Both the position numbers and the translations under genes were made by a program. A DNA stretch of 64,000 nucleotides, from the NCBI GenBank assembly GCA_023264995.1, contig JAHFUR010000004.1, positions 102,921 through 166,920 of the forward strand. Direction: 5' to 3'. Under the pieces are notes generated by a model, which saw only the letters and a list, made by a program, of their open reading frames with translations, was not told the DNA's origin and made no database searches. The stretch is from Acidimicrobiia bacterium. Lineage in GTDB: Bacteria > Actinomycetota > Acidimicrobiia > Acidimicrobiales > AC-14. Below, one piece after another: positions 1-64,000 of this stretch; position 1 is the stretch's first letter; every line of letters starts with the position of its first letter.

Positions 1-660
1 GGCCCCGAGGCGGTCCAGGAAGTCCGGGCGAGCCACCTCGACTGCGCCCAGGGTGGTGAGGTGGTCGGTGGGGAGCTGCACGTCGATGAAGGCGCCGCCC
101 GCTTCGGCCCACCGGGCAACCAGGTCGGCGAGGGCCACCTTCGACGCGTCCGTGGCCCGGTGGAACATGGACTCACCGGTGAAGCACCCGCCCACGGCCA
201 CGCCGTAAAGACCGCCGGCGAGCACGTCGCCGTCCCACACCTCGATGCTGTGCGCCCAGCCCATGCGCCCGAGTCGGCTGTAGGCCTGGCGCATGCCGTG
301 GCCGATCCATGTGCCCTCACCCCTGGGCCGCACGGCACAGGCGTCAACCACGTCGTCGAAGGCGCCGTCGACCGTCGTCGTCCACCCGCACCGGCGCAGG
401 CGCTGGCGCAGCGACCGGGAGACAAGGAGACCGTCGAGCTCCAGCACGGCGCGGGGGTCGGGTGAGAACCACGGGAGGGCCACGCCGGGATGGGGCCAGG
501 GGAATATGCCCCGGCGGTAGGCGTCGACCAGCGTCGCCGGTTTCAGGTCGGCGCCGAAGCCCACGACCCCGCCGGCGTCGGGGTCGCCGGTGGCCGGGTC
601 GGGGATACGCCATGGCGTCCGCCCGACCGGCTGGGGCGGGGCGGCCCGGGCCTCATCCAT
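1..660 (-). CDS. aat: Leucyl/phenylalanyl-tRNA--protein transferase, C-terminus cut by window edge
   Basis: Aat moves Leu or Phe from aminoacyl-tRNA onto proteins with an N-terminal Arg or Lys, marking them for ClpS/ClpAP degradation (N-end rule). The gene is missing from the ORF track because its stop lies beyond base 1; 220 codons are open from the ATG at 660. The family pattern is clear: GIFPWPHPG and PWFSPDPR near the N-terminus, then GWAHSIEVWDG, LAGGLYGVAVGG and FTGESMFH. Family members are about 200-240 residues, so little is missing. The ATG overlaps the last bases of the upstream membrane-protein gene (stop at 653-655), so the two are probably translationally coupled. Confidence 0.9.
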   Translation of the reverse strand, partial: MDEARAAPPQPVGRTPWRIPDPATGDPDAGGVVGFGADLKPATLVDAYRRGIFPWPHPGVALPWFSPDPRAVLELDGLLVSRSLRQRLRRCGWTTTVDGAFDDVVDACAVRPRGEGTWIGHGMRQAYSRLGRMGWAHSIEVWDGDVLAGGLYGVAVGGCFTGESMFHRATDASKVALADLVARWAEAGGAFIDVQLPTDHLTTLGAVEVARPDFLDRLGA

Positions 661-1816
661 CGCCGGCGCCACGGGCGGCCAGGTAGAGCGCCCGCACCGC
701 GAACGCCTGGCGCAGCTCGACCAGCACCTCCTCGAGGAACTCCTTTCGGTACGTCCCGTCGGTGAGCACGTAGACGGTGAAGTAGAAGCCGGAAAAGGCG
801 GTGAGGAAGCCGGCGACCTGGAGCAGTTCGGTGGTGAGGACGACAGGGCGGCCCCACAGCTCCCACTCCACCAACAGGTGGACCTCGCCGCCGACCCACA
901 GCGCCGCCGTCTCGGGCGTGACGGTCAGGAGCCCGAACCCGACGAAGAACGCCCCGATCATCACGCTGACGACCAGGATCTGGAGGCCCTGGGTGAACAG
1001 GACGACCAGGCCGACGTTGCCCCACTGCCGCCGGCCGAGGCGGGGCGTCGACCCCACAGCGACGCCGGCCGGCGGCGTCAGGCCGGCCGCCGGCGTGCCG
1101 GCCACGAGGGTGGCGACGTCGGCCCACGACTCGAAACCGGCCAGGGCGCCGACCTCGCGGGGGATCCGGGCCACCACGAACACGACGCCCACGGCCACGA
1201 ACAGGGCCATGGTCACGGCCAGGAACGGCCCGTCGAGCGATGCGGCCACCTGCCACACCTCGGTGGTGAGGAACAGGAACGTCACGAAGAGGAGCATCAG
1301 CGGCATGGCCCGCACGAACAGGCCGACGACGTCGCCGAGCTGCTGCCAGAACCGCCCCGCGGCCCACCGGGTGATGGGCAGCACGGCATAGCTGGTGCCC
1401 AGGTAGACCAGGCCCAGCAGGGCCAGGTTGCCGAGCAGCGTGTTCAGGCTGGTGAGGACCTGGCCGCCGGCGGCCAGGTCGAGCGCCGGCACCAGCAGGA
1501 CGAAAATGGCCAGCTCGGTGCGCCCGACCCGGTCGGGCCGGGCCAGCGCCGGCCGCCGGCGGGATCGGTTGACGACGGCCCACACCCCGAGCAACGCGCC
1601 CAGGCTGGCCGCGGCCACGCCCAGGTTGGCCCACCAGGCCCACTCGAAGTTGAGGGCGCCGACCAGCTCGAGCACGAGGACCAACGTGAGCGCCGGCAGC
1701 GACCGGGTGAACACGTCCCGGGCCGCGCTGTAGCCGCCGATGAAGTGCGGGATGCCCCGCGAGCGGAACCACCGCTCGACATCGGCAAGTGCGTCCTGGT
1801 CGGCCACGTTGGCCAT
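653..1816 (-). CDS. Conserved polytopic membrane protein of unknown function
   Basis: 387 residues. A soluble N-terminus (ERWFRSRGIPHFIGGY) is followed by about eight hydrophobic segments, and the C-terminal stretch TDGTYRKEFLEEVLVELRQ looks cytoplasmic and charged. I recognise the layout as a conserved actinobacterial membrane protein but know no function. The ATG at 1816 is preceded by GGAGG seven bases upstream, which fixes the start; the longer upstream extension in the ORF track is antisense shadow of hyuA. The stop overlaps the aat start by 8 bases. The gene is divergent from hyuA with only 12 bases between the starts. Confidence 0.75.
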   Translation of the reverse strand: MANVADQDALADVERWFRSRGIPHFIGGYSAARDVFTRSLPALTLVLVLELVGALNFEWAWWANLGVAAASLGALLGVWAVVNRSRRRPALARPDRVGRTELAIFVLLVPALDLAAGGQVLTSLNTLLGNLALLGLVYLGTSYAVLPITRWAAGRFWQQLGDVVGLFVRAMPLMLLFVTFLFLTTEVWQVAASLDGPFLAVTMALFVAVGVVFVVARIPREVGALAGFESWADVATLVAGTPAAGLTPPAGVAVGSTPRLGRRQWGNVGLVVLFTQGLQILVVSVMIGAFFVGFGLLTVTPETAALWVGGEVHLLVEWELWGRPVVLTTELLQVAGFLTAFSGFYFTVYVLTDGTYRKEFLEEVLVELRQAFAVRALYLAARGAGDG

Positions 1817-1821
1817 AGTGT
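1816..1821 (+). promoter_or_regulatory. Probable -10 box of a leaderless hyuA transcript
   Basis: TAGTGT lies 7 bases before the hyuA GTG, so transcription would begin at or next to the start codon. It overlaps the first base of the divergent membrane-protein gene's ATG. No convincing -35 is visible. The same arrangement recurs across the window. Confidence 0.5.
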
Positions 1822-1828
1822 CGCCTCC

Positions 1829-3583
1829 GTGCGCTGCGCGGTGGACACGGGTGGGACCTTCACCGACGTGGTGATGGCCGACGGCCGCGTCGCCAAGGTC
1901 CTGTCGACGCCCGACGACCCCGGCCGGGCCGTCCGCGCCGGGCTCGACGGGCGGGTGCCCGACCTGCTGGCCCACGGCACGACGGTGGCCACCAACGCCC
2001 TGCTGGAACGCCGGGGCGCCACCGTCGCCCTGGTCACCAACGCCGGCTTCGCCGACGTGATCGAGATCGGGCGCCAAGACCGGCCGTCGCTCTACGACAT
2101 CTGGGCCGATCGTCCCGCGCCGCTGGTGCCCCGCCGGCTCCGCCTGGAGGTCGAGGGCCGCCTCGACGCCGCCGGCCGGGAGATCGAGCCGGTCGGGCCG
2201 GCGCCTGCGGTGCCCGACGGGGTGGAGGCGGTGGCCGTGTGCCTCCTCCACGCCGACCTCGACCCGTCGCACGAGCGGGCGGTGGCCGCCGGGCTGGCCG
2301 GGTACGACGTGTCGTGCTCGCACGAGGTGTCGCCCGAGTTCCGAGAGTACGAGCGCACCGTCACCACGGTGGTCAACGCCTACCTGCGGCCGCGGTGCCG
2401 TTCCTACCTCCGGGGCCTCGACGGGCTGGCGGCCAAGGTCCTGGTCATGACCTCGGCCGGCGGGCTCATCCCGGCGGCCGACGCGGCCGACCTCCCCGTC
2501 GCCCTCCTGCTCTCCGGGCCGGCCGGCGGGGTGATCGCCGGCGGGGCCGCGGCGGTGGCCGCCGGCTTCGAAGGCGCCATCACCTTGGACATGGGCGGAA
2601 CCAGCACCGACGTCTGCCTCGTGCGCCACGGCGTGCCCGAGCCGGCGGCCGGCCGCCGGGCGGCCGGCTTCCCGATCCGCGTCCCGTCCCTGGACATCCA
2701 CACCATCGGCGCCGGCGGGGGGTCGATCGCCCGCATCGACGCCGGCGGCGCCCTGGTCGTCGGCCCGGAGAGCGCCGGCGCCGTCCCGGGGCCGGCGTGC
2801 TACGGCCGGGGCGGCGTCCAGCCGACGGTGACCGACGCCGACCTCGTCCTCGGCCGCATCCCCGCCGGCGCCGTCTTCCCGGGCCTGGGCGCGCTCGACG
2901 TCGACGCCGCCGGGAAGGCGCTGGCCGACGCCGGCGCCACCGCCGAAGGGGTGGTCGCCGTGGTCGACGCGGCGATGGAGCAGGCCCTGCGGGCGGTGTC
3001 GGTGGAACGGGGCGTCGACCCTGCGGGATTGGCCCTCGTGGCCTTCGGCGGCGCCGGCCCGCTGCACGCGTGCGCCCTGGCCGAGGCGCTGGGGATGGCC
3101 GCCGTCGTGGTCCCGCCGAGGGCCGGCGTGCTGTCGGCCGTCGGGCTGCTGTGCGCCCCCCGCCGGCGCAGCCTGGTCCGCTCGTGGCCCACCCCGGGCG
3201 ACGTCACCGGCCTGGCCGGCGCCCTGGCCGAGCTCGGCGCCCGAGCCGCGGCACTGGTCGGCGCCGGCGCCGAGGTGACCACCTCGGTCGACTGCCGGTA
3301 CGCCGGCCAGAGCCACGAGCTGACGGTGGCCACCGTTGACGACTTCGCCGCCGAGCACGCCCGGCGCAACGGCTACGCCCGGCCGGGCGCACCGATCGAG
3401 GTCGTCGCCCTCCGGGCGTCGGCGACCACGCCCGCCGCCGTGCGGGTGGGCGACCTGCCCCCCGTCGACCGCCGGCCGGCGAGGGGCCCGTGCGTGATCG
3501 CCGAGCCCGACTGCACCATCTGGATCCCCGAGGGCTGGTCGGCCGACGTCGGCCCCGACGGCAGCTACGTGCTCACGTGCTGA
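1829..3583 (+). CDS. hyuA: Hydantoinase/oxoprolinase A-type subunit (HyuA family)
   Basis: 584 residues. This family uses ATP in ring opening of hydantoins or 5-oxoproline, or in acetone/acetophenone carboxylation; the substrate cannot be read from sequence. The N-terminal ASKHA-type signature DTGGTFTDVV is at residues 5-14, AHGTTVATNALL follows, and the second nucleotide-binding motif LDMGGTSTDV is near residue 250. The C-terminal region is compact, so the protein is about 100 residues shorter than typical HyuA (about 690). The GTG at 1829 starts immediately before the first conserved motif and follows a leaderless-type -10 box. The ORF track extension back to 590 is antisense shadow. The stop overlaps the hyuB start by 7 bases. 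Confidence 0.85.
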   Translation: MRCAVDTGGTFTDVVMADGRVAKVLSTPDDPGRAVRAGLDGRVPDLLAHGTTVATNALLERRGATVALVTNAGFADVIEIGRQDRPSLYDIWADRPAPLVPRRLRLEVEGRLDAAGREIEPVGPAPAVPDGVEAVAVCLLHADLDPSHERAVAAGLAGYDVSCSHEVSPEFREYERTVTTVVNAYLRPRCRSYLRGLDGLAAKVLVMTSAGGLIPAADAADLPVALLLSGPAGGVIAGGAAAVAAGFEGAITLDMGGTSTDVCLVRHGVPEPAAGRRAAGFPIRVPSLDIHTIGAGGGSIARIDAGGALVVGPESAGAVPGPACYGRGGVQPTVTDADLVLGRIPAGAVFPGLGALDVDAAGKALADAGATAEGVVAVVDAAMEQALRAVSVERGVDPAGLALVAFGGAGPLHACALAEALGMAAVVVPPRAGVLSAVGLLCAPRRRSLVRSWPTPGDVTGLAGALAELGARAAALVGAGAEVTTSVDCRYAGQSHELTVATVDDFAAEHARRNGYARPGAPIEVVALRASATTPAAVRVGDLPPVDRRPARGPCVIAEPDCTIWIPEGWSADVGPDGSYVLTC

Positions 3584-5097
3584 GCGCGGCGGCGCTGCAG
3601 ATCCTGGTCTCCCGGCTGACCGGCATCGCCGAGGAGATGGGTGCCGTCCTCCGCCGGGCCGCGTTCAGCCCCAACATCAAGGAGCGAGCCGACTGCTCGG
3701 CCGCCCTCTTCACGCCGGCCGGCGAGCTGCTCGTCCAGGCCGAGCACATCCCGGTCCACCTGGGTTCGATGCCGGCGTCGGTGCGGGCGGCCATCGACGT
3801 GTTCGGCGCCACCGTCCGGGCCGGCGACCAGGTCGTCCTCAACGACCCCTTCGCCGGCGGCACCCACCTGAACGACATCACCCTGGTCGCCCCGTGCTTC
3901 GTCGACGGGCAGCTCGTCGGCTGGGCGGCCAACCGGGCCCACCACGCCGACGTGGGCGGCATGGCCCCCGGGTCGATCCCGGCGGCGGCCACCGAGATCT
4001 ACCAGGAGGGCCTGCGCATCCCGCCCGTCCTGCTCACCGGCGCCGTCGAGGACATCCTGTGCGCCAACTCCCGCACCCCCGACGAGCGCCGGGGTGACCT
4101 CGACGCCCAGCGGGGGGCCAACGTCGTCGGCGTCGCCCGCCTGGCCGCGTTCGCCGGCGCCCCGCTCGACGAGATCACCGCCTACGGCGAGCGGCGCATG
4201 CGCGCCGCGCTCGCCGCCATGCCCAACGGCACCTGGACCTTCGAGGACCAGATCGACTCGTGCGGCCCGGAGCCCGACCAGCAGCGCCCGGCCCGCATCG
4301 TCGTGACCCTCACCGTCGCCGGCGACGAGGCCACCTTCGACTTCACCGGTACCGACGACCAGCGCCCGGGGAACGTGAACGCCGTCGAGGCCGTCACCGT
4401 CAGCTGCGTCTCCTTCGCCCTGCGCTCGGCCGCCGACCCCACCATCCCCGCCAATGGCGGCGCCATGCGCCCGGTCCGCGTCATCGCCCCGGCCGGCTCC
4501 ATCGTGGCCGCCCTCCCCCCCGCCGCCGTGGGTGCCGGCAACGTGGAGGTCAGCCAGCGGGTGGCCGACGTGTGCCTGGGCACCCTGGCCCAGGCCTGCC
4601 CGGGCCGGGTCGGCGCCGCCAACCAGGGCACGATGAACAACACCCTCATCGGTGGGACCGGGTGGGTCTACTACGAGACCGTGGCCGGCGGGCAGGGCGG
4701 GCGCCCGGGACGGGCGGGGATGAGCGGTGTCCAGACCGGGATGACCAACACCCAGAACACCCCGGTCGAGGCGCTCGAGCGGTCCTTCGCCATGCGGGTG
4801 CGCCGGTACCGGCTGCGGACCGGGAGCGGCGGCGCCGGGGCGGCCGCCGGCGGCGAGGGCGTGGAGCGGGAGCTGGAGATGCTCGAGCCCGTCACCGTCT
4901 CGCTCATCACCGAGCGCCGGGCCAGCCGGCCGTGGGGGCTGGACGGCGGTGGCCCGGGCTCCGCCGGCGAGAACTGGCTGCTCCCCGCCGGCGATGCCGC
5001 CCGAGCCGAGCGGCTACCCGACAAGTGCACGGTCCGGCTCGATGCCGGCGACGTGCTGCGCATGCTCACGCCGGGGGGCGGAGGGTGCGGCGGATGA
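3577..5097 (+). CDS. hyuB: Hydantoinase/oxoprolinase B-type subunit (HyuB family)
   Basis: 506 residues, partner of HyuA in an ATP-dependent hydantoinase, 5-oxoprolinase or acetone-carboxylase-like enzyme. Family features visible are RLTGIAEEMGAVLRRAAFSPNIKER at the N-terminus (quoted only as landmarks: EEMGAVLRR, SPNIKERAD), HIPVHLGSMP, the NDPFAGGTHLNDI segment and HHADVGGMAPGS, with GGGGCG at the extreme C-terminus. The GTG start at 3577 lies within the last codons of hyuA (GTGCTGA), implying coupled translation and a stoichiometric complex. Length is slightly below the usual 520-570. Confidence 0.87.
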   Translation: MLSAAALQILVSRLTGIAEEMGAVLRRAAFSPNIKERADCSAALFTPAGELLVQAEHIPVHLGSMPASVRAAIDVFGATVRAGDQVVLNDPFAGGTHLNDITLVAPCFVDGQLVGWAANRAHHADVGGMAPGSIPAAATEIYQEGLRIPPVLLTGAVEDILCANSRTPDERRGDLDAQRGANVVGVARLAAFAGAPLDEITAYGERRMRAALAAMPNGTWTFEDQIDSCGPEPDQQRPARIVVTLTVAGDEATFDFTGTDDQRPGNVNAVEAVTVSCVSFALRSAADPTIPANGGAMRPVRVIAPAGSIVAALPPAAVGAGNVEVSQRVADVCLGTLAQACPGRVGAANQGTMNNTLIGGTGWVYYETVAGGQGGRPGRAGMSGVQTGMTNTQNTPVEALERSFAMRVRRYRLRTGSGGAGAAAGGEGVERELEMLEPVTVSLITERRASRPWGLDGGGPGSAGENWLLPAGDAARAERLPDKCTVRLDAGDVLRMLTPGGGGCGG

Positions 5098-5133
5098 TCG
5101 CCGGCCCGGCACAGAGTGACAGGCTGTGACCTC

Positions 5134-5919
5134 ATGACCGTCGCCGCCGTCATTTTCGACTGGGGCGGGACGCTGTCGGACTTCGTCGACGCCGAGATGG
5201 TCGACGCGTGGCGGCTGGCGGCCCGCCACCTGGACCCGGCCCACGAGGACGAGCTGACGGCCCGGCTGGTGGACGTGGAGGCCGAGTTCTGGGCCACCAC
5301 GTCGAGCCACCAGCGCAGCGCCACCCTGGCCGACCTGCTGGCCAGCGCCGCCGAGCAGGTCGGCCTCGACGTGGCCGAGGCCCTGCTGGAGGAGGCGGCC
5401 GTCCGCCACCTCGACGCCTGGACCCCCCACATCCACCACGACCCCGACGCGGTCGCCACCCTCACCACGCTGCGGGCCGCCGGCATCGGCATCGGCATGC
5501 TCTCCAACACCCACTGGCCGCGGACGTTCCACGAGCACTTCCTCGAGCGCGACGGCCTGGCCGCGCTGATCGACGTCCGCCTCTACACCAGCGAGATGGC
5601 GTTCCAGAAGCCGCACCCCTCCGCGTTCCTGGCCGCGACCCGAGCCCTCGGGGTCGACGCCGAGGAGGCGGTCTTCGTCGGCGACCGGCCGTGGGACGAC
5701 ATCGCCGGCGCCCGGTCCACCGGCATGCGCACCGTCCTGCGCCCCAACCCCCACGCCCCCGACATCGCCGGCATCGAGCCCGACGCCCGCATCGAGCGCC
5801 TCACCGAGCTGGTCGACCTGGTCCGGCGGTGGTCAGCCGAGCGGGATGGCCTCGGCGAAGACGATGCGGCTGGCCGTCGGCACGACGCCGGTGAGGAGAC
5901 CACCGAAGATCACGGGTAG
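5134..5919 (+). CDS. HAD-family hydrolase (phosphatase-like)
   Basis: 261 residues. The four HAD motifs are present: FDWGGTLSD (nucleophile Asp, residues about 9-17), MLSNT (motif II Ser/Thr), FQKPHPSAF (motif III Lys) and VFVGDRPWDD (motif IV acidic pair). Together with the helical cap between motifs I and II this points to a small-molecule phosphatase or dehalogenase-like enzyme; the substrate is unknown. I chose the ATG at 5134 rather than the GTG at 5116 because the conserved strand begins just after it. It follows hyuB by 36 bases. The last 87 bases overlap the 3' end of the convergent giant gene. Confidence 0.8.
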   Translation: MTVAAVIFDWGGTLSDFVDAEMVDAWRLAARHLDPAHEDELTARLVDVEAEFWATTSSHQRSATLADLLASAAEQVGLDVAEALLEEAAVRHLDAWTPHIHHDPDAVATLTTLRAAGIGIGMLSNTHWPRTFHEHFLERDGLAALIDVRLYTSEMAFQKPHPSAFLAATRALGVDAEEAVFVGDRPWDDIAGARSTGMRTVLRPNPHAPDIAGIEPDARIERLTELVDLVRRWSAERDGLGEDDAAGRRHDAGEETTEDHG

Positions 5920-8900
5920 CCGGCCGTCGCCCGACGGGTAGTACTCGCGCTCGGTCACCAGCAGGCGTAGGCCGGCGCCGGCTGGGTCGGCCAGGTGGAC
6001 CTCGCCCCGCCACAGCACGGCCTGGGTGGGCGGCGACTGGGCGGCGCCGGCCACGGTGGCGACCGATGCCGGCGCCGGCTCCCAGCCCAGCTCGGGGCCG
6101 AGGTCGGGCGCGGCCTGCTCGACGGCGACGGTGACGCCGGTGCGGAAGGACCGGGCGCCGAACCCGATGCCCACCGCCGCCGGCCCCACCCCGGTCACGA
6201 CCACCCGCCGGCGGTGGGGGTCGTCGGGCAGGGTGGCGACGGTGACGGCCCGGTCCGGGCTGAGCTGGAGGTGGTCGACGACCACCGGCGCCGAGATCTC
6301 CCGCCCGGGCACCGAGTACGGCTGGAACCGCACCAGCACCAGGCGGACGAAGGGCGTGTAGGCCAGCTTGGCGTCGAGCACCACGTCGGCGAACCACCGG
6401 TCAGTGCCGGCGTCGTAGTGGACGGTATGGCCGGCGATGTCGACGCTGCGCTGGAACTGGCGCAGGTACACGCCGTCGGCGCCGGCGACCGCCTCAGGGA
6501 AGCTCCACCGGCGGGGGGCGTCGGGCACGAGGTCGCCGCCGCCGTGCAGCCCGTCGAGGCCCCACAGGCTGACCCGGTCGCGCAGGTTGCACAGGCGGGG
6601 GCCGAGGGCCTCGGCGGCCGGGAGGCAGACCACGCCCAGCAGCTCGTCGTCGCCGCTGCTGAACCACGGGCGCTCCAGGTAGACGCGGACGGTGCGGCCC
6701 TGGCGCACGCTGGTACGCACGTCGGTGCTGTGCTGGCGGTCCCAGGCGAAGGCGGGCACCACCTCCACGACCACCGGCGGGTCGGGCCGGGCGCAGGACG
6801 GGACGTGCACCTCCACCGGGTCGCTGGTACGGGTGGTCTCGGTGCCCGCCGGCTGCTCCGCCGCGTCGCGGGACACGGCCTGGGCCCGGTAGCGCACCAG
6901 GTGGTGGCGGGTGTCGCCGATGGTGTGGACCAGGGGGCACGAGCGGGCCACGTCGACCGCGGCGATGCGCCCCTCGCCCGACCAGGCCAGGGCGCCGGCG
7001 CCCACGACCATGGTCGGCTGCGTACCGGGCGCGTCGAGCAGGTCGCCGACGCCGGCACCCTCGGGGATCTCGACCCGGCCGACGGCCTCGTCGCGCTGGG
7101 CCCGACTGGGCGGACCGAGGGCGGGGACGTCGACGGGGTCGGTCCACGCCGCCCGTACCGTGACCGACCCGGTGCTCGGCAGGTCGACCAGCAGGCCGCC
7201 CGTCAGCTCGGCCGTGTGGGCGCCGGCGGCCCGCACCACGTCGAAGGGCCCGGTGCCGGGGTCGGGCTCGGGCAGGTGGTCGCGCTCGGTGAACCTACGC
7301 AGGCTCGGCGCCCCCACCGGCTGGGCCACCTGGTGGACCAGCCGGAGCGTGGCCGCCGGCGTCAGGGCCCAGTGCCCGCCTTCGAGTGCCAGCCGGGTGA
7401 TGTGGGCCCGGGTGGCGACCCGGTCGGTGAGCGCATCGCCGGCCACCACCGAGCCGCCGAAGCCGGCGGCCGCGGCCACATCCCGGTCGAGGCGGGCCGC
7501 GAACCACTCCCACACGCCGAGCAGGGCCAGGTCGCCGGCGCCGAGCAGGCTGCTGACGGCGACGTCGGCCCGCCGGCCCTTGGCCAGGCCCACGGTGAGG
7601 GTGCGCTGGGCGTGGTCCCAGGTGGGCAGGCCCGACCCTTCGACCAGGGCCACCTTCACCGGGACCGGGTCGGGCCAGGCGCCGGTGAACGGCAGGGCCA
7701 CCGCGCCGGCCTCGGCCCCGTCGAAGGGGATGGGGAGGTTCTCGTCGAAGCGGAGGACGCCGGCGGCGTCGACCGTGCCGAACCACCCGTCGGGCACGCC
7801 GGGCAGGCCCCGCAGCACGACGCCCCGGGCCAGGGGGTCAGGCAGGTGGGGGATGCCCGGGTCGTCGATGGTGGCGGCCCGGTCGACAGCCACGTCGCGG
7901 GCGGCGAGCAGGGCGTGGACCGCGGCGGCCGGGCGGGGGCGGCCGGTGGCGTCGTCGAGGCAGCCGTGGCGCTCGACCAGGTCGACGGTGGCCTTGGGCG
8001 GCAGCAGGTGGGCCACCGCCGTGGCGGCCGTCGGCACCAGGTCGTCGGCCGGCGACAGGTTGGCGCTGTCGATGACCAGGCGGGGCGTGGCGCCGGCGGT
8101 GACGATGACCGGCGCGGCCACCGGCTCGAAGCGCAGGTAGCGCCGGCCGACGGGCTCGACGGGCAGGCCGGCGCCGGCCGAGCCGGCGTCGGGGAGGAGG
8201 CCGCCGCCGCCCACGTCGACGGCCCGCAGGCGGACCCGGTAGCGGTCGCCGAAGCGCAGGCCGGGCAGCGACCGGGGCGCCGGCCGGGAGGTGACCACCC
8301 GCAACGGGGAGGTGGCCGGCGGGGCGCCCTCGGGCTCGGTGCCGGCGCTGCCCGGGACGACCTCGCGCCCGATCGGCTGGACCGGGCGGGGCACGCTCAG
8401 GCTCCAACCCGTCCAGCGGACAAGCACCTCGGCCGTGTCCAGGGTGCGGTGGGGCTCCGGTGGCTGGGCCAGGGCGGCGGTGGCGAACCCCTCGTCCTCC
8501 GCCGGCCAGGCGATGCCGCCCACGTCGTACTCCTGGGCCCGCCGGTGGAGCGAGAACCAACTGTTCCGTGACTCGCGCCACACGTCGGCCCGGTACCCCT
8601 GGGTCAGGTGGGCGGCGGTGAGCACCTCTTCGGGGCCGGCGCCCCGAAGGGCGGCGTCGATGCGGGCGGCGCGGTCGAAGGCCAGCAGGGCCTCGGCCGC
8701 CTGGGTGAGCGACGCCAGCCCCAGCCCGTCGGACCGCAACGCCGGCAGGCCGACGCCGACATCGGGGGCCGCGGTGCCGGCCGGGTCGCGCTCGGCCAGG
8801 GAGAGGAGCTTGGTGACCGCCCCCTCGACGTCGAGCGGGACGACCGACCAGAGGGCCGGGTCGAGCAGGACCGCGCCCTGGTACACCCCGCCGCGGGGCA

Positions 8901-9849
8901 CGTCGCCGGCCCGCACCGTCGGGGCGGGCAGGAAGGCGCGGTCGGCGGCGTCGACCGCGGTGCGGGGCAGGGCCAGGGCCTCCACGTCGCCGTCAGGGAG
9001 CTGGGGCTCGGGGAGCGACCAGCGCCGCAGGGCGATGGTCGGGTAGAAGTCCCCCGGCGCCGGCGGCCCCAGCGCCGGGCCGTCGTCGGGGATGGTGAGG
9101 TCGAACACCAGGCCGAGGGCCCGGAGGAGCGCCGGGTGGTGGGCCAGGGCGGCCAGCACGCCGTGGACGTCGAGGCGGTCCGAGGTGGCCCGGGGGTCGG
9201 GGCGGCCCGGCCACGGCCGGTCGCTGCGGTCGGCCCGGCCCGGCTCCCGCACGGCCCGGAACCGGCGCAGGGCCTCGTCCACCGTCGGCGGGTTGGTGGC
9301 CAGCTCCTGGCGCCGGCGGGCCTCGAGTGGCTCGCGGTCGGCCAGGCCCACCCCGCCGAGGTCCCAGTGCCGGCGGTCCTCGTCGAACACCGCCGGGTCG
9401 GGCTCGCCGTGGCGGAGGCGGCCGGTGACCTCGCTCACCTGGCGGGCCGTCGGGACGCGGGCCGGGCTGTACAGGCCGATGTCGGCGTAGCTCTCCTGCA
9501 CCAGGCCGGCGAGGACGGCGGTCGGCGAGCTACGCACGGTGTGGCCCCGGAAGTCGTCGATGGCGAAGTCGTTGACCGGGAGGTCGGGCCGGAGCAGGGC
9601 CTCCCACAGGTCGGGGCGCAGGCCCCCGGTGTCGACGGCCGCCGACCAGGGTTGGCCGTCGATGTCGAAGTACAGGGTCGGGCCGCCGTCGACCAGCCGT
9701 TGCGTCCAGGCCAGCATCCCCGGGAAGTCGGCCAGCACGGCCCCACCCGCCAGCCGGGGGAACACGGCCACGCTCAGCCGGCGGAGGCCGGGGTCGCCCG
9801 GCCCGGGGCCGCCGGGGACGGCGATGAGGACGAGCGTGGTTTCCGCCAT
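5833..9849 (-). CDS. Very long conserved protein of unknown function (second of a pair)
   Basis: 1338 residues with no signal peptide and no membrane segment that I can see. The sequence alternates beta-type and loop segments; short landmarks include PDLPVNDFAIDDFRG (about 90-105), ALGLVFDLTIPDDG (about 240), YRVRLRAVDVGGGG and RYLRFEPVAAP in the middle, and DTRHHLVRYRAQA and PEAVAGADGVYLRQFQRSVD later. The overall look matches my memory of a widespread family of 1000-1400-residue bacterial proteins without known function; I cannot name a Pfam domain. Its ATG at 9849 overlaps the upstream gene's TGA (ATGA), so the two are coupled and probably act together. The extra ten residues in the ORF track (to 9879) are not needed. 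Confidence 0.7.
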   Translation of the reverse strand: MAETTLVLIAVPGGPGPGDPGLRRLSVAVFPRLAGGAVLADFPGMLAWTQRLVDGGPTLYFDIDGQPWSAAVDTGGLRPDLWEALLRPDLPVNDFAIDDFRGHTVRSSPTAVLAGLVQESYADIGLYSPARVPTARQVSEVTGRLRHGEPDPAVFDEDRRHWDLGGVGLADREPLEARRRQELATNPPTVDEALRRFRAVREPGRADRSDRPWPGRPDPRATSDRLDVHGVLAALAHHPALLRALGLVFDLTIPDDGPALGPPAPGDFYPTIALRRWSLPEPQLPDGDVEALALPRTAVDAADRAFLPAPTVRAGDVPRGGVYQGAVLLDPALWSVVPLDVEGAVTKLLSLAERDPAGTAAPDVGVGLPALRSDGLGLASLTQAAEALLAFDRAARIDAALRGAGPEEVLTAAHLTQGYRADVWRESRNSWFSLHRRAQEYDVGGIAWPAEDEGFATAALAQPPEPHRTLDTAEVLVRWTGWSLSVPRPVQPIGREVVPGSAGTEPEGAPPATSPLRVVTSRPAPRSLPGLRFGDRYRVRLRAVDVGGGGLLPDAGSAGAGLPVEPVGRRYLRFEPVAAPVIVTAGATPRLVIDSANLSPADDLVPTAATAVAHLLPPKATVDLVERHGCLDDATGRPRPAAAVHALLAARDVAVDRAATIDDPGIPHLPDPLARGVVLRGLPGVPDGWFGTVDAAGVLRFDENLPIPFDGAEAGAVALPFTGAWPDPVPVKVALVEGSGLPTWDHAQRTLTVGLAKGRRADVAVSSLLGAGDLALLGVWEWFAARLDRDVAAAAGFGGSVVAGDALTDRVATRAHITRLALEGGHWALTPAATLRLVHQVAQPVGAPSLRRFTERDHLPEPDPGTGPFDVVRAAGAHTAELTGGLLVDLPSTGSVTVRAAWTDPVDVPALGPPSRAQRDEAVGRVEIPEGAGVGDLLDAPGTQPTMVVGAGALAWSGEGRIAAVDVARSCPLVHTIGDTRHHLVRYRAQAVSRDAAEQPAGTETTRTSDPVEVHVPSCARPDPPVVVEVVPAFAWDRQHSTDVRTSVRQGRTVRVYLERPWFSSGDDELLGVVCLPAAEALGPRLCNLRDRVSLWGLDGLHGGGDLVPDAPRRWSFPEAVAGADGVYLRQFQRSVDIAGHTVHYDAGTDRWFADVVLDAKLAYTPFVRLVLVRFQPYSVPGREISAPVVVDHLQLSPDRAVTVATLPDDPHRRRVVVTGVGPAAVGIGFGARSFRTGVTVAVEQAAPDLGPELGWEPAPASVATVAGAAQSPPTQAVLWRGEVHLADPAGAGLRLLVTEREYYPSGDGRLPVIFGGLLTGVVPTASRIVFAEAIPLG

Positions 9850-12800
9850 CAGGCGAAGGCCTCGACGTAGTCGTCCCACGCCGCCGGCGTGACGAGCATG
9901 GCGAAGTCGGGGTCGCCGCCGTCGGCCCCGAACGAGCGCTCGACCGAGAGCGACACCGACTTGGAGATCCCGCAGACCGACACGCTGACCTTGACGGTGG
10001 CCGACCCGTGCACCTTGTCGTGAGCCAGGTCGTAGCCCAGCTCCAGGCGGAACACGACCGACACGGTGACGATGCCCAGCACCGACACGTAGCCCGACGC
10101 CTCGAAGAACCCCCCGATCACCGCCGACGGCTTGTCACGGTCGTAGGTGAAGTAGATCCCGGCCATGATCCGGACGCCGCCGGAGGCGACGCCGATGTCG
10201 AGCTGGAACTCGCCGCCGAACTCGATGGCCGCGTCGAGGGCGCGGATGCCCGCGGTGTCGACCTCCAGCTCCAGGTAGCCGCCGCCGCCGAGCAGGCTGA
10301 TCGTCAGCACGAACGGGTGGTGGCGGTCGGCCACCCCGAAGCGCAGCGCCGGCCGGCCGTCGACCAGCGGCAGGGTGACGCCGGTGGTGAGGCGGACGTC
10401 GTGCAGCGAGAAGACGGCCAGGCCGAAGGGCGGCAGGGCGATGGCCTCGTCGACCCTGACCGCGCCGGCGTCGACGGAGATGGTCGGCCCGCCCGGGCCG
10501 CCCAGGAGCGACGAGAACGCCTGCAGCTTCTCCTGCACGTCGGCCAGGAAGCCCAGCGGCCCGACGAACTCGACGGCGCCGAGCTTCACGTCGACGGTGG
10601 TGGCGTCGCTCCCGGTGCTGGTGAAGCGGAACTCGGCCACGTCGACGCGGACGGCGCCGGCGATGGTGACGGCCAGGTGCCTGACCACGCCGGTCACCGT
10701 GGTCGTGCCGGTCGTGCCGTCGAGCGATCGGCGGATGGTGGCCCGCAGGTCGAGGCTGGCCGCGGCCCGGTCGACCTTCACGAACGGCGGGAGGTCGAGG
10801 GCTGCGCCGTCGATGCTCGGCGCCCAGCTCAGCTCGGTCACGACCGCGCCCGGCTCCTGGTGGCTGGCCACCTTGGGCGCCTGGCCGGCGATGGCACCCG
10901 GGTTGACCAGCAGTTTCAGGGGCACGACGCCGAACAGCGTGGCGTTGCCCGGGAAGAACCCGGCGGGGTTGAACGTGCCCGCGACCGCCGAGGCCACCGT
11001 CGGGCCCAGCTCGCGCGACAGGGCGCTGGGGGCGAACTCGGGCAGGGCCACGCCGCCGGCGGCGGCCGCGGTCAGGCCCAGGCCGGCCAGCCCGGCGGCC
11101 TCGGGGGCGACGGTGGCCCACACGCCTGCGCCGGCGGGGCCCGACGCCACGTAGCCCGGGTCGAAGCTGATCCGCCGGCGGGCGTGCTCGGGCCCGGACA
11201 GCTTGGCGATGTCGGGCACGACCACGTCGGCGCCGGCGACGATGGGCACCCACGCGTTGGGCCCGCCGGCGCCGGCCGTCGCCGCCAGCGTGAACGAGTT
11301 GAGGCCCACCGCCGTCTCGGTCCGACCGGGTGCGGCCGGTGCCGCCATCGTGACCCGCTGGCCGCCGACGGTCGCGACGGGAGCGGCCTTCGTATAGGCG
11401 TCGGCGACCGCCGCCATGTCGCCCGCCTTCTCCCACATCCGCATGGGGACGAAGATCATCGGCGTCGTGAACGTGAACCGTTCCGGGGCGGCGTCGGTTG
11501 AGGCGCAGGCGAAGGCCACGGGCACGCTCGACGTTTCCGTGCTCACCTGGATCCAGAACGCCTGGGTACCGCCCACCTGGGTGGTGGCCGGGTCGGTCAG
11601 GTGGGGGGTGCGCTCGGTGAGCACCTCGAACCGCCGGCCGAACGGGAAACCCCTGGCCTGGGCGGCGCTCAGCCGGATCTCGCGTAGGCGCTGGCGGCGG
11701 ATGACCAGGGTGTACAGGAAGAGGTTCGAGACGGGTGCCCCGCCGCCGCCGGGGCGCTCGATGCGCCGCTCCATGACGTCGATCCGGACGGCCCGGTGCC
11801 CGGTCGGGAAGAGCGCACCCTCGGTGGCGATGACCACGTACTGGTCTCGGCCGAACACCGCGTCGTGCGACCACAGGCTCAGGTCGGTCGGCTCGGCCCG
11901 CTCCTTGGGCAGGAGCGCGCCGAGGTCGACCGCCGTGGCCAGGACGGCCGACACTTCGTCGCCGTGGCGCTCGAGCGCTTCGGCCAGGCGACGGTCCCGT
12001 TCGCCGGCCGTGCCCGGTCCACGCTCCACCAGGGTCGCGTCGACCTGGAGCACGGCGTGCTCGAGCAGGAGCCGGACCCGTTCGAAACGGTCATGGGGCG
12101 CCGGCACTGCGCTGTCGTCCCACTGGCCCTTCAACCGGACGGACGCACCCAGTGCCGACAGGAACAGCCGGCTGGCCTCGGCCGGGCGGGGCTCGAAGGC
12201 CCGGTGCCGGGACACCAGCTCGTCGCCGACCCACCGGCGCAGGGCCCGCGGGACCGCGACCCGCTCCCGGACCAGGCCGGCGCCGGCGCCGGTCCCCCCG
12301 CCGCCGGTCCCCCCGCCGCCGGCGCTGGGCTCGTAGACCTCGTAGCCGCTGAAGCCGGACATGAGCGTGACCAGCTCGTGGCGGTGGGCGGGATTGGGCA
12401 GGCTCCGGAACGGCACCATGGCGTCGAGGTCGGCCCAGGTGCGGTCCGGTGACCGCCAGTCGGGCGACCAGACGGCCCGGACCGCCACCGGCTCGGCCGA
12501 GCTGGCCGGCGTCACGGCTCCGCCGTCCTGGTGGCCGAGGGCGGCCCGCCACAGCTCGGTCCGGCCCGCGCGGGCCACCGCGGATGCCGCCGTGGTCCAG
12601 CCGCTCCCCGCCTCCGGTGACATGACCAGGCGCCAGGGGAGCTCGATGGCCGTCTCGTGCGCCGCCGGCGGCGCGATCGGCGGCGGGGCGGCGGGCGTCG
12701 CCCGGCTGGCCGGGGGGACGACGAGGGTGAACCGGTGCCAGGCCAGGAGGTCGTCGATCGTCAGCGGGATGGGCAGCAGAGCGTCGGGGACCGAGAACAC

Positions 12801-13091
12801 CACCCGGCTCGGTCCGGCCAACCGGGACCGCGCCGCGCCGGGCGGGTCGGGGACCTCCGAGCCGTAGGCCGGGGGCGGTGGCGTGGCGCACCCGTCGGGG
12901 CTGTCATCGCGATAGGCCTGCTCGGCGATGTGCTGGGGGGGCAGGGTGAAGACGAGCAGCCGTTCCGGGCCGCCGGCGCCGTCGGCGTCCACCACCGGCC
13001 CGCCAGCCGCTGGTTGCACCGACAGGCCGACCAGCTCGACGTCGAGGACGACCAAGTCGTCCGGTCGCAGAACCCGCAGCTTCTGGCCCAC
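9849..13091 (-). CDS. Very long conserved protein of unknown function (first of a pair)
   Basis: 1080 residues from the GTG at 13091; the ORF stays open to a TTG at 13106. No signal peptide. The N-terminal half is mixed, with RVLRPDDLVVLDVELVGL at the start; near residue 270 is a low-complexity Gly/Thr linker. The C-terminal third is strongly beta-patterned with alternating hydrophobic residues (for example GGFFEASGYVSVLGIVTVSV, SATVKVSVSVCGISKSVSLS), as in an elongated beta-sandwich or fibre domain. I prefer GTG 13091 because a perfect TTGACA -35 sits 17 bases before a TTGACT that ends nine bases upstream of it. Function unknown; inference from coupling is that it works with the 1338-residue partner. 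Confidence 0.68.
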   Translation of the reverse strand: MGQKLRVLRPDDLVVLDVELVGLSVQPAAGGPVVDADGAGGPERLLVFTLPPQHIAEQAYRDDSPDGCATPPPPAYGSEVPDPPGAARSRLAGPSRVVFSVPDALLPIPLTIDDLLAWHRFTLVVPPASRATPAAPPPIAPPAAHETAIELPWRLVMSPEAGSGWTTAASAVARAGRTELWRAALGHQDGGAVTPASSAEPVAVRAVWSPDWRSPDRTWADLDAMVPFRSLPNPAHRHELVTLMSGFSGYEVYEPSAGGGGTGGGGTGAGAGLVRERVAVPRALRRWVGDELVSRHRAFEPRPAEASRLFLSALGASVRLKGQWDDSAVPAPHDRFERVRLLLEHAVLQVDATLVERGPGTAGERDRRLAEALERHGDEVSAVLATAVDLGALLPKERAEPTDLSLWSHDAVFGRDQYVVIATEGALFPTGHRAVRIDVMERRIERPGGGGAPVSNLFLYTLVIRRQRLREIRLSAAQARGFPFGRRFEVLTERTPHLTDPATTQVGGTQAFWIQVSTETSSVPVAFACASTDAAPERFTFTTPMIFVPMRMWEKAGDMAAVADAYTKAAPVATVGGQRVTMAAPAAPGRTETAVGLNSFTLAATAGAGGPNAWVPIVAGADVVVPDIAKLSGPEHARRRISFDPGYVASGPAGAGVWATVAPEAAGLAGLGLTAAAAGGVALPEFAPSALSRELGPTVASAVAGTFNPAGFFPGNATLFGVVPLKLLVNPGAIAGQAPKVASHQEPGAVVTELSWAPSIDGAALDLPPFVKVDRAAASLDLRATIRRSLDGTTGTTTVTGVVRHLAVTIAGAVRVDVAEFRFTSTGSDATTVDVKLGAVEFVGPLGFLADVQEKLQAFSSLLGGPGGPTISVDAGAVRVDEAIALPPFGLAVFSLHDVRLTTGVTLPLVDGRPALRFGVADRHHPFVLTISLLGGGGYLELEVDTAGIRALDAAIEFGGEFQLDIGVASGGVRIMAGIYFTYDRDKPSAVIGGFFEASGYVSVLGIVTVSVVFRLELGYDLAHDKVHGSATVKVSVSVCGISKSVSLSVERSFGADGGDPDFAMLVTPAAWDDYVEAFA

Positions 13092-13100
13092 CTGCGGGGT

Positions 13101-13129
13101 AGTCAACCCGGCCGGTCGGCGGGTGTCAA
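13101..13129 (-). promoter_or_regulatory. Candidate promoter of the giant-protein pair
   Basis: On the minus strand TTGACA (13129-13124) is followed after exactly 17 bases by TTGACT (13106-13101). The -35 is perfect; the -10 is weak (three consensus bases). If used, transcription would start close to the GTG at 13091. Confidence 0.35.
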
Positions 13130-13134
13130 CCGAT

Positions 13135-13176
13135 CTGGCTGCAGTGACATGCCTATTGGCCCGCCAGTGCAGCCAG
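13135..13176. repeat. Inverted repeat between the cupredoxin gene and the giant-protein operon
   Basis: Arms CTGGCTGCA (13135-13143) and TGCAGCCAG (13168-13176) are perfect 9-bp complements with a 24-base spacer. It lies downstream of the cupredoxin stop and upstream of the giant-gene promoter on the same strand. It could be a weak terminator or a regulator site; there is no U-tract. Confidence 0.4.
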
Positions 13177-13196
13177 AACGGGTGGTGCGCGGGTGG

Positions 13197-13613
13197 CTAC
13201 CCCACCCGGACCGTGCCCTGCATGCCGTAGGCCCAGTGACCGGGGAGGTGGCAGCCGAAGAGGACCGTGCCGCCGGCGGCCCCGAACCGGTAGGTCGTGA
13301 CCGCGGTCTGCCCCGGCGGGACCGAGACCTCACCCGGCCGGTCGCCGTGGTGGGCCTCGGTGCCGGCCTCGTGGTGGTCCTGCACCGCCTGGTCGCCCAC
13401 GATCAGCTCGTGGGCGATCGGGTCGGTGTTGCGCACCACGAAGCGCACGGTCTGGCCGGGCCGCACCCGGATCTCACTGGTGGAGAACTGCGAATGATGG
13501 ACGGTGAGGTCGACGGTCAGCGCCGGCGGCGCCCCGGTCGTGCCAGCGGCGCCGGCGCCCGCGCAGGCGCCGGCCAGGGTGGCCACGGCGGCCAGGCCGA
13601 CCAGCAGCTTCAT
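13197..13613 (-). CDS. Secreted/lipid-anchored cupredoxin (type 1 copper protein)
   Basis: 138 residues. The N-terminus MKLLVGLAAVATLAGAC is a signal sequence, probably of lipoprotein type with Cys17, though the lipobox is imperfect. The cupredoxin copper site is readable: His68 (PIAHELIVGD) and the C-terminal loop CHLPGHWAYGM giving Cys121, His126 and Met131. A His-rich loop (residues 80-89) lies between. Such proteins carry electrons outside the membrane or bind copper. The ATG overlaps the DUF2330 stop (ATGA), so it is the last gene of the thiG-thiH-led operon. The long upstream ORF extension is shadow. Confidence 0.82.
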   Translation of the reverse strand: MKLLVGLAAVATLAGACAGAGAAGTTGAPPALTVDLTVHHSQFSTSEIRVRPGQTVRFVVRNTDPIAHELIVGDQAVQDHHEAGTEAHHGDRPGEVSVPPGQTAVTTYRFGAAGGTVLFGCHLPGHWAYGMQGTVRVG

Positions 13614-14668
13614 CGCCGGCGGGCCGCCACCGCCACGGCCACGCCGCCGGCGACGACGGCGAGGGCGACGCCGCCGGCCAGCGCCCAGGGGACGACCGAG
13701 GTGCCCTTCGGCGCGACGACCACCGCCGTGGGCGCGGGGCCGGGGCTGGGCCGAGCCAGCCCGGCCGCCACCGGCGACGGGGTGCCGGCGCCCGAGGCAT
13801 CGACGGCCAGGTCGTAGGTGAGCTGGGTGGGCAGGGCGTCGACCTTGAGGTAGCTGAGCCACATCGAGGGCGGTACCCAGTCCATGCCCTTGTCGGTGCG
13901 GAGGTCGGTCAGCAGCGTGGAGGTGGCCGGGCCCTGACGGTCCAGGACCAGGCCAGGGGCCTTGTCGCCCGGCAGGAGGGTGGGGCGGGAGTCGGTCAGC
14001 AGGAAGACGTCGGCATTGATGCGCTCCCCCGGCTGCAGGCCGACGCCCAGGATGCGCAGCGGCACCCACGGGTTCGGCGTCGGGATGGTGAGGTGGACCG
14101 GCGTCCCGTCGCCCAGGGCCACGCCCTTCTGGCGGGCGGCGTCAGCGTTGAACTTGGCGGCCAGGAAGATCGGGCTGCGCTGGGCATAGAAGTCGAGCAC
14201 CTCGGGCGTATCGGGGGTGAGCAGGAAGCCGTTCTTGGTGGCCCACTCCCCCACAGCCTGGCCGCCGCCCTTGAGCACGGTGATGTCGAGGGCGTCGATG
14301 CGGGTCTCGAGCAGCACCACGGCGGCGTCGGACGCGGCGCCCGAGTTCGCCGACGACGCGGCCCGGGCGAACAGGGGCTGCGGCGTGACCTCACGCACCA
14401 GGCGCTGCAGGGTCCAGTCGCCGCCCCGCTCCACGCTGGTGGGCACGTCGGGCAGCGGGATGATGGACCCGAACTCCCCGCCGGCGCCGGCGAACTTGAA
14501 GGCGGTGACGTAGTGCTCGATGCCGCCGTGCCACGCGGCCAGCGTGGTGGTCCGGACCAGGTTCACCGACCCGTTGCGCCCGATCAGGCCGCCGCACGCC
14601 AGCGCCGGCCCCGCGCTCATCACCGTTGCCGCCACTCCGATCCCTACCGACATCAGGGCCTTGCGCAT
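13610..14668 (-). CDS. DUF2330 family exported, membrane-anchored protein
   Basis: 352 residues. A signal peptide (MRKALMSVGIGVAATVMSAGPALA) is followed by mature CGGLIGRNG, the start of the DUF2330 family. Other family landmarks are AAWHGGIEHYVTAF, FGSIIPLPDVP and ERGGDWTLQRL. After a Pro-rich linker, a C-terminal hydrophobic helix (VPWALAGGVALAVVAGG) and AARRR anchor it, leaving the domain outside the cell. Function is unknown for the family. Its Shine-Dalgarno AGGAGGTG is five bases from the ATG but lies in the 3' arm of a perfect 9-bp hairpin (separate entry). The stop overlaps the cupredoxin start. Confidence 0.85.
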   Translation of the reverse strand: MRKALMSVGIGVAATVMSAGPALACGGLIGRNGSVNLVRTTTLAAWHGGIEHYVTAFKFAGAGGEFGSIIPLPDVPTSVERGGDWTLQRLVREVTPQPLFARAASSANSGAASDAAVVLLETRIDALDITVLKGGGQAVGEWATKNGFLLTPDTPEVLDFYAQRSPIFLAAKFNADAARQKGVALGDGTPVHLTIPTPNPWVPLRILGVGLQPGERINADVFLLTDSRPTLLPGDKAPGLVLDRQGPATSTLLTDLRTDKGMDWVPPSMWLSYLKVDALPTQLTYDLAVDASGAGTPSPVAAGLARPSPGPAPTAVVVAPKGTSVVPWALAGGVALAVVAGGVAVAVAARRR

Positions 14669-14671
14669 TCG

Positions 14672-14702
14672 CCCACCTCCTGTGGCTTGGTTCGGAGGTG
14701 GG
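14672..14702 (-). promoter_or_regulatory. Hairpin sequestering the Shine-Dalgarno of the DUF2330 gene
   Basis: In the minus-strand RNA, CCCACCUCC (14702-14694) pairs perfectly with GGAGGUGGG (14680-14672) across a 13-base loop. The 3' arm contains the Shine-Dalgarno, three bases before the AUG at 14668. The upstream gene's stop codon is eight bases before the 5' arm, so a terminating ribosome would open the stem. This suggests translational coupling or conditional translation. Confidence 0.55.
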
Positions 14703-14709
14703 ACGACCG

Positions 14710-15843
14710 CTACCCGGCGTCTGGTTCCGGGATCCTGACCTTTCTGCGATTGTGGACGAAGAACAGGATGAACCCGCCGGCGATGAGGACGGCCGTGACG
14801 ACCGCCAGCACGACGACACCCATGGTGCCGGCCCGGGGGATCGGCGGCGGCGGCGGGCCGAGCACGACGGTGACGTGGCCCTCGATGTGGGCGTTGGGGG
14901 CGTCGCCGAAGGGGAACGTGCGGCACGTCATGCGGCAGCGGACCACGACGCTGTGGCCCGTCTCGCTGACCACGACGAGGTCGTTCTCGTCGATGCGCAC
15001 CTGGCTGAACGAGCTGGCCGGCATCCGCCAGATGGTGTCGCTGCCCTCGGTGGGCGAGCCGGGCGAACGGCGGTCGGCCACGTACGCCGTGCCGCCCCGC
15101 CCGATGAACCCGGGCGGCGTGAACCCCACGCTCTCGACGCCGATGTCCGGCCCGGAAGCCAGCCCGGGGTTGATGAGGACACCGCTGGTGCCGTCGAAGC
15201 GGATGAAGATCACGTCGCCGCTGTTCTCGTCCACGCCGATCAGGTCGCCGCCGTGCTCGCCGAAGAGCTGGGGGGCCACCTCCATCCCGCCCTCGATGAG
15301 GGGGGCGTTCTCGGTGAGGGTCTTGAGCCGGCCCCGGCAGTCGATCGAGAAGATGGCGGTCTTGGTGCCCTTGCGGCCGGCGACGAGGAGCTGGTTGGCG
15401 AACCGGCCGGTGCCGTCGAAGGCGATGCCGGTGAGCAGGTCGACCGGCGGCGTGTTCACGAAACGGGTCGCCTGGCCGTCGACCGCCACCCGGACCACGC
15501 CCTGCGGGGTGCCGGCGCCCAGCTCCAGGGCGTAGACCTCGCCGGCGTCGAAGCGGCAGCCGGCGCCGGGCACGTCGAGCCCGGGGGCCATGGCGATGTA
15601 GCTCTCCGGGCCCGGGTCGGTCGAGTAGTTGCCGAACGGCGCCGGCTTGCCCCCGTCGGGCTGGACGAGGAAGAGCTTGCCGGCGGCCGCGGCCACCAGC
15701 GCCCCGTCGGGGCGAGGGCCGACCACGTCGACCACACCGGGCAGCGACACCCAGTGCTCCCAGTTCGGCGGCGCCGGCGCAGTCGTCGTCGGCCCGGCCT
15801 GCGCCGCGAACAGCCCGATGACGAGGAGGAGGGCGGCGATCAT
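14710..15843 (-). CDS. Exported membrane-anchored protein, probably beta-propeller-like
   Basis: 377 residues: signal peptide ([17 protein letters not shown]), an extracytoplasmic domain of about 310 residues and a C-terminal transmembrane helix (GVVVLAVVTAVLIAGGFILFF) followed by basic residues. The domain has repeated short strands of the type found in propellers (LLVAGRKGTKTAIFSIDCRG, DLIGVDENSGDVIFIRFDG), with paired cysteines (CRMTC) near the end. I do not recognise a named family. Its ATG overlaps the thiH stop (ATGA), so it is co-translated with the thiamine genes, although any functional link is unclear. Confidence 0.72.
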   Translation of the reverse strand: MIAALLLVIGLFAAQAGPTTTAPAPPNWEHWVSLPGVVDVVGPRPDGALVAAAAGKLFLVQPDGGKPAPFGNYSTDPGPESYIAMAPGLDVPGAGCRFDAGEVYALELGAGTPQGVVRVAVDGQATRFVNTPPVDLLTGIAFDGTGRFANQLLVAGRKGTKTAIFSIDCRGRLKTLTENAPLIEGGMEVAPQLFGEHGGDLIGVDENSGDVIFIRFDGTSGVLINPGLASGPDIGVESVGFTPPGFIGRGGTAYVADRRSPGSPTEGSDTIWRMPASSFSQVRIDENDLVVVSETGHSVVVRCRMTCRTFPFGDAPNAHIEGHVTVVLGPPPPPIPRAGTMGVVVLAVVTAVLIAGGFILFFVHNRRKVRIPEPDAG

Positions 15844-17009
15844 GACCTGGAGCGGGCGCCGATGGTGTCCTTCCAGACCGGCTCGTAGCCGGCGGCTCGC
15901 AGGGCGGCGGCCACCTCGGCCGGCGACCGGGTGTCGCTCACCTCGAACTGCGGCTCGGCCTCACCGGGCTCGCTGTAGCCGCCCGGCTCGGTCTGCGACC
16001 CGGCCGACATCTGGGTCACACCCAGCTTGCACGCGGCATCCCGGAACGCGGCCGACTCCCGGGTCGACAGGGTGATGCCCACGTCGGGGAGCACGAGCCG
16101 CAGGGCGCAGAGGATCTGGACGTACTCCCGGTCGGTGACGGGCCGGGCCGGCTCGAAGTCGCCGGCGGCAGGGCGCATCCTCGGGACGGAGACGGCCACG
16201 TCGCACCGCCACCAGCGCCGGAGGAGCGCCGAGGCGTGGGCGGCCAGGGCCACGACATCGGACCGCCAATCGGGCTCCAGCCCGAGCAGGGCGCCCAGCG
16301 TGAGCGACCGCATGCCCGCCTCGGCGCCCCGGTCGGGAGCGGCCAGGCGCCAGTCGTAGTTGCGCTTCTTGCCCTTGAGGTGGACCGCGGCGTAGGTGCT
16401 CCGGTTGTAGACCTCCTGGTAGACGACCAGGCCCTCGCAGCCGGCCTCCACCAGCCGGCGGTACGTGGCCGTGTCCCACACCTGGGTCTCCAGGGAGATC
16501 GACGGCACAGTGGCGGCCAGGGCAGTCACGCAGTCGACCAGGTAGTCCTTGGACACGATGCGGGCGTGCTCGCCGGCCACCAGCAGCAGGTGGCGGAAAC
16601 CCCGGTCGGTGAGCGTCCGGGCCTCGGCCGCCACCTCCGCGGGCGAGAGGGTGCGGCGGGCGATCTCGTTGCCGGCCGAGAACCCGCAGTACGTGCACGT
16701 CGACACGCACTCGTTGGACAGGTAGAGCGGGGCGAACAGCCGCACCACCCGCCCGAACCGGCGCACGCTGGCGGCGTGGGCGGCGACGGCCAGGTCCTCC
16801 AGGCGGTCGGCGGCCGCGGGCGAGAGCAGGGCGCCGAGGTCGTCGAGCGACCGCCGGGTGGCCCGCAACGCCCGGTCGACGTCGCCGGCCGTGGCCGAGG
16901 CGGCGAGGGCCAGCGGGCCGGCCAGGTCGGTGGCCAGGAAGTCCGCCGCCGCCGTGTTGTCGGGGACACCATCGGGCCGGGAGTCGAGCGTGACAGTGAC
17001 CGCCGTCAC
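15840..17009 (-). CDS. thiH: 2-iminoacetate synthase (tyrosine lyase) ThiH
   Basis: 389 residues. This radical-SAM enzyme cleaves tyrosine to dehydroglycine for thiazole synthesis. The cluster-binding CX3CX2C is Cys101, Cys105, Cys108 in [11 protein letters not shown]. Other family features include [23 protein letters not shown] and the C-terminal [13 protein letters not shown]. The GTG at 17009 overlaps the thiG stop (GTGA). Most actinobacteria I know of use glycine oxidase ThiO instead, so an oxygen-sensitive ThiH is notable here. ThiS, ThiF and ThiE are not in this window. Confidence 0.93.
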
Positions 17010-17773
17010 GAGAGAAAGCCGGTGAGGGGCGACGACGCCTCGGCCGCCCGGCCCACCGCCGCCAACCCGGCCACCCGGGCCTGGCGGCCGGCCACGACCG
17101 CCATGCGGAACGCGTCGGCCATGACGGCCGGGTCGCCGGCGGTGCCGATGGCCGTGTTCACCAGCACCGCGCCGGCACCCATCTCCATGGCTTCCGCGGC
17201 CTGCGACGGGGCGCCGATGCCGGCGTCGACCACCACTGGCACGAACGACTGCTCGATGATGATCTCCAGCGCGGCCCGGGTGCGCAGGCCCTGGTTGGAC
17301 CCGATCCACGAGCCGAGGGGCATGACCGTGGCGCAGCCCGCCTCCTCCAGCCGCTTGCACAGCACGGGGTCGGCGTTGACGTAGGGCAGGACGGTAAAGC
17401 CCTCCCGGCAGAGGATCTCGGCCGCCTTCAGCGTCTCCACCCCGTCGGGCAGGAGGTAGCGGGGCTCGGGGGTGATCTCCAGCTTGATCCAGGTGGGGTA
17501 GCCCCCGCTGCGGGCCAGCCGGGCCAGGCGCACGGCCTCGTCGGCGTCGTCGGCCCCGCTGGTGTTGGTAAGGAGCAGCACCTTGGCCGGGTCGACGGCG
17601 TCGAGGATGTCCTCCTCGGCCGTCACGTCGATCCGGCGGAGCGCGACGGTGACCATCTCGGTGCCCGAGGCGTCGATGGCGGCGGCCAGGGACGCGTTGG
17701 AGGGGAACTTCCCGGTGCCGAGGAAAAGGCGGCTGGAGAACTCCCGGCCGGCGATCACGAGGGGGTCATGCAT
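17006..17773 (-). CDS. thiG: Thiazole synthase ThiG
   Basis: 255 residues, the normal length. ThiG condenses 1-deoxy-xylulose 5-phosphate, dehydroglycine and ThiS thiocarboxylate into the thiazole phosphate of thiamine. Family landmarks: [12 protein letters not shown] at the start, the Schiff-base lysine in TWIKLEI (Lys97), [23 protein letters not shown] and [20 protein letters not shown]. The ATG at 17773 has no Shine-Dalgarno; a TAAGGT -10 box eight bases upstream suggests a leaderless message. There is no room for a TPP riboswitch in the 19-base divergent gap. Confidence 0.96.
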
Positions 17774-17780
17774 CCCGGCC

Positions 17781-17787
17781 TACCTTA
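17781..17787. promoter_or_regulatory. Shared symmetric -10 box of thiG and the DUF2203 gene
   Basis: The heptamer TACCTTA reads TACCTT on the plus strand, six bases before the DUF2203 GTG, and TAAGGT on the minus strand, eight bases before the thiG ATG. Both distances fit leaderless transcripts, so one element may drive both genes in opposite directions. Confidence 0.5.
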
Positions 17788-17792
17788 CGTGG

Positions 17793-18134
17793 GTGCGCTA
17801 CTGGACCGTCAGCGAGGCCCGGGCCTACCTGCCCCGCGTCAAGGAGCTGGCCGAGTGCATCCGCCACGCCGCCCGGCTCCGGGCCGGGGAGGCGGGCTCG
17901 ACCAACGGGAAGCGGGCGCCGATCCTCGACGCCCAGGAGGCGCTGGAGGAGATGCAGGCAGGTGACATCATCTTCCGTGACGCCATGACCGGCCTGCTCG
18001 ACTTCCACGCCAAGGGCGCCGACGGCGTCGTGTACTTCCTCTGCTGGCGCCTGGACGACGGTGAGCTGGGCTTCTGGCACCTCCCGTCGGAGGGTTTCCC
18101 CGGCCGCAAGCCCCTCCCGAGGGACCCCGAATGA
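17793..18134 (+). CDS. DUF2203 family protein
   Basis: 113 residues, soluble. It matches my memory of DUF2203: RYWTVSEARAYLPRVKELAE at the start, then GDIIFRDAMTGLLDFHA, VVYFLCWRLDDGELGFWH and SEGFPGRKPL at the end. The helical first half with many charged residues may be a coiled coil. No function is known. The GTG at 17793 is the only start next to the family's conserved N-terminus; it has no Shine-Dalgarno but a -10 box six bases upstream. The stop overlaps the ATG of a 30-codon ORF. Confidence 0.8.
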   Translation: MRYWTVSEARAYLPRVKELAECIRHAARLRAGEAGSTNGKRAPILDAQEALEEMQAGDIIFRDAMTGLLDFHAKGADGVVYFLCWRLDDGELGFWHLPSEGFPGRKPLPRDPE

Positions 18135-18223
18135 AGACCCGTACGCTCATCGTCCTGGCCATGGTCGCCGGCTTGGCCATCCTCGTGGCCTTCACCCTCC
18201 AGATCACCATGGCGGCCAAGTAG
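18131..18223 (+). CDS. 30-residue single-span membrane peptide
   Basis: This ORF is too short for the ORF track. It starts at an ATG overlapping the DUF2203 stop (ATGA) and reads MKTRTLIVLAMVAGLAILVA with the tail FTLQITMAAK. Three basic or polar residues precede a hydrophobic stretch of about 19 residues, giving a credible one-pass membrane peptide, N-terminus inside. Tight coupling and the clean hydrophobic pattern support it as real; function unknown. Confidence 0.55.
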   Translation: MKTRTLIVLAMVAGLAILVAFTLQITMAAK

Positions 18224-18258
18224 GCGCCGGCTCTGACGACCACCCATCCCGCCGCCGG

Positions 18259-18264
18259 TAGGCT
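18259..18264 (+). promoter_or_regulatory. Probable -10 box of a leaderless lpdA transcript
   Basis: TAGGCT lies six bases before the lpdA ATG at 18271. No Shine-Dalgarno is present. A CTGACG at 18233-18238 is a possible but too distant -35. Confidence 0.5.
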
Positions 18265-18270
18265 CGGGCC

Positions 18271-19665
18271 ATGGCCGAGGAGTTCGACCTTGTCGTGATC
18301 GGCGGAGGCCCGGGCGGGTACGCGGCCGCCCTCTATGGCGCCGCCGCGGGCATGTCGGTGGCGGTGGTGGAGAAGGAGAAGGTGGGCGGCACCTGCCTGC
18401 ACCGCGGTTGCATCCCGGCCAAGCACTACCTGGAAACGGCGTCGGTGTTCCGCACGGTGGCCGGCGCCAAGGAGTTCGGCGTCAACGCCGACCAGCCCCA
18501 GCTCGACCTGGGGGTGTCCCGGGCCCGCAAGCAGAAGGTGGTCGACCAGCTCTGGAAGGGCCTTCAGGGGCTCATGCGGAAGCGCAAGATCACGACCTAC
18601 GCCGGCACCGGCTCCCTCGGCGCCGGCCACCTGGTCACCGTCGACGATGCGGCCGGCACCGTGCTGCACGGCACCCACGTCGTCCTGGCCACGGGTTCGG
18701 TGCCTCGCACCATCCCCGGCTTCGAGCCTGACGGCACCACGATCCTCACCTCGGACCACGTGCTCGAGCTCGACGTGCTGCCGGCGTCGGCGGCGGTCAT
18801 CGGCGGCGGGGCCATCGGCTGCGAGTTCGCCTCCATGCTGAGCGACCTCGGGTGCGCGGTGACGCTGCTCGAGGCCCTCCCCAAGCTGCTGCCGGGCTGC
18901 GACGCCGACGTGGTCGACGTGGTGGTCAAGTCCTTCACCCGCCGGGGCATGACGGTGCGCACCGGGGTAACGGTCGAGGGCCACGAGCGGTCCAACGGGC
19001 AGATCGCCGTGAGGCTGGGCGACGGCAGCACGGTCACCGTCGACACGGTGGTCGTGTCCGTGGGCCGCCGGCCCCTCACCGACGGGTTGGGCCTGGAGGG
19101 CACCGCAGTGGAGGTCGACAGCAGGGGCTTCATCTCCGTCGACAACCGCCAGCGCACGGCCGAGCCCGGCGTCTATGCGGTGGGCGACGTGGTGCCCACC
19201 CCCCAGTTGGCCCACGTGGGTTTTGCCGAGGCCATCGTCGCCGTGCGCGACATGTTGGGCGAGGACCTCGAGCCGGTCGACTACGGCAAGGTCCCGTGGT
19301 GCATCTATTGCCACCCCGAGGTGGCCTTCGCCGGCCTGACCGAGCAGGCGGCGCGCGATGCCGGCCACGAGGTCGTCGTGTCCAAGCACTCGTTCAACGC
19401 CAACAGCCGGGCCATGATCATCGGCGAGGCGGAGGGCCTGGTGAAGGTCATCGCCGAACGGCGGCCCGACGGCACGGCCGGTCCGATCCTGGGCGTCCAC
19501 ATGGTCGGCCCGTGGGTCACCGAGCAGCTCGGCGAGGGTTGGCTGTCGGTGAACTGGGAGGCCACGCCGGCCGACATGGGCCAGCTCATCCACCCGCACC
19601 CGACACTGTCCGAGACGTTCGGCGAGACGGTCCTGTCGCTCACTGGAAGGGGACTGCACGGCTGA
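18271..19665 (+). CDS. lpdA: Dihydrolipoyl dehydrogenase (E3)
   Basis: 464 residues. E3 reoxidises the dihydrolipoyl group of E2 with FAD and NAD+. The N-terminal FAD fold is VVIGGGPGGYAAA; the redox disulfide is Cys42/Cys47 in GGTCLHRGCIPAK; the NAD fold is AAVIGGGAIGCEFASML; and YAVGDVVPTPQLAHVG binds the FAD ribityl. The C-terminal active-site His-Glu is in HPHPTLSETFGE. The stop overlaps the next gene's ATG (TGATG), so E3 and E2 are co-translated. Confidence 0.95.
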   Translation: MAEEFDLVVIGGGPGGYAAALYGAAAGMSVAVVEKEKVGGTCLHRGCIPAKHYLETASVFRTVAGAKEFGVNADQPQLDLGVSRARKQKVVDQLWKGLQGLMRKRKITTYAGTGSLGAGHLVTVDDAAGTVLHGTHVVLATGSVPRTIPGFEPDGTTILTSDHVLELDVLPASAAVIGGGAIGCEFASMLSDLGCAVTLLEALPKLLPGCDADVVDVVVKSFTRRGMTVRTGVTVEGHERSNGQIAVRLGDGSTVTVDTVVVSVGRRPLTDGLGLEGTAVEVDSRGFISVDNRQRTAEPGVYAVGDVVPTPQLAHVGFAEAIVAVRDMLGEDLEPVDYGKVPWCIYCHPEVAFAGLTEQAARDAGHEVVVSKHSFNANSRAMIIGEAEGLVKVIAERRPDGTAGPILGVHMVGPWVTEQLGEGWLSVNWEATPADMGQLIHPHPTLSETFGETVLSLTGRGLHG

Positions 19666-20984
19666 TGGCCGCCACCGAGTCATTCAACGTCGTGATGCCG
19701 CAACTCGGCGAGACCGTCACCGAGGGCACCATCACCCGGTGGTTCAAGAAGGTCGGGGACCAGGTCGTCGAGGACGAGCCGCTCTTCGAGGTCTCGACCG
19801 ACAAGGTGGACTCCGAGGTGCCGGCCGCCTCCGGCGGCTACCTCGCGGAGATCCTGGTCGAGGAGGGGGAGACGGTCGACGTCGGTGCCCGGCTCGCAGT
19901 GATCGGCGTCGCCCCCGGCTCGGGCAACGGCGCCGCGCCAGCGCCGGAGCCGGCCGAGGCGCCCGTCGCGGCGGTCCCGCCCCCCGTGGCCCCGCCGGAG
20001 GTCGTGCCCGCGCCCGAGCCGGTGGGACCGGCGCCGGAGGCCTCCGGCAACCCCAGCCGCAAGGTCCTGTCGCCCCTGGTCCGGCGGCTTCTGGCCGACA
20101 ACAACCTGGACGCCGACGAGATCGAGGGCACCGGCATCGACGGGCGGGTCACCCGCAACGACGTGATGGCCCACCTCGACAAGGGCGGCGCCCGCGCCGG
20201 CGCGCCCAAGCCCGCCGCCGCCCCCACCCGGACCGCCGTCGCGCCGGCGGTCGTGCCCGCACCCCGCGCCGGCGCCGACGAGGTCATCCCCTTCACCAAC
20301 ATCCGCAAGCGCACCGCCGAGCACATGGTGCGGTCGCAGGCCACGTCGGCCCACGTGCTGATCGGCATGGAGGTCGACTTCGACGGCGTCGACCGGGTCC
20401 GGCTGGCCGAAAAGGACGCGTTCAAGGCCGAGGAGGGGTTCTCCCTCACCTACCTGCCCTTCGTGTCCCGGGCCGTGGTCGACGCCATCCGCGACTTCCC
20501 CCACGTCAACGCGTCGGTCGGTGACAACGCGCTGATCGTCCACCGCGCCGTCCATCTCGGCATTGCCGTGGACATCAACTTCGAGGGCCTGATCGTCCCC
20601 GTGGTCCACGATGCCGACGGCAAGCGCATGCGGTCGATCGCCCGGGAGATCTCCGACCTGGCCGGGCGCGCCCGCAGCAAGAAGCTCAACGCCGACGAGA
20701 TCTCGGGCAGCACGTTCACCATCACCAACCCGGGTGGCTACGGCACGTTCTTCACCGCGGCCGTCATCAACCAGCCCCAGGTGGCCATCCTCTCCACCGA
20801 CGGCGTGCGCAAGCGCCCCGTCGTGGTCCAGCTCCCCGACGGGAGCGACGCCATCGCCATCCACCCGGTGGGCACCCTGGCCCTCACCTTCGACCACCGG
20901 GCCTTCGACGGCGCCTACGCGTCGGCCTTCCTGGCCCGCTGCCGCGACATCATCGAGACCCGGGACTGGTCCCAGGAGCTGTGA
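19665..20984 (+). CDS. sucB: 2-oxoacid dehydrogenase E2 (dihydrolipoyl acyltransferase)
   Basis: 439 residues. Domains in order: one lipoyl domain with the lipoylated Lys47 in STDKVDSEV; an Ala/Pro-rich linker (about 85-130); a peripheral-subunit-binding domain starting KVLSPLVRRLLADNNLD (about 132-170); a second linker; and the catalytic domain with DHRAFDGAYAS near the C-terminus (catalytic His). It could serve 2-oxoglutarate, pyruvate or branched-chain 2-oxoacid dehydrogenase, so the symbol is tentative. AAGGGGA precedes the ATG. Its stop overlaps the GTG of the LipB-LipA ORF, which makes its cofactor. Confidence 0.9.
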   Translation: MAATESFNVVMPQLGETVTEGTITRWFKKVGDQVVEDEPLFEVSTDKVDSEVPAASGGYLAEILVEEGETVDVGARLAVIGVAPGSGNGAAPAPEPAEAPVAAVPPPVAPPEVVPAPEPVGPAPEASGNPSRKVLSPLVRRLLADNNLDADEIEGTGIDGRVTRNDVMAHLDKGGARAGAPKPAAAPTRTAVAPAVVPAPRAGADEVIPFTNIRKRTAEHMVRSQATSAHVLIGMEVDFDGVDRVRLAEKDAFKAEEGFSLTYLPFVSRAVVDAIRDFPHVNASVGDNALIVHRAVHLGIAVDINFEGLIVPVVHDADGKRMRSIAREISDLAGRARSKKLNADEISGSTFTITNPGGYGTFFTAAVINQPQVAILSTDGVRKRPVVVQLPDGSDAIAIHPVGTLALTFDHRAFDGAYASAFLARCRDIIETRDWSQEL

Positions 20985-22567
20985 GCCTGGCCGCACCGGC
21001 GGGCGCGGCCGGCGCACCGCTCCGGGCTCGCTGGCTCGGACGGGCCCGCTTCACCGACGCCCACGCCCTGCAACGGGCCCTGTTCACGGGTACCACCGAC
21101 TCGTACCTGCTCCTCCTGGAGCACCACCCCGTCTACACCGTCGGCCTGCGGGGCCCGCTCGACCACCTGCGGGTGCCCGCCGGCGACCTGGGCGCCGACC
21201 TCGTCGCCACCGACCGGGGCGGCGACGTCACCTGGCACGGGCCGGGCCAGCTCGTCGGCTATCCCATCGTCTCCACCACCGCCTCGCCCAAGGACCACGT
21301 CCGGGCCGTCGAGCAACTGGTCATCGACGTGTGCGCCAGCCTCGGCCTCCCCGGTCTCGGTCGGGCCGAGGGGGCACCCGGCGTCTGGGTCGACCCCGCC
21401 GGCGCCCGCCCCCGCAAGATCTGCGCCATCGGGACCCGCCGGTCGAGGGGCCGGACCATGCACGGCTTCGCCCTCAACGTCGACCCGGACCTGTCGTGGT
21501 TCGACCGGATCGTGCCGTGCGGCATCGCCGACCGGGGCGTGACGTCGCTCGCCGCCGAGGGCATGACGGTCGACATGCGCACCGTCGTCGACGCGGTCAT
21601 CGAGGCGGCCGCCGGCCGGTGGGGCGACGGCACGGTCGACCGGGCCGACGTGTCCTGGGAGCGGGAGACGCCGGCGGGCATGCCCGTGGCCACCCGCAAG
21701 CCCGAGTGGCTCCGGGTCAAGGTCGACCTGGGAACGGGGTACCGCGACGTGAAGCGCACCATGCGCTCGCGCCAGCTGGTCACCGTCTGCGAGGAAGCCG
21801 GCTGCCCCAACATCTACGAGTGCTGGCGGGACGGCACGGCCACGTTCATGATCAACGGCGAGCAGTGCACCCGGGCCTGCGGGTTCTGCCAGGTCGACAC
21901 CAGCAAGCCGATGCCCGCCGACCCGGCCGAGCCCGAGCGGCTGGCCGACGCCGTCGCCGAGATGGGCCTGGCCCACGCCGTCATCACCGCCGTGGCCCGC
22001 GACGACCTGCCCGACGGCGGCGCCGGCGGGTTCGCCGAGTCCATCCGGGCCGTCCGCCGGCGGAACCCGGCGACCGCCGTCGAGGTGCTGGTCCCCGACT
22101 GCAAGGGCGACCCCGGTGCCCTGGCCACCATCTTCGACGCCCGGCCCGACGTGCTGAACCACAACCTGGAGACCGTCGCCCGGCTCCAGCGCCACGTGCG
22201 GCCGTCGGCGTCCTACGCCCGGAGCCTTTCGGTGCTGGCCCGCGCCGCGGCCGCCGGCCTGGTCACCAAGTCGGGGCTCATCCTCGGCCTGGGCGAGTCG
22301 GAGGACGAGGTGCTGGCCGCCATGGTCGACCTCCAGCGGGTGGGTGTGTCCATCCTCACCCTGGGCCAGTACCTGCGCCCGTCCGCCGCCCACCTGCCCG
22401 TCGCCCGGTGGTGGGCGCCGGCGGAGTTCGACCGGCTGGCCGCGGCCGGGCGGGCCATGGGCTTCGCCCATGTCGAGGCGTCACCCCTCACCCGGTCGAG
22501 CTACCACGCCCGCCAAGCAGCGTCCGCGGCCACCCCTGTCGAACTGGTGACACGAACGGGGCGTTGA
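20981..22567 (+). CDS. lipBA: LipB-LipA fusion: octanoyltransferase plus lipoyl synthase
   Basis: 528 residues in one uninterrupted ORF. Residues about 1-225 are LipB, which moves octanoate from ACP to target lysines: RGGDVTWHGPGQLVGYP (79-95), catalytic Lys146 (RKICAIG) and Cys180 (IVPCGI). Residues about 238-528 are LipA, the radical-SAM sulfur-inserting enzyme: auxiliary cluster Cys270, Cys275, Cys281 (VCEEAGCPNIYECW), SAM cluster Cys296, Cys300, Cys303 (CTRACGFC), and the C-terminal RSSYHA whose Ser ligates the auxiliary cluster. The linker is under 20 residues. An internal ATG (residue 234) could start LipA separately, but no Shine-Dalgarno is evident. The GTG start overlaps the E2 stop. 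Confidence 0.9.
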   Translation: MSLAAPAGAAGAPLRARWLGRARFTDAHALQRALFTGTTDSYLLLLEHHPVYTVGLRGPLDHLRVPAGDLGADLVATDRGGDVTWHGPGQLVGYPIVSTTASPKDHVRAVEQLVIDVCASLGLPGLGRAEGAPGVWVDPAGARPRKICAIGTRRSRGRTMHGFALNVDPDLSWFDRIVPCGIADRGVTSLAAEGMTVDMRTVVDAVIEAAAGRWGDGTVDRADVSWERETPAGMPVATRKPEWLRVKVDLGTGYRDVKRTMRSRQLVTVCEEAGCPNIYECWRDGTATFMINGEQCTRACGFCQVDTSKPMPADPAEPERLADAVAEMGLAHAVITAVARDDLPDGGAGGFAESIRAVRRRNPATAVEVLVPDCKGDPGALATIFDARPDVLNHNLETVARLQRHVRPSASYARSLSVLARAAAAGLVTKSGLILGLGESEDEVLAAMVDLQRVGVSILTLGQYLRPSAAHLPVARWWAPAEFDRLAAAGRAMGFAHVEASPLTRSSYHARQAASAATPVELVTRTGR

Positions 22568-22591
22568 GGCCCCGAACCTGTCACCAGTTCG
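22540..22591. repeat. Dispersed 52-bp palindromic element, copy 1
   Basis: Outer arms CGAACTGGTGAC (22540-22551) and GTCACCAGTTCG (22580-22591) are perfect complements; an inner stem CGGGGC/GCCCCG (22557-22562, 22569-22574) has a 6-base loop. It spans the end of lipBA and the convergent gap, so it may also act as a two-way terminator. Geometry is identical to the copies at 42485 and 60697. Confidence 0.7.
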
Positions 22592-22603
22592 GAGGGTGGG
22601 TGG

Positions 22604-23119
22604 CTAGAAGGTCACCGGCAGGCAGGCCTGGCGGGCGCCGGCGGCGCCGCCGGGGGCCGTGGGCAGGGCGTGGATGACCATGGACTTGGCCGCGCCCGAG
22701 GCGATGACGAAGGGCACGGTCGTCATGGCATACCCGTAGCCGCCGTCCCGCACGGTGAAGTCCAGCCACACCTCGGTGGACGGGCTCGGGGTGCCGCCGA
22801 TGTTGTAGTGGCCCAGGGCCGCCGCGCCGTTGCCGGCCACGCACGGGCCGATGTGGATGTGGGCGCCGAAGGTCGTGCCGGCCGCCTGGGGGTCGAGCCC
22901 GGTGAAGTAGACCCGGAAGGTGGTGGTACCACCAGATGCCAAGGCGTAGAGCTGGGCCGAGGCGCCGTCGGTGGCGTTGTAGGTGCCCACGGCCAGGTCC
23001 GACAGCGCGCCGCCGGCCGTGACGTACGAGGTCGCGGCGCCCACCGGGGCTACGCCGGTCACAAGCCCGGTTGCTACCGCAGCCGCCGCCAACCATCCGA
23101 ACCTGCGTGTCCCGCGCAC
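22604..23119 (-). CDS. Secreted SOD/CHRD-like protein
   Basis: 171 residues. The signal peptide is MRGTRRFGWLAAAAVATGLVTGVAPVGAA. The mature domain reads like a divergent Cu/Zn-superoxide-dismutase or CHRD-type sandwich: FGAHIHIGPC, ALGHYNIGG, EVWLDFTVRDGG, TTVPF and AKSMVIHA. Two cysteines (in GPC and near the C-terminus, ARQACLPV) could form the SOD-like disulfide. The His set is only partly that of true SODs, so enzymatic activity is uncertain. The GTG at 23119 follows AAGGGGGA. It is divergent from pepQ and convergent with lipBA. Confidence 0.72.
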   Translation of the reverse strand: MRGTRRFGWLAAAAVATGLVTGVAPVGAATSYVTAGGALSDLAVGTYNATDGASAQLYALASGGTTTFRVYFTGLDPQAAGTTFGAHIHIGPCVAGNGAAALGHYNIGGTPSPSTEVWLDFTVRDGGYGYAMTTVPFVIASGAAKSMVIHALPTAPGGAAGARQACLPVTF

Positions 23120-23173
23120 AACGTCCCCCTTTGTCGGTTTGGAGCCCGCAGCTTGTCACAGTCAGGCCCTGGC

Positions 23174-23179
23174 TACCCT
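23174..23179 (+). promoter_or_regulatory. Probable -10 box of a leaderless pepQ transcript
   Basis: TACCCT lies eight bases before the pepQ ATG at 23188. TTGTCA at 23153-23158 is a candidate -35 with a short 15-base spacer. Confidence 0.45.
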
Positions 23180-23187
23180 GACCCTGG

Positions 23188-24300
23188 ATGTCCCCCACCA
23201 CTTCTGCCCTCGCCGCCCGTATGGCCGCCGTCCGGGCCCGCATGAGCGAGCTGGGTATCGACACCCTGCTGCTCTCCCTGGGGGCCGACCTCCCCTGGCT
23301 CACGGGCTACACGGCCATGCCCCTTGAACGCCTCACGATGCTCGTCCTGCCCTTGGAAACAGACGCCGTGCTCGTCATCCCCCAGCTCGAGGCGGCCAGG
23401 GTGCAGCCGCGCCCGGAGCTGTTCTCGGTCCAGCCGTGGGCCGAGACCGACAACCCCGTCCGGCTGGTGACGGGGGTGGTCGGCCGGTCCCGCCGGCGCC
23501 TGGCCGTTTCCGACCGGACCTGGGCCACGTTCCTTCTCGCTCTCCAGGTCGAGCTGCCCCGCTCCACGTGGACCGTCGCCTCCACCGTCACCGGCCCCCT
23601 GCGGGCGGTCAAGGACGACGACGAGGTGGCCGCCCTGCGGGCCGCAGCGGCCGCCGCCGACCGGGTGGCCGCCGACCTGCTGAGCGGCGGGATCCCCCTC
23701 ATCGGCCGGACCGAGGCCGAGGTCTCCCGCGAGCTCGGCGACCGGCTCGTCAGCGCGGGCCACGACGCGGTCAACTTCGCCATCGTCGCCGGCGGGCCGA
23801 ACGCGGCCAGCCCGCACCACGAGCCGGGCTCCCGCCCCATCGGTGCCGGCGAGGCGGTCGTGTGCGACTTCGGCGGCACCATGGCCGGCTACTGCTCCGA
23901 CATCACCCGCACTGTGTTCACGGGCGACCCGCCGGAGGAGTTCCGCGACCTGTACGCCGTGCTGGCCGGCGCCCAGGCGGCGGCGGTCGACGCGGCCCGG
24001 GTCGGCACGTCATGCCAGGCCGTCGACGCCGTGGCCCGGGACCTGATCACCGCGGCCGGCTATGGGCCGAACTTCATCCACCGGACGGGCCACGGGATCG
24101 GGCTGGAGGAGCACGAGGATCCGTACCTGGTCAGCGGCAACCGCGACCCGCTCGTCGCCGGGCACGCCTTCTCGGTCGAGCCCGGGATCTACATCGAGGG
24201 CCGGTGGGGTGCCCGCATCGAGGACATCGTCGTGGCCACCGGGGCCGGGCCGAGCTCGCTGAACCAGGCCGACCACGCCCTGGCCGTCGTAGAGTCCTAG
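23188..24300 (+). CDS. pepQ: M24 family aminopeptidase (Xaa-Pro peptidase)
   Basis: 370 residues, cytoplasmic. The N-terminal creatinase-type domain (LGADLPWLTGYTAMP) precedes the pita-bread catalytic domain. The five metal ligands are visible: Asp in VCDFGG, Asp in YCSDITRT, His in RTGHGIGLEEHE, Glu in FSVEPGIY and Glu in ARIEDIV. It removes N-terminal residues before proline or cleaves Xaa-Pro dipeptides; which one cannot be decided here, so the symbol is tentative. The SDR gene follows three bases downstream. Confidence 0.88.
   Translation: MSPTTSALAARMAAVRARMSELGIDTLLLSLGADLPWLTGYTAMPLERLTMLVLPLETDAVLVIPQLEAARVQPRPELFSVQPWAETDNPVRLVTGVVGRSRRRLAVSDRTWATFLLALQVELPRSTWTVASTVTGPLRAVKDDDEVAALRAAAAAADRVAADLLSGGIPLIGRTEAEVSRELGDRLVSAGHDAVNFAIVAGGPNAASPHHEPGSRPIGAGEAVVCDFGGTMAGYCSDITRTVFTGDPPEEFRDLYAVLAGAQAAAVDAARVGTSCQAVDAVARDLITAAGYGPNFIHRTGHGIGLEEHEDPYLVSGNRDPLVAGHAFSVEPGIYIEGRWGARIEDIVVATGAGPSSLNQADHALAVVES
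24290..24295 (+). promoter_or_regulatory. Possible -10 box for the SDR gene inside the end of pepQ
   Basis: TAGAGT lies eight bases before the SDR ATG at 24304 and within the last codons of pepQ. The spacing matches the other leaderless starts, so the gene may have its own promoter besides read-through. Confidence 0.35.
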
Positions 24301-24303
24301 GCC

Positions 24304-25026
24304 ATGGACCTGGGCATCAGTGGTCGCGTGGCGCTGGTCACCGCCGCCTCCAAGGGTCTCGGCCGGGCGTCCGCCGTCGCCCTGGCCCGGGAGGGGGCCA
24401 ACGTGGTCATCTGCGCCCGAGGGGCCGACGCGCTGGCCGCCGCGGCCGCCGAGGCCGGTGCCGACGCCGAGGTGCTCGCCATCCCGGCCGACGTCACCGA
24501 CCCGGCCGTGCCCGCGCAACTGGTGGCCGCGGCCGTCGAGCGGTTCGGCCGGCTCGACATCGTGGTGGCCAACGCCGGCGGCCCGCCGGCGGCGCGGTCG
24601 CTCGAGGTCGACGACGACCAGCTCGAAGCGGCGCTCAACGCCAACCTGCTCACCTCAGTCCGCCTGGTCCGGGAGGCGCTCCCCCACCTTCGGGCCGGCG
24701 GGTGGGGCCGGATCTGTTGCATCACCTCGTCGTCGATCAAGCAGCCCATCCCGTCGCTGGCCCTATCGAACACGGCCCGCACCGCGCTGTGGGCGTGGGC
24801 CAAGACAGCCGCCGCCGACCTGTTCGCCGACGGGATCACGCTCAACCTGATCTGCCCGGGGTCGCACGCCACCGACCGCATGAAAGCCATCTCGGTGCCC
24901 ACCGGCCCCATGGGCGACCCCGACGACTTCGGGCGCACGGTGGCGTTCCTGTGCTCGGAGCCGGCGAAGTTCATCAGCGGCTCCACCCTCGTCATCGACG
25001 GGGCGCGGAGCGTGGGGCTGGTCTAA
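24304..25026 (+). CDS. Short-chain dehydrogenase/reductase-fold protein lacking the usual Tyr-Lys pair
   Basis: 240 residues. The cofactor motif is intact (VTAASKGLGRASA, residues 13-25), as are DVTD, the strand motif VANAGGPP and the Ser region ITSSS. Where classical SDRs have YxxxK (YSASKAAL), this protein reads SNTARTAL, so the catalytic Tyr and Lys appear replaced by Ser and Arg. I remember an SDR subgroup with this LSNxxR pattern annotated as 3-oxoacyl-ACP reductases without proof. It may bind NAD(P) but catalyse differently. The C-terminal GSTLVIDGA is normal. It overlaps the convergent gene by four bases. Confidence 0.82.
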   Translation: MDLGISGRVALVTAASKGLGRASAVALAREGANVVICARGADALAAAAAEAGADAEVLAIPADVTDPAVPAQLVAAAVERFGRLDIVVANAGGPPAARSLEVDDDQLEAALNANLLTSVRLVREALPHLRAGGWGRICCITSSSIKQPIPSLALSNTARTALWAWAKTAAADLFADGITLNLICPGSHATDRMKAISVPTGPMGDPDDFGRTVAFLCSEPAKFISGSTLVIDGARSVGLV

Positions 25027-25256
25027 CCGTCTTCGGTGTGCTCGGGGTGGCGCTGCTCGTGGCGCTTCCCCTCGTCCTGCGCCTTGAGCTCCTCGGCCCA
25101 GGTCGACATGATCTTGTCGAACTTGCCCAACCGCCGGCGGAAGCGCCGGGTGGCCACCTTCGGCGCCAGCTTCGGCCAGAACAGCCGGACGATCAAGAGC
25201 GACATGGCGACCGCCAAGGAGCAGTACGCCGCAATCTCCAACACGCTCTTCAGCAT
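25023..25256 (-). CDS. Small one-span membrane protein
   Basis: 77 residues: MLKSVLEI, a hydrophobic helix (AAYCSLAVAMSLLIVRLFW), a basic segment (TRRFRRRLGKFDK) and a charged hydrophilic C-terminus. AAGGAG seven bases before the ATG is a strong ribosome site and is the main support that this is real. The stop overlaps the SDR stop tail to tail. Function unknown. Confidence 0.6.
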   Translation of the reverse strand: MLKSVLEIAAYCSLAVAMSLLIVRLFWPKLAPKVATRRFRRRLGKFDKIMSTWAEELKAQDEGKRHEQRHPEHTEDG

Positions 25257-25399
25257 CTCGTCGCTCCTTCCGGTTGGACGTAGTGGCCCCTGCGGAACTT
25301 CTCGACCGATGCGGCGGCGACCTTGAGTGATGCGTCGGTCTCCGAACCGGCCCGTGTGTGCAACCTGTTGTGTTCCAAGCCTATGCGAAACTCGGCCGG

Positions 25400-26260
25400 G
25401 TGATCCGCCTCGATGCCGCCACGGTGCTCCTCCAGTGGGCCACTGGCGGTCTCCTGTTCCTCTGGGTCACCACTCGCCGCCGCGAGGTGGGGATCGGCTA
25501 CGGCTGGTTGCTCCGGATCGTCTACGCCCTCCTGGCCCTGGGCGCCGCCGGCGCCGGCCTGCTGCTGGACGCCGTCCCGGTCCGGGACGCGGCGTCCCTG
25601 GGCGTGGTCGCGGCCGCGGGCGTCGCCCTTGGCGTGTCGATCGTTCGCCGCAAAGCCGGCGTGGCCGGCGAGCGGGCCCGCAAGGAACGCAAGGCGGCGA
25701 GGGTGGCGGCCATGACCGGCGCGCCCGCTGCCGCCTCCCACGTCGGTGCCGCGGCCGGAGCCGTCCGGGAGTTCCCGCCGGCGCTCGACCTCGTCGCCCC
25801 CCTCATCGGCCTGGTCGGCCTGGTCGCGGCCGGGATCGCCGCCGGCGGGCCCCACCTCCTGGCCGTGGCCCGCACCCTGGCCGGGGCGCTCTTCCTGGGT
25901 GCGGTGTCCGATGCCATGCTGCTCGGCCACTGGTACCTCGTGCAGCCCGGGCTGGGCCGGGGGTCGCTGCTCGAGCTCAACCGCTGGCTGGCGCTGACCT
26001 GGCCACTTGAGGTCGCCCTGCTCCTCTGGCCGACCGGGATGCTGTCCGTGCTCTCCGGCTCGGTCGACGACGGGTGGGACGGCACCCTGGGCTGGTTCTG
26101 GGTGGCGTGCGCGGTGGCCACCCTGGTCCTGACCTTCGTGACCCAGGCCGCCCTGAAGGAGAAGGCGTACTCGGCCGTCATGGCCGCCACCGGGCTCCTG
26201 TACCTGGCCATCCTCACCGCCTTCGGCACCGACCTGGTGGCCCGCGCCATCCTGGCCTAA
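25400..26260 (+). CDS. Polytopic membrane protein of unknown function
   Basis: 286 residues from the GTG at 25400; the ORF opens at a GTG at 25358. About eight hydrophobic segments are arranged as two groups of helices, separated by a basic, Ala-rich cytoplasmic loop (RRKAGVAGERARKERKAAR). A conserved-looking stretch LLGHWYLVQPGLGRGSLLELNRW lies in the second half (landmarks: LLGHWYLVQPG, ELNRWLALTWPLE). I recognise no family. I favour the later start because membrane helix 1 begins just after it and GAAACT, a poor -10 box, is seven bases upstream. Confidence 0.65.
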   Translation: MIRLDAATVLLQWATGGLLFLWVTTRRREVGIGYGWLLRIVYALLALGAAGAGLLLDAVPVRDAASLGVVAAAGVALGVSIVRRKAGVAGERARKERKAARVAAMTGAPAAASHVGAAAGAVREFPPALDLVAPLIGLVGLVAAGIAAGGPHLLAVARTLAGALFLGAVSDAMLLGHWYLVQPGLGRGSLLELNRWLALTWPLEVALLLWPTGMLSVLSGSVDDGWDGTLGWFWVACAVATLVLTFVTQAALKEKAYSAVMAATGLLYLAILTAFGTDLVARAILA

Positions 26261-26350
26261 GGGGGCGCGTATCAGGGCCGCCTCCTGAGAACTCCCTGCT
26301 GGGACGTCGTCGCTCATGGACGGGCGGCGCAGGAATGGCGGGAGACCACG

Positions 26351-28831
26351 ATGACATCGCCGAGGGCCCAGCTGACCGACTTCACGAAGGACGTGCTCGG
26401 GCGGTACGTCTGCAACGGCCTCGACGAGGCCCTGGCCAGCGCGAACGCCGGCAACGGACGCCCCGACGCCCGGCCGTTCGACGTGATCGTGATCGGTGGC
26501 GGGTCGTTCGGGCCCATCTTCGCCGAGCACCTAGCGGTCGCCGACACGGCCCACAGCCATCGGGTGCTGGTGCTCGACGCCGGCCCGCTGTCGCTCCCCG
26601 AGCACGTCCAGAACATGCCGGCGGTCGGCCTGGGCGTCCCCGACCCGGCCGTCGGCGACCCCGGTCCCCGCGCCGAGGTCTGGGGCAAGCCGTGGGAGTC
26701 CGACGTCGCCTTCCCCGGGCTGGCCTACACCCTGGGCGGGCGGTCGATCTTCTTCGGCGGGTGGGCCCCCGAGCTGTTGGAGTCGGAGACCACGGCCTGG
26801 CCGGCCTCGGTCCTGGCCGACCTTCGCTCGCCGCTCGCCAACGGGTCTGACCCCTACTTCCGTCAAGCCAGCGAGCAGATCGGGGTCACCGAGACCAACG
26901 ACTTCGTGTTCGGCCCCCTGCACGAGGCGCTCCGCCAGCGTCTCTTCGCCGGCATCAAGGCCAATCGGGTCGGGGCCGCCGTGCCCCTTGACAGCGCCGA
27001 CCTGCCCCTGCACCTCGACGGCATCCCCGCCGGCGACGTGGAGATCAGCAAGCTCGAAGCACCGCTGGCCGTGCAGGGGCGGGCACCCCGCTCGGGGTTC
27101 TTCCCGTTCAGCAAGTTCAGCTCCGTCCCGCTCATCATGCAGGCGGCTCGCGCCGCGGCCGCCGAGTCCGGCAACGACGACGTCAAGAAGCGGTTCATGG
27201 TCGTGCCGGGCTGCCACGTCGTCCGGCTGGAGACCGAGCCCACCTCCACCGGCGTCCGGGTCACCAACATCCTCACCAGCAAAGGCTCCGTCCCGGTCCC
27301 CCACGGAGCCAAGGTCGTCATCGCCACCGGCACCATCGAGAGCACCCGGCTGGCCCAGATCTCCTTCCCGCTGCTGCCCAACCGTGGTCTGGTGGGGACC
27401 AACCTGATGGCCCATCTCCGTTCCAACCTGACCATCGCCATCCCGACCAGCTCGCTGCCGGCCGGCCTGGGCAACGAGCTGGCCACCTCGGCCCTGTTCG
27501 TCAAGGGCCGCTACCAGTTCGACGCCACCACCACCGGGCACTTCCACCTCCAGATCACCGCCGCCGGGCTCGAGAAGCCCAGCGGCGACTCGGAGGCCGA
27601 GCTGTTCAAGAACAACCCGGACGTGGACCTGTTCGAACGGTTCCGGCACGCCACGGACACGACGGTCGTGGTCACGATCCGGGGCATCGGGGAGATGCAG
27701 CCCCGCAACCCCGAGAGCCACGTCTCGCTGAACGGCAACGTCGACGAGTTCCAGATGCCCCGGGCCGTGGTCTCCATGGGCGACCCCAAGGGCCCGCCGA
27801 AGCCGGGTGAGAGCGCCCAGACGGCGACCGACCGCGCCCTTTGGGCGATCATGGACCAGGCCGCCGACGACGTGGCTGCGGTGCTGGCCGGCGGCAAGGC
27901 GTACCAGGTCCTGGTCAACCGGACCACGTTCGCCCCGGCCGCCGCCGGCCAGGCGGCGTCGGAGATCCTCCCGTTCTCGGCCCGGCGCGACGGGCTGGGC
28001 ACGACCCATCACGAGGCCGGCACCCTCGCCATGGGCGAGGACCCCACCACCTCGGTCACCGACCCCGACGGGCGCTTCCACTACGTCGACAACGCCTACG
28101 TCGCCGGGCCGGCCCTGCACCCGACGGTGGGGTCCCCCAACCCCATGCTCACCGGCACCGCCCTGGCCCGGCGGCTGGCCGACCGGCTCGGACGACCGGC
28201 CCCGTTCACGGCCGACCCCGGCTTCACCGCGCTCTTCGACGGGTCCGACGCGTCGAAGTGGAAGATGTCGACCATCCGCAACCAGCCCGGCCACGACGAC
28301 CCGGGCCGGTTCCTCGTCGTCGACGGCGGGTTCGAGGCGGTCACCGGCACGGACATCGGGCTGTTCTGGCACACGGTCCCCACGCCGGCGGACTTCCTGC
28401 TCCGCCTCGAATGGCGGCGCTGGACCGACGCCGACAACTCGGGGGTCTTCCTCCGGTTCCCCGACCCCGGCTCCAAGGGCTTCGACAACACCGCGTTCGT
28501 GGCCGTGCGGTTCGGCTTCGAGGTGCAGATCGACCAGCTGGCACGCGACGACGGCGCCGGCGTGCACAAGACCGGCGCCATCTACGACCTGGCCGCGCCG
28601 TTCGCCCCGGCCGCGCTCCCGGTCAACCCGCCGGGCGAATGGAACCTGTTCGAGATCCGAGCCGTCGGCCAGGTCTACGACGTGGCCCTCAACGGCGTCC
28701 CGGTGACCCACTTCGTGAACACCGACCCGGCCCGCGGGCTGCCGACGGCGCCGGGCGCGCCCAGCTTCATCGGCCTGCAGGCCCACACCGGCCGGGTCGG
28801 CTTCCGGCGGCTGCAGATCAAGGCGCTGTGA
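26351..28831 (+). CDS. GMC-type FAD oxidoreductase fused to a DUF1080 (3-keto-glycoside hydrolase-like) domain
   Basis: 826 residues. Residues about 40-620 form a GMC oxidoreductase: FAD motif VIVIGGGSFGPIFAEH (44-59), GGRSIFFGGW, IATGTIESTR and the C-terminal block GTTHHEAGTLAMGEDP with ALHPTVGSPNPM (catalytic His/Asn). Residues about 626-826 are a complete DUF1080 domain: FTALFDGSDASKWK, DNSGVFLRF, GFEVQID, KTGAIYDLA, GEWNLFEI and FIGLQAHTGRVGF. DUF1080 enzymes cleave glycosides first oxidised at C3, which FAD oxidoreductases can do, so the chain may oxidise and then cleave a glycoside. No signal peptide is seen. GGGAGA precedes the ATG. Confidence 0.87.
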   Translation: MTSPRAQLTDFTKDVLGRYVCNGLDEALASANAGNGRPDARPFDVIVIGGGSFGPIFAEHLAVADTAHSHRVLVLDAGPLSLPEHVQNMPAVGLGVPDPAVGDPGPRAEVWGKPWESDVAFPGLAYTLGGRSIFFGGWAPELLESETTAWPASVLADLRSPLANGSDPYFRQASEQIGVTETNDFVFGPLHEALRQRLFAGIKANRVGAAVPLDSADLPLHLDGIPAGDVEISKLEAPLAVQGRAPRSGFFPFSKFSSVPLIMQAARAAAAESGNDDVKKRFMVVPGCHVVRLETEPTSTGVRVTNILTSKGSVPVPHGAKVVIATGTIESTRLAQISFPLLPNRGLVGTNLMAHLRSNLTIAIPTSSLPAGLGNELATSALFVKGRYQFDATTTGHFHLQITAAGLEKPSGDSEAELFKNNPDVDLFERFRHATDTTVVVTIRGIGEMQPRNPESHVSLNGNVDEFQMPRAVVSMGDPKGPPKPGESAQTATDRALWAIMDQAADDVAAVLAGGKAYQVLVNRTTFAPAAAGQAASEILPFSARRDGLGTTHHEAGTLAMGEDPTTSVTDPDGRFHYVDNAYVAGPALHPTVGSPNPMLTGTALARRLADRLGRPAPFTADPGFTALFDGSDASKWKMSTIRNQPGHDDPGRFLVVDGGFEAVTGTDIGLFWHTVPTPADFLLRLEWRRWTDADNSGVFLRFPDPGSKGFDNTAFVAVRFGFEVQIDQLARDDGAGVHKTGAIYDLAAPFAPAALPVNPPGEWNLFEIRAVGQVYDVALNGVPVTHFVNTDPARGLPTAPGAPSFIGLQAHTGRVGFRRLQIKAL

Positions 28832-28832
28832 C

Positions 28833-28846
28833 CCCGGCTGGCCGGG
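28833..28846. terminator. Short convergent hairpin between the GMC and TetR genes
   Basis: CCCGGC-TG-GCCGGG fills most of the 15-base gap between the two convergent stops. The stem is short, the loop tight and no U-tract follows, so terminator function is only possible. Confidence 0.25.
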
Positions 28847-29503
28847 TCAGATGTCGACGACGCCCCGCAACGTCACCAGCTCGAACAGCGGGCTCACCTT
28901 GGCACCGGTACGGAAGAGCGACTCGGCCGGCGCGGCGTCGGCCGACAGGTGGCTGAGCATGGCCGCGCCCAGGTACAGCGACACGATGGCGAAGGCCAGG
29001 TCATGGCTGGGCACGAGCGGGCCGAGGCTGGAGCCGGCCATGACCCGGACCACGGCCTCCTCGGTGAAACTGATCCACGGCTCCATGCGGGCGGCGATGG
29101 CCGGGCCCAGCTCCGGGATGGCCGAGGCGCCGGCGATCATCTCGGCCAGGACCTTGATGTGGCCGCCGGCCAGATCCTCCTGATAGGCCTCGCTGGCCAC
29201 GGACAGGAGCTCGGGCAGGGTGGTGACCGAGCCGATCGCCGCCCGGTAGCGGGCCATGCGCACCGCACTGGTGTGGTCGAGGGCGGCGACCAACAGGTCG
29301 TTCACGCTCCCGAAGTGGTAGAAGACCAGCGCCTGGTTGAACCCGCCCGTCGCGGCAATGGCTCGGGCGCTGGTGGCCGCGAAGCCCCGCTCCTTGATGG
29401 TCTGCACGGCCGCCTCGACGATGCGCTGGCGGGTGCCCTCACGGATGGAGCGGGCGACCGCCCCGTTGGGCCCGGACTTGGCCAAAGCAGTTGCTCCGAT
29501 CAT
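28847..29503 (-). CDS. TetR-family transcriptional regulator
   Basis: 218 residues. The N-terminal helix-turn-helix is typical: TRQRIVEAAVQTIKERGF, then SARAIAATGGFNQALVFYHFGSVNDLL (landmarks ATSARAIAATGG and FYHFGS). The C-terminal ligand/dimer domain is not assignable to a ligand class. The ATG at 29503 is followed by about 20 residues before helix 1. A near-perfect 18-bp palindrome lies directly upstream of the start, so it probably represses its own gene. Possible targets include the convergent GMC-DUF1080 gene, but no second copy of the operator was noticed. Confidence 0.88.
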   Translation of the reverse strand: MIGATALAKSGPNGAVARSIREGTRQRIVEAAVQTIKERGFAATSARAIAATGGFNQALVFYHFGSVNDLLVAALDHTSAVRMARYRAAIGSVTTLPELLSVASEAYQEDLAGGHIKVLAEMIAGASAIPELGPAIAARMEPWISFTEEAVVRVMAGSSLGPLVPSHDLAFAIVSLYLGAAMLSHLSADAAPAESLFRTGAKVSPLFELVTLRGVVDI

Positions 29504-29507
29504 CTAG

Positions 29508-29525
29508 TTTGACCAACTGCTCAAA
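29508..29525. promoter_or_regulatory. Probable TetR operator upstream of its own gene
   Basis: TTTGACCA-AC-TGCTCAAA is an 18-bp palindrome with one mismatched pair, of the TTTGACCAACTGGTCAAA type seen for TetR proteins. It lies 4-22 bases before the ATG, downstream of a TAGGAT (29530-29525 on the minus strand), which could be the -10 box. Confidence 0.6.
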
Positions 29526-29549
29526 TCCTACGACTGTCCCGGCTGCGGT

Positions 29550-30023
29550 TCAACCGCCCTGTTGGAGCTGGGCCATCCGGTCCTGGACCTCGGCCATGGC
29601 CCGGTCAAGGCCCTGCCGCTCGGCGGGGCCGGCGACCAGGGACGCCACCGCGACCTCGACGGCGTCCACCGCCGAGGCCACCGCGGCCAGCGGCTCGGCC
29701 CGTACCCGTTCCGGCAGCGCGGCCACGGCGATCAGCCGCTCGTCGACCGCCAGGGCCTGTTGCTCCAGCGTGACCCGGGCGTCGAGCGCCCACGCGTCGG
29801 CCATGGCCGGGTTGGCCCGTACCGCCTCGACGGCGTCACGTAGCCGGCGGTGCATCCGGGCTTCGGGGGTGTGGGCGCCGGCCCACTCCGCCGGCGCCGA
29901 CGTGGCCGTGCCCGGCACGACCTGGTTGGCCGCCGCGTACTGGCGCCGCCCGTTGCGGACGACCACCGCGGCCGCCGTCGCCGCCGCGGCCACGAACAGG
30001 ACCAGCACGACCACCAGGGTCAC
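29550..30023 (-). CDS. Small membrane-anchored protein of the SPFH/zinc-ribbon operon (YdjH position)
   Basis: 157 residues from a GTG that overlaps the zinc-ribbon gene's stop (GTGA). An N-terminal transmembrane helix (TLVVVLVLFVAAAATAAAVVV) is followed by a helical, probably coiled-coil cytoplasmic region (ARMHRRLRDAVEAV, ERQGLDRAMAEVQDRMAQLQ). By position it corresponds to ydjH in the Bacillus subtilis ydjFGHI operon, but sequence similarity to YdjH is not evident by eye. The ORF track's upstream extension to 30122 is shadow. Confidence 0.65.
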   Translation of the reverse strand: MTLVVVLVLFVAAAATAAAVVVRNGRRQYAAANQVVPGTATSAPAEWAGAHTPEARMHRRLRDAVEAVRANPAMADAWALDARVTLEQQALAVDERLIAVAALPERVRAEPLAAVASAVDAVEVAVASLVAGPAERQGLDRAMAEVQDRMAQLQQGG

Positions 30024-31180
30024 TGGCTGCTCCCGCCCCCCGAGCCCCGCCACAGGATGGCGACGATCACGATGACGATCACCGCGATGGTGATGGCCAC
30101 CGCCAGCTTCACCTTGCTCCACGGGCGCTGGCCCTGGACCTCGCCGGTGATGCCGTTGATGAACACCTGGAACGGTCGGCCGGCGTACACCACCGTCAAC
30201 AGCCAGATCGGCAGCAGCAGGTGCTTGAACGTCAGCGACTGGAAGTTGGTGTCCTTCCGGTTGATGTCCTGGCGGTCACCACCGATGTCCTGGCGGATCG
30301 TGCTCTCGATCTCGGCGTCCATGCGGCCGCGGGCTTCGCCCAGGCAGGCCTCCACGTCGCGGTCGTAGGTGCGGCTGAGGTGGCCGGCCACGTACTCGGC
30401 CGAGAAGGGCCGGGCCTGCTGCGTCGGCCAGGGTTCGAGGGCGGTGACCTTGTTGCGGTCGAAGCCGTCGTTGGCCAGCACGGCGATGTCGTCGAAGGAG
30501 TTGTGGACCTGGCCGGATACGTCGTACCAGTTGACGCGGGTCTCGGTGTGCTCCTTGTCACCCGAGCCCACCGTGACCGTGTACTCCTCGCCCCGGCGGC
30601 CGTCGTACCAGGTGTCGGTCTCGGCGTCGTAGGTGAAATAGGACGCGTAGACGCTGGTGAAGGCCCCTGTCTGCTTGTACTTCTTGAACTCGCTCGGCGC
30701 GAACCAGCGGTTGTTGATCCAGGCCTCGAGCGATTCCCGGGCCTTGCGCTCGTCGACCGAGAACGGCAGCACACCGTCGACGGGCAGGCGGGCCGGCGCG
30801 TCGTGCACGTCGTCACGCTGGATGGGAGTGGCGCAGTAAGGGCAGCGGGTGGACGTGAGCGTGCCGGTGAAGGTGGTGTGGCCCCCGCAGTTCTGGCACA
30901 CGACCTCCTTCTCGCCCACGAGCTGGGGGCCGTCGGTGGCGGCTTGGGCGTGCAACTTGGCCACCGCGGCCTGGAAGTCCTGCTCGGCGGTGACCCGGCC
31001 GGCGTCCTCGATGATGTCCTGGATGTTCCCGCAGTTCGGGCACTTGAGCTTCTGGGTCGCCGGGTCGAAGACGAGCTGGCCCCCGCAGTTCGTGCACGGG
31101 TAGGTGCGGGTGTCCTCGGTCTTCTGGTGTACCGCACGCTCGGGGAGGGGGGGCGGGGCCCCGGGGTCGCCCGTGCTCAC
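30020..31180 (-). CDS. Zinc-ribbon membrane protein (YdjG-like)
   Basis: 386 residues. Two zinc ribbons open the protein: YPCTNCGGQ...KCPNCGN and VVCQNCGGH...RCPYCATP, each with two CxxC pairs. A long middle domain with SVDERKARESLEAWINNRWFAP and WYDGRRGEEYTVTVG follows, then two C-terminal hydrophobic segments (HLLLPIWLLTVVYAG and VKLAVAITIAVIVIVIVAILW). This is the architecture of B. subtilis YdjG, which works with YdjI/YdjH in placing PspA at the membrane. The GTG at 31180 overlaps the SPFH stop, so the proteins are co-translated. Confidence 0.78.
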   Translation of the reverse strand: MSTGDPGAPPPLPERAVHQKTEDTRTYPCTNCGGQLVFDPATQKLKCPNCGNIQDIIEDAGRVTAEQDFQAAVAKLHAQAATDGPQLVGEKEVVCQNCGGHTTFTGTLTSTRCPYCATPIQRDDVHDAPARLPVDGVLPFSVDERKARESLEAWINNRWFAPSEFKKYKQTGAFTSVYASYFTYDAETDTWYDGRRGEEYTVTVGSGDKEHTETRVNWYDVSGQVHNSFDDIAVLANDGFDRNKVTALEPWPTQQARPFSAEYVAGHLSRTYDRDVEACLGEARGRMDAEIESTIRQDIGGDRQDINRKDTNFQSLTFKHLLLPIWLLTVVYAGRPFQVFINGITGEVQGQRPWSKVKLAVAITIAVIVIVIVAILWRGSGGGSSQ

Positions 31181-32373
31181 TGGGCGGGTGGCGCCGACGG
31201 CGGGACGGGGGGCGGCCCGCCGGCGCCGGGCATGGGTGGCGGGGCGGCGAAGAGGGCCTGCAGGGCGGGGACGGTGCCGGCTGGCGCCCATGCCGCCATC
31301 CCCTGGGACCAAACGAGCGTGTTGGCGTTCACCTGGCCGTTGGCGATGCCAGCCTGGACCTGGGCGGCGTTGAAGGGCCCGCCCGACTGGCCGTTGCCCA
31401 TGTCGACGTGGAACAGCGCCTGGCCGGGCAGCGGGGGCGGGCCGGCGGCCGCCGCCGGCGCCGCGGCCTGGGCCGCGCCAGGGGCCATCGCCCCTTGTAA
31501 GGCGCCGGCCATCTGCCCGGCCATGGCCATGCCCATGCCGGCCTGCATGAACTCGCCCATGGCGCTCCCGCCGGGGTTGCCGGCCGCGGCCACCATGGCG
31601 TCGGCCGCCGCCACCTGCTGGTACCGGTCGATGGGGCCCAGGTTCTGCAGGAAGCCCTTCTGCTCGACGCCGCGGGCCACGCCGGCGGTCATGGCCTGGG
31701 TGATCTCCTCGGGCAGGGAGATGTTCATGGTCACGTCGGTGACGGCCAGCCCGAACTCGTCGTCGACCCGCTCGGTGACGAAGTCCTTCAGCTTCCCGGC
31801 CAGCTCCACCTGGCGGCCCTGGAGGTCGATGGCCCCGAGCCCCGTGGCCATGACCATGTCGGAGAACGCCAGGGTGATCACCCGGCGCAGGAGCTCGGCG
31901 ATCTCCTCGGCCTGGACGTCGCTGTCGGTGCCGATGACCTCGCGGAGGAACACCTCGACGTCGGCGATCTTGACCACGCACAGCCCGTTGGCCCGGACCT
32001 GCACCATCCCGAAGTCCGGGTCGCGGACGGTGATCGGCTGCGGCGTCCCCCACCGCAGGTCGGTCACCGGCCGGGTGTTGATGAAGTACACCTCGCTGCG
32101 GAAGGGGCTGTTGAACCCGTGCTTCCACCCCTGGAGCGTGCTCAGGATGGGCAGGTTCTCGGTGGTCAGCTCGTGGGGGCCGGGGTCGAAGGAGTCGGCG
32201 AGCTGGCCCCGGTATACGAACACGGCTCGCTGGCCCTCGCGCACGATGAGCTGGGCGCCGTTCTTGATCTCGTTGTTGTACCGGGGGAACCGCCAGGCCA
32301 GCGTCGAGTGGGAATCGTCGATCCACTCGATGATGTCGACCAGTTCGCCCTTGAGCTTGTCGATCAGGCCCAT
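31177..32373 (-). CDS. SPFH-domain protein with C-terminal GYF_2-like domain (YdjI-like)
   Basis: 398 residues from the ATG at 32373, which has a GAGGGGGGCAGGG purine tract before it; the track's start at 32406 lacks this. MGLIDKLKGELVDIIEWIDDS and NGAQLIVREGQRAVFVYRG open the SPFH domain, of the 'virion core/YdjI' type. A low-complexity Ala/Met/Gly linker (about 260-320) leads to a GYF_2-like domain (HVDMGNGQSGGPFNAAQVQA, WSQGMAAW), then a Pro-rich tail. SPFH proteins scaffold membrane microdomains. With the next two genes this forms a YdjGHI-like membrane-stress module; no pspA is in the window. Confidence 0.83.
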   Translation of the reverse strand: MGLIDKLKGELVDIIEWIDDSHSTLAWRFPRYNNEIKNGAQLIVREGQRAVFVYRGQLADSFDPGPHELTTENLPILSTLQGWKHGFNSPFRSEVYFINTRPVTDLRWGTPQPITVRDPDFGMVQVRANGLCVVKIADVEVFLREVIGTDSDVQAEEIAELLRRVITLAFSDMVMATGLGAIDLQGRQVELAGKLKDFVTERVDDEFGLAVTDVTMNISLPEEITQAMTAGVARGVEQKGFLQNLGPIDRYQQVAAADAMVAAAGNPGGSAMGEFMQAGMGMAMAGQMAGALQGAMAPGAAQAAAPAAAAGPPPLPGQALFHVDMGNGQSGGPFNAAQVQAGIANGQVNANTLVWSQGMAAWAPAGTVPALQALFAAPPPMPGAGGPPPVPPSAPPAQ

Positions 32374-32419
32374 CCCTGCCCCCCTCATCCGTGCGACCGG
32401 GTCCACCTGGTCACCGACG

Positions 32420-32863
32420 TCAATTGGGCACAGCGTACGGCTCGAGGATGACGAGTGGGATCAGCCGGTCCGTCCGCTGCTGGTACCGCTCGTAGCCCGG
32501 ATAAGCGGCCACGACCCGTGCCCACAGCTCCACCCGTTCGTCTCGGCCGGCGACGCGCGCCCGCATGGGCCGCTCCGCCATCCCCCGCATCGTGACGGTC
32601 ACCTCGGGGTGGGTGAGCAGGTTCTGGAACCAGTGCGGGTTGTGGCTGTACCCGCCATAGGACGCGACCAGCACGACCCGTTGGCTGTCGGCCACCGGGG
32701 TGGTGAGCATGGTCGCCCGCCGGCGGCCGGTGCGGTGGCCGACGGTCGTCAGGACCACAACGGGCATGCCGCCCATCCGGCCCAGGAGCCGGCCCCCCGA
32801 GGCCCGGAACACGGCCCGATGGAACCCCGTCACCGTGCGGAACAGGCCGCTCCTGAGCGTCAC
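32420..32863 (-). CDS. Deazaflavin (F420)-dependent nitroreductase family protein (Ddn-like)
   Basis: 147 residues. Pattern of the Ddn family: VTGFHRAVFRASGGRL, MPVVVLTTVGHRTGRRRATMLTT (landmark VGHRTGRRR), LVASYGGYSHNPHWFQNLLTHPEV and the C-terminal VILEP. In mycobacteria such enzymes use reduced F420 to reduce quinones or nitroimidazoles, or take part in unrelated reductions. The GTG at 32863 is chosen because the family starts there and TACCGT, a -10-like box, is seven bases upstream. Longer ORF starts in the track are shadow of the divergent kelch gene. Confidence 0.82.
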   Translation of the reverse strand: MTLRSGLFRTVTGFHRAVFRASGGRLLGRMGGMPVVVLTTVGHRTGRRRATMLTTPVADSQRVVLVASYGGYSHNPHWFQNLLTHPEVTVTMRGMAERPMRARVAGRDERVELWARVVAAYPGYERYQQRTDRLIPLVILEPYAVPN

Positions 32864-32870
32864 TCGGCCG

Positions 32871-32876
32871 ACGGTA
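32871..32876 (-). promoter_or_regulatory. Probable -10 box of a leaderless ddn-like transcript
   Basis: TACCGT (minus strand) lies seven bases before the GTG at 32863. Divergent from the kelch gene 25 bases away. Confidence 0.45.
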
Positions 32877-32900
32877 GGGCATAGGCACCACAATGGGGGC

Positions 32901-34076
32901 GTGGGACAACGGATGCGTGCCGCCGCGGTCACAGTCGTGCTCCTGGCCCTGACCGGGTGCAGCGGTGGCGGAGGTGCGGAGACCGACCCCGGCGCGGCGG
33001 CCGCCGGCCCGGCCACGGGGACCTGGCAGGACATGAGCCCGGCCCCGATCGTCGGCCGGTCGGGCGCGGCGACGGCATGGACCGGCAAGGAGCTGCTCGT
33101 CTGGGGCGGTGGCAACTGCAAGGCCAACCCGTGCCAGAACGACAACGTCGACCCCCTGGCCGACGGGGCCGCGTACAACCCGGTCTCCGACACCTGGCGG
33201 AAGCTGGCGGCGGCACCCCTCTCGCCCCGGACCGGTAGCGCCTCGGGATGGACCGGCAAGGAGCTGCTGATCTGGGGCGGCGGCGTGGGCACCACCGACG
33301 TCTTCGCCGACGGTGCGGCCTACGACCCCGCGGCTGACACGTGGCGCCCCATCGCCCCGTCGCCGCTCACCCCCCGCCGCACCCGGGGCACCTGGACGGG
33401 CAAGGAGCTGGTGGTCTGGGGCGGCCGTGACATCGTCAACACCCACTACTACGCCGACGGGGCGGCTTACGATCCGGCCACCAACACGTGGCGGGCGCTC
33501 TCCACCGGGCCGCTGCCGGCGCGCGACCGGGTGGCCGCCGAGTGGACGGGCAAGGAGGTGGTGTTCTGGGGCGGCGGCACCAGCCAGGACGCGTACGGTG
33601 ACGGTGCCGCCTACGACCCGGCGACGGACAAGTGGCGGGCCCTGGCGCCGGCGCCCTTCGCCCCCCGCTTCGTCGGCAGCAGCTGGACCGGGACCGAGAT
33701 CCTCTACTGGGGCGGCGAGGACTGGGCTCAGGTGTTCAACGACGGCGCGGCCTACAACCCGGCCACCAACACCTGGCGGCCGCTGGCCGCCGGCCCCCTC
33801 AGCGGCCGGGTCGGGACGGCCCAGGCCTGGTCGGGCCGCGAGCTGCTGATCTGGGGCGGCACCCCCGGCACGTTCAACAACTACCTGGCCGACGGCGCCG
33901 CCTACGACCCGGCCACCGACCGGTGGCGGCGCATCCCCACCTGGACCGGCCGGTTCAGCTCCGGGGTCTGGGACGGGAAAGAGATGATCGTGTGGGGGGG
34001 CATCGTGCCCACCGGCGCTCCGGGCAAGACGGTCGACGTCAAGAGCGCAGCCGACGGCCGGCGCTACGTGCCGTAA
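32901..34076 (+). CDS. Kelch-type beta-propeller lipoprotein
   Basis: 391 residues from GTG 32901 (an ATG at 32913 is equally possible). A lipoprotein signal ends in the lipobox LTGC, followed by a short Gly/Ala linker. Six full repeats and a seventh partial one follow, each of the form W-T-G-K-E-L-L-V-W-G-G ... ADGAAYDPATDTWR, about 48 residues long. The N-terminal strand GTWQDMSP probably closes blade seven, giving a seven-bladed propeller on the outer face of the membrane. Kelch propellers usually bind proteins or sugars; the ligand here is unknown. Confidence 0.83.
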   Translation: MGQRMRAAAVTVVLLALTGCSGGGGAETDPGAAAAGPATGTWQDMSPAPIVGRSGAATAWTGKELLVWGGGNCKANPCQNDNVDPLADGAAYNPVSDTWRKLAAAPLSPRTGSASGWTGKELLIWGGGVGTTDVFADGAAYDPAADTWRPIAPSPLTPRRTRGTWTGKELVVWGGRDIVNTHYYADGAAYDPATNTWRALSTGPLPARDRVAAEWTGKEVVFWGGGTSQDAYGDGAAYDPATDKWRALAPAPFAPRFVGSSWTGTEILYWGGEDWAQVFNDGAAYNPATNTWRPLAAGPLSGRVGTAQAWSGRELLIWGGTPGTFNNYLADGAAYDPATDRWRRIPTWTGRFSSGVWDGKEMIVWGGIVPTGAPGKTVDVKSAADGRRYVP

Positions 34077-34106
34077 GGCACCCGTGCGGCGGATGGGCCC
34101 GGCGGG

Positions 34107-37100
34107 CTACCCCCGGGCCACGAAGTACTTGGCCTTGGGGTGGTGGCAGATGATGGCCGACGTGGTCTGCTCGGGGACGTACTGGAAGTCCTCGCTCACG
34201 GCCACGCCGATGCGGTCGGCCTCCAGCAGCTCGGCCACCTTGAGGTTGTCCTCCAGGTCCGGGCACGCCGGGTAGCCCCACGAGTACCGCCCGCCCCGGT
34301 AGCCCTGGCGCACGAGCATGTCGACGAGGCGACCGTCCTCGCCGGCGAAGCCCCACTCCTCCCGCATGCGCCGGTGCCAGTACTCGGCCAATGACTCGGC
34401 CATCTCGACTCCCAACCCGTGCAGCAGCAGGTACTCGGTGTAGCGGTCCTCGGCGAAGAGCTTGGCCGTGGCCTCCGACACCCGGTCGCCGATCGTGCAG
34501 ATGGAGAATGCGGCGTAGTCGACCTCGCCGGACGCGACCGGGCGGAAGAAGTCGGCGATGCAGCGCCAGGGGTCGGTGCCCTCCCGGGGGAAGGAGAACC
34601 GGGCCAGCTCCGAGGTGGCCGACTCGTCCTTCCAGAGGACCACGTCGTTGCCGTCGCCGTTGGCCGGGTAGTAGCCGTAGACCACCTGCGGTACGAGCAG
34701 GCCGCCGGCGGTGGCCTTGGCTAGCTCGTCGCGCAGCGTCGGCCGGATACGGGTCTTGAAGTCGGCGTCGGTCTCGCCCTTCTCGGGGCGGAACTGCCAC
34801 TGGTTGCGGAACAGGGCCGTCTCGTTGATGTACCCGGCCAGGTCGTCGATGGCCACGCCCTTGACCACGCGCGACCCGAGGAACGGCGGGACGAACACCT
34901 GGTTGTCGGTCTCCACCGCCGGCGAGCGGGCCGGCAGGTCGACCGGTGTGGCCTGGGCCTCCTTCACGACGACGCGCCCCAGCGGCACCCGGCCGAAGTC
35001 AGGGTCGACCACGCCGGCCCGTTTCATCTCCATGAGCTGGTCCATGGTGTGGAGGCCCTCGAAGGCGTCCTTGCCGTAGAAGACCCGACCGTCGTAGATC
35101 TCGCGCAGGTCGCGCTCGACGTAGCGGCGGGTCAGCGCCGCGCCCCCCAGGATCACCGGCGTGTCGTCGGCGATACCGCGCCGGTTGAGCTCCTCCAGGT
35201 TCTCGCGCATGATCAGCGTGCTCTTCACGAGCAGCCCGCTCATCCCGATGGCGTCGGCCTTGACCTCGTCGGCTTTGGCCAGCATCTCGGCCAAGGCCAC
35301 CTTGATGCCGAGGTTGTGGACCTCGTAGCCGTTGTTGGTGAGGATGATGTCGACCAGGTTCTTGCCGATATCATGGACATCGCCCTTCACCGTGGCCAAC
35401 ACGATCCGGCCCTTGCCCCCCTGGTCGGACTTCTCCATGTGGGGTTCCAGGTAGGCGACGGCCGACTTCATGGCCTCGGCCGACTGCAGGACGAACGGGA
35501 GCTGCATCTGGCCGGCGCCGAAAAGGTCGCCGACGACCTTCATCCCGGCCAGCAGCATGTCGTTGACGATGGCCAGCGCCGGCGTGGTGGTCAGCGCCTC
35601 GTCGAGGTCGTCGGTGAGGCCGTCACGGTCGCCGTCGATGATGCGCTGCTGGAGCCGGTCCGCCACCGGCCACCCGCTGCGGTCCTCCTTGACCAGGGTC
35701 GCCGAGGTCACACCCTCGAACAGGCCGAGCAGTTCCTGCAACGGGTCGTACCCCTCGCGCCGGCGGTCGTAGATCAGGTCGAGGCAGACCTCGAGCTGGC
35801 GCTCGGGGATCTTCGACAGCGGCATGATGCGGGCGGCGTGGACGATGGCCGCGTCGAGCCCCGCCTCCACGCACTCGTGCAGGAAGACGGAGTTGAGAAC
35901 GTGGCGGGCCGCCGGCGCCAAGCCGAACGACACGTTCGACAAGCCGAGGATGGTGTGGACACCGGGCAGCTCGGCCTTGATGCGGCGGATGCCCTCGATG
36001 GTCTCGATGCCGTCGCGGCGGCTCTCCTCCATGCCCGTCGAGAGGGGCAGGGCCAGGGCGTCGAAGAGCAGGTCGCCGGGTTCGAGGCCGTAGCGGTTGA
36101 CGGCCAGGTCGTGGATGGCCGTGGCCGACCGCACCTTCCAGTCGGCCGTGCGGGCCTGGCCCTCCTGGTCGATGCAGGTGCACACCACGGCGGCGCCGTA
36201 CTCGCGGGCCAGCGAGAGGAACCGGTCGAGGCGGGTACCGGGCGCGTCACCGTCCTCCAGGTTGACCGAGTTGAGGATGGCCTTGCCGCCGATCCACTGC
36301 AGGCCGGCTTCGATGACCGGGGGCTCGGTGGAGTCGAGCATCAGCGGCAGGCTGGCCTGGGTGGCGAAGCGGACGGCAACCTCGTCCATGTCGGACACGC
36401 CGTCCTCGCCGGTGTAGTCGACGCACACGTCGAGGACGTGGGCGCCCTCCTTCACCTGCTCACGGGCCATGGCCACGCAGGTGTCCCAGTCGCTGGCCAA
36501 CATGGCGTCGCGGAACTTCTTCGACCCGTTGGCGTTGGTGCGCTCCCCCACCACGAGGAACGACGTGTCCTGGTGGAAGGGGACTGAGGAGTAGATCGAC
36601 GCCGCGCCCGACTCGTGGGTCGGCGTCCGCCGCTTCGGCTCCAGGTCGCGGCAGCGCTCGACCACCGCCTTCAGGTGCTCGGGGCCGGACCCGCAGCAGC
36701 CCCCGATGACGCTCACACCCAGCTCGGTCACGAAGCCGGCGTGGTGGGTGGCCAACTGCTCGGGCGTGAGGTCGTAGTGCATCTTGCCGTCGACCACCGA
36801 GGGCAGGCCGGCGTTGGGCAGGCACGAGATCGGCACCCGGCAGTGCTGGGAGAGGTGGCGGAGGTGCTCGTGCATCTCGGTGGGACCGGTGGCGCAGTTG
36901 ATGCCGATGACGTCGGGGCGCAGGGCGTCGAGGGCCACCAGGGCGGCGCCGATCTCGGTGCCGGGGAGCATGCGCCCGGTCAGCTCGATCGTGACCTGCA
37001 CCTGCAGCGGCACGGTGCGGCCGATGGCGGCCATGGCCCGCCGGCAGCCGATGAGAGCCGCCTTGGCCTGCAAGAGGTCGAACACCGTCTCGACGAGGAG

Positions 37101-37550
37101 CAGGTCGACCCCGCCTTCGAGCAGGCCGTGGGCCTGGACCTCGAAGGCGTCGCGGAACTCGGCGAAGCGGATCTGGCCAAGGGACGGGAACTTGGTGCCC
37201 GGCCCGATCGAGCCGGCGACCCAGCCCCCGTACCCGCTGGCCACCTCGCGGGCGATGCGGGCCGCCTTCACGTTCAGCTCGTGGGCCCGCTCGGCGATCC
37301 CGTACTCGCCCAGCGTGTAGGACAGGGAGCCGAACGAGTCGGTCTCCACCACCTCGCAGCCCACCTCGAAGAACGAGTTGTGCAGGGCGGCGATGGCGTC
37401 GGGCCGGGTGTCGACGAGGATCTCGTTGCACCCCTCGAACTGCGGCCCGCCGAAGTCGTCGGCCGTGAGCTCCATGCGCTGGAGGTTGGTGCCGGTGGCG
37501 CCGTCGAAGATGACGACCCGCTCGCGGACGGCCTCCAGGTAGCTCTTCAT
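34107..37550 (-). CDS. metH: Cobalamin-dependent methionine synthase
   Basis: 1147 residues, all four MetH modules. The homocysteine domain (1-310) has zinc ligands in GINCATGP and GGCCGSGPEH (near 284); the methyltetrahydrofolate domain begins about 330 with VVGERTNANGSKKF; the B12 module follows with the lower-ligand motif DVHDIGKN near 722; the SAM-dependent reactivation domain runs from about 910 and contains RYSWGYPACPDLEDN. It makes methionine from homocysteine. The ATG at 37550 has TACCCT seven bases upstream, so the transcript appears leaderless and a B12 riboswitch upstream is unlikely. The B12 requirement fits the adenosyltransferase gene nearby. Confidence 0.96.
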   Translation of the reverse strand: MKSYLEAVRERVVIFDGATGTNLQRMELTADDFGGPQFEGCNEILVDTRPDAIAALHNSFFEVGCEVVETDSFGSLSYTLGEYGIAERAHELNVKAARIAREVASGYGGWVAGSIGPGTKFPSLGQIRFAEFRDAFEVQAHGLLEGGVDLLLVETVFDLLQAKAALIGCRRAMAAIGRTVPLQVQVTIELTGRMLPGTEIGAALVALDALRPDVIGINCATGPTEMHEHLRHLSQHCRVPISCLPNAGLPSVVDGKMHYDLTPEQLATHHAGFVTELGVSVIGGCCGSGPEHLKAVVERCRDLEPKRRTPTHESGAASIYSSVPFHQDTSFLVVGERTNANGSKKFRDAMLASDWDTCVAMAREQVKEGAHVLDVCVDYTGEDGVSDMDEVAVRFATQASLPLMLDSTEPPVIEAGLQWIGGKAILNSVNLEDGDAPGTRLDRFLSLAREYGAAVVCTCIDQEGQARTADWKVRSATAIHDLAVNRYGLEPGDLLFDALALPLSTGMEESRRDGIETIEGIRRIKAELPGVHTILGLSNVSFGLAPAARHVLNSVFLHECVEAGLDAAIVHAARIMPLSKIPERQLEVCLDLIYDRRREGYDPLQELLGLFEGVTSATLVKEDRSGWPVADRLQQRIIDGDRDGLTDDLDEALTTTPALAIVNDMLLAGMKVVGDLFGAGQMQLPFVLQSAEAMKSAVAYLEPHMEKSDQGGKGRIVLATVKGDVHDIGKNLVDIILTNNGYEVHNLGIKVALAEMLAKADEVKADAIGMSGLLVKSTLIMRENLEELNRRGIADDTPVILGGAALTRRYVERDLREIYDGRVFYGKDAFEGLHTMDQLMEMKRAGVVDPDFGRVPLGRVVVKEAQATPVDLPARSPAVETDNQVFVPPFLGSRVVKGVAIDDLAGYINETALFRNQWQFRPEKGETDADFKTRIRPTLRDELAKATAGGLLVPQVVYGYYPANGDGNDVVLWKDESATSELARFSFPREGTDPWRCIADFFRPVASGEVDYAAFSICTIGDRVSEATAKLFAEDRYTEYLLLHGLGVEMAESLAEYWHRRMREEWGFAGEDGRLVDMLVRQGYRGGRYSWGYPACPDLEDNLKVAELLEADRIGVAVSEDFQYVPEQTTSAIICHHPKAKYFVARG

Positions 37551-37557
37551 CCCGTCA

Positions 37558-37563
37558 AGGGTA
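37558..37563 (-). promoter_or_regulatory. Probable -10 box of a leaderless metH transcript
   Basis: TACCCT on the minus strand lies seven bases before the metH ATG. The rest of the 167-base gap up to ddl holds no recognisable riboswitch or gene. Confidence 0.45.
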
Positions 37564-37717
37564 CCGGGGGTGACGCGCGGGCCGATCGGTCAATACGGCG
37601 GCCGGAGATCTCGACCATTGGAAGTGGCCGACGTGCAGGGTGCGCTGCTCAGCCTCAGTCAGCGAGATCTGGGCCGGCAACGTGGTGCACGGCGACATCA
37701 CGCCGCCGCCGCCGGCG

Positions 37718-38746
37718 TCAGCCGGCCCGGCCCGTGCGGCCGATGCGCTCGGCCCGGCTGTGGTGACGCTCCAGGGCGGCGTCGACCAGGTGCTCGATGA
37801 GGTCCGAGTAGCCGATGCCCGTGGCTTCCCACATCTTGGGGTACATGGAGATGGGTGTGAAGCCCGGGATGGTGTTGACCTCGTTGACCAGCAGGCCTCG
37901 GCCGTTCTCCTCGTAGAAGAAGTCGACGCGGGCCATGCCGTCGACCCGCAGGGCATGGCCCGCGGCCAAGGCCATGCCCTGGACCTCCTCGATGACCTCG
38001 CGGGGCAGGGGGGCCGGCGCCAGCAATTGGGCCGCGCCCTCGGTGTACTTGTCCTCGTAGTCGTAGAACTCGTGGCTCGGGCGCACCTCGCCGGGCAGGG
38101 AGGCCCGGAGGCGGCCGTAGCCGAGGAGGCCGCACTCGATCTCGCGGGCGGTGACCGCCTCTTCGAGGACGATCCACTCGTCGTAGGCCAGGGCCAGCTT
38201 GACCGCGGTGGCCAGCTCCTCCATGTCGTGCGCCTTGGTGACGGCCACGGAGGACCCGAGGTTCGCCGGCTTGACGAACAGGGGGAAGCCGAGCTCGGCG
38301 GCCGCCTCGCCCAGCGCGCCGTCGTCGACCTCGATGTCACGAAGGGCCAGGTAGCGGACCTGGTCCATGCCGGCGCCGGCCAGCACGTCCTTGGCCATGG
38401 CCTTGTCCATGCACAGGGCCGAGGCCAGCACGCCTGAGCCGATGTAGGGGATGCCGGCCAGCTCGAGGAGGCCCTGGATGGTGCCGTCCTCGCCCAGGGG
38501 GCCGTGGACGAGCGGAAAGGCCAGTGACTCCGGGGTGAGCACCGAGGGGTCGACCCCCGGGCCCTCGGCGACCAGGCTGGTGGCGCCGGGCTGGTAGTCC
38601 GCCATCACCCACTGGCCGTCGTCGGCGATCCCCACGGGGACGACCTCGTAGCGTTCGGGGTCGACCGCGGCAATGACGTGGGCGGCGGTGACGCAGCTGA
38701 TCTCGTGCTCAGCCGAACGCCCGCCGAAAAGGATGACAAGGCGCAC
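37718..38746 (-). CDS. ddl: D-alanine--D-alanine ligase
   Basis: 342 residues. An ATP-grasp enzyme joining two D-Ala for peptidoglycan. Landmarks: VILFGGRSAEHEISC at the start, PLVHGPLGEDGTIQG, IPYIGSGVLASALCMDK, FPLFVKPANLGSSVAV, RVDFFYEE and VNEVNTIPGFTPISMYPKM near the C-terminus. The GTG at 38746 is right before the first strand and has TAGACT eight bases upstream; the long upstream ORF is antisense to murF. It is divergent from murF, whose product adds the D-Ala-D-Ala dipeptide. Confidence 0.95.
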   Translation of the reverse strand: MRLVILFGGRSAEHEISCVTAAHVIAAVDPERYEVVPVGIADDGQWVMADYQPGATSLVAEGPGVDPSVLTPESLAFPLVHGPLGEDGTIQGLLELAGIPYIGSGVLASALCMDKAMAKDVLAGAGMDQVRYLALRDIEVDDGALGEAAAELGFPLFVKPANLGSSVAVTKAHDMEELATAVKLALAYDEWIVLEEAVTAREIECGLLGYGRLRASLPGEVRPSHEFYDYEDKYTEGAAQLLAPAPLPREVIEEVQGMALAAGHALRVDGMARVDFFYEENGRGLLVNEVNTIPGFTPISMYPKMWEATGIGYSDLIEHLVDAALERHHSRAERIGRTGRAG

Positions 38747-38754
38747 GGCTGCGA

Positions 38755-38760
38755 AGTCTA
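38755..38760 (-). promoter_or_regulatory. Probable -10 box of a leaderless ddl transcript
   Basis: TAGACT on the minus strand lies eight bases before the ddl GTG. It sits in the 46-base gap shared with divergent murF, whose own promoter is less clear (TGTTAG five bases before its ATG). Confidence 0.45.
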
Positions 38761-38792
38761 GGGCGGTCCAACGGGTGGCAGTGTTAGCCCCG

Positions 38793-40097
38793 ATGCGACT
38801 CCTGGCCTCCGACGCGGCGCGCCTGACCGGAGGGGCCCTCCACGGCCCCGATCTCACCTTCGACGGCGCCGGCATCGATACCCGCACGGTGCGGGCCGGC
38901 CAGCTGTTCGTCGCCCTCCGGGGGGCGAGGGACGGCCATGCCTTCATCGACGCCGCGGTTGCCGCCGGCGCCGCCGCCTGCCTCGTCGAGCACCCCCACG
39001 GGGCCACGACGAGCGTCGTGGTGGCCGACACCAGCGTGGCCCTGACCGCCCTGGCCACGGCCGCCCGTGGCCGGCTGCCCGAGCGGGTCGTCGGCATCAC
39101 CGGCTCGGTGGGCAAGACGTCGACCAAGGACCTGCTGGCCGCCGCCCTGGCCCGGCACTGGCGGGTGAGCGCCAGCGCCAAGTCGTTCAACAACGAGCTG
39201 GGCGTGCCGCTCACCGTGCTGGGGGCACCCGACGACGCCGAGGCGGTGGTGGTGGAGATGGGTGCCCGGGGCCGGGGCCACATCGCCGCCCTCTGTGCCG
39301 TGGCCCAGCCGGTCGTCGGGGTGGTGACCACCGTCGGGCTCTCCCACGCCGAGTTCTTCGGGACGCTCGACGACGTGGTCGCGTCGAAGGGCGAGCTGGT
39401 CGAGGCCCTCCCGGCCCACGGGACGGCGGTCCTGAACGCCGACGTGGCCCAGGTCGCCGGCATGGCGGGGCGGACCCCGGCCCGCGTCCTCACCTTCGGG
39501 CTGGCCGCCGGCGACGTGCGGGCCGAGTCGGTCACGCTCGACGATGACCTGCGCCCGGCGTTCCGGCTCCGATCGCCTTGGGGGGATGCCGGCGTGACCC
39601 TCGCCGTGCGGGGCCACCACCAGGTCGCCAACGCCCTGGCCGCCGCCGCTGCCGCCCTGGCGTGCGGCACGCCTGTGGACGCGGTTGCCGCCGGCCTGGG
39701 CGACGCCCGGCTCTCCCCCTGGCGCATGCAGCTCGAGCACGCCCCGTCGGGCGCGCTGGTCCTCAACGACACCTACAACGCCAACCCCCTCTCGGTGGAA
39801 GCGGCCCTGCGGGCCCTGGCCGCGCTCCCCGGCCGGCGCCGGACCGCCGTGCTTGGGATCATGGCCGAGCTGGGGGCCGTCGGCCCGGCCGAGCACGCCC
39901 GCCTCGGGGCCCTCGCCGCCTCGCTCGGCATCCGGGTCATCGCCGTCGACGCGCCCGGCTACGGGGGCGAGGCGGTCAGCGGGGTGCCCGAGGCCCTCGA
40001 CCGCCTCGGGCCGATCGGCGCCGGCGACGCCGTACTCATCAAGGGCAGCCGGGCCGCGGGCCTGGAGAGCCTCGCCGGTACGCTCGCAACCCGGTGA
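38793..40097 (+). CDS. murF: UDP-MurNAc-tripeptide--D-alanyl-D-alanine ligase
   Basis: 434 residues. Adds D-Ala-D-Ala to UDP-MurNAc-tripeptide. The Mur ligase N-terminal domain (GIDTRTVRAGQLFVALRG), the P-loop GITGSVGKTSTKD (about 103), SFNNELGVPLTVLG, EMGARGRGHIA and LNDTYNANPLSVEAAL are all present. The ATG at 38793 is preferred; GTG 38781 is in frame. It is separated from other mur genes, so this is not a dcw cluster. The stop overlaps the GTG of the adenosyltransferase gene. Confidence 0.94.
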   Translation: MRLLASDAARLTGGALHGPDLTFDGAGIDTRTVRAGQLFVALRGARDGHAFIDAAVAAGAAACLVEHPHGATTSVVVADTSVALTALATAARGRLPERVVGITGSVGKTSTKDLLAAALARHWRVSASAKSFNNELGVPLTVLGAPDDAEAVVVEMGARGRGHIAALCAVAQPVVGVVTTVGLSHAEFFGTLDDVVASKGELVEALPAHGTAVLNADVAQVAGMAGRTPARVLTFGLAAGDVRAESVTLDDDLRPAFRLRSPWGDAGVTLAVRGHHQVANALAAAAAALACGTPVDAVAAGLGDARLSPWRMQLEHAPSGALVLNDTYNANPLSVEAALRALAALPGRRRTAVLGIMAELGAVGPAEHARLGALAASLGIRVIAVDAPGYGGEAVSGVPEALDRLGPIGAGDAVLIKGSRAAGLESLAGTLATR

Positions 40098-40642
40098 AGA
40101 TCTACACACGAAGGGGTGACGACGGCACGACCGGCCTGCTCTACGGCGGGCGGGTACGCAAGGACGCCCCGGCGCCGGCGGCGTGCGGGGATGTCGACGA
40201 GGCCCAGGCCGCCCTCGGCCTGGCCCGGGCCGGCGCCGGCCGGGGCACGGAGCTCGACGGGTTGCTGGTCGGCCTCGAGCGCGACCTGTGGGTTCTCATG
40301 GCCGAGGTGGCCACCGCCCCCGAGCACCGCGACCGCCTCACGGCTGGCGCCACCCTGGTGACCGCCGACATGGTCGCCGCCCTCGAGCCGGTGATCGACG
40401 ACCTCACCGGGCGGTTCGCCCCCCCGACCGAGTTCGTCCTCCCGGGCCAGACGCCCCTGGCCGCGGCGCTCGACATGGCCCGCACCGTCGTCCGCCGGGC
40501 GGAACGCAGCGCCCTCGCCGTCGCCGTACCGGGGTCCTCCGTTGTCCCCTATCTCAACCGCCTCTCCGACCTGCTGTGGACCATGGCCCGCTGGCAGGAA
40601 GGCCAGGCCCTGCCCGCCCGCGCCCCCGAAACCGAGGAGTAA
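40094..40642 (+). CDS. pduO: ATP:cob(I)alamin adenosyltransferase, PduO type
   Basis: 182 residues. The N-terminal KIYTRRGDDGTTGLLYGGRVRKD pattern (landmark TRRGDDGTTGL) binds ATP; the ARTVVRRAERSAL helix carries the active-site Arg/Glu residues. It makes adenosylcobalamin, the cofactor of B12 mutases and reductases. GTG 40094 overlaps the murF stop (GTGA), an odd pairing with a cell-wall gene. The symbol marks the enzyme class; pdu genes are not implied. Confidence 0.9.
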   Translation: MKIYTRRGDDGTTGLLYGGRVRKDAPAPAACGDVDEAQAALGLARAGAGRGTELDGLLVGLERDLWVLMAEVATAPEHRDRLTAGATLVTADMVAALEPVIDDLTGRFAPPTEFVLPGQTPLAAALDMARTVVRRAERSALAVAVPGSSVVPYLNRLSDLLWTMARWQEGQALPARAPETEE

Positions 40643-40648
40643 CCCCCC

Positions 40649-42112
40649 ATGCCCATCACCTTCACCCTCGCCGGCGAGCTCCCGGCCGGCGCCGGCCCGA
40701 TCGGCGTGCCCGTCTTCAAGGGCCGGGTGCTGCCGGCCGGCGCCGGCGTCGACCTCGACCTGGGCTTCCTGGCCGAGCGGGGCTTCGAGGGCCGGCCCGG
40801 CGAGGCCCTGGCCGTCCCGGGCGACGGGGCCACCGTGGTCGCCCTGGGCGTCGGCGCGCCCGACCGGGTGACCGCCGAGGTCCTCCGCCGGGCCGCGGCC
40901 GCCTTCGTCCGCACGGCGTGGCGGGCCGCCGCCGGCGCCACCACCCTCCTCGCCGCCGCCCCGCCCGACCTCGACCCCGCCCTCGCCGCCCAGGCCGTCG
41001 CCGAGGGCGCGGCCCTGGCCGCCTACCGCTTCGGGCGCTACAAGGCCGACCCGAAGGCCAGCGCCATGGCCGCCCTGACCGTCGTCGGGTCGGGCGACGC
41101 CGCCGCCCATGGCCTGGCCCGGGGCGCCCGCATGGCGGCCGCCGTGGCCCTGGCCCGCGACCTGGTCAACGAGCCGGCCCGGGCCATGACCCCCCGCCGG
41201 CTGGCTGAGGTGGCGGGGGAGATCGCCGAGGCCGAGGGGCTGTCGTTGACCGTGCTCGACGAGGTGGCGATCGCCGCCGAGCGCCTGGGCGGGCTGGCCG
41301 GCGTTGCCCTCGGCTCCGACGAGCCCGCCCGCCTCATCCAGCTGGTCTGGGACCCGCCGGGGGGCGCCGACGGCGCCGTCGCCCTGGTCGGCAAGGGGAT
41401 CACCTTCGACTCCGGTGGCCTGTCCATAAAGACGGCCGAGGGCATGGAGACCATGAAGACCGACAAGTCCGGCGCGGCCGCGGTCCTGGGCGCCATGTCG
41501 GTGATCGCCGCGCTGGCCCCGCCGGTCAGGGTCATCGCCATCATCCCGGCCACCGAGAACATGCCCGGCGGCTCGGCCCTGAAGCCGGGCGACGTCCTCA
41601 CCATCCGCAACGGCACGACCGTCGAGGTCCTCAACACCGACGCCGAGGGCCGGCTGGTCCTGGCCGACGGGCTCTCCCTGGCCGTCGAGGCCGGCGTGGA
41701 CGCCATCATCGACGTGGCCACCCTCACCGGCGCCTGCGTGGTGGCCCTGGGCCGCAAGGTCGCCGGGCTGATGGGCAACAACGCCGACTGGACCGAGCAG
41801 GTGGCCGAGGCGGCCGGCCGGGCCGGCGAGGACGTGTGGCCCCTCCCCCTTCCCGACGACTACCGCAAGCTCATCGACTCCGACGTCGCCGACATCAAGA
41901 ACATCAGCAGCGGGCGCTTCGCCGGCGCCCTCACCGCCGGCCTGTTCCTCCAGGAGTTCGTGGGCGCCACGCCGTGGGCCCACCTCGACATCGCCGGCCC
42001 GGCACGCAGCGACGACGACGAGCACTACTTCCGTAAGGGAGGCACCGGCTTCGGCGTGCGGACCCTGGTGGAAGCGGTGATGGCCTTCCGCAAGCCGTCG
42101 CCGGCCGGGTGA
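40649..42112 (+). CDS. pepA: Leucyl aminopeptidase (M17)
   Basis: 487 residues. The N-terminal domain is divergent as usual; the catalytic domain carries the metal-binding and catalytic signatures: VGKGITFDSGGLSIK, MKTDKSGAAAVLGAM and the family signature NTDAEGRLVLADGL. It acts in the cytosol as a hexameric metallo-aminopeptidase. GAGGAG inside the end of the preceding gene serves as its ribosome site, followed six bases later by TAACCCCCC and the ATG at 40649. Confidence 0.93.
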   Translation: MPITFTLAGELPAGAGPIGVPVFKGRVLPAGAGVDLDLGFLAERGFEGRPGEALAVPGDGATVVALGVGAPDRVTAEVLRRAAAAFVRTAWRAAAGATTLLAAAPPDLDPALAAQAVAEGAALAAYRFGRYKADPKASAMAALTVVGSGDAAAHGLARGARMAAAVALARDLVNEPARAMTPRRLAEVAGEIAEAEGLSLTVLDEVAIAAERLGGLAGVALGSDEPARLIQLVWDPPGGADGAVALVGKGITFDSGGLSIKTAEGMETMKTDKSGAAAVLGAMSVIAALAPPVRVIAIIPATENMPGGSALKPGDVLTIRNGTTVEVLNTDAEGRLVLADGLSLAVEAGVDAIIDVATLTGACVVALGRKVAGLMGNNADWTEQVAEAAGRAGEDVWPLPLPDDYRKLIDSDVADIKNISSGRFAGALTAGLFLQEFVGATPWAHLDIAGPARSDDDEHYFRKGGTGFGVRTLVEAVMAFRKPSPAG

Positions 42113-42483
42113 GGTTCGACTTCGACTTCGACCCGCTCTACCGGGCGGTCGCCCTGGCCTTCGGCGTCACGCCCGGCCGGTCCTTCGTGGAGGTGGCAGA
42201 CGGCCGGCTCATCGCCCGGTTCGGGTTCTGGCGCCTGTCGACCGAGCTGGCCAACGTCTGCGGCACGGAGGTCACCGGGCCGTACCGGACCTACACGACG
42301 ATCGGGCCGGCCCACCTGTCGCTCGTCGACCACGGCCTCACCTTCGCCTCGAACCGCCGGCTCGGCCTCTGCATCTGCTTCCACCAACCGGTGCCCGGCC
42401 TCGAGCCCTCCGGTCGCCTCCGCCACCCCGGCTTGACCGTCACGGTGGCCGACGTCGCCGGCCTGGCCGCCGCCCTCGCCTGA
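42109..42483 (+). CDS. Conserved actinobacterial protein of unknown function
   Basis: 124 residues, soluble. It has a distinctive pattern: FDFDFDPLYRAVALAFGVTP at the start, RFGFWRLSTELANVCGTEVTGPY, the GPAHLSLVDHGLTFASN block and FHQPVPGL with RHPGLTVTVAD near the end. I recall similar proteins across Actinomycetota with no assigned function. GTG 42109 overlaps the pepA stop (GTGA). A 52-bp palindromic element begins two bases after its stop. Confidence 0.72.
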   Translation: MRFDFDFDPLYRAVALAFGVTPGRSFVEVADGRLIARFGFWRLSTELANVCGTEVTGPYRTYTTIGPAHLSLVDHGLTFASNRRLGLCICFHQPVPGLEPSGRLRHPGLTVTVADVAGLAAALA

Positions 42484-42484
42484 C

Positions 42485-42536
42485 CCAACCGGTGACGATC
42501 GAACACGCCGGGGCGTGTCGGACCGTCACCAGCGCG
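42485..42536. repeat. Dispersed 52-bp palindromic element, copy 2
   Basis: Outer core GGTGAC (42491-42496) and GTCACC (42525-42530) with 28 bases between, plus an inner hairpin ACACGC-CGGG-GCGTGT. It fills the convergent gap between the unknown gene and rmlA, where it may also terminate transcription from both sides. Arms beyond the core are less symmetric than in the other copies. Confidence 0.65.
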
Positions 42537-42540
42537 GCGG

Positions 42541-43629
42541 TCAGGTCAGGTCGACCTGGGAATGGTCGCCCAGCATGAAGCGGTTGGCCCGGGGCCGGCG
42601 GGCCGAGCGGGTGACGACCACCTGCTTGCCGATGAGGGAGTCCTCGACCCGGGGGATGTCGACGATGCGGCTGTCGTCGAGGATCACCGAGTGCTCGATC
42701 TCCGAGCGCACGACCTGGCACCGCTCGGCGATGGAGGTGAACGGGCCCACGAAGCTGTGCTCGACCCGGGTGCCGGCGCCGATGATGGCCGGGCCCCGGA
42801 TCGTGGACGCCACCACCTCGGCACCCTCGCAGACCACGACCCGGCCCTCGATCTTCGAGTCGGCATCGACTGTGCCCTCGATGCGCTGGTCGAGCGTCTC
42901 CAGGATGAGCCGGTTGCCCTCGAGGAGGGCGTCGAGCTTGCCAGTGTCGATCCACCAACCGTCGACGACCTGATGGTGCACCCGGTGGCCGTGGTCGAGG
43001 AGCCACTGGATGGCGTCGGTGATCTCCAGCTCGCCCCGGCCCGACGGGGCGATGGCCCGGACCGCCTCGTGGATGGTCGGGTCGAAGAGGTAGACGCCGA
43101 CCAGGGCCAGGTCGGAGGGCGGGTCCACCGGCTTCTCGACCAGGCGCAGCACCTCACCGTCGGCGCCGATCTCGGCCACGCCGAAGCGCTGGGGGTCGGG
43201 CACCCGGGCCAGCAGGATCTGGGCGACGGCCGGTGTGGGGCCGGCGCCGAGCCGACCGTGGGCCTCGAAGCGGTCGACGAACCCCTTGACCCCCTGGCGG
43301 AGCAGGTTGTCGCCCAGGTACATCACGAAGTCGTCCTGACCCAGGAAGTCCCGGGCGATCAGGACACAGTGGGCCAGCCCGAGGGGGGCGTCCTGGGCGA
43401 TGTAGGTGACCTTGAGGCCCCACGCCGACCCATCGCCGACCGCGGCGCGGATCTCCTCGGCCGTGTCGCCCACCACCATCCCGACCTCGACGATCCCGGC
43501 CTCGGCCATCTGCTCCAGCCCGTAGAAGAGGATGGGCTTGTTGGCCACCGGCACGAGCTGCTTGGCGCTGGTGTGGGTGATCGGCCGCAGGCGGGTGCCG
43601 GCGCCGCCGGCGAGGATGAGGGCCTTCAT
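42541..43629 (-). CDS. rmlA: Glucose-1-phosphate thymidylyltransferase, long form
   Basis: 362 residues. Makes dTDP-glucose, the entry to dTDP-rhamnose and other deoxysugars. The nucleotide-binding motif LILAGGAGTRLRPITHTSAK is residues 4-23; VMYLGDNLL, LVEKPVDPPSDLALVGVY and DGWWIDTGK are typical. The last 115 residues show left-handed-beta-helix-like hexapeptide runs (SKIEGRVVVCEGAEV, GPAIIGAGTRVEHSF), as in long-form enzymes. AGGAA precedes the ATG at 43629. No rmlBCD genes are in the window. Confidence 0.9.
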   Translation of the reverse strand: MKALILAGGAGTRLRPITHTSAKQLVPVANKPILFYGLEQMAEAGIVEVGMVVGDTAEEIRAAVGDGSAWGLKVTYIAQDAPLGLAHCVLIARDFLGQDDFVMYLGDNLLRQGVKGFVDRFEAHGRLGAGPTPAVAQILLARVPDPQRFGVAEIGADGEVLRLVEKPVDPPSDLALVGVYLFDPTIHEAVRAIAPSGRGELEITDAIQWLLDHGHRVHHQVVDGWWIDTGKLDALLEGNRLILETLDQRIEGTVDADSKIEGRVVVCEGAEVVASTIRGPAIIGAGTRVEHSFVGPFTSIAERCQVVRSEIEHSVILDDSRIVDIPRVEDSLIGKQVVVTRSARRPRANRFMLGDHSQVDLT

Positions 43630-43660
43630 GTCTGTTCCTGCATGACTCGGGTCTAGCCGC

Positions 43661-45079
43661 TCATCGCTCGCCCATCCACCTGAGCAGCTCCTCGCCGGCC
43701 ACCCGGCCCCGCGTGGCCAGGCGCCGGCGGCCGGCCAGGGCCTCGGGCACCATGCGGACATAGGCGCCGTAGGCCCGCAGCCGCCGGCGCACGGTCTCGA
43801 CCGACGGCGGCCGCCGGCGGGCCAGGGGCACGAGGATGTCGCGCCGGGCGTAGGACCCGGTGATGAGCAGGTGGCGGCCCACCTCGCGCAGCGCCAGGCC
43901 GGTGGGCGCGTTGCGGGTCAGGGTGAGCAGGCGGTTGCGCTCGTCGTAGTGCTGGAAGAGCCGGGAGCCCTCCACCGACGAGGCCGAATGCACGTGGCGC
44001 ACCACCGACCCGGGCACGTAGAAGTACCGCCAGCCCTGGGCCCGGCCCCGCCACGAGAGGTCGAAGTCCTCGTAGTACAAGAAGTAGTGCTCCTCGAAAA
44101 GGCCGACGCGCTCGAGGTACTCACTCGACAGCAGGACAGCCGCCCCGCACCAGGCGAACACCTCCTCGACCTCGTCGAACTGGCCGTCATCGCGCTCGAG
44201 ATAGCCCCGGTCGGCGCCGTGCCCGTCGGCGAGGAGGACCGAGCCCACGTTGTTGAGCACGTCGAAGGGGTCGCCCCCCAAGGCGATGCGGTGCCAGGCG
44301 GGCTCCCGGGTGACGTGGACCTCGGTGCTCCGGTCCCCCGAGCGGGCCACCACCGTGCGGTCGTCGTCGGCGGCCAGGCGCAGCTCGCAGACCGGGAGCT
44401 CGCCACTGCGGCCGGCGGGCACCCGCAGGTGGGCATCGCCGCTCGTCCATTCGAAGGTGCCCTCCCCGCCGCCGGCGTGCTCGAGGCCCCAGAACCCCGA
44501 CACGAGCTGCCACCGCTCCGAGGCGTCCTGGCCGTTGACCCGGGCGCCCGACAAGCGCACGCCGAGCCGCCGGCGGTCGCCCATGCCCCGCACGGCCGTC
44601 TCCGAAGTGAGCCGGATGTCGACGAAGCGGTCGGCGAAGAGGATCTTCGGGTTGGCGGCCCCGACCGACGGGTCGGCCTCCAGGACGTCGACGAGGGGTG
44701 CCAACCACCCCGGGTCGACCTCGGCGTCGTTGTTCACCAGGGCGACGTAGTCCACGCCGTCCAGGTCGGACAGTGCCAGGTTGCACCCGCCGCCGAAGCC
44801 CAGGTTCCCGCCGGCGTCCAGGACCCTGACGGCCGGCATCTCGGCCCGCACGCGGGCGGCCACGCCATCGGTGGACCCGTTCTCCACCATCACGATGTCG
44901 AGGGCCGCCGCGGGCCAGTCCGACTGGAGAAGGCTGGCGAGGCAGGAACGGGTGAGCGCGCCGCCGTTGTGGTTGACGACGACCACCCGGACGCGTGGCC
45001 GGCGTAGCTCGGCGGCGGTTGGCTCAGCGGTCGACAGGCTGGTCCTCCGAGGTGGTCGCCGGGCTGCGGGGGGTGTCAT
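43661..45079 (-). CDS. GT2 glycosyltransferase (rhamnosyltransferase-like) with an internal beta insert
   Basis: 472 residues. GT-A catalytic core: VVVNHNGGALTRSCL, ENGSTDGV, GNLGFGGGCN, and the DXD-like NNDAEVD. Between the core halves, residues about 165-270 form an insert with strand-like, charged sequence (SGDAHLRVPAG, RTVVARSGDRSTEVHVTRE) absent from simple GT2 enzymes. The acceptor-side block follows: FAWCGAAVLLSSEYLERVG, HYFLYYEDFDLSWRG, and VRHVHSASS. The start overlaps DUF2304 by 56 bases and has no Shine-Dalgarno, so a later start is possible. Likely adds a sugar to a lipid-linked glycan. Confidence 0.83.
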   Translation of the reverse strand: MTPPAARRPPRRTSLSTAEPTAAELRRPRVRVVVVNHNGGALTRSCLASLLQSDWPAAALDIVMVENGSTDGVAARVRAEMPAVRVLDAGGNLGFGGGCNLALSDLDGVDYVALVNNDAEVDPGWLAPLVDVLEADPSVGAANPKILFADRFVDIRLTSETAVRGMGDRRRLGVRLSGARVNGQDASERWQLVSGFWGLEHAGGGEGTFEWTSGDAHLRVPAGRSGELPVCELRLAADDDRTVVARSGDRSTEVHVTREPAWHRIALGGDPFDVLNNVGSVLLADGHGADRGYLERDDGQFDEVEEVFAWCGAAVLLSSEYLERVGLFEEHYFLYYEDFDLSWRGRAQGWRYFYVPGSVVRHVHSASSVEGSRLFQHYDERNRLLTLTRNAPTGLALREVGRHLLITGSYARRDILVPLARRRPPSVETVRRRLRAYGAYVRMVPEALAGRRRLATRGRVAGEELLRWMGER

Positions 45080-45413
45080 GAGGTGGGTCGGCGCGCAGGA
45101 TGGCGAGCTCCTCGGCGAGCAGTCGGGTGCGGGCGTCGAGGCGGGCCAGCTCCCAGGAGAAATGGACGACGATCAGGAACAACAGGGTGATGGCGCCGAG
45201 GAAGAAGGTGCCGGGGGCGTAGGCGATGCCCAGCCAGCTCGACGCCCGGTCGAGCACCCGCGGGAAGGTGGCCACGAAGGCGAGCACCGCACCGATCGAG
45301 AGCCACAGGAGTGCATACCGCGACGGCAGTTGGTTACGCCGCACCATGCGCACGATGAACAGCAGGCTGATGGCGGTGAGGACCAGGATGAGGACGTGGC
45401 CGCCGGCGCTCAT
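45024..45413 (-). CDS. DUF2304 family membrane protein
   Basis: 129 residues. Three hydrophobic segments: VLILVLTAISLLFIVRMVRR, YALLWLSIGAVLAFVATFP and TFFLGAITLLFLIVVHFSW, followed by a coiled-coil-like tail (ELARLDARTRLLAEELAIL). DUF2304 proteins commonly sit beside dolichyl-phosphate-mannose-type GT2 genes and probably partner them in the membrane. The ATG overlaps the upstream GT2 stop (ATGA). Confidence 0.83.
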   Translation of the reverse strand: MSAGGHVLILVLTAISLLFIVRMVRRNQLPSRYALLWLSIGAVLAFVATFPRVLDRASSWLGIAYAPGTFFLGAITLLFLIVVHFSWELARLDARTRLLAEELAILRADPPHDTPRSPATTSEDQPVDR

Positions 45414-46216
45414 CTGACCGCCCGCCTCAAGGCCCGCTCGCGCCGGCGGATCGGGGCGCGGCTGAGCAGGGAGAGCAGCGCCCGGAGGTAGTGGTAGGCC
45501 AGCCGGAAGTTCTGGGTCGACGGGGTGCCGGCGGCGCGGACCCGCATGGTCACCGGCACCTCCACGACCCGGAAACCGGCCTGGCAGGCCCGGAGCAGGG
45601 CCTCGACGGTGTCGCCCAGATACTCGTTGGGGTAGTCGGCCGCGTAGAACGCCAGCAGCGGGGCGGAGAAGGCCCGGAACCCGGACGAGGTATCGGTGAA
45701 CTTCCGGCCGGACAGCACCCGGACCGCCAGCCGCAGGACACCCATGGCGCCGCCACGCAGGCGGCCGACGCTGTACTCCGAGCCTTCGTCGGGCGCCGAG
45801 AACCGGCTGCCGATCACCAGGTCCGCACCCTCGTCGAGGGCGGCAAGGAGGGCGGGCACCTGGCTCGGGTCGTGCTGGCCGTCGGCGTCGAACTGCACGG
45901 CGCGCCCGTACCCGTGGCTGACGGCGTAGCGGAAGCCGGTCTGCAGCGCCCCACCCACACCCAGGTTGAACGGCAGGACGGCGACGGGCACGCGCTCGGC
46001 CCGGGCCACCGCCGCCGTGCGGTCGGTGGAGCCGTCGTCGACGACGAGCACGTCGAGGTGGGGGCACGACCGGGCCAGCTCGCGGAGCACGTCGGTGAGG
46101 GCGGCCTCCTCGTTGAGGGCGGGCAGGATCACCAGCGTACGCGCCGACCGGGCTGGACCGGCCGGCGATGTCAGCGGGAGGGCCCCAGGGTGGTCCCGCA
46201 CCAGGGCCTCCGTCAC
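45410..46216 (-). CDS. GT2 glycosyltransferase, dolichyl/undecaprenyl-phosphate type
   Basis: 268 residues. Core of the DPM1/ArnC-like group: LVILPALNEEAALTDVL, VVDDGSTDRTAAVAR, GGALQTGFRYAVS, and QFDADGQHDPSQV, then VIGSRF and FRAFSAPLL. It probably charges a lipid phosphate carrier with a sugar. No transmembrane helix is present, consistent with the DUF2304 partner encoded just downstream. GTG 46216 overlaps the stop of the next upstream GT2 gene. Confidence 0.87.
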   Translation of the reverse strand: MTEALVRDHPGALPLTSPAGPARSARTLVILPALNEEAALTDVLRELARSCPHLDVLVVDDGSTDRTAAVARAERVPVAVLPFNLGVGGALQTGFRYAVSHGYGRAVQFDADGQHDPSQVPALLAALDEGADLVIGSRFSAPDEGSEYSVGRLRGGAMGVLRLAVRVLSGRKFTDTSSGFRAFSAPLLAFYAADYPNEYLGDTVEALLRACQAGFRVVEVPVTMRVRAAGTPSTQNFRLAYHYLRALLSLLSRAPIRRRERALRRAVR

Positions 46217-47397
46217 CGTGGCCGGTCGATCCGGAAGAGGCCGAGGAAGAAGGCGGCGAAGCTGGTCTGGGCGCCCACCATCATCAGGGTCATGGCCAGC
46301 AACGCCGGCCGCAACGAGTTGATGGGGCCGAGGCCACGGCGGAGCCAGTGCAGGAGAATGGCGGCGTCGATCACGAAGCCGACGAGGAACATCAGGCCGC
46401 CGCCGACCAGCCCGCGCTCGAGGCTGTAGTTCCGTTCGAACCAGTGCTGGAGCCGGTCGGAGCCGGGGCCCTGCTCGAGCGGCAGGCAGGTACGGGCAAA
46501 CACCCCGAACAGCAGCGTCTGGTACCCGAGGATGGCCAGCAGGGCGAAGAGGGCACTGAAGTGGACGTCGAGGGCGTGGAAGCCGAGGTTCAACGGCCCC
46601 GGGAGCAGCAGGCCCTGGCCGACCAGGCCGAGCACGAACATGGCGATCCCCGGCCCGGTGAAGAGCCAGTTGGGGCTGCGCAGGAGCATGAAGCGGAGGT
46701 GGCGCCACCCGTCGCGCATGGAGTGGAGCTTCGACTCGCCCTCCCGGGGGTGGTAGGTGATCGGCACCTCGGTACCCCGCAGGCCCACCCTGGCCGCCTG
46801 GATGACGATCTCCGACGCCAGCTCCATGCCCTCGGACTGCAGGCCCATGCGGCGGTAGGCGTCGCTCGTGAAAGCCCGCATGCCGCTGTGGGCATCGGAG
46901 CTGTCGACCTTGAACAGCCGGTTGAGCACGCCGGTGAGGACGGGGTTCCCGATGTAGCGGTGGGTCCACGGCATGGCACCCGGCAGGATGCGGCCAGCGA
47001 AGCGGGAACCGAGGACATAGTCGAAGCCCTCGTGGAGGGGGGCGATGAGCCGGTCGAGCTGGGCGAAGTCGTAGCTGCCGTCGGAATCGCCCATGATGAT
47101 GAACCGGCCTCGGGCCGCGGCGAAACCCTTGAGGTACGCGTTGCCGTAGCCCCGCTCCGGCTGGCTGACGACTCGGGCGCCGGCCCTGGTGGCGACGGCC
47201 ACTGAATCGTCGGTGGAACCGTTGTCGCTGATGACGACCTCGCCGGTGAGGCCGGTGCGGCGGATCCCTTCCCACGCCTTCTCGATGCACGCGCCCACAG
47301 AACCGGCCTCGTTGAGGCAGGGCATCACCACCGAGATGTCGGGAGCGACGTGCGACGGCTCGCGGGCGCTCAGGTCGACCGCTCCGGTGGCGCTCAT
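46213..47397 (-). CDS. GT2 glycosyltransferase with C-terminal membrane domain
   Basis: 394 residues. N-terminal GT-A domain: VVMPCLNEAGSVGACIEKA, ISDNGSTDDSVAVA, RGYGNAYLKGF, and MGDSDGSYDF as the DXD region. Four hydrophobic segments occupy roughly 235-390. This is the DPM1/CsbB-like layout that loads undecaprenyl phosphate with a sugar used outside the cell, which suits the YfhO proteins farther along. ATG 47397 is preferred to GTG 47403; a TAAACT nine bases before it overlaps the GT4 stop. Confidence 0.88.
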   Translation of the reverse strand: MSATGAVDLSAREPSHVAPDISVVMPCLNEAGSVGACIEKAWEGIRRTGLTGEVVISDNGSTDDSVAVATRAGARVVSQPERGYGNAYLKGFAAARGRFIIMGDSDGSYDFAQLDRLIAPLHEGFDYVLGSRFAGRILPGAMPWTHRYIGNPVLTGVLNRLFKVDSSDAHSGMRAFTSDAYRRMGLQSEGMELASEIVIQAARVGLRGTEVPITYHPREGESKLHSMRDGWRHLRFMLLRSPNWLFTGPGIAMFVLGLVGQGLLLPGPLNLGFHALDVHFSALFALLAILGYQTLLFGVFARTCLPLEQGPGSDRLQHWFERNYSLERGLVGGGLMFLVGFVIDAAILLHWLRRGLGPINSLRPALLAMTLMMVGAQTSFAAFFLGLFRIDRPR

Positions 47398-47409
47398 GCG
47401 CACGTCAGT

Positions 47410-48798
47410 TTAGGCGGGGTCGCGGTCGCGCCTGGTGACCACAGCCCGGCGGACCCGGCCCGCGGCCTTCCGTGCCGCCAGCCCGACGCCCCCGTCCCGC
47501 AGGTGGTCGGCCGCCGTCTGGAGGTCGTAGGCCAGCCCCCGCCAGCGCTCCTTCACCTCGGTGAGGTCGTGGCGGAGGCCGGCCGTGGCCCCGGGGTCGA
47601 GCAGGTCGGGCGCCCGGTGCGGGTCACGGCAGAACTCGACGAGGGGGGCCAGGACCTTCGGCCAGGTCAGCTCGGTGGCGAGCGCGCCGGCGCCGGCGGC
47701 CATGGACGCCCGCAGCTCGTCGTCGTCGAGGATCCGGGCCAGCGCCGCCTCCAGGGCGGCGACGTCTCCAGCCGGGACCGTGAGGCCGATGCCCCGGTCC
47801 TCGATCAGGCCGGCCAGAGCGTCGCCCCCGGTGGCCACGGTGGGCAGCGACGCCCACAGATAGTCGAGGATGCGGGTGCGGAAGGAGAACGCCGTCTCGA
47901 CGTGGTCGAGGTGGGTGCTCACCCCGATGTCGGCCTCGAGCAGGTAGTTCTGGCGGTCGTCGTACTCCACCCATCCCTCGTTGAAGAAGACGTGGGTGCC
48001 GGTGAGCCCGAGCCGGTCGGACAGCTCGCGGGCGGCCACCGCCATCCGCATCTCGGGGATGTCGGGGTTGGGGTGTTTGAGGCCCAGGAAGAACAGGCGC
48101 ACGTCGGACCGCCGCCGGCGGAGCCGGTCGACGGCGTGGAGGAGGGTGAGCGGGTCGAACCAGTTGTAGATGCCGCCGCCCCAGAGCAGGACCTTGTCGT
48201 CGGGGCCGATCCCGGGGACCACGCCCTTGATGGCCGGACGGGTGCGGGCCGGCGCCACATCAGGCACGCCGAAGGGGACCACGCTGATCAGGGAGCGCAG
48301 CGTCTGGTCGTCGTCGTAGCTGACCGGGTTGACCCGGCCGAGGGCCGAGAGCTGGCCCAGCCAGAAGTCCCGCTGCTTCTCCGACGCGCACAGGAAGAAG
48401 TCGCCCCGTAGGAGCTGCTCGTTCAGGACCGCGGTGGCCGACTGGACGGCGATCAGCCGGCCCCGCCGGCCCTCGTCCCGGCCCTGTTCGAGCTGCTCGA
48501 GGTGCAGCGGGTCGTAGACGTCGGCGACGAGCACCTTGTCCGACTCCAGGAGGAACGGCCGCTTGTGCACCAGCCAGCCCTGGAAGACCAGCACGTCGCA
48601 CCACCGCTCGAGCTCGACCAGGCCGGCGTCATCGACCGCCAGCACCGGGAACGGAGCGTCGGGGAGGTCGGCCAGCGTGGTGGTGACCAGCCGGACCTCG
48701 TGCTCGGCCGCCAGGGCGCCGGCGATCTGCCACGCCCTGATCCCCGGCCCGGCCATGCGGGCCGTGAGGGTGTCGGGGGTGGCGACGACGATCTTCAT
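47410..48798 (-). CDS. GT4-type glycosyltransferase, paralogue of the fusion at 53719
   Basis: 462 residues. MKIVVATPDTLTARMAGPGI opens a GT-B fold; the donor half shows VLLWGGGIYNWFDPLTLL, LFFLGLKHPNPD, FNEGWVEYDDRQNYLLEADIGVS, TRILDYLWASLPTVATGGDAL and a Glu-rich GT4-type segment. It matches the C-terminal half of the GT2-GT4 protein at 53719-56232 almost residue for residue over long stretches, also at DNA level (for example around 48360 and 54665). TAGTGT seven bases upstream suggests a leaderless start at the ATG 48798. Confidence 0.86.
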   Translation of the reverse strand: MKIVVATPDTLTARMAGPGIRAWQIAGALAAEHEVRLVTTTLADLPDAPFPVLAVDDAGLVELERWCDVLVFQGWLVHKRPFLLESDKVLVADVYDPLHLEQLEQGRDEGRRGRLIAVQSATAVLNEQLLRGDFFLCASEKQRDFWLGQLSALGRVNPVSYDDDQTLRSLISVVPFGVPDVAPARTRPAIKGVVPGIGPDDKVLLWGGGIYNWFDPLTLLHAVDRLRRRRSDVRLFFLGLKHPNPDIPEMRMAVAARELSDRLGLTGTHVFFNEGWVEYDDRQNYLLEADIGVSTHLDHVETAFSFRTRILDYLWASLPTVATGGDALAGLIEDRGIGLTVPAGDVAALEAALARILDDDELRASMAAGAGALATELTWPKVLAPLVEFCRDPHRAPDLLDPGATAGLRHDLTEVKERWRGLAYDLQTAADHLRDGGVGLAARKAAGRVRRAVVTRRDRDPA

Positions 48799-48805
48799 CG
48801 CGTCG

Positions 48806-48811
48806 ACACTA
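48806..48811 (-). promoter_or_regulatory. Probable -10 box of a leaderless GT4 transcript
   Basis: TAGTGT on the minus strand lies seven bases before the ATG at 48798. It would drive the run of GT genes down to rmlA. Confidence 0.4.
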
Positions 48812-48878
48812 CGGCGACTGATCTGTATTGCCGGGCAGGTCCGTAGAACGGGTACAGCGAGAGAGAGAAGGCCCCAGC

Positions 48879-50066
48879 GTGAGAGTTCAAACCAAAGCAA
48901 CGGTCTCGGCCGTGGTGGCCGCACTGGCCCTCTTCGGCGCCGCGTGTGGCAAGGACAGCGACACGAAGCCCGCCGCCCAGGCCCCAGCGGCTGCCACCGA
49001 CACGGTGACGGCGATCCCGAGCCTCTCCGGCGTCGGCACGTCGGTGAAGCTCGACGGCGGCACCGCCGCCGCCCTGAAGTCCCTCGGCGTCGCCATCGCC
49101 CCGTCCGGTTCCGCCACCTTCGACGCCGCGACATCGACCATCACCTTCCCCATCACCTCCGGCTACGCCGAGATCCACAGCGACCTGGCCTTCAAGCCCG
49201 GCTACATCCTCGGCTCGATCGACCACGCCGGCAGCGGGTTCACCCTCACCGCCGGCGCCACCAAGGTCGGCCTTTCCGACTTCGTGGTCGACCCGGGCAA
49301 CTCGGTGCTCTACGGCACGGTCGGCGGGACGCCGATGGTCCCGCTGCTCAGCCTGGACGGCACCGGCGTCAAGGTCAGCATGGAGGGTGGCAACGTCGTG
49401 CTCGACGGCACGGTCGCCAAGCTGACCGACACCGCCGCCGGCGCGCTGAACAAGGCGTTCAAGACCGACGCCATCAAGGCGGGCACGCCGCTCGGTGTCG
49501 TCCACCTGGTGGCCAAGGGGGCGGCGACGACCTCCACCGACAAGCTCACCGTGATCAGCCGCCTGGCCGGGAAGTCCACGTCGGTCACCCTCGACGCCGG
49601 CACGGCCAAGGCCCTGCAAAGCCTGGGCGTGGCCGTGGCACCGGTCGGCTCCGCCACCTTCGACGCCAAGACGGGTACCGTCTCGTTCCCCATCACGGGC
49701 GGCTTCGCCGCCATCCACTCCGACCTGGGATACAAGCCGGGCTACATCGCCGGCACGGTCATCCACCAGGCCAGCGGGCTGAAGTTCTCCAAGGGGGCCA
49801 AGTCCCTCACGGTCACCGACTTCGTGGTTGACCCCGGCAACTCCATCCTGACCGCTTCGGCCGGCGGCAAGTCGGGCATCCCCCTGCTCGACCTGGACGG
49901 CACCGCGGTCAAGGTCGGCTCGGCCGGCTCCGACGTCACCCTCGACGGCACGGTCGCCAAGCTGACCAAGACCGGCGCCGATGCCCTCAACGCCACCTTC
50001 GGTGTGACGGCCTTCACCGCCGGCCTCCCCCTCGGCGTCGTCCACCTGGTCGCCGCCGCCGGCTAG
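48879..50066 (+). CDS. Lipoprotein built of two tandem copies of one domain
   Basis: 395 residues. A lipoprotein signal (VSAVVAALALFGAAC) is followed by a linker and two direct repeats of about 165 residues. Matching landmarks are GTAAALKSLGVAIAPSGSATFD / GTAKALQSLGVAVAPVGSATFD, HSDLAFKPGYILG / HSDLGYKPGYIAG, SDFVVDPGNSVL / TDFVVDPGNSIL, VLDGTVAKLT / TLDGTVAKLT and PLGVVHLVA at both ends. Unit function is unknown; the repeat suggests a fasciclin-free adhesive or wall-binding module, but this is a guess. AGAAGG precedes GTG 48879; upstream ORF extension is not needed. Confidence 0.8.
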   Translation: MRVQTKATVSAVVAALALFGAACGKDSDTKPAAQAPAAATDTVTAIPSLSGVGTSVKLDGGTAAALKSLGVAIAPSGSATFDAATSTITFPITSGYAEIHSDLAFKPGYILGSIDHAGSGFTLTAGATKVGLSDFVVDPGNSVLYGTVGGTPMVPLLSLDGTGVKVSMEGGNVVLDGTVAKLTDTAAGALNKAFKTDAIKAGTPLGVVHLVAKGAATTSTDKLTVISRLAGKSTSVTLDAGTAKALQSLGVAVAPVGSATFDAKTGTVSFPITGGFAAIHSDLGYKPGYIAGTVIHQASGLKFSKGAKSLTVTDFVVDPGNSILTASAGGKSGIPLLDLDGTAVKVGSAGSDVTLDGTVAKLTKTGADALNATFGVTAFTAGLPLGVVHLVAAAG

Positions 50067-50076
50067 TGCAGCATCC

Positions 50077-50117
50077 GAAGCCGGCACGACGCTGTCCCCC
50101 ACCGTCGTGCCGGCTTC
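50077..50117. terminator. Strong hairpin terminator after the duplicated lipoprotein gene
   Basis: GAAGCCGGCACGACG (50077-50091) and CGTCGTGCCGGCTTC (50103-50117) form a perfect 15-bp stem with an 11-base loop in the convergent gap. No U-tract follows on either strand, as is common in very GC-rich bacteria. Confidence 0.7.
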
Positions 50118-50131
50118 GTCGCGTCCCCTCG

Positions 50132-50974
50132 TCAAGCGGTCGGCGCCGGAGCGGGGAGTTCGGCGAAACGGGCCAGGGCGACGCATGCGCCCACCGTCAG
50201 GGCGAAGCCGGCGATGGCGACGGGCACCATGCCCGCCCGGGCGCGGTCGCCGAGCCACGCCACACCGACGACCGCCGGCACGATGGTCTCGACCGCGAAC
50301 ATCACCGCGGCCACGATCGTCACCTTGCCCCGCTGCAGGGCGCGGGCCAGGAGCAACGATGCGATGACCCCGTGGGCGACGATCGCGTACAGCAGCGGGT
50401 CGGCGAAGGCGTGCGTCCAGTGCGCCGGCACCTGGAACGCCCGCGCCGCGATCCCGACCGCGCCGAATGCGGCGCCGGCGCCGGCGGCCAGCCCGGCGGC
50501 GGCGTGCGTGTTCGCGGCGCGGACGGGCAGGAACAGCAGGATGGCCAGAGCCACCGCCCCGGCCAGCAGGAGCCCGGGGCCCGGCTCAGCCAGCCGCAAC
50601 GCGTGCTCGGGGCGGCCAGCGGCGGCCAGCAGGACGAGCCCGGCCAGGAGACCGACGAGCGCCCGGCGTTCGCCGCGGACGAGATGGGCGTGCAACAGCA
50701 ACGCCGCGGCCAGGGCCGTCACCCCGACGCTGCTGGCGACCGCGGCCTGCACGACGAAGAGCGGCAGCGTCCGCAGCGCCACCACGGCGGCGACGAACCC
50801 GGCCAGGTCGAGCCCGAGCCCGCAGACGTACCGCCACTGGCCCACCAGGCGGGCCAGGAGCACGACGTCGAGCCGTTCGGTGGCCACCGAGCGGGACGCG
50901 GCCATCGCCTGCAGGACCGAACCGAACCCATAACAGGTCGCGGCAACAAGGGCGGCCGCCAACCCGACGATCAC
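50132..50974 (-). CDS. EamA/DMT-like membrane transporter
   Basis: 280 residues, about nine or ten hydrophobic helices. Two half-repeats are visible: LAAALVAATCYGFGSVLQAMA at the start and AAAGLAAGAGAAFGAVGIAARAF in the middle, as in drug/metabolite transporters. FVVQAAVASSVGVTALAA and AVMFAVETIVPAVVGVAWLGD match the conserved pore helices. Substrate unknown. GTG 50974 overlaps the alpha/beta hydrolase stop (GTGA). Confidence 0.72.
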   Translation of the reverse strand: MIVGLAAALVAATCYGFGSVLQAMAASRSVATERLDVVLLARLVGQWRYVCGLGLDLAGFVAAVVALRTLPLFVVQAAVASSVGVTALAAALLLHAHLVRGERRALVGLLAGLVLLAAAGRPEHALRLAEPGPGLLLAGAVALAILLFLPVRAANTHAAAGLAAGAGAAFGAVGIAARAFQVPAHWTHAFADPLLYAIVAHGVIASLLLARALQRGKVTIVAAVMFAVETIVPAVVGVAWLGDRARAGMVPVAIAGFALTVGACVALARFAELPAPAPTA

Positions 50975-51648
50975 CGCGGCCCGGATCCGGCGAGGGCGCG
51001 ACCAATGACGCCGGCCACCAGCTCCGGGTGGGTGCGGTGCAACCGATGCCCGCCGTCGGGGACGGAGACCAGCTCGGCGCGCGGGAGGGCGGCAACCAGG
51101 CTGAGGGCGGTCGCCGGAGGGACGACCCGGTCACGGCCGCCGCCGATGACCGTCGTCGGTGTGGCGATGCGGTCGAGCTGGGACAGCAGCAGCGGGAGCT
51201 CCCGGACGAGGGCGACCTGCTCGGCCAGGAAGGCGGCCACGACAGCCCGCCGCCGGGCTCGCCGGCGCGGGGCGGTGCCCGAGGTGGCCCGGGCGGCGGC
51301 GAGCGCACCCGCGGGGACGGCGAGCACCCGGTCCATCCGGGAGACGGCTCCCGGGCCGACCGAGCCGATCAGCACCAGCCCGCGGACCAGGTCCGGGTGG
51401 TGCAGCGCCAGGGCGAGGGCGACCCCGCCGGCCCAACTGTGGGCGACGACCAACGGGGCGCCACTCCCCCTCCCGGTGTCGACGAGGCCGGCCAACCAGT
51501 CCACGTTGGCCCCGACGCCGCCGGCGGGAAGCGGGTTGTCGCCGTACCCCGGACGGTCGGGAGCGACCGCGTCGACGGTCGGGGCGAGCGCGTCGATCAC
51601 CCGGCCGAACTCGGTGCCCCTGCCAGGCTGGCCGTGCAGGAGCACCAC
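50971..51648 (-). CDS. Alpha/beta hydrolase
   Basis: 225 residues. VVLLHGQPG gives the oxyanion strand, DRPGYGDNP follows, the nucleophile elbow is AHSWAGG (Ser), the acid is probably in GGGRDRVVP and the catalytic His is in PDGGHRLHRTHPE. The frame has a stop ten codons before GTG 51648, so the usual first two strands are missing or very short. Substrate unknown. It lies between the methyltransferase and the transporter in an operon on the minus strand. Confidence 0.78.
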   Translation of the reverse strand: MVLLHGQPGRGTEFGRVIDALAPTVDAVAPDRPGYGDNPLPAGGVGANVDWLAGLVDTGRGSGAPLVVAHSWAGGVALALALHHPDLVRGLVLIGSVGPGAVSRMDRVLAVPAGALAAARATSGTAPRRRARRRAVVAAFLAEQVALVRELPLLLSQLDRIATPTTVIGGGRDRVVPPATALSLVAALPRAELVSVPDGGHRLHRTHPELVAGVIGRALAGSGPR

Positions 51649-51652
51649 GCGG

Positions 51653-52492
51653 TCACGGTCGGGAACGGGAACCGGGGCTCACCTCCCCGGCTTGGGTCCC
51701 TTCTCCGGCGCCTTCCCGTACCGCCACCAGCCGGCGGAGGGGCAGGCCCAGCTCCTTGCCGACCCAGCCTCGGGCCAGGTGCTCGCCGGCCGCCAGCCGG
51801 CCAGGGTCGACGTCGGGCAGGTAGAGGGACCGTACGCACATCACGCCGACCGCGGGACTGGTGATCCGGCAGGCGAACCGGCGGCGTTCGTCCTCCACCA
51901 GGCGCAGGCTATGGGCACCCATGAGGCCGGTGGCGTCGACCAGCCGGTCGTCGTTGGGATAGGCGAGGTGGCGCCGGCGCAGCACGGCCAGGAGGCGGGC
52001 GTAGTGGGCGGTGTCCGACGCTGTCCTCGGGCGGGTCGACGGGAGGAGGGCCACGAATGTCCCACCGGGCCGGAGCACGCGAGCGACCTCGGCCAGCGCC
52101 GCGTCCACCGGGTCCACCAGCATGAGGGCCATCGAGCACACGACGGTGCCGACCACACCGTCGGGCAGCGGCACCGACACAGCGTCGGCCAGGGCGACCC
52201 GGCCGGTCCCGTGCTGGCGGACATTGGCCAGCTCGGACGCGGAACTGTCGACACCGACCCAGCCTCGCCCGGCGAGCGCCGGCGCCAGTGGACCGCTACC
52301 GCAGGCCAGGTCGAGCACCGGGCCGGCGCCCACCGCGTCGACGACCCAGCCGTACGGCGTGGCTCCCTGGTCGGTGGCGTGGGCCAGGACGTCCTCGGTG
52401 ATCCCCGGGTTGGCCTCGTGGAACCGTCGCAGGTAGGCGGCCCAGCCGCCGCCGGGGCCACCTGTCCCCCGCCGCTGGCTGGGGTCGACCAT
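51653..52492 (-). CDS. Class I SAM-dependent methyltransferase
   Basis: 279 residues. Motif I is VLDLACGSGPLAPALAG (about 59-75), then GVDSSASELA, DAVSVPLPDGVVGTVVCSMALM and EVARVLRPGGTFVALLPS. The N-terminus (MVDPSQRRGTGGPGGGWAAYL) is flexible and the C-terminal 80 residues probably determine the acceptor. It may modify a small molecule or glycan; not decidable. The stop is four bases before the hydrolase start. Confidence 0.82.
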   Translation of the reverse strand: MVDPSQRRGTGGPGGGWAAYLRRFHEANPGITEDVLAHATDQGATPYGWVVDAVGAGPVLDLACGSGPLAPALAGRGWVGVDSSASELANVRQHGTGRVALADAVSVPLPDGVVGTVVCSMALMLVDPVDAALAEVARVLRPGGTFVALLPSTRPRTASDTAHYARLLAVLRRRHLAYPNDDRLVDATGLMGAHSLRLVEDERRRFACRITSPAVGVMCVRSLYLPDVDPGRLAAGEHLARGWVGKELGLPLRRLVAVREGAGEGTQAGEVSPGSRSRP

Positions 52493-52509
52493 CCGACGGC
52501 TCGCCGAGC

Positions 52510-52902
52510 TCAGCCTTCCAGCCCACCGGGATCGGCAGGCACGTCGACGGCGTGCTCCCGGAGCGCGGCCAGCGGCACGATGTCGGTGGCCCGCTCATGG
52601 GTGGACGCCAGCACCACGTGGGCGGCGGCGCCGTCGAGGTGGGCACGGAACCAGTTCGCCGCGGTGACACACCAGCGGTCGCCCGGCACCAGGCCGGGGA
52701 ACCCGTAGTGCGGCGCCGGCGTGACCAGGTCGTTGCCGATGCTGCGCTGATGGGCGAGGAACTCCGCCGTCACCACCGCGCAGATGGTGTGGCTGCCCCG
52801 GTCCTGGGGCCCGGTGGCACAGCACCCGTCCCGGTAAAAGCCGGTCATGGGATCCGTACCACACGGCTCCAGCTCGCCACCCAGCACATTGCGGTCGGTC
52901 AT
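52510..52902 (-). CDS. DUF2237 family protein
   Basis: 130 residues, complete. The family signature is clear: RNVLGGELEPCGTDPMTGFYRDGCCATG, then SHTICAVVTAEFL, GNDLVTPAPHYGFPGLVPGDRWC and LASTHERA (landmarks ELEPCGTDPMTGFYRDGC and FPGLVPGDRWC). Several conserved Cys and His residues hint at metal binding. No function is known. GAGGAG ten bases before the ATG overlaps the permease stop. Confidence 0.88.
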   Translation of the reverse strand: MTDRNVLGGELEPCGTDPMTGFYRDGCCATGPQDRGSHTICAVVTAEFLAHQRSIGNDLVTPAPHYGFPGLVPGDRWCVTAANWFRAHLDGAAAHVVLASTHERATDIVPLAALREHAVDVPADPGGLEG

Positions 52903-52906
52903 CGGC

Positions 52907-53722
52907 TTACAGCTCCTCGGCCAGCTTGGGCTCGAGCTTGGTGAAGACGTAGACCCCCACGGCCAATGTCGCCACGGACACGCCGACGAGGAACACCGTG
53001 TCCAGCAGCGGCGGGAACCGCCGGTCGTAGAGGCAGTCGCGGTAGGCCTCGACGAAGCGGACCATCGGGTTCAGCTTGTAGAGGGTGAACAGCACGTGGC
53101 GGTGCTTGAGGGCATCGCGCACGTAGGAGATCGGGTACACGATCGGCGTGGCGTAGAACCAGATCTGCAACAGGATGCCGATGAAATGCTGGACGTCGCG
53201 GAAGTACACGTTGAGCACGCTGAGGACCAGCCCGATGCCCACGACGAAGAGGGTTTGCACGACGACCAGGCCGATCACCGGCAGGAGCCAGGGCAGGACG
53301 AAGCTGCCGGCGACGACGAGGACAAGGGCCAGCACCCCCAGCTCGAGGAGGAACGACACCACCCACGAGGCGATGTTCGATGCCACCAGGATCTCCCGGG
53401 GGAAGAACACCTTCTTGATGAGGTTCGAGTTGGCGATGAGCGTGCCCATCGACCCCGACATGCCGTTCGAGAGGAAGTTCCACGGCAGCAGCCCGCACAG
53501 CAACCACAGGGCGAAAACCTTCAACCCGCTCGGGTCGCCCGCCGTGGTCGCCACCTTGAGGAAGTAGCGGAAGACCACGCTGAAGATGACCATGTTGGCC
53601 AGCGGGTTCAGGAGCGACCATGTCCACCCGAGGACCGACCGCTTGTACTTGCCCCGTAGCTCCCGCAGGGTGAGGTTGACGAACAGCTCGCGTGATTCCG
53701 CCAGCTCGGCGACAGAGCTCAC
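52907..53722 (-). CDS. ABC-2 polysaccharide export permease (Wzm/TagG type)
   Basis: 271 residues, six membrane helices. The ABC-2 pattern is LRGKYKRSVLGWTWSLLNPL near the N-terminus, FFPREILVASNIASWVVSFLLELG in the middle and LNVYFRDVQHFIGILLQIWFYATPIVYP (landmark NVYFRDVQHF). With the Wzt-type ATPase at 56275 it would export a lipid-linked glycan across the membrane. GTG 53722 overlaps the stop of the GT2-GT4 gene, which separates the two transporter genes. Confidence 0.88.
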   Translation of the reverse strand: MSSVAELAESRELFVNLTLRELRGKYKRSVLGWTWSLLNPLANMVIFSVVFRYFLKVATTAGDPSGLKVFALWLLCGLLPWNFLSNGMSGSMGTLIANSNLIKKVFFPREILVASNIASWVVSFLLELGVLALVLVVAGSFVLPWLLPVIGLVVVQTLFVVGIGLVLSVLNVYFRDVQHFIGILLQIWFYATPIVYPISYVRDALKHRHVLFTLYKLNPMVRFVEAYRDCLYDRRFPPLLDTVFLVGVSVATLAVGVYVFTKLEPKLAEEL

Positions 53723-56232
53723 TCCGACAGCCGCCGGCCCACCGCCACGCCGTAGCGCACCATGCGCATGGAGGCACGACGGGCCACTTCCACCGGGCCG
53801 CCGGCCTTGAAGTACTCGCGGGCCAGGGCCATGTCCTTGCGCAGCCGGGGCCGGCGGGCGACTGCCTCGGCCAGCTCGGCCATGTTCCCATAGCCGACGG
53901 GGGCGGCCAGGTCGGCGGCCCGCCGAGGCGCCCGGCAGAACGCCACGACCGGCGCCAGGACCCGGCTCCAGGTGTGGTCGGGCATCACCTCGGCCAGGCG
54001 GGCCCGGCAGGCGTCGCTGGCCGCCTGGTCGTCGAGCAGGGTGAACAGCGCGTCCTCCAGGGCCTCGACGTCGCCCGCCGGCACCGTGATCCCGAGGCCC
54101 TTGCTGTCGATGAGGTCGGCGAAGGTGTCGCCGCCGGTGGCCACGATGGGCAGGCAGGTCCAGAGGTAGTCGAGGATCCGGGTGCGGAACGAGAAGGCGG
54201 TCTCGACGTGGTCGAGGTGGGTGCTGACACCGATGTCGGCTTCGAGGAGGTAGTTCTGGCGGTCGTCGTAGTCGACCCAGCCCTCGTTGAAGAACACGTG
54301 CTTGTCGGTGAGGCCGAGGGAGTCCGACAGTGCTCGGGCGGCGACCGCCATCCGCATCTCCGGCACGTCGGGGTTGGGGTGCTTCAGCCCGAGGAAGAAC
54401 AGGCGGACGTCGGGCCGGCGCTGGCGCAGCCGGTCGATGGCGTGGAGCAGGGTGATCGGGTCGAACCAGTTGTAGATGCCGCCGCCCCACAGGATGACCT
54501 TGTCGTCGAGACCGATGCCGGGCACCACGCCCTTGAGGGCCTGCCGGGTGTGCACCGGCGGCTGGTCGGGAACGCCGAAGGGGGCGACGGCGATCAGGCC
54601 GCCCATCGTCTCGTCGGCGTCGTAGTTCTTGGGGTTGATGCGGCCGACGGCGGAGAGCTGGCCCAGCCAGAAGTCGCGCTGCTTCTCCGAGGCGCACAGG
54701 AAGAAGTCGCCCCGGGTGAGCTGGTCGTTGATGGCCGTGGTGCAGTCGCTCACCGTGCGGGCCCGGCCCTCGGCGCCCTGGTCCTTCGCTTGCTCGAGCT
54801 GCTCCAGGTGGAACGGGTTGTAGATGTCAGCGATCAGGACCTTGTCGCTGTCGATCAGCCAGCGGAAGGTCGACAGGATGAGGCCCTGGAAGATGAACAC
54901 GTCGCACCAGCGCTCGAGGCCCCGCATGTCGGCCAGGCCGGCTGAGCGGATGGTGAAGCGGGGGTTGGTGATGGTGCACGTGCCGCTGGTGACCAGCTCC
55001 ACGTCGTGCTCGGCCGACAGGGCGTCGGCCATGGCCCACGCCCGGATCGCGGGGCCGGCCATGCGGGCCGACAGCGTCTCGCCGGTGGCGATCACGATCC
55101 GGCGCCGGGTGCCGAACGCCTTCTCGATGCCGAACGCCTCGACCAGGATGCGGTGGGCCGCCTCGTACCGCGGGTGGGCGTACGCCGGCTCCAGGGCCTG
55201 GCGGAACAGCGGGAGCAGCTCGGTGTCGGTGCGCCGGCGCTCGGCCTGGAGCCGGCGACGGTCCTCGGCCAGGCCCGGCAGCTGGTCGACCAGGGCGTCG
55301 ATGGCCAGGACGGGCGCCAGCGTCTCGCGCGACACCATGACCGGTTCGTCCTCTGCACCAGCCGGCGGGGACGCGGCGAGGTCGAGGACGGTGTTGTCGG
55401 CGTCGCCGCGGGACAGCCCGCGGCGGACGGCAAGGAGCAACGCTGCGGGCAGGGCGGTGGCCAGCAGGTCGTCGCCCAGGTTCTTGTAGAGGCTGAAGAG
55501 GGCGTTGCGCTCGAGCAGGTAGTGCTCGCGCCACGGCCCGTAGCTCTTCATCGACGCGTGATGGCGGTGGAAGGCCACCGACGTCGGCACGTACCGCACC
55601 CGCCAACCGAGCAGGTTCAGCCGCCACCCGAAGTCGACGTCCTCGTAGAACATGAAGTACCGGTCGTCGAAGCCGTTGACGGCCCGGTACACGCTGGCCC
55701 GCACGAACATCGCTGCGCCGGTGGCGAAGAGCACGTCCTTCGGCGTGTCCCATTCTCCCGTGTCGGGCTGCTCGCACTCGCGCTTGTAGCCCATGCCGTA
55801 CCAGGTGAGGGACCCGTCGACGTAGTCGATCCGCTCCCCGTCCCAGTCCAGCACCTTGCTAGCCACGCAGGCCACGTCGGCCTGGGTGTCGAGCACGTCG
55901 ACGGCAGCGGTGACCCAGTCGGCACCAGGGCGGGCATCGTTGTTGATGAAGGCCAGGTACTCGCCGCTGGCGTTCGCCGCGCCCAGGTTGCACCCGCCGG
56001 CGAAGCCGCTGTTGATGTCGGCATCGATGACCTTGGCGTCGGGCACCGCGGCCCGGATGCGCTCGGCGCTGCCGTCGCCCGATGCGTTGTCGACGACGAT
56101 CAGCTCGAGGCGGTCGGCCGGCCAGTTGACCGAGGCGAAGGATTGCAGGCAGGTGATGGTGTCATCGGCGCCCCGGTAGTTCACCAGGACCACCGACACC
56201 ACGCCGGCGCGTAAGGCCGGAGGCGTCTTCAT
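53719..56232 (-). CDS. Fused GT2-GT4 glycosyltransferase
   Basis: 837 residues. The N-terminal half (1-about 300) is a GT2 enzyme: VSVVLVNYRGADDTITCLQSF, VVDNASGDGS, SGFAGGCNLGAAN, INNDARPGAD and MFYEDVDFGWRLNLLG. A hinge of about 90 residues with a coiled-coil-like stretch (LAEDRRRLQAERRRTDTEL) leads to a GT4-type half from about 375, closely related to the separate GT4 at 47410. Two catalytic domains suggest two consecutive sugar additions. GGGAGAGAA precedes ATG 56232. Placed between ABC ATPase and permease genes, it probably builds the exported glycan. Confidence 0.88.
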   Translation of the reverse strand: MKTPPALRAGVVSVVLVNYRGADDTITCLQSFASVNWPADRLELIVVDNASGDGSAERIRAAVPDAKVIDADINSGFAGGCNLGAANASGEYLAFINNDARPGADWVTAAVDVLDTQADVACVASKVLDWDGERIDYVDGSLTWYGMGYKRECEQPDTGEWDTPKDVLFATGAAMFVRASVYRAVNGFDDRYFMFYEDVDFGWRLNLLGWRVRYVPTSVAFHRHHASMKSYGPWREHYLLERNALFSLYKNLGDDLLATALPAALLLAVRRGLSRGDADNTVLDLAASPPAGAEDEPVMVSRETLAPVLAIDALVDQLPGLAEDRRRLQAERRRTDTELLPLFRQALEPAYAHPRYEAAHRILVEAFGIEKAFGTRRRIVIATGETLSARMAGPAIRAWAMADALSAEHDVELVTSGTCTITNPRFTIRSAGLADMRGLERWCDVFIFQGLILSTFRWLIDSDKVLIADIYNPFHLEQLEQAKDQGAEGRARTVSDCTTAINDQLTRGDFFLCASEKQRDFWLGQLSAVGRINPKNYDADETMGGLIAVAPFGVPDQPPVHTRQALKGVVPGIGLDDKVILWGGGIYNWFDPITLLHAIDRLRQRRPDVRLFFLGLKHPNPDVPEMRMAVAARALSDSLGLTDKHVFFNEGWVDYDDRQNYLLEADIGVSTHLDHVETAFSFRTRILDYLWTCLPIVATGGDTFADLIDSKGLGITVPAGDVEALEDALFTLLDDQAASDACRARLAEVMPDHTWSRVLAPVVAFCRAPRRAADLAAPVGYGNMAELAEAVARRPRLRKDMALAREYFKAGGPVEVARRASMRMVRYGVAVGRRLSE

Positions 56233-56274
56233 TTCTCTCCCATCAGGCGGTGCAGCGTCTGGGTCGGTCGCTGA

Positions 56275-57483
56275 TCATGCAACAAAACTGTCCGACACCC
56301 AGCGGCCACCGAGGGCCACGAACCCGCCGGACTCGCGGGGCGTGCCGTGCTCCACGTCGAAGCGCAGGCAGCGGCGCAGGTAGTCGTACTGGTGGGTGGT
56401 CGTGTAATCGACCACCGACGCGGACAGGTCATAGGTGCCGGGTTGGAGCATCAGATTGGGCACGTGGAGGTCGACGACGCCCTCGCCCACGATCTCGTCG
56501 GGGACGAAGCCGGCGTCACGGGTGTGGTGGGCCCACAGCCAGGTGCCGTCGAGGGTTTCCAGCGCCAGCCCGAACACGGGCTTGGCCACCGGCTTGTCGG
56601 CCCGGTAGCGCAGCCGGATGGTGACCGCGTCGCCCGTGGACGGGTGACTGGTCTCCCGCCCGGCCGAATCGACCAGCGTCACGTGCTGGAGGCGTACCTC
56701 GCCCGAACCCCATCGGCTCTCGGCCACCTCGGGGGTCACCTCCACCCGGTCCTCGTGGCCCTGGTCGACATAGTCGTCGACGACATCCTCGGAACGGCCC
56801 TCGGCGACGACCTGGCCGTCCTTGAGCCACGCCACCCTGTCGCACATGGTGCGCAGGGCGTCGGTGGCATGGCTGACGATCACGACGGTCTTCCCCGCCC
56901 GGCGGAAGTCGGCGAACTTCTCGTTGCACCGGCGCTGGAAGACGGCGTCACCCACGGCCAGGACTTCGTCGACGAGCAGCACATCTGGGTCGATGTTGAT
57001 GGCCACCGAGAAGCCCAGGCGCACGTACATGCCCGAGGAGTAGTTCTTCACCGGCTGGTCGATGAAGCGCTCGAGGCCGGCGAACCCGACGATGTCGTCG
57101 AAACGGGCGGTGAGGTCGCGCTTGGAGAGGCCGAGGATGGAGCCGTTCAGGAACACGTTCTCCCGGCCGGACAGCTCAGGATGGAAGCCGGAACCCAACT
57201 CGAGCAAGGCCGCCATCTTGCCGCGGGTCGCGATGCGGCCATCGTCAGGGCGCAGGATTTTCGCGATGCACTTGAGCAAGGTGGACTTGCCGGAGCCGTT
57301 CTCGCCCACCAGGCCGTAGGTGATGCCCTCCTCGATCTCGAGGGACACGTCGCGCAGGGCCCAGAACTCGTCATAGCGCACCCGCCCGGCCCGCAGGATC
57401 GCCGCCTTCAGCGACCGGTTCCGCTCGTGGTACAGCCGGAAGCGCTTGCTGACCCCGTCGACAACGACGACAGGGTCAGCCAT
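56275..57483 (-). CDS. ABC transporter ATPase of polysaccharide export (Wzt type)
   Basis: 402 residues. Walker A GENGSGKST (60-68), signature YSSGMYVRLGFSVA (about 147), Walker B VLLVDEVLAVGD (about 168), H-loop VSHATD. Residues about 250-402 form a C-terminal beta-sandwich like the Wzt glycan-binding domain (RLRYRADKPVAKPVFGLALE, QPGTYDLSASVVDY). Such domains recognise the polymer end and set export specificity. It starts inside the methyltransferase stop (8-base overlap). Partner permease is at 52907. Confidence 0.9.
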   Translation of the reverse strand: MADPVVVVDGVSKRFRLYHERNRSLKAAILRAGRVRYDEFWALRDVSLEIEEGITYGLVGENGSGKSTLLKCIAKILRPDDGRIATRGKMAALLELGSGFHPELSGRENVFLNGSILGLSKRDLTARFDDIVGFAGLERFIDQPVKNYSSGMYVRLGFSVAINIDPDVLLVDEVLAVGDAVFQRRCNEKFADFRRAGKTVVIVSHATDALRTMCDRVAWLKDGQVVAEGRSEDVVDDYVDQGHEDRVEVTPEVAESRWGSGEVRLQHVTLVDSAGRETSHPSTGDAVTIRLRYRADKPVAKPVFGLALETLDGTWLWAHHTRDAGFVPDEIVGEGVVDLHVPNLMLQPGTYDLSASVVDYTTTHQYDYLRRCLRFDVEHGTPRESGGFVALGGRWVSDSFVA

Positions 57484-58492
57484 GTCTCGACGGACGGAAG
57501 CCTGGGAACCCGCGCCACGCCCGGAGCTTGGAGTACGTCGAGCGGACCTCGTGCGACCAGCGCATCGTGCGGGTGGCCAGCAGTTCCTTCAAGTGGGCCT
57601 GGAGCCCCTCGAGCTCGGTCCGAGCCCGGTCGAGCTCGTCGCTCGTACCCGCCAGACGGCTCTCGAGGTCGTCGGCCCGCTTCTCGCCGTCCTCGGCCCG
57701 GCTCAGCAGCTCTTGCACCGTGCGCCGCGCCTCGTCCAACTCGCGTTCGAGCACGGCGATCTGGGCCCGCTGGGCCTCGGCGTCGGCCCGGAGCTTGGCG
57801 ACGGCAGCGTCGGCGTCGTCGGGGACCGCCCGCAGGACGAACTGGTAGGTGGCGGACTCCGGGTCGGCCATGACCGCATCGACGACCTCGGGCGGGAACT
57901 CGGACTCCCGGACGGGGACGGGCGTGTCGAAGAAGCCGGCGGTCGTACGCCGTACGTCGATCGGGACAAGGCCGGCCTCGCGGAACAGGTCCTCGATGGA
58001 CGACCGGGTGAAAAACCGGATGTGGGTGCTGTCGAGCAGGCCGAGCACCTGGTAGTCGAACCGGCCGGCCATGAGGGCCAGGCGCACGCTGCCGTGGGCC
58101 ACGTTGGGGATCGACGCCACCACGCTGCCCCGGTCGGCCAGCAGCGCCCGGGCCTTGCGCAGGGCGGCCAGCGGGTCGCGCAGGTGCTCGAGGACGTCGC
58201 CGAAGACGATCACGTCGAACCGCTCGTCGCCGAAGGTCTCGGCCAGGTCCATCGTCTCGATGTCGCCCACGACGAGGCGCTCCAGGTGCGGGCGGGCCTC
58301 TTCGGCGGCGGCGGCGTCGAACTCCAGCCCGGACACCGAGCAGCCCCGCTCGGTCAACGCCTCGGCCAGGTAGCCCGTGGCGCAACCCACATCGAGCACT
58401 CGCTTGGTGCCTCCGACCAGCTCGACCATCAGCGTGTGGCTGTTGTTGCGGTTCGAGAGGTCGACGTCGGTGTCGTACCGGGGGCCGTCCAT
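57476..58492 (-). CDS. SAM-dependent methyltransferase with coiled-coil tail
   Basis: 338 residues. Methyltransferase domain: VLDVGCATGYLAEALTERG (about 32-50), GDIETMDL, VIVFGDVLEHLRDPLAAL and SIPNVAHGSVRLALM. Residues about 215-310 are charged heptad-like sequence (AVLERELDEARRTVQELL, ELDRARTELEGLQAHL), a long coiled coil. In O-antigen systems, a methyltransferase with a coiled coil caps the chain and measures its length (WbdD-like); the position beside Wzt suits that idea, which is inference only. GAGGA before ATG 58492 overlaps the YfhO stop. Confidence 0.83.
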   Translation of the reverse strand: MDGPRYDTDVDLSNRNNSHTLMVELVGGTKRVLDVGCATGYLAEALTERGCSVSGLEFDAAAAEEARPHLERLVVGDIETMDLAETFGDERFDVIVFGDVLEHLRDPLAALRKARALLADRGSVVASIPNVAHGSVRLALMAGRFDYQVLGLLDSTHIRFFTRSSIEDLFREAGLVPIDVRRTTAGFFDTPVPVRESEFPPEVVDAVMADPESATYQFVLRAVPDDADAAVAKLRADAEAQRAQIAVLERELDEARRTVQELLSRAEDGEKRADDLESRLAGTSDELDRARTELEGLQAHLKELLATRTMRWSHEVRSTYSKLRAWRGFPGFRPSRHG

Positions 58493-58495
58493 TCC

Positions 58496-61321
58496 TCAGA
58501 CCACCCTACTGCCTCGCCTCCGCCGCCTCGGGGGGAGCACGGCCACGCCGGCGGCGAGCAGGGCAACTCCCGTCACGGCGGCGCCGGCGACGAACGGGCG
58601 GGGGAGGTAGCCCAGGGTCACGGTGTGGCGGCCGGCGGGGACGAACACCCCCATGAGGGCGCCGTCGACCGCCACGACCGGCGCCGGCTCGCCGTCGACC
58701 TTCGCCGTCCATCCGGTGGCCAGGTTCTGGGAGACGACGAGGAGCGACGTCGCCCCGCCGGTCACCTCGGCGTGGACGGTGTTGTCGCCGATCCGCGACG
58801 AGAGGACCTGCGGCGGGGGGGCGCCGGGCGCCGGCGCGAGGTGGGCGCCGGCCGGGCCGACGTACGCGGCCACGTCGGCGTCCTCGGGCGGCCGGGTGGC
58901 GGCCCACGCCAGCAGCGACGCCTGGTCGGGGAAGGCCCGCCAGCGGGCGTGGGTGCTGACCAGGGGCCAGGCCGAGGGCCGCTCGTAGATCCACGACTCC
59001 TCGGTGGAGACCAGGCGTACGTCCTGGCCGGGGTCCTCGATCAGGAGCTGGCGGGCGGCGCGCGGGCCGGTCATCCCGATGTCGACGGTGCACCCGGCCT
59101 TGTCGGAAGTGGCCGTGAACCGGTACGAGTCGCCGGCGGCCAACGCCCGGCCGACCACGGCGAACCCCGTCCAGCCGCCGCCGATGTCGAAGGACGGGCG
59201 GGTGGCGTGGGCCAGCGGGCGGTCGCCGCTGAGCAGGGTGAGGGTCACGAAGGCCCCCCGGCACGCCTTGCTCGACGCCCGCAGCGGGACGTAGATCCCG
59301 TTGAGCGGGCCGGGCGCCAACCCCGAGGTGGCGTCCGCCGGCAGGCCGTCGACCGACGCCCAGCGGTCCCAGGTCAGGTCGGCGTCGCCGGCGACCCGGC
59401 CGAAGGGCAGCTCGTCGGCCCCTTCGGCGAAATAGCGCACGGCCAGGTGGTCGAGCACGGGCGAGGTGAGGTTCCACTCCTCGCGCCGGAGGTTGATCTT
59501 GAGCGCGTCCCGAGAGAAGGCACCGGGGTTGAAGGCCCCGACCAGGGCCTTGAACTGCTTCGAGTGCAGGGCCAGGCCCCGGAGGTCGGGGAGCCCGAGG
59601 GCCTGCCCGGAGTTCGGGTAGTAGTTGTACTCCGTGGCCGCGAAGCGGTACTGGTCGTCCAGGAGGCCGCGCAGGGCTCGGTGACCGGCCCGCTCGCCGT
59701 AGAAGTCGCCGATGGGTGCCTCGGGCGTGAAGTGGCGCAAGGGCCAGCCGAGCTGGGCGAACAGCAGGGCGGCAAGGGCCAGGGTGGCGACGACCTGGCC
59801 CCGCGCCGTCGGTCGGCGCACCGCCAGCCCCGCGACTAGGGCGGCGACGCCGGCCAGCGCCATGGCGAGGGCGAAGTGGGCGGTGACGTTACGGAGGAGG
59901 TTGTGGCTGGAGGCGGTCCGGAGGAAGTCGGCGGCGGGGAGCAGGAGGGCGCCGGCCAGGACGGCAAGGGTGGCGCCGGAGGCGGCGGGCGACGCCGGGA
60001 CGGCGGCGTCGGGTGCGGGGCGCCGGGCGGCCCACCACGCATCCAGGGCCAGGGCGCCGAGCACGGCCACGGCCAGGCTGATGAGGAACCGGGACCGGCC
60101 GACGGGGTTGCGGGCGATGCCGGGCAGGTGCTCGACCACGGTCAGCAGCGGCGTGCCGACGTAGTTCACGACCACACCGACGGCGGCCATGCCGCAGAAG
60201 AAGGGCCAGGCGTCGGCGCCCGCCCGCCGGAGCCGGACCCGCCCGAGGGCGGCGGCGGCCAGGCCGGCGGCCAGCGCAACCGCGGCGATCATCCCGACGT
60301 GGGACACGCTCTCCACCGGGTTGAGGCCGCTCCACCACGGCCCGGAGAGGGGCGGGCCGGTGGCGCTGAGGTCGAGCAGCCCGAAGATCTGGATCGACGG
60401 GATGTGCCCGCCGCCGGGCCCGACCCGGACATCGAGGGTGCCCCGGGCGAGCACCTCGGACACGAACGGCACGAGGGTGGCCGCAGCCAGCGCCACCCCC
60501 CACACGATGGCCGCGGCCGGGAGCACCACCCGCCGGACAGCGTCCCGGAGGCTCGACCCGCCCCGGACCGAGAGCCAGGCCGCCCATGCCGAGGCGCCGT
60601 AGACGCAGAAGACCCAGCCCGACGGGAAGCCCTCGGCCCACGCCCACGCCACCAGCCCGGCCAGCGCCGCCGCGCCCCGCAGGCCGCCCCCGCCAGCGAA
60701 CTGGTGACCGGAACGAGGGTCACCGCCCAGAGATCCGTCACCGGTTCGGCTGGGATGCCCGACCAGCCGGTGGACGGCCCAGAAGAGCGCCGGCACCAGG
60801 AACACGGCGTCGACCCGGTGGATGAAGACCAGGTTCGTTCCACTGAAGGTGTACGCCACGCCGGCCAGCACCGCCGGCCCGACCGCCGTGCCCAGCCGGC
60901 GGACGAGGAGGTAGGTGAACGTCTGGCAGAAGACCAGGGCCAGGAAGACCTTGAGGCCGATGGCGTACCAGGCCGGGAGGAACAGGAACCCGATGCTGAA
61001 GGGCGAGAAGAGCCCGTTCAGTGGCAGGGTCCCCGTCGGCTGGCCGGCGGCCAGGTTCGGGTCCCACATCTGGAACGTCCCGTGGCGCAGGGCCCTGAAG
61101 AAGGACACCGGTCCGGCCAGCGACTCGGCCTGGTCGGTCTGGACCAGCGACTTCACGTACGGCGGGCGGCGCAAGGCCTCGCGGTAGGGCGACTTGGCCT
61201 CGATGAGGTCGACGCCGGCGTACGTGCGCTGGCCGAGCATGGCCTGGGGCATGAGCAGGAAGGCGCAGGCCAGGAAGACGGCGGCGGGGAGCACGGCCCG
61301 GCGGAGAGTGTCGCGGGTCAT
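58496..61321 (-). CDS. YfhO-family membrane glycosyltransferase-like protein
   Basis: 941 residues. Roughly a dozen membrane helices fill the first 500 residues, with TYAGVDLIEAKSPYREALRRP and QMWDPNLAAGQPTG typical of YfhO/GT-C proteins, then a large extracytoplasmic domain (about 530-890) ending in a Gly-rich propeller-like pattern and a final helix. B. subtilis YfhO helps glycosylate teichoic acid using undecaprenyl-phosphate sugars. A 52-bp palindromic element inside the gene adds RTGDGSLGGDPRSGHQFAG in a loop near residue 195. The gene is divergent from a second YfhO gene. Confidence 0.83.
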   Translation of the reverse strand: MTRDTLRRAVLPAAVFLACAFLLMPQAMLGQRTYAGVDLIEAKSPYREALRRPPYVKSLVQTDQAESLAGPVSFFRALRHGTFQMWDPNLAAGQPTGTLPLNGLFSPFSIGFLFLPAWYAIGLKVFLALVFCQTFTYLLVRRLGTAVGPAVLAGVAYTFSGTNLVFIHRVDAVFLVPALFWAVHRLVGHPSRTGDGSLGGDPRSGHQFAGGGGLRGAAALAGLVAWAWAEGFPSGWVFCVYGASAWAAWLSVRGGSSLRDAVRRVVLPAAAIVWGVALAAATLVPFVSEVLARGTLDVRVGPGGGHIPSIQIFGLLDLSATGPPLSGPWWSGLNPVESVSHVGMIAAVALAAGLAAAALGRVRLRRAGADAWPFFCGMAAVGVVVNYVGTPLLTVVEHLPGIARNPVGRSRFLISLAVAVLGALALDAWWAARRPAPDAAVPASPAASGATLAVLAGALLLPAADFLRTASSHNLLRNVTAHFALAMALAGVAALVAGLAVRRPTARGQVVATLALAALLFAQLGWPLRHFTPEAPIGDFYGERAGHRALRGLLDDQYRFAATEYNYYPNSGQALGLPDLRGLALHSKQFKALVGAFNPGAFSRDALKINLRREEWNLTSPVLDHLAVRYFAEGADELPFGRVAGDADLTWDRWASVDGLPADATSGLAPGPLNGIYVPLRASSKACRGAFVTLTLLSGDRPLAHATRPSFDIGGGWTGFAVVGRALAAGDSYRFTATSDKAGCTVDIGMTGPRAARQLLIEDPGQDVRLVSTEESWIYERPSAWPLVSTHARWRAFPDQASLLAWAATRPPEDADVAAYVGPAGAHLAPAPGAPPPQVLSSRIGDNTVHAEVTGGATSLLVVSQNLATGWTAKVDGEPAPVVAVDGALMGVFVPAGRHTVTLGYLPRPFVAGAAVTGVALLAAGVAVLPPRRRRRGSRVV
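60697..60748. repeat. Dispersed 52-bp palindromic element, copy 3, inside a YfhO coding region
   Basis: Arms CGAACTGGTGAC (60697-60708) and GTCACCGGTTCG (60737-60748) pair with one mismatch. Length and the GGTGAC-N28-GTCACC spacing equal those of the copies at 22540 and 42485. The first 24 bases are visibly related to copy 1. The reading frame of the host gene stays open. Confidence 0.7.
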
Positions 61322-61396
61322 GTCGGCCGGATTCTTGCCGCTCCGCCCGTCACCCTGCCCGTCGGCACCGGGCGCTGCCGGTCACCACCGGGGCGG

Positions 61397-61402
61397 TAGC
61401 CT
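61397..61402 (+). promoter_or_regulatory. Probable -10 box of a leaderless YfhO transcript
   Basis: TAGCCT lies seven bases before the GTG at 61410, with no Shine-Dalgarno. It is in the 88-base gap between two divergent YfhO genes. Confidence 0.45.
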
Positions 61403-61409
61403 CGCCGGC

Positions 61410-63752
61410 GTGCGTCCGGGCCTGCACCCGGCCAGCAAGCTGCGGCGGCCAGTCCTGTGGGCCGCCCTGAGCTACGTCCTCCTCGGCACGGTCGCCCTGT
61501 GGCCGTCGGTCCGCCCCGGCCGCACGCTCGTACCGTCCGACGCGCTCATCATCGTGACCCCGTACTCGGCGCTGCCGACCGCCCACGAACCCCACAACCT
61601 GCAGCTCTCCGACGCCACGTTCCAGTTCTTCCCGTGGTTCCACTACGTGGCCGACGGCCTGCGCCACGGCGAGATCCGCCAGTGGGACCCCGACCTGCTG
61701 GCGGGCGTGCCGGTGAGCCCGAACGGGAACGTCAGCCCGTACTACCCGCCGACGTGGCTGGGGGCGGTGTTGTCGCCCTACGACGCCTACGACGTCTTCG
61801 TCGTCCTCCACCTGGTCCTCGGGGCGCTGGGCGTCTACGTGCTCTCCCGAGCGCTGGGTACCCGCCCGCTGGCGGCGTGGACCGGCGGCCTCCTGGCCTT
61901 CACCGCCGCGTTCTGGGTCCACTGGTCGCTGCACCTGGTCCACATCGCCGGCATGGTGTGGTGCCCGTGGGTGCTGGCCGCGACGTGGTGGTTGCTGGCC
62001 GCCCCGTCGCGCCGGCGGGTGGCCGCCCTCGCCGCCGTGGTGGGCGTCTGGCTCCTGGGCGGTAGCCCGCAGTACGTCTTCTACGGCGGCCTGGCCGTCG
62101 GCGGGGTGGCTGTCACCGTCCTCGCCGGCCGACGGGCGCGACGGACCGGCCCCGTCCTGCGGCCGGCGCTGGCCTTCGCCGCCGCCATGGGGTTGGGGGC
62201 ACTCATCGCCGCGCCGGTCCTGCTGCCCACGCTCACCACCTCCGGGGAGGTCGTCCGCACCCGGGAGACCGAGGCCCAGACGGGCCACATCCCCCGGCGG
62301 GAGGCCATCCGGGCAGTCGTGCCCGACGCCACGGGGAACGCCGCCGACTACGTGTTCCAGGGCTCCAACGACGAGCTGCGGATGGACTCGCCCTTCCTCG
62401 GGGTGACGGGGGTGCTCCTCGCCGGCGCCGCGCTAGGGGGCGTCAACCGCCGCCAACGGGGCCGCCTGGTCCTCGTCGCCGGCGCGGTCTGCACGGTGCT
62501 GCTGGCCTACACCGGGTTCCCTCACCGGGTGCTCTACGCCCTGGTGCCCGGCTACGACCGGTTCCGGTCGAGCCCCCGCTGGCTGTTCCTCCTTCCCGTC
62601 TTCGCCCTCCCCCTGGCCGCTCTGGGCCTCGAGGACCTCCTGGCCGGCGCCCGCCGGGCCCGCGCCGCCCTGGGCGCCACGGCGGCGACTGCGGTGCTCG
62701 CTGTCGGCGGCTGGTTCGCGTACGAACAGGCCCAGCCGGGCACGCCGGTGGCCTACTTCCGGAACCGGTCCCTCGTCGCCCTCGCCGTCATCGTCGTGGT
62801 CGCCGGGGCCGGCTGGGCCGCCCGGTCCCGGCCCCGGTGGGCGGTGGCTGCCGTCGTCCTCATGGCGCTCGGGGAGGTGGGCTTCCACACCCCGCGGTGG
62901 TACCCACGCGTCAACCAGGCAACCGCCTACCCACCGTCGGTGGTGAGCGACCTGGCGACGACGCGAGGCGGGCGGTTCATCACCGTCGGTGTTCGCAGCC
63001 CCTTCCCCCCGTTCGCGCCCGACGTCTCGATGGTCTTCGGCGCGGCCGACGCCCACGGGCTCTCCGTGCTGTTCCCCCGCGACTACGACCGGTTCCTGCG
63101 CCTCATCGACGACTACGGGCTCTACGCCGAGGAGTTCAACCTGGCCCCGTCCCTGTCCAGCGGCGACCGGCTGGCGTCGCCCCTGCTCGACGTGCTCGAC
63201 GTGCGCACCGTGCTGGCCGAGCGCGACGTGGCCATCCCCGGCCAGTACACCCGGCTCGTGCCGGACAGCACCGAACCCTGGGTCTACGCACGGCCGTCGC
63301 CCGGCGGTGCCATGGTCGTGCGCCGGGCCGAGCCGGCAACCGAGGACGAGATGTGGCGGCGCGTCGCCGCGCCGGGCTGGGATCCGTCGGCGGCGGCGGC
63401 CGTGGTCGGGCTGGGCGAGACGGTGGCCGGGGCCGGGGGCACCGCCACCGCCCGGCCGGCGCCGGCGGACCGGGAGGCATGGGAGGTCGACGCCCCCAGC
63501 GGCGGGTTCCTCCGCGTCGGGGCCCGCTGGGACCCGGGCTGGTCAGCCACCATCGACGGGAGGAGGGCCCCGGTCCTGCGGGCCGACGGCGTGTTCCGGG
63601 GCGTGACGGTCCCGGCCGGCCACCACCTCGTGCGGTTCTCCTACCGGAACGCCGACGAGATGTGGGGCCGGTCCGTGGCCGGCGTCGGGCTCCTTGTGCT
63701 CGTCGGGCTGGTCCTTCCCGGACCTCGCCGATCGGCGATGGGAGCCGGCTGA
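61410..63752 (+). CDS. Second YfhO-family membrane protein
   Basis: 780 residues from GTG 61410; the ORF track extension upstream is shadow. First helix LWAALSYVLLGTVALWPSV, then SDALIIVTPYSALPTAHEPHN, FQFFPWFHYVADGLRHGEIRQWDPDLLAGVP (landmark FFPWFHYVADG) and about ten further helices. A large extracytoplasmic region (about 490-740) ends with WDPGWSATIDGRRAPVLRADGVFRGV, the same C-terminal beta block as in the other YfhO protein, followed by a last helix. Probably a GT-C-like or polymer-modifying protein of the surface glycan system. Confidence 0.84.
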   Translation: MRPGLHPASKLRRPVLWAALSYVLLGTVALWPSVRPGRTLVPSDALIIVTPYSALPTAHEPHNLQLSDATFQFFPWFHYVADGLRHGEIRQWDPDLLAGVPVSPNGNVSPYYPPTWLGAVLSPYDAYDVFVVLHLVLGALGVYVLSRALGTRPLAAWTGGLLAFTAAFWVHWSLHLVHIAGMVWCPWVLAATWWLLAAPSRRRVAALAAVVGVWLLGGSPQYVFYGGLAVGGVAVTVLAGRRARRTGPVLRPALAFAAAMGLGALIAAPVLLPTLTTSGEVVRTRETEAQTGHIPRREAIRAVVPDATGNAADYVFQGSNDELRMDSPFLGVTGVLLAGAALGGVNRRQRGRLVLVAGAVCTVLLAYTGFPHRVLYALVPGYDRFRSSPRWLFLLPVFALPLAALGLEDLLAGARRARAALGATAATAVLAVGGWFAYEQAQPGTPVAYFRNRSLVALAVIVVVAGAGWAARSRPRWAVAAVVLMALGEVGFHTPRWYPRVNQATAYPPSVVSDLATTRGGRFITVGVRSPFPPFAPDVSMVFGAADAHGLSVLFPRDYDRFLRLIDDYGLYAEEFNLAPSLSSGDRLASPLLDVLDVRTVLAERDVAIPGQYTRLVPDSTEPWVYARPSPGGAMVVRRAEPATEDEMWRRVAAPGWDPSAAAAVVGLGETVAGAGGTATARPAPADREAWEVDAPSGGFLRVGARWDPGWSATIDGRRAPVLRADGVFRGVTVPAGHHLVRFSYRNADEMWGRSVAGVGLLVLVGLVLPGPRRSAMGAG

Positions 63753-63787
63753 GCGCAGGGTGCGCCGGTTCGGGTGGGCAGGGCGGC

Positions 63788-63793
63788 TATGGT
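63788..63793 (+). promoter_or_regulatory. Weak candidate -10 box before the right-edge gene
   Basis: TATGGT lies about 113 bases before the ATG at 63907. No good -35. The remaining leader shows no known riboswitch. Confidence 0.2.
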
Positions 63794-63906
63794 GAAGCTC
63801 ACCCAAGGCTTGGTCGGGACATGCCTTCGCCCCACTGTGCGGTCAGCGATCCAGTGCGGTCGGTGATGGCCTTCGACGGGAGCCAGGGCTCGACAAGGAG
63901 AGACGC

Positions 63907-64000
63907 ATGACGAAACGCAACGTGTTCACCGCGTTGGCCGCGGCAGCGATGGTGCTGGGGCTGCTCGGCACGGCCGGGCCCTCGGGGGCCCAGGTCACCC
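63907..64000 (+). CDS. N-terminus of a secreted protein, cut by window edge
   Basis: Thirty-one codons are visible. MTKRNVFTALAAAAMVLGLL followed by GTAGPSGAQVT is a clear signal peptide with probable cleavage after GPSGA. AAGGAG seven bases before the ATG is a near-perfect ribosome site. Mature sequence is beyond the window, so family and role cannot be told. Confidence 0.75.
   Translation, partial: MTKRNVFTALAAAAMVLGLLGTAGPSGAQVT

Follow-up and report, generated by a model that had tools for sequence, protein, structure and literature searches.

Why would the ribosome site of a gene for a putative envelope protein be enclosed in a perfect hairpin, and which RNAs would carry that hairpin? 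The question is raised by a DUF2330 gene in the window (the whole stretch of DNA that was analysed, 64,000 nucleotides), and a literature search found no paper on DUF2330.

Gene context and structure of the hairpin

The DUF2330 gene (13610..14668, minus strand) encodes a protein of 352 aa with a match to Pfam PF10092 (E = 1.9e-13), in which an N-terminal signal and a C-terminal membrane segment can be recognised by eye. Its stop codon overlaps (ATGA) the start of a cupredoxin (plastocyanin/azurin-like) gene (13197..13613, minus strand; Pfam PF00127, E = 5.4e-9), which adjoins DUF2330 in nearly all relatives as its conserved downstream partner. Together, DUF2330 and cupredoxin make up a conserved two-gene envelope unit, at 13197-14668 and at loci L002-L057. 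The cupredoxin gene is followed by a 1085-aa ORF (9849-13106, minus strand) with no Pfam match.

Upstream of DUF2330 lies the gene row thiG-thiH-orf377. The last of these genes (14710..15843, minus strand; 377 aa, without match in Pfam and NCBIfam searches) is a possible source of read-through, separated from DUF2330 by a terminator-free gap of 41 nt. It adjoins DUF2330 only in the three members of the genus (G000, which is this genome, G001 and G002; a search for more members found none, and the family comprises 10 genomes). The one-to-one synthesis of two exported proteins, put forward in the preliminary description of this DNA, does not hold generally, since it is the overlapping cupredoxin gene downstream that is conserved as a partner.

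Read 5' to 3' on the minus strand, the UAG stop of the upstream gene (14712-14710) is followed by CGGUCGU, the 5' arm CCCACCUCC (14702-14694), the 13-nt loop GAACCAAGCCACA (14693-14681), the 3' arm GGAGGUGGG (14680-14672), CGA and the AUG of DUF2330 (14668-14666). The stem buries the Shine-Dalgarno (SD) sequence AGGAGG (14681-14676), seven bases 5' of this AUG. The perfect 9-bp stem over the SD, as first described, is confirmed both by the sequence and by ViennaRNA, which predicts exactly these pairs plus a UCG/CGA extension past one bulged U (fold z = -2.54 versus shuffles). The upstream stop is indeed close to the stem, but at seven bases instead of the eight originally given.

The exact inverted repeat occurs a single time in the 3.8-Mb genome. 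When the 60 nt upstream were shuffled, a stem of at least 9 bp over the SD was obtained in 0.095% of cases, a chance of about 0.001. Moreover, of 32 putative strong-SD starts drawn from the genome, with the background taken from the window and the fetched loci, the DUF2330 leader alone exceeds 5 bp (1/32). Strong SDs being many, one or two such stems per genome could arise by chance, and evidence from conservation is therefore needed. The stem was also considered as an intrinsic terminator, a reading ruled out by the absence of a T run after it.

It had further been suggested that a signal might bind the stem. Nothing indicates a ligand, and an Rfam search of 9000-21000 at gathering threshold gave zero matches. 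Many RNA switches have a stem that hides the SD as their output; nevertheless, a ligand- or temperature-sensing switch is given only the faintest of chances here, considering this Rfam result, the absence of a conserved sensor domain, the divergence of the loop within the genus in both length and sequence, and the stability of a 9-bp G-C-rich stem, which is probably too high for a simple thermometer.

A predicted ECF-type promoter over the 5' arm

A predicted stress-type promoter of the ECF class, overlying the 5' arm and missed by the preliminary description, is seen on lining up the leaders of relatives. The comparison took in DUF2330 loci of 60 related genomes as well as of GTDB contigs, and GGAAC(C/T)-N15-17-CGTC was present in 41 of the 49 distinct leaders, versus 0.26 expected from shuffles. 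Elements of the CGTC type at -10 are known to characterise ECF sigma promoters, and the motif as a whole presumably resembles the mycobacterial SigM promoter consensus. Its fixed spacing between a -35 element and a CGTC -10 element is that of a putative ECF-sigma-dependent promoter.

An A stands three bases past CGTC in 90% of the motif-bearing leaders. Furthermore, a start signature is formed by base 8, a C in 61% of the 41 leaders, and base 9, an A in 54%, and in five leaders the first ATG lies 8 or 9 bases past CGTC, as predicted for leaderless mRNAs. Because signature and leaderless ATGs point to the same place, transcription would start at about base 9 after CGTC. An ATG eight bases after CGTC is found at L010, L018, L027 and L038 (DUF2330) and at L120 and L131 (lipoprotein), whose mRNAs are probably leaderless, and leader length inside one regulon ranges from 0 to about 30 nt. 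The leaders of L044, L046 and L051 contain another hairpin, of the GGCTC/GAGCC type, which lies 5' of the SD and close to the inferred start.

At the locus under study, the predicted -35 element GGAACC (14723..14728, minus strand) falls in the final codons of the upstream gene, and the -10 element CGTC (14702..14705, minus strand) ends with the first base of the hairpin 5' arm, CCCACCTCC (14694..14702, minus strand). The position of this CGTC and the base-9 rule together place the inferred start at G14693 (minus strand), the first base past the 5' arm, which would therefore lie between the -10 element and the start. A transcript from this promoter should begin in the loop (14681..14693, minus strand), which would form its 5' end, and should keep only the 3' arm with the SD, GGAGGTGGG (14672..14680, minus strand; from the sequence and the fold prediction), without hairpin.

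Searched genome-wide, the broad motif GGAACC-N16-18-CGTC is at chance level (56 versus 50 in the control), so that the motif is informative only when made stricter or when it stands before a gene. The strict form GGGAACC-N16-17-CGTCNWA occurs at 15 sites in the 10 genomes of the family, versus 0 for the reversed-pattern control, and these sites precede DUF2330, anti-sigma-like, DUF4349 and lipoprotein genes. In the order as a whole, it was found in 90 of 148 genomes, far above the reversed control, with a gene start within 90 bases at 28 of the 40 distinct strict sites examined. In this genome, a strict site lies 28 bases before a DUF4349 gene (G000:C7:1436-1466, L119), and strict-type sites before DUF4349 genes occur in G005 and G006 as well.

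The anti-sigma-like genes (an HPD.. start and a C..C motif, with no Pfam match) directly follow an ECF sigma gene, itself preceded by a protein-kinase gene, and in seven family genomes (G000-G006) the motif stands before the anti-sigma-like gene beside the ECF sigma gene. In this genome the site, at G000:C68, reads CGGAACT-N17-CGTC-CAA. A scan upstream of 30 sigma-factor loci gave no convincing site, because the site sits downstream, before the anti-sigma-like gene. The row of protein kinase, SigM-like ECF sigma and anti-sigma-like genes is seen at G000:C68 (loci L093 and L144), with the promoter at the end of the sigma gene; at G000:C68 the anti-sigma-like gene is cut off by the contig end. 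The best NCBIfam match of the sigma protein is SigM, below the cut-off. The presence of the motif at the sigma/anti-sigma locus is the pattern to be expected of an autoregulated ECF promoter and, from the shared motif and this context, we infer that the SigM-like ECF sigma reads the DUF2330 promoter. A literature search found no paper linking DUF2330 or DUF4349 to sigma factors.

Read-through RNA, promoter RNA and conservation of the stem

Two kinds of RNA would thus have to be distinguished, and folding predictions, which leave out ribosomes and co-transcriptional folding, separate them in the genus. From read-through to promoter RNA, the predicted probability that the SD is unpaired rises from 0.17 to 0.68 in G000 and from 0.00 to 0.56 in G001 and G002 each. 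G003 behaves alike (0.17 to 0.72), and G004, G005 and G006 (L008, L005 and L006) have no such predicted switch in SD openness. With a start only two bases earlier, the predicted value for promoter RNA of G000 falls to 0.38. In all three members of the genus, then, the stem is predicted to sequester the SD in RNA initiated upstream, and the putative promoter overlies the 5' arm, so RNA initiated there would lack it.

Conservation of the stem had been proposed as a check on its function, and the outcome depends on the depth of the comparison. The stem is kept in 3/3 genus genomes, at seven bases from the stop in each, but not family-wide: it shrinks to 6 bp in G003 and to 5 bp in G004 (TCCCC/GGGGA), and it is absent in G005 and G006 although both keep the promoter and AGGAGG, which on the criterion originally set counts against the first interpretation. 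Covariation, also proposed as a check, is thin in three genomes, with one C-G to U-G change and with mismatches toward the stem base (one in G001, two in G002). Pairs were counted in a fixed register, as MAFFT misplaced the start codon when given the seven short leaders. In the genus, 8/9 columns of the 5' arm are identical versus 7/17 in the promoter spacer (P between 0.0008 and 0.02 according to the reference rate chosen, with two promoter-bound columns allowed for).

These data bear on the leading alternative, namely that the stem is a functionless by-product in which a C-rich stretch between -10 and +1, with its fixed A, happens to complement a strong SD. The promoter itself prefers A at base 3 with C close by, strong SDs are G-rich and hence pair with C-rich stretches, and the stemless G005 and G006 retain both elements. 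The by-product reading is nonetheless judged unlikely, if still to be taken seriously: arms sampled from the promoter columns reach a 9-bp stem with the DUF2330 SD in only 0.005% of draws (0.4% with G-U), shuffled leaders rarely form such a stem, as indicated above, and the genus has conserved the arm better than the neighbouring spacer. When all leaders are considered, pairing of the -9..-1 region is slightly better with the SD region of the same leader than with SD regions taken from other genomes, an excess which is weak without the genus (P = 0.012 with G-U, 0.11 without).

The stem is strong where a close upstream gene runs in the same direction, but the three kin genomes amount in effect to one or two observations. 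In G003 and G004 the upstream gene is seemingly divergent, judging by eye and by codon-position composition; in G005 it is co-directional, yet the stem is absent. In read-through RNA, the geometry would allow a terminating ribosome to open the stem, as originally proposed, but the transcript of the conserved ECF-type promoter should lack the hairpin altogether. For the same reason it is improbable that DUF2330 is made mainly from polycistronic RNA, with ribosomes terminating upstream opening the stem and so tying two exported proteins together. The invariant distance of seven bases in 3/3 genus members and the gap without terminator would suit such coupling; the fixed promoter spacer, however, also accounts for that distance, and the upstream gene is found beside DUF2330 in the genus only.

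Finally, the inverted repeat could act as DNA, as an operator bound by a dimeric regulator over the start region of the promoter. The distance between its arm centres is 22 bp, roughly two turns of the helix, and the repeat overlaps the promoter; against this, it occurs once in the genome, its 3' arm is already explained by the SD, and no comparable repeat is present in G005 and G006, which makes an operator highly improbable.

Proposed mechanism and comparison with known systems

The reading preferred here, by a narrow balance of probability, is that the SD-masking hairpin of the DUF2330-cupredoxin envelope operon silences read-through mRNA and is bypassed by the promoter. With the ECF sigma factor active, RNA polymerase would initiate at or near G14693, giving a leader of about 25 nt in which the 5' arm is missing and the SD is free. 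RNA reading through from thiG-thiH-orf377, which is likely in the genus judging by layout, would carry both arms, the stem hiding the ribosome site, and DUF2330 would be off or low from such folded RNA, except where a ribosome terminating at the upstream stop opened the stem. Coupling and silencing can coexist in the same leader. The further step of regarding the hairpin as an insulator of a chromosomal stress operon, in which the -10 to +1 DNA of the sigma promoter encodes the silencing strand, so that only RNA initiated by this sigma factor can be translated well and read-through from the metabolic row is ignored, is tentative and held at somewhat less than even probability.

If true, this would be a compact means of keeping a gene unresponsive to its neighbours, with promoter DNA serving also as the antisense arm that locks translation. 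Independently of this, DUF2330 is placed in a regulatory setting: a predicted, small ECF-sigma regulon, which also includes an anti-sigma-like gene and genes for DUF4349 proteins and lipoproteins, and which is predicted to span an order of mostly uncultured Actinobacteria.

Several known systems share parts of this arrangement. Operon coupling by SD-masking stems likewise has a stop codon just 5' of the stem that hides the next SD; at DUF2330, in contrast, coupling would be made unnecessary by the predicted internal promoter, and the neighbour upstream is no conserved partner. As regards the promoter, CGTC spans -13 to -10 in the Tt-RpoE1 promoter (PMC3397946), near the spacing inferred here, and a GGAAC -35 element is known for actinobacterial SigE promoters (PMC10012870). 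The DUF2330 set resembles Tt-RpoE1 and other ECF promoters of the CGTC type in its -35 element with central AA and its CGTC -10 element; it has its own spacer, A three bases past CGTC and target genes, and its sigma factor is assigned by genome context.

The closest layout is that of the phage T4 lysozyme gene e (also I-TevI, soc and 49), where long early transcripts from upstream carry a stem hiding the ribosome site. A nearby late promoter overlies the DNA that encodes the 5' strand, so that its transcripts are missing this strand and are translated well (PMC3014915). The same combination of an SD-masking stem and a promoter over its 5' arm is predicted at DUF2330, with the difference that gene e uses a phage late promoter, whereas the DUF2330 envelope operon is chromosomal and would be served by a bacterial promoter, predicted to be of the ECF-sigma type.
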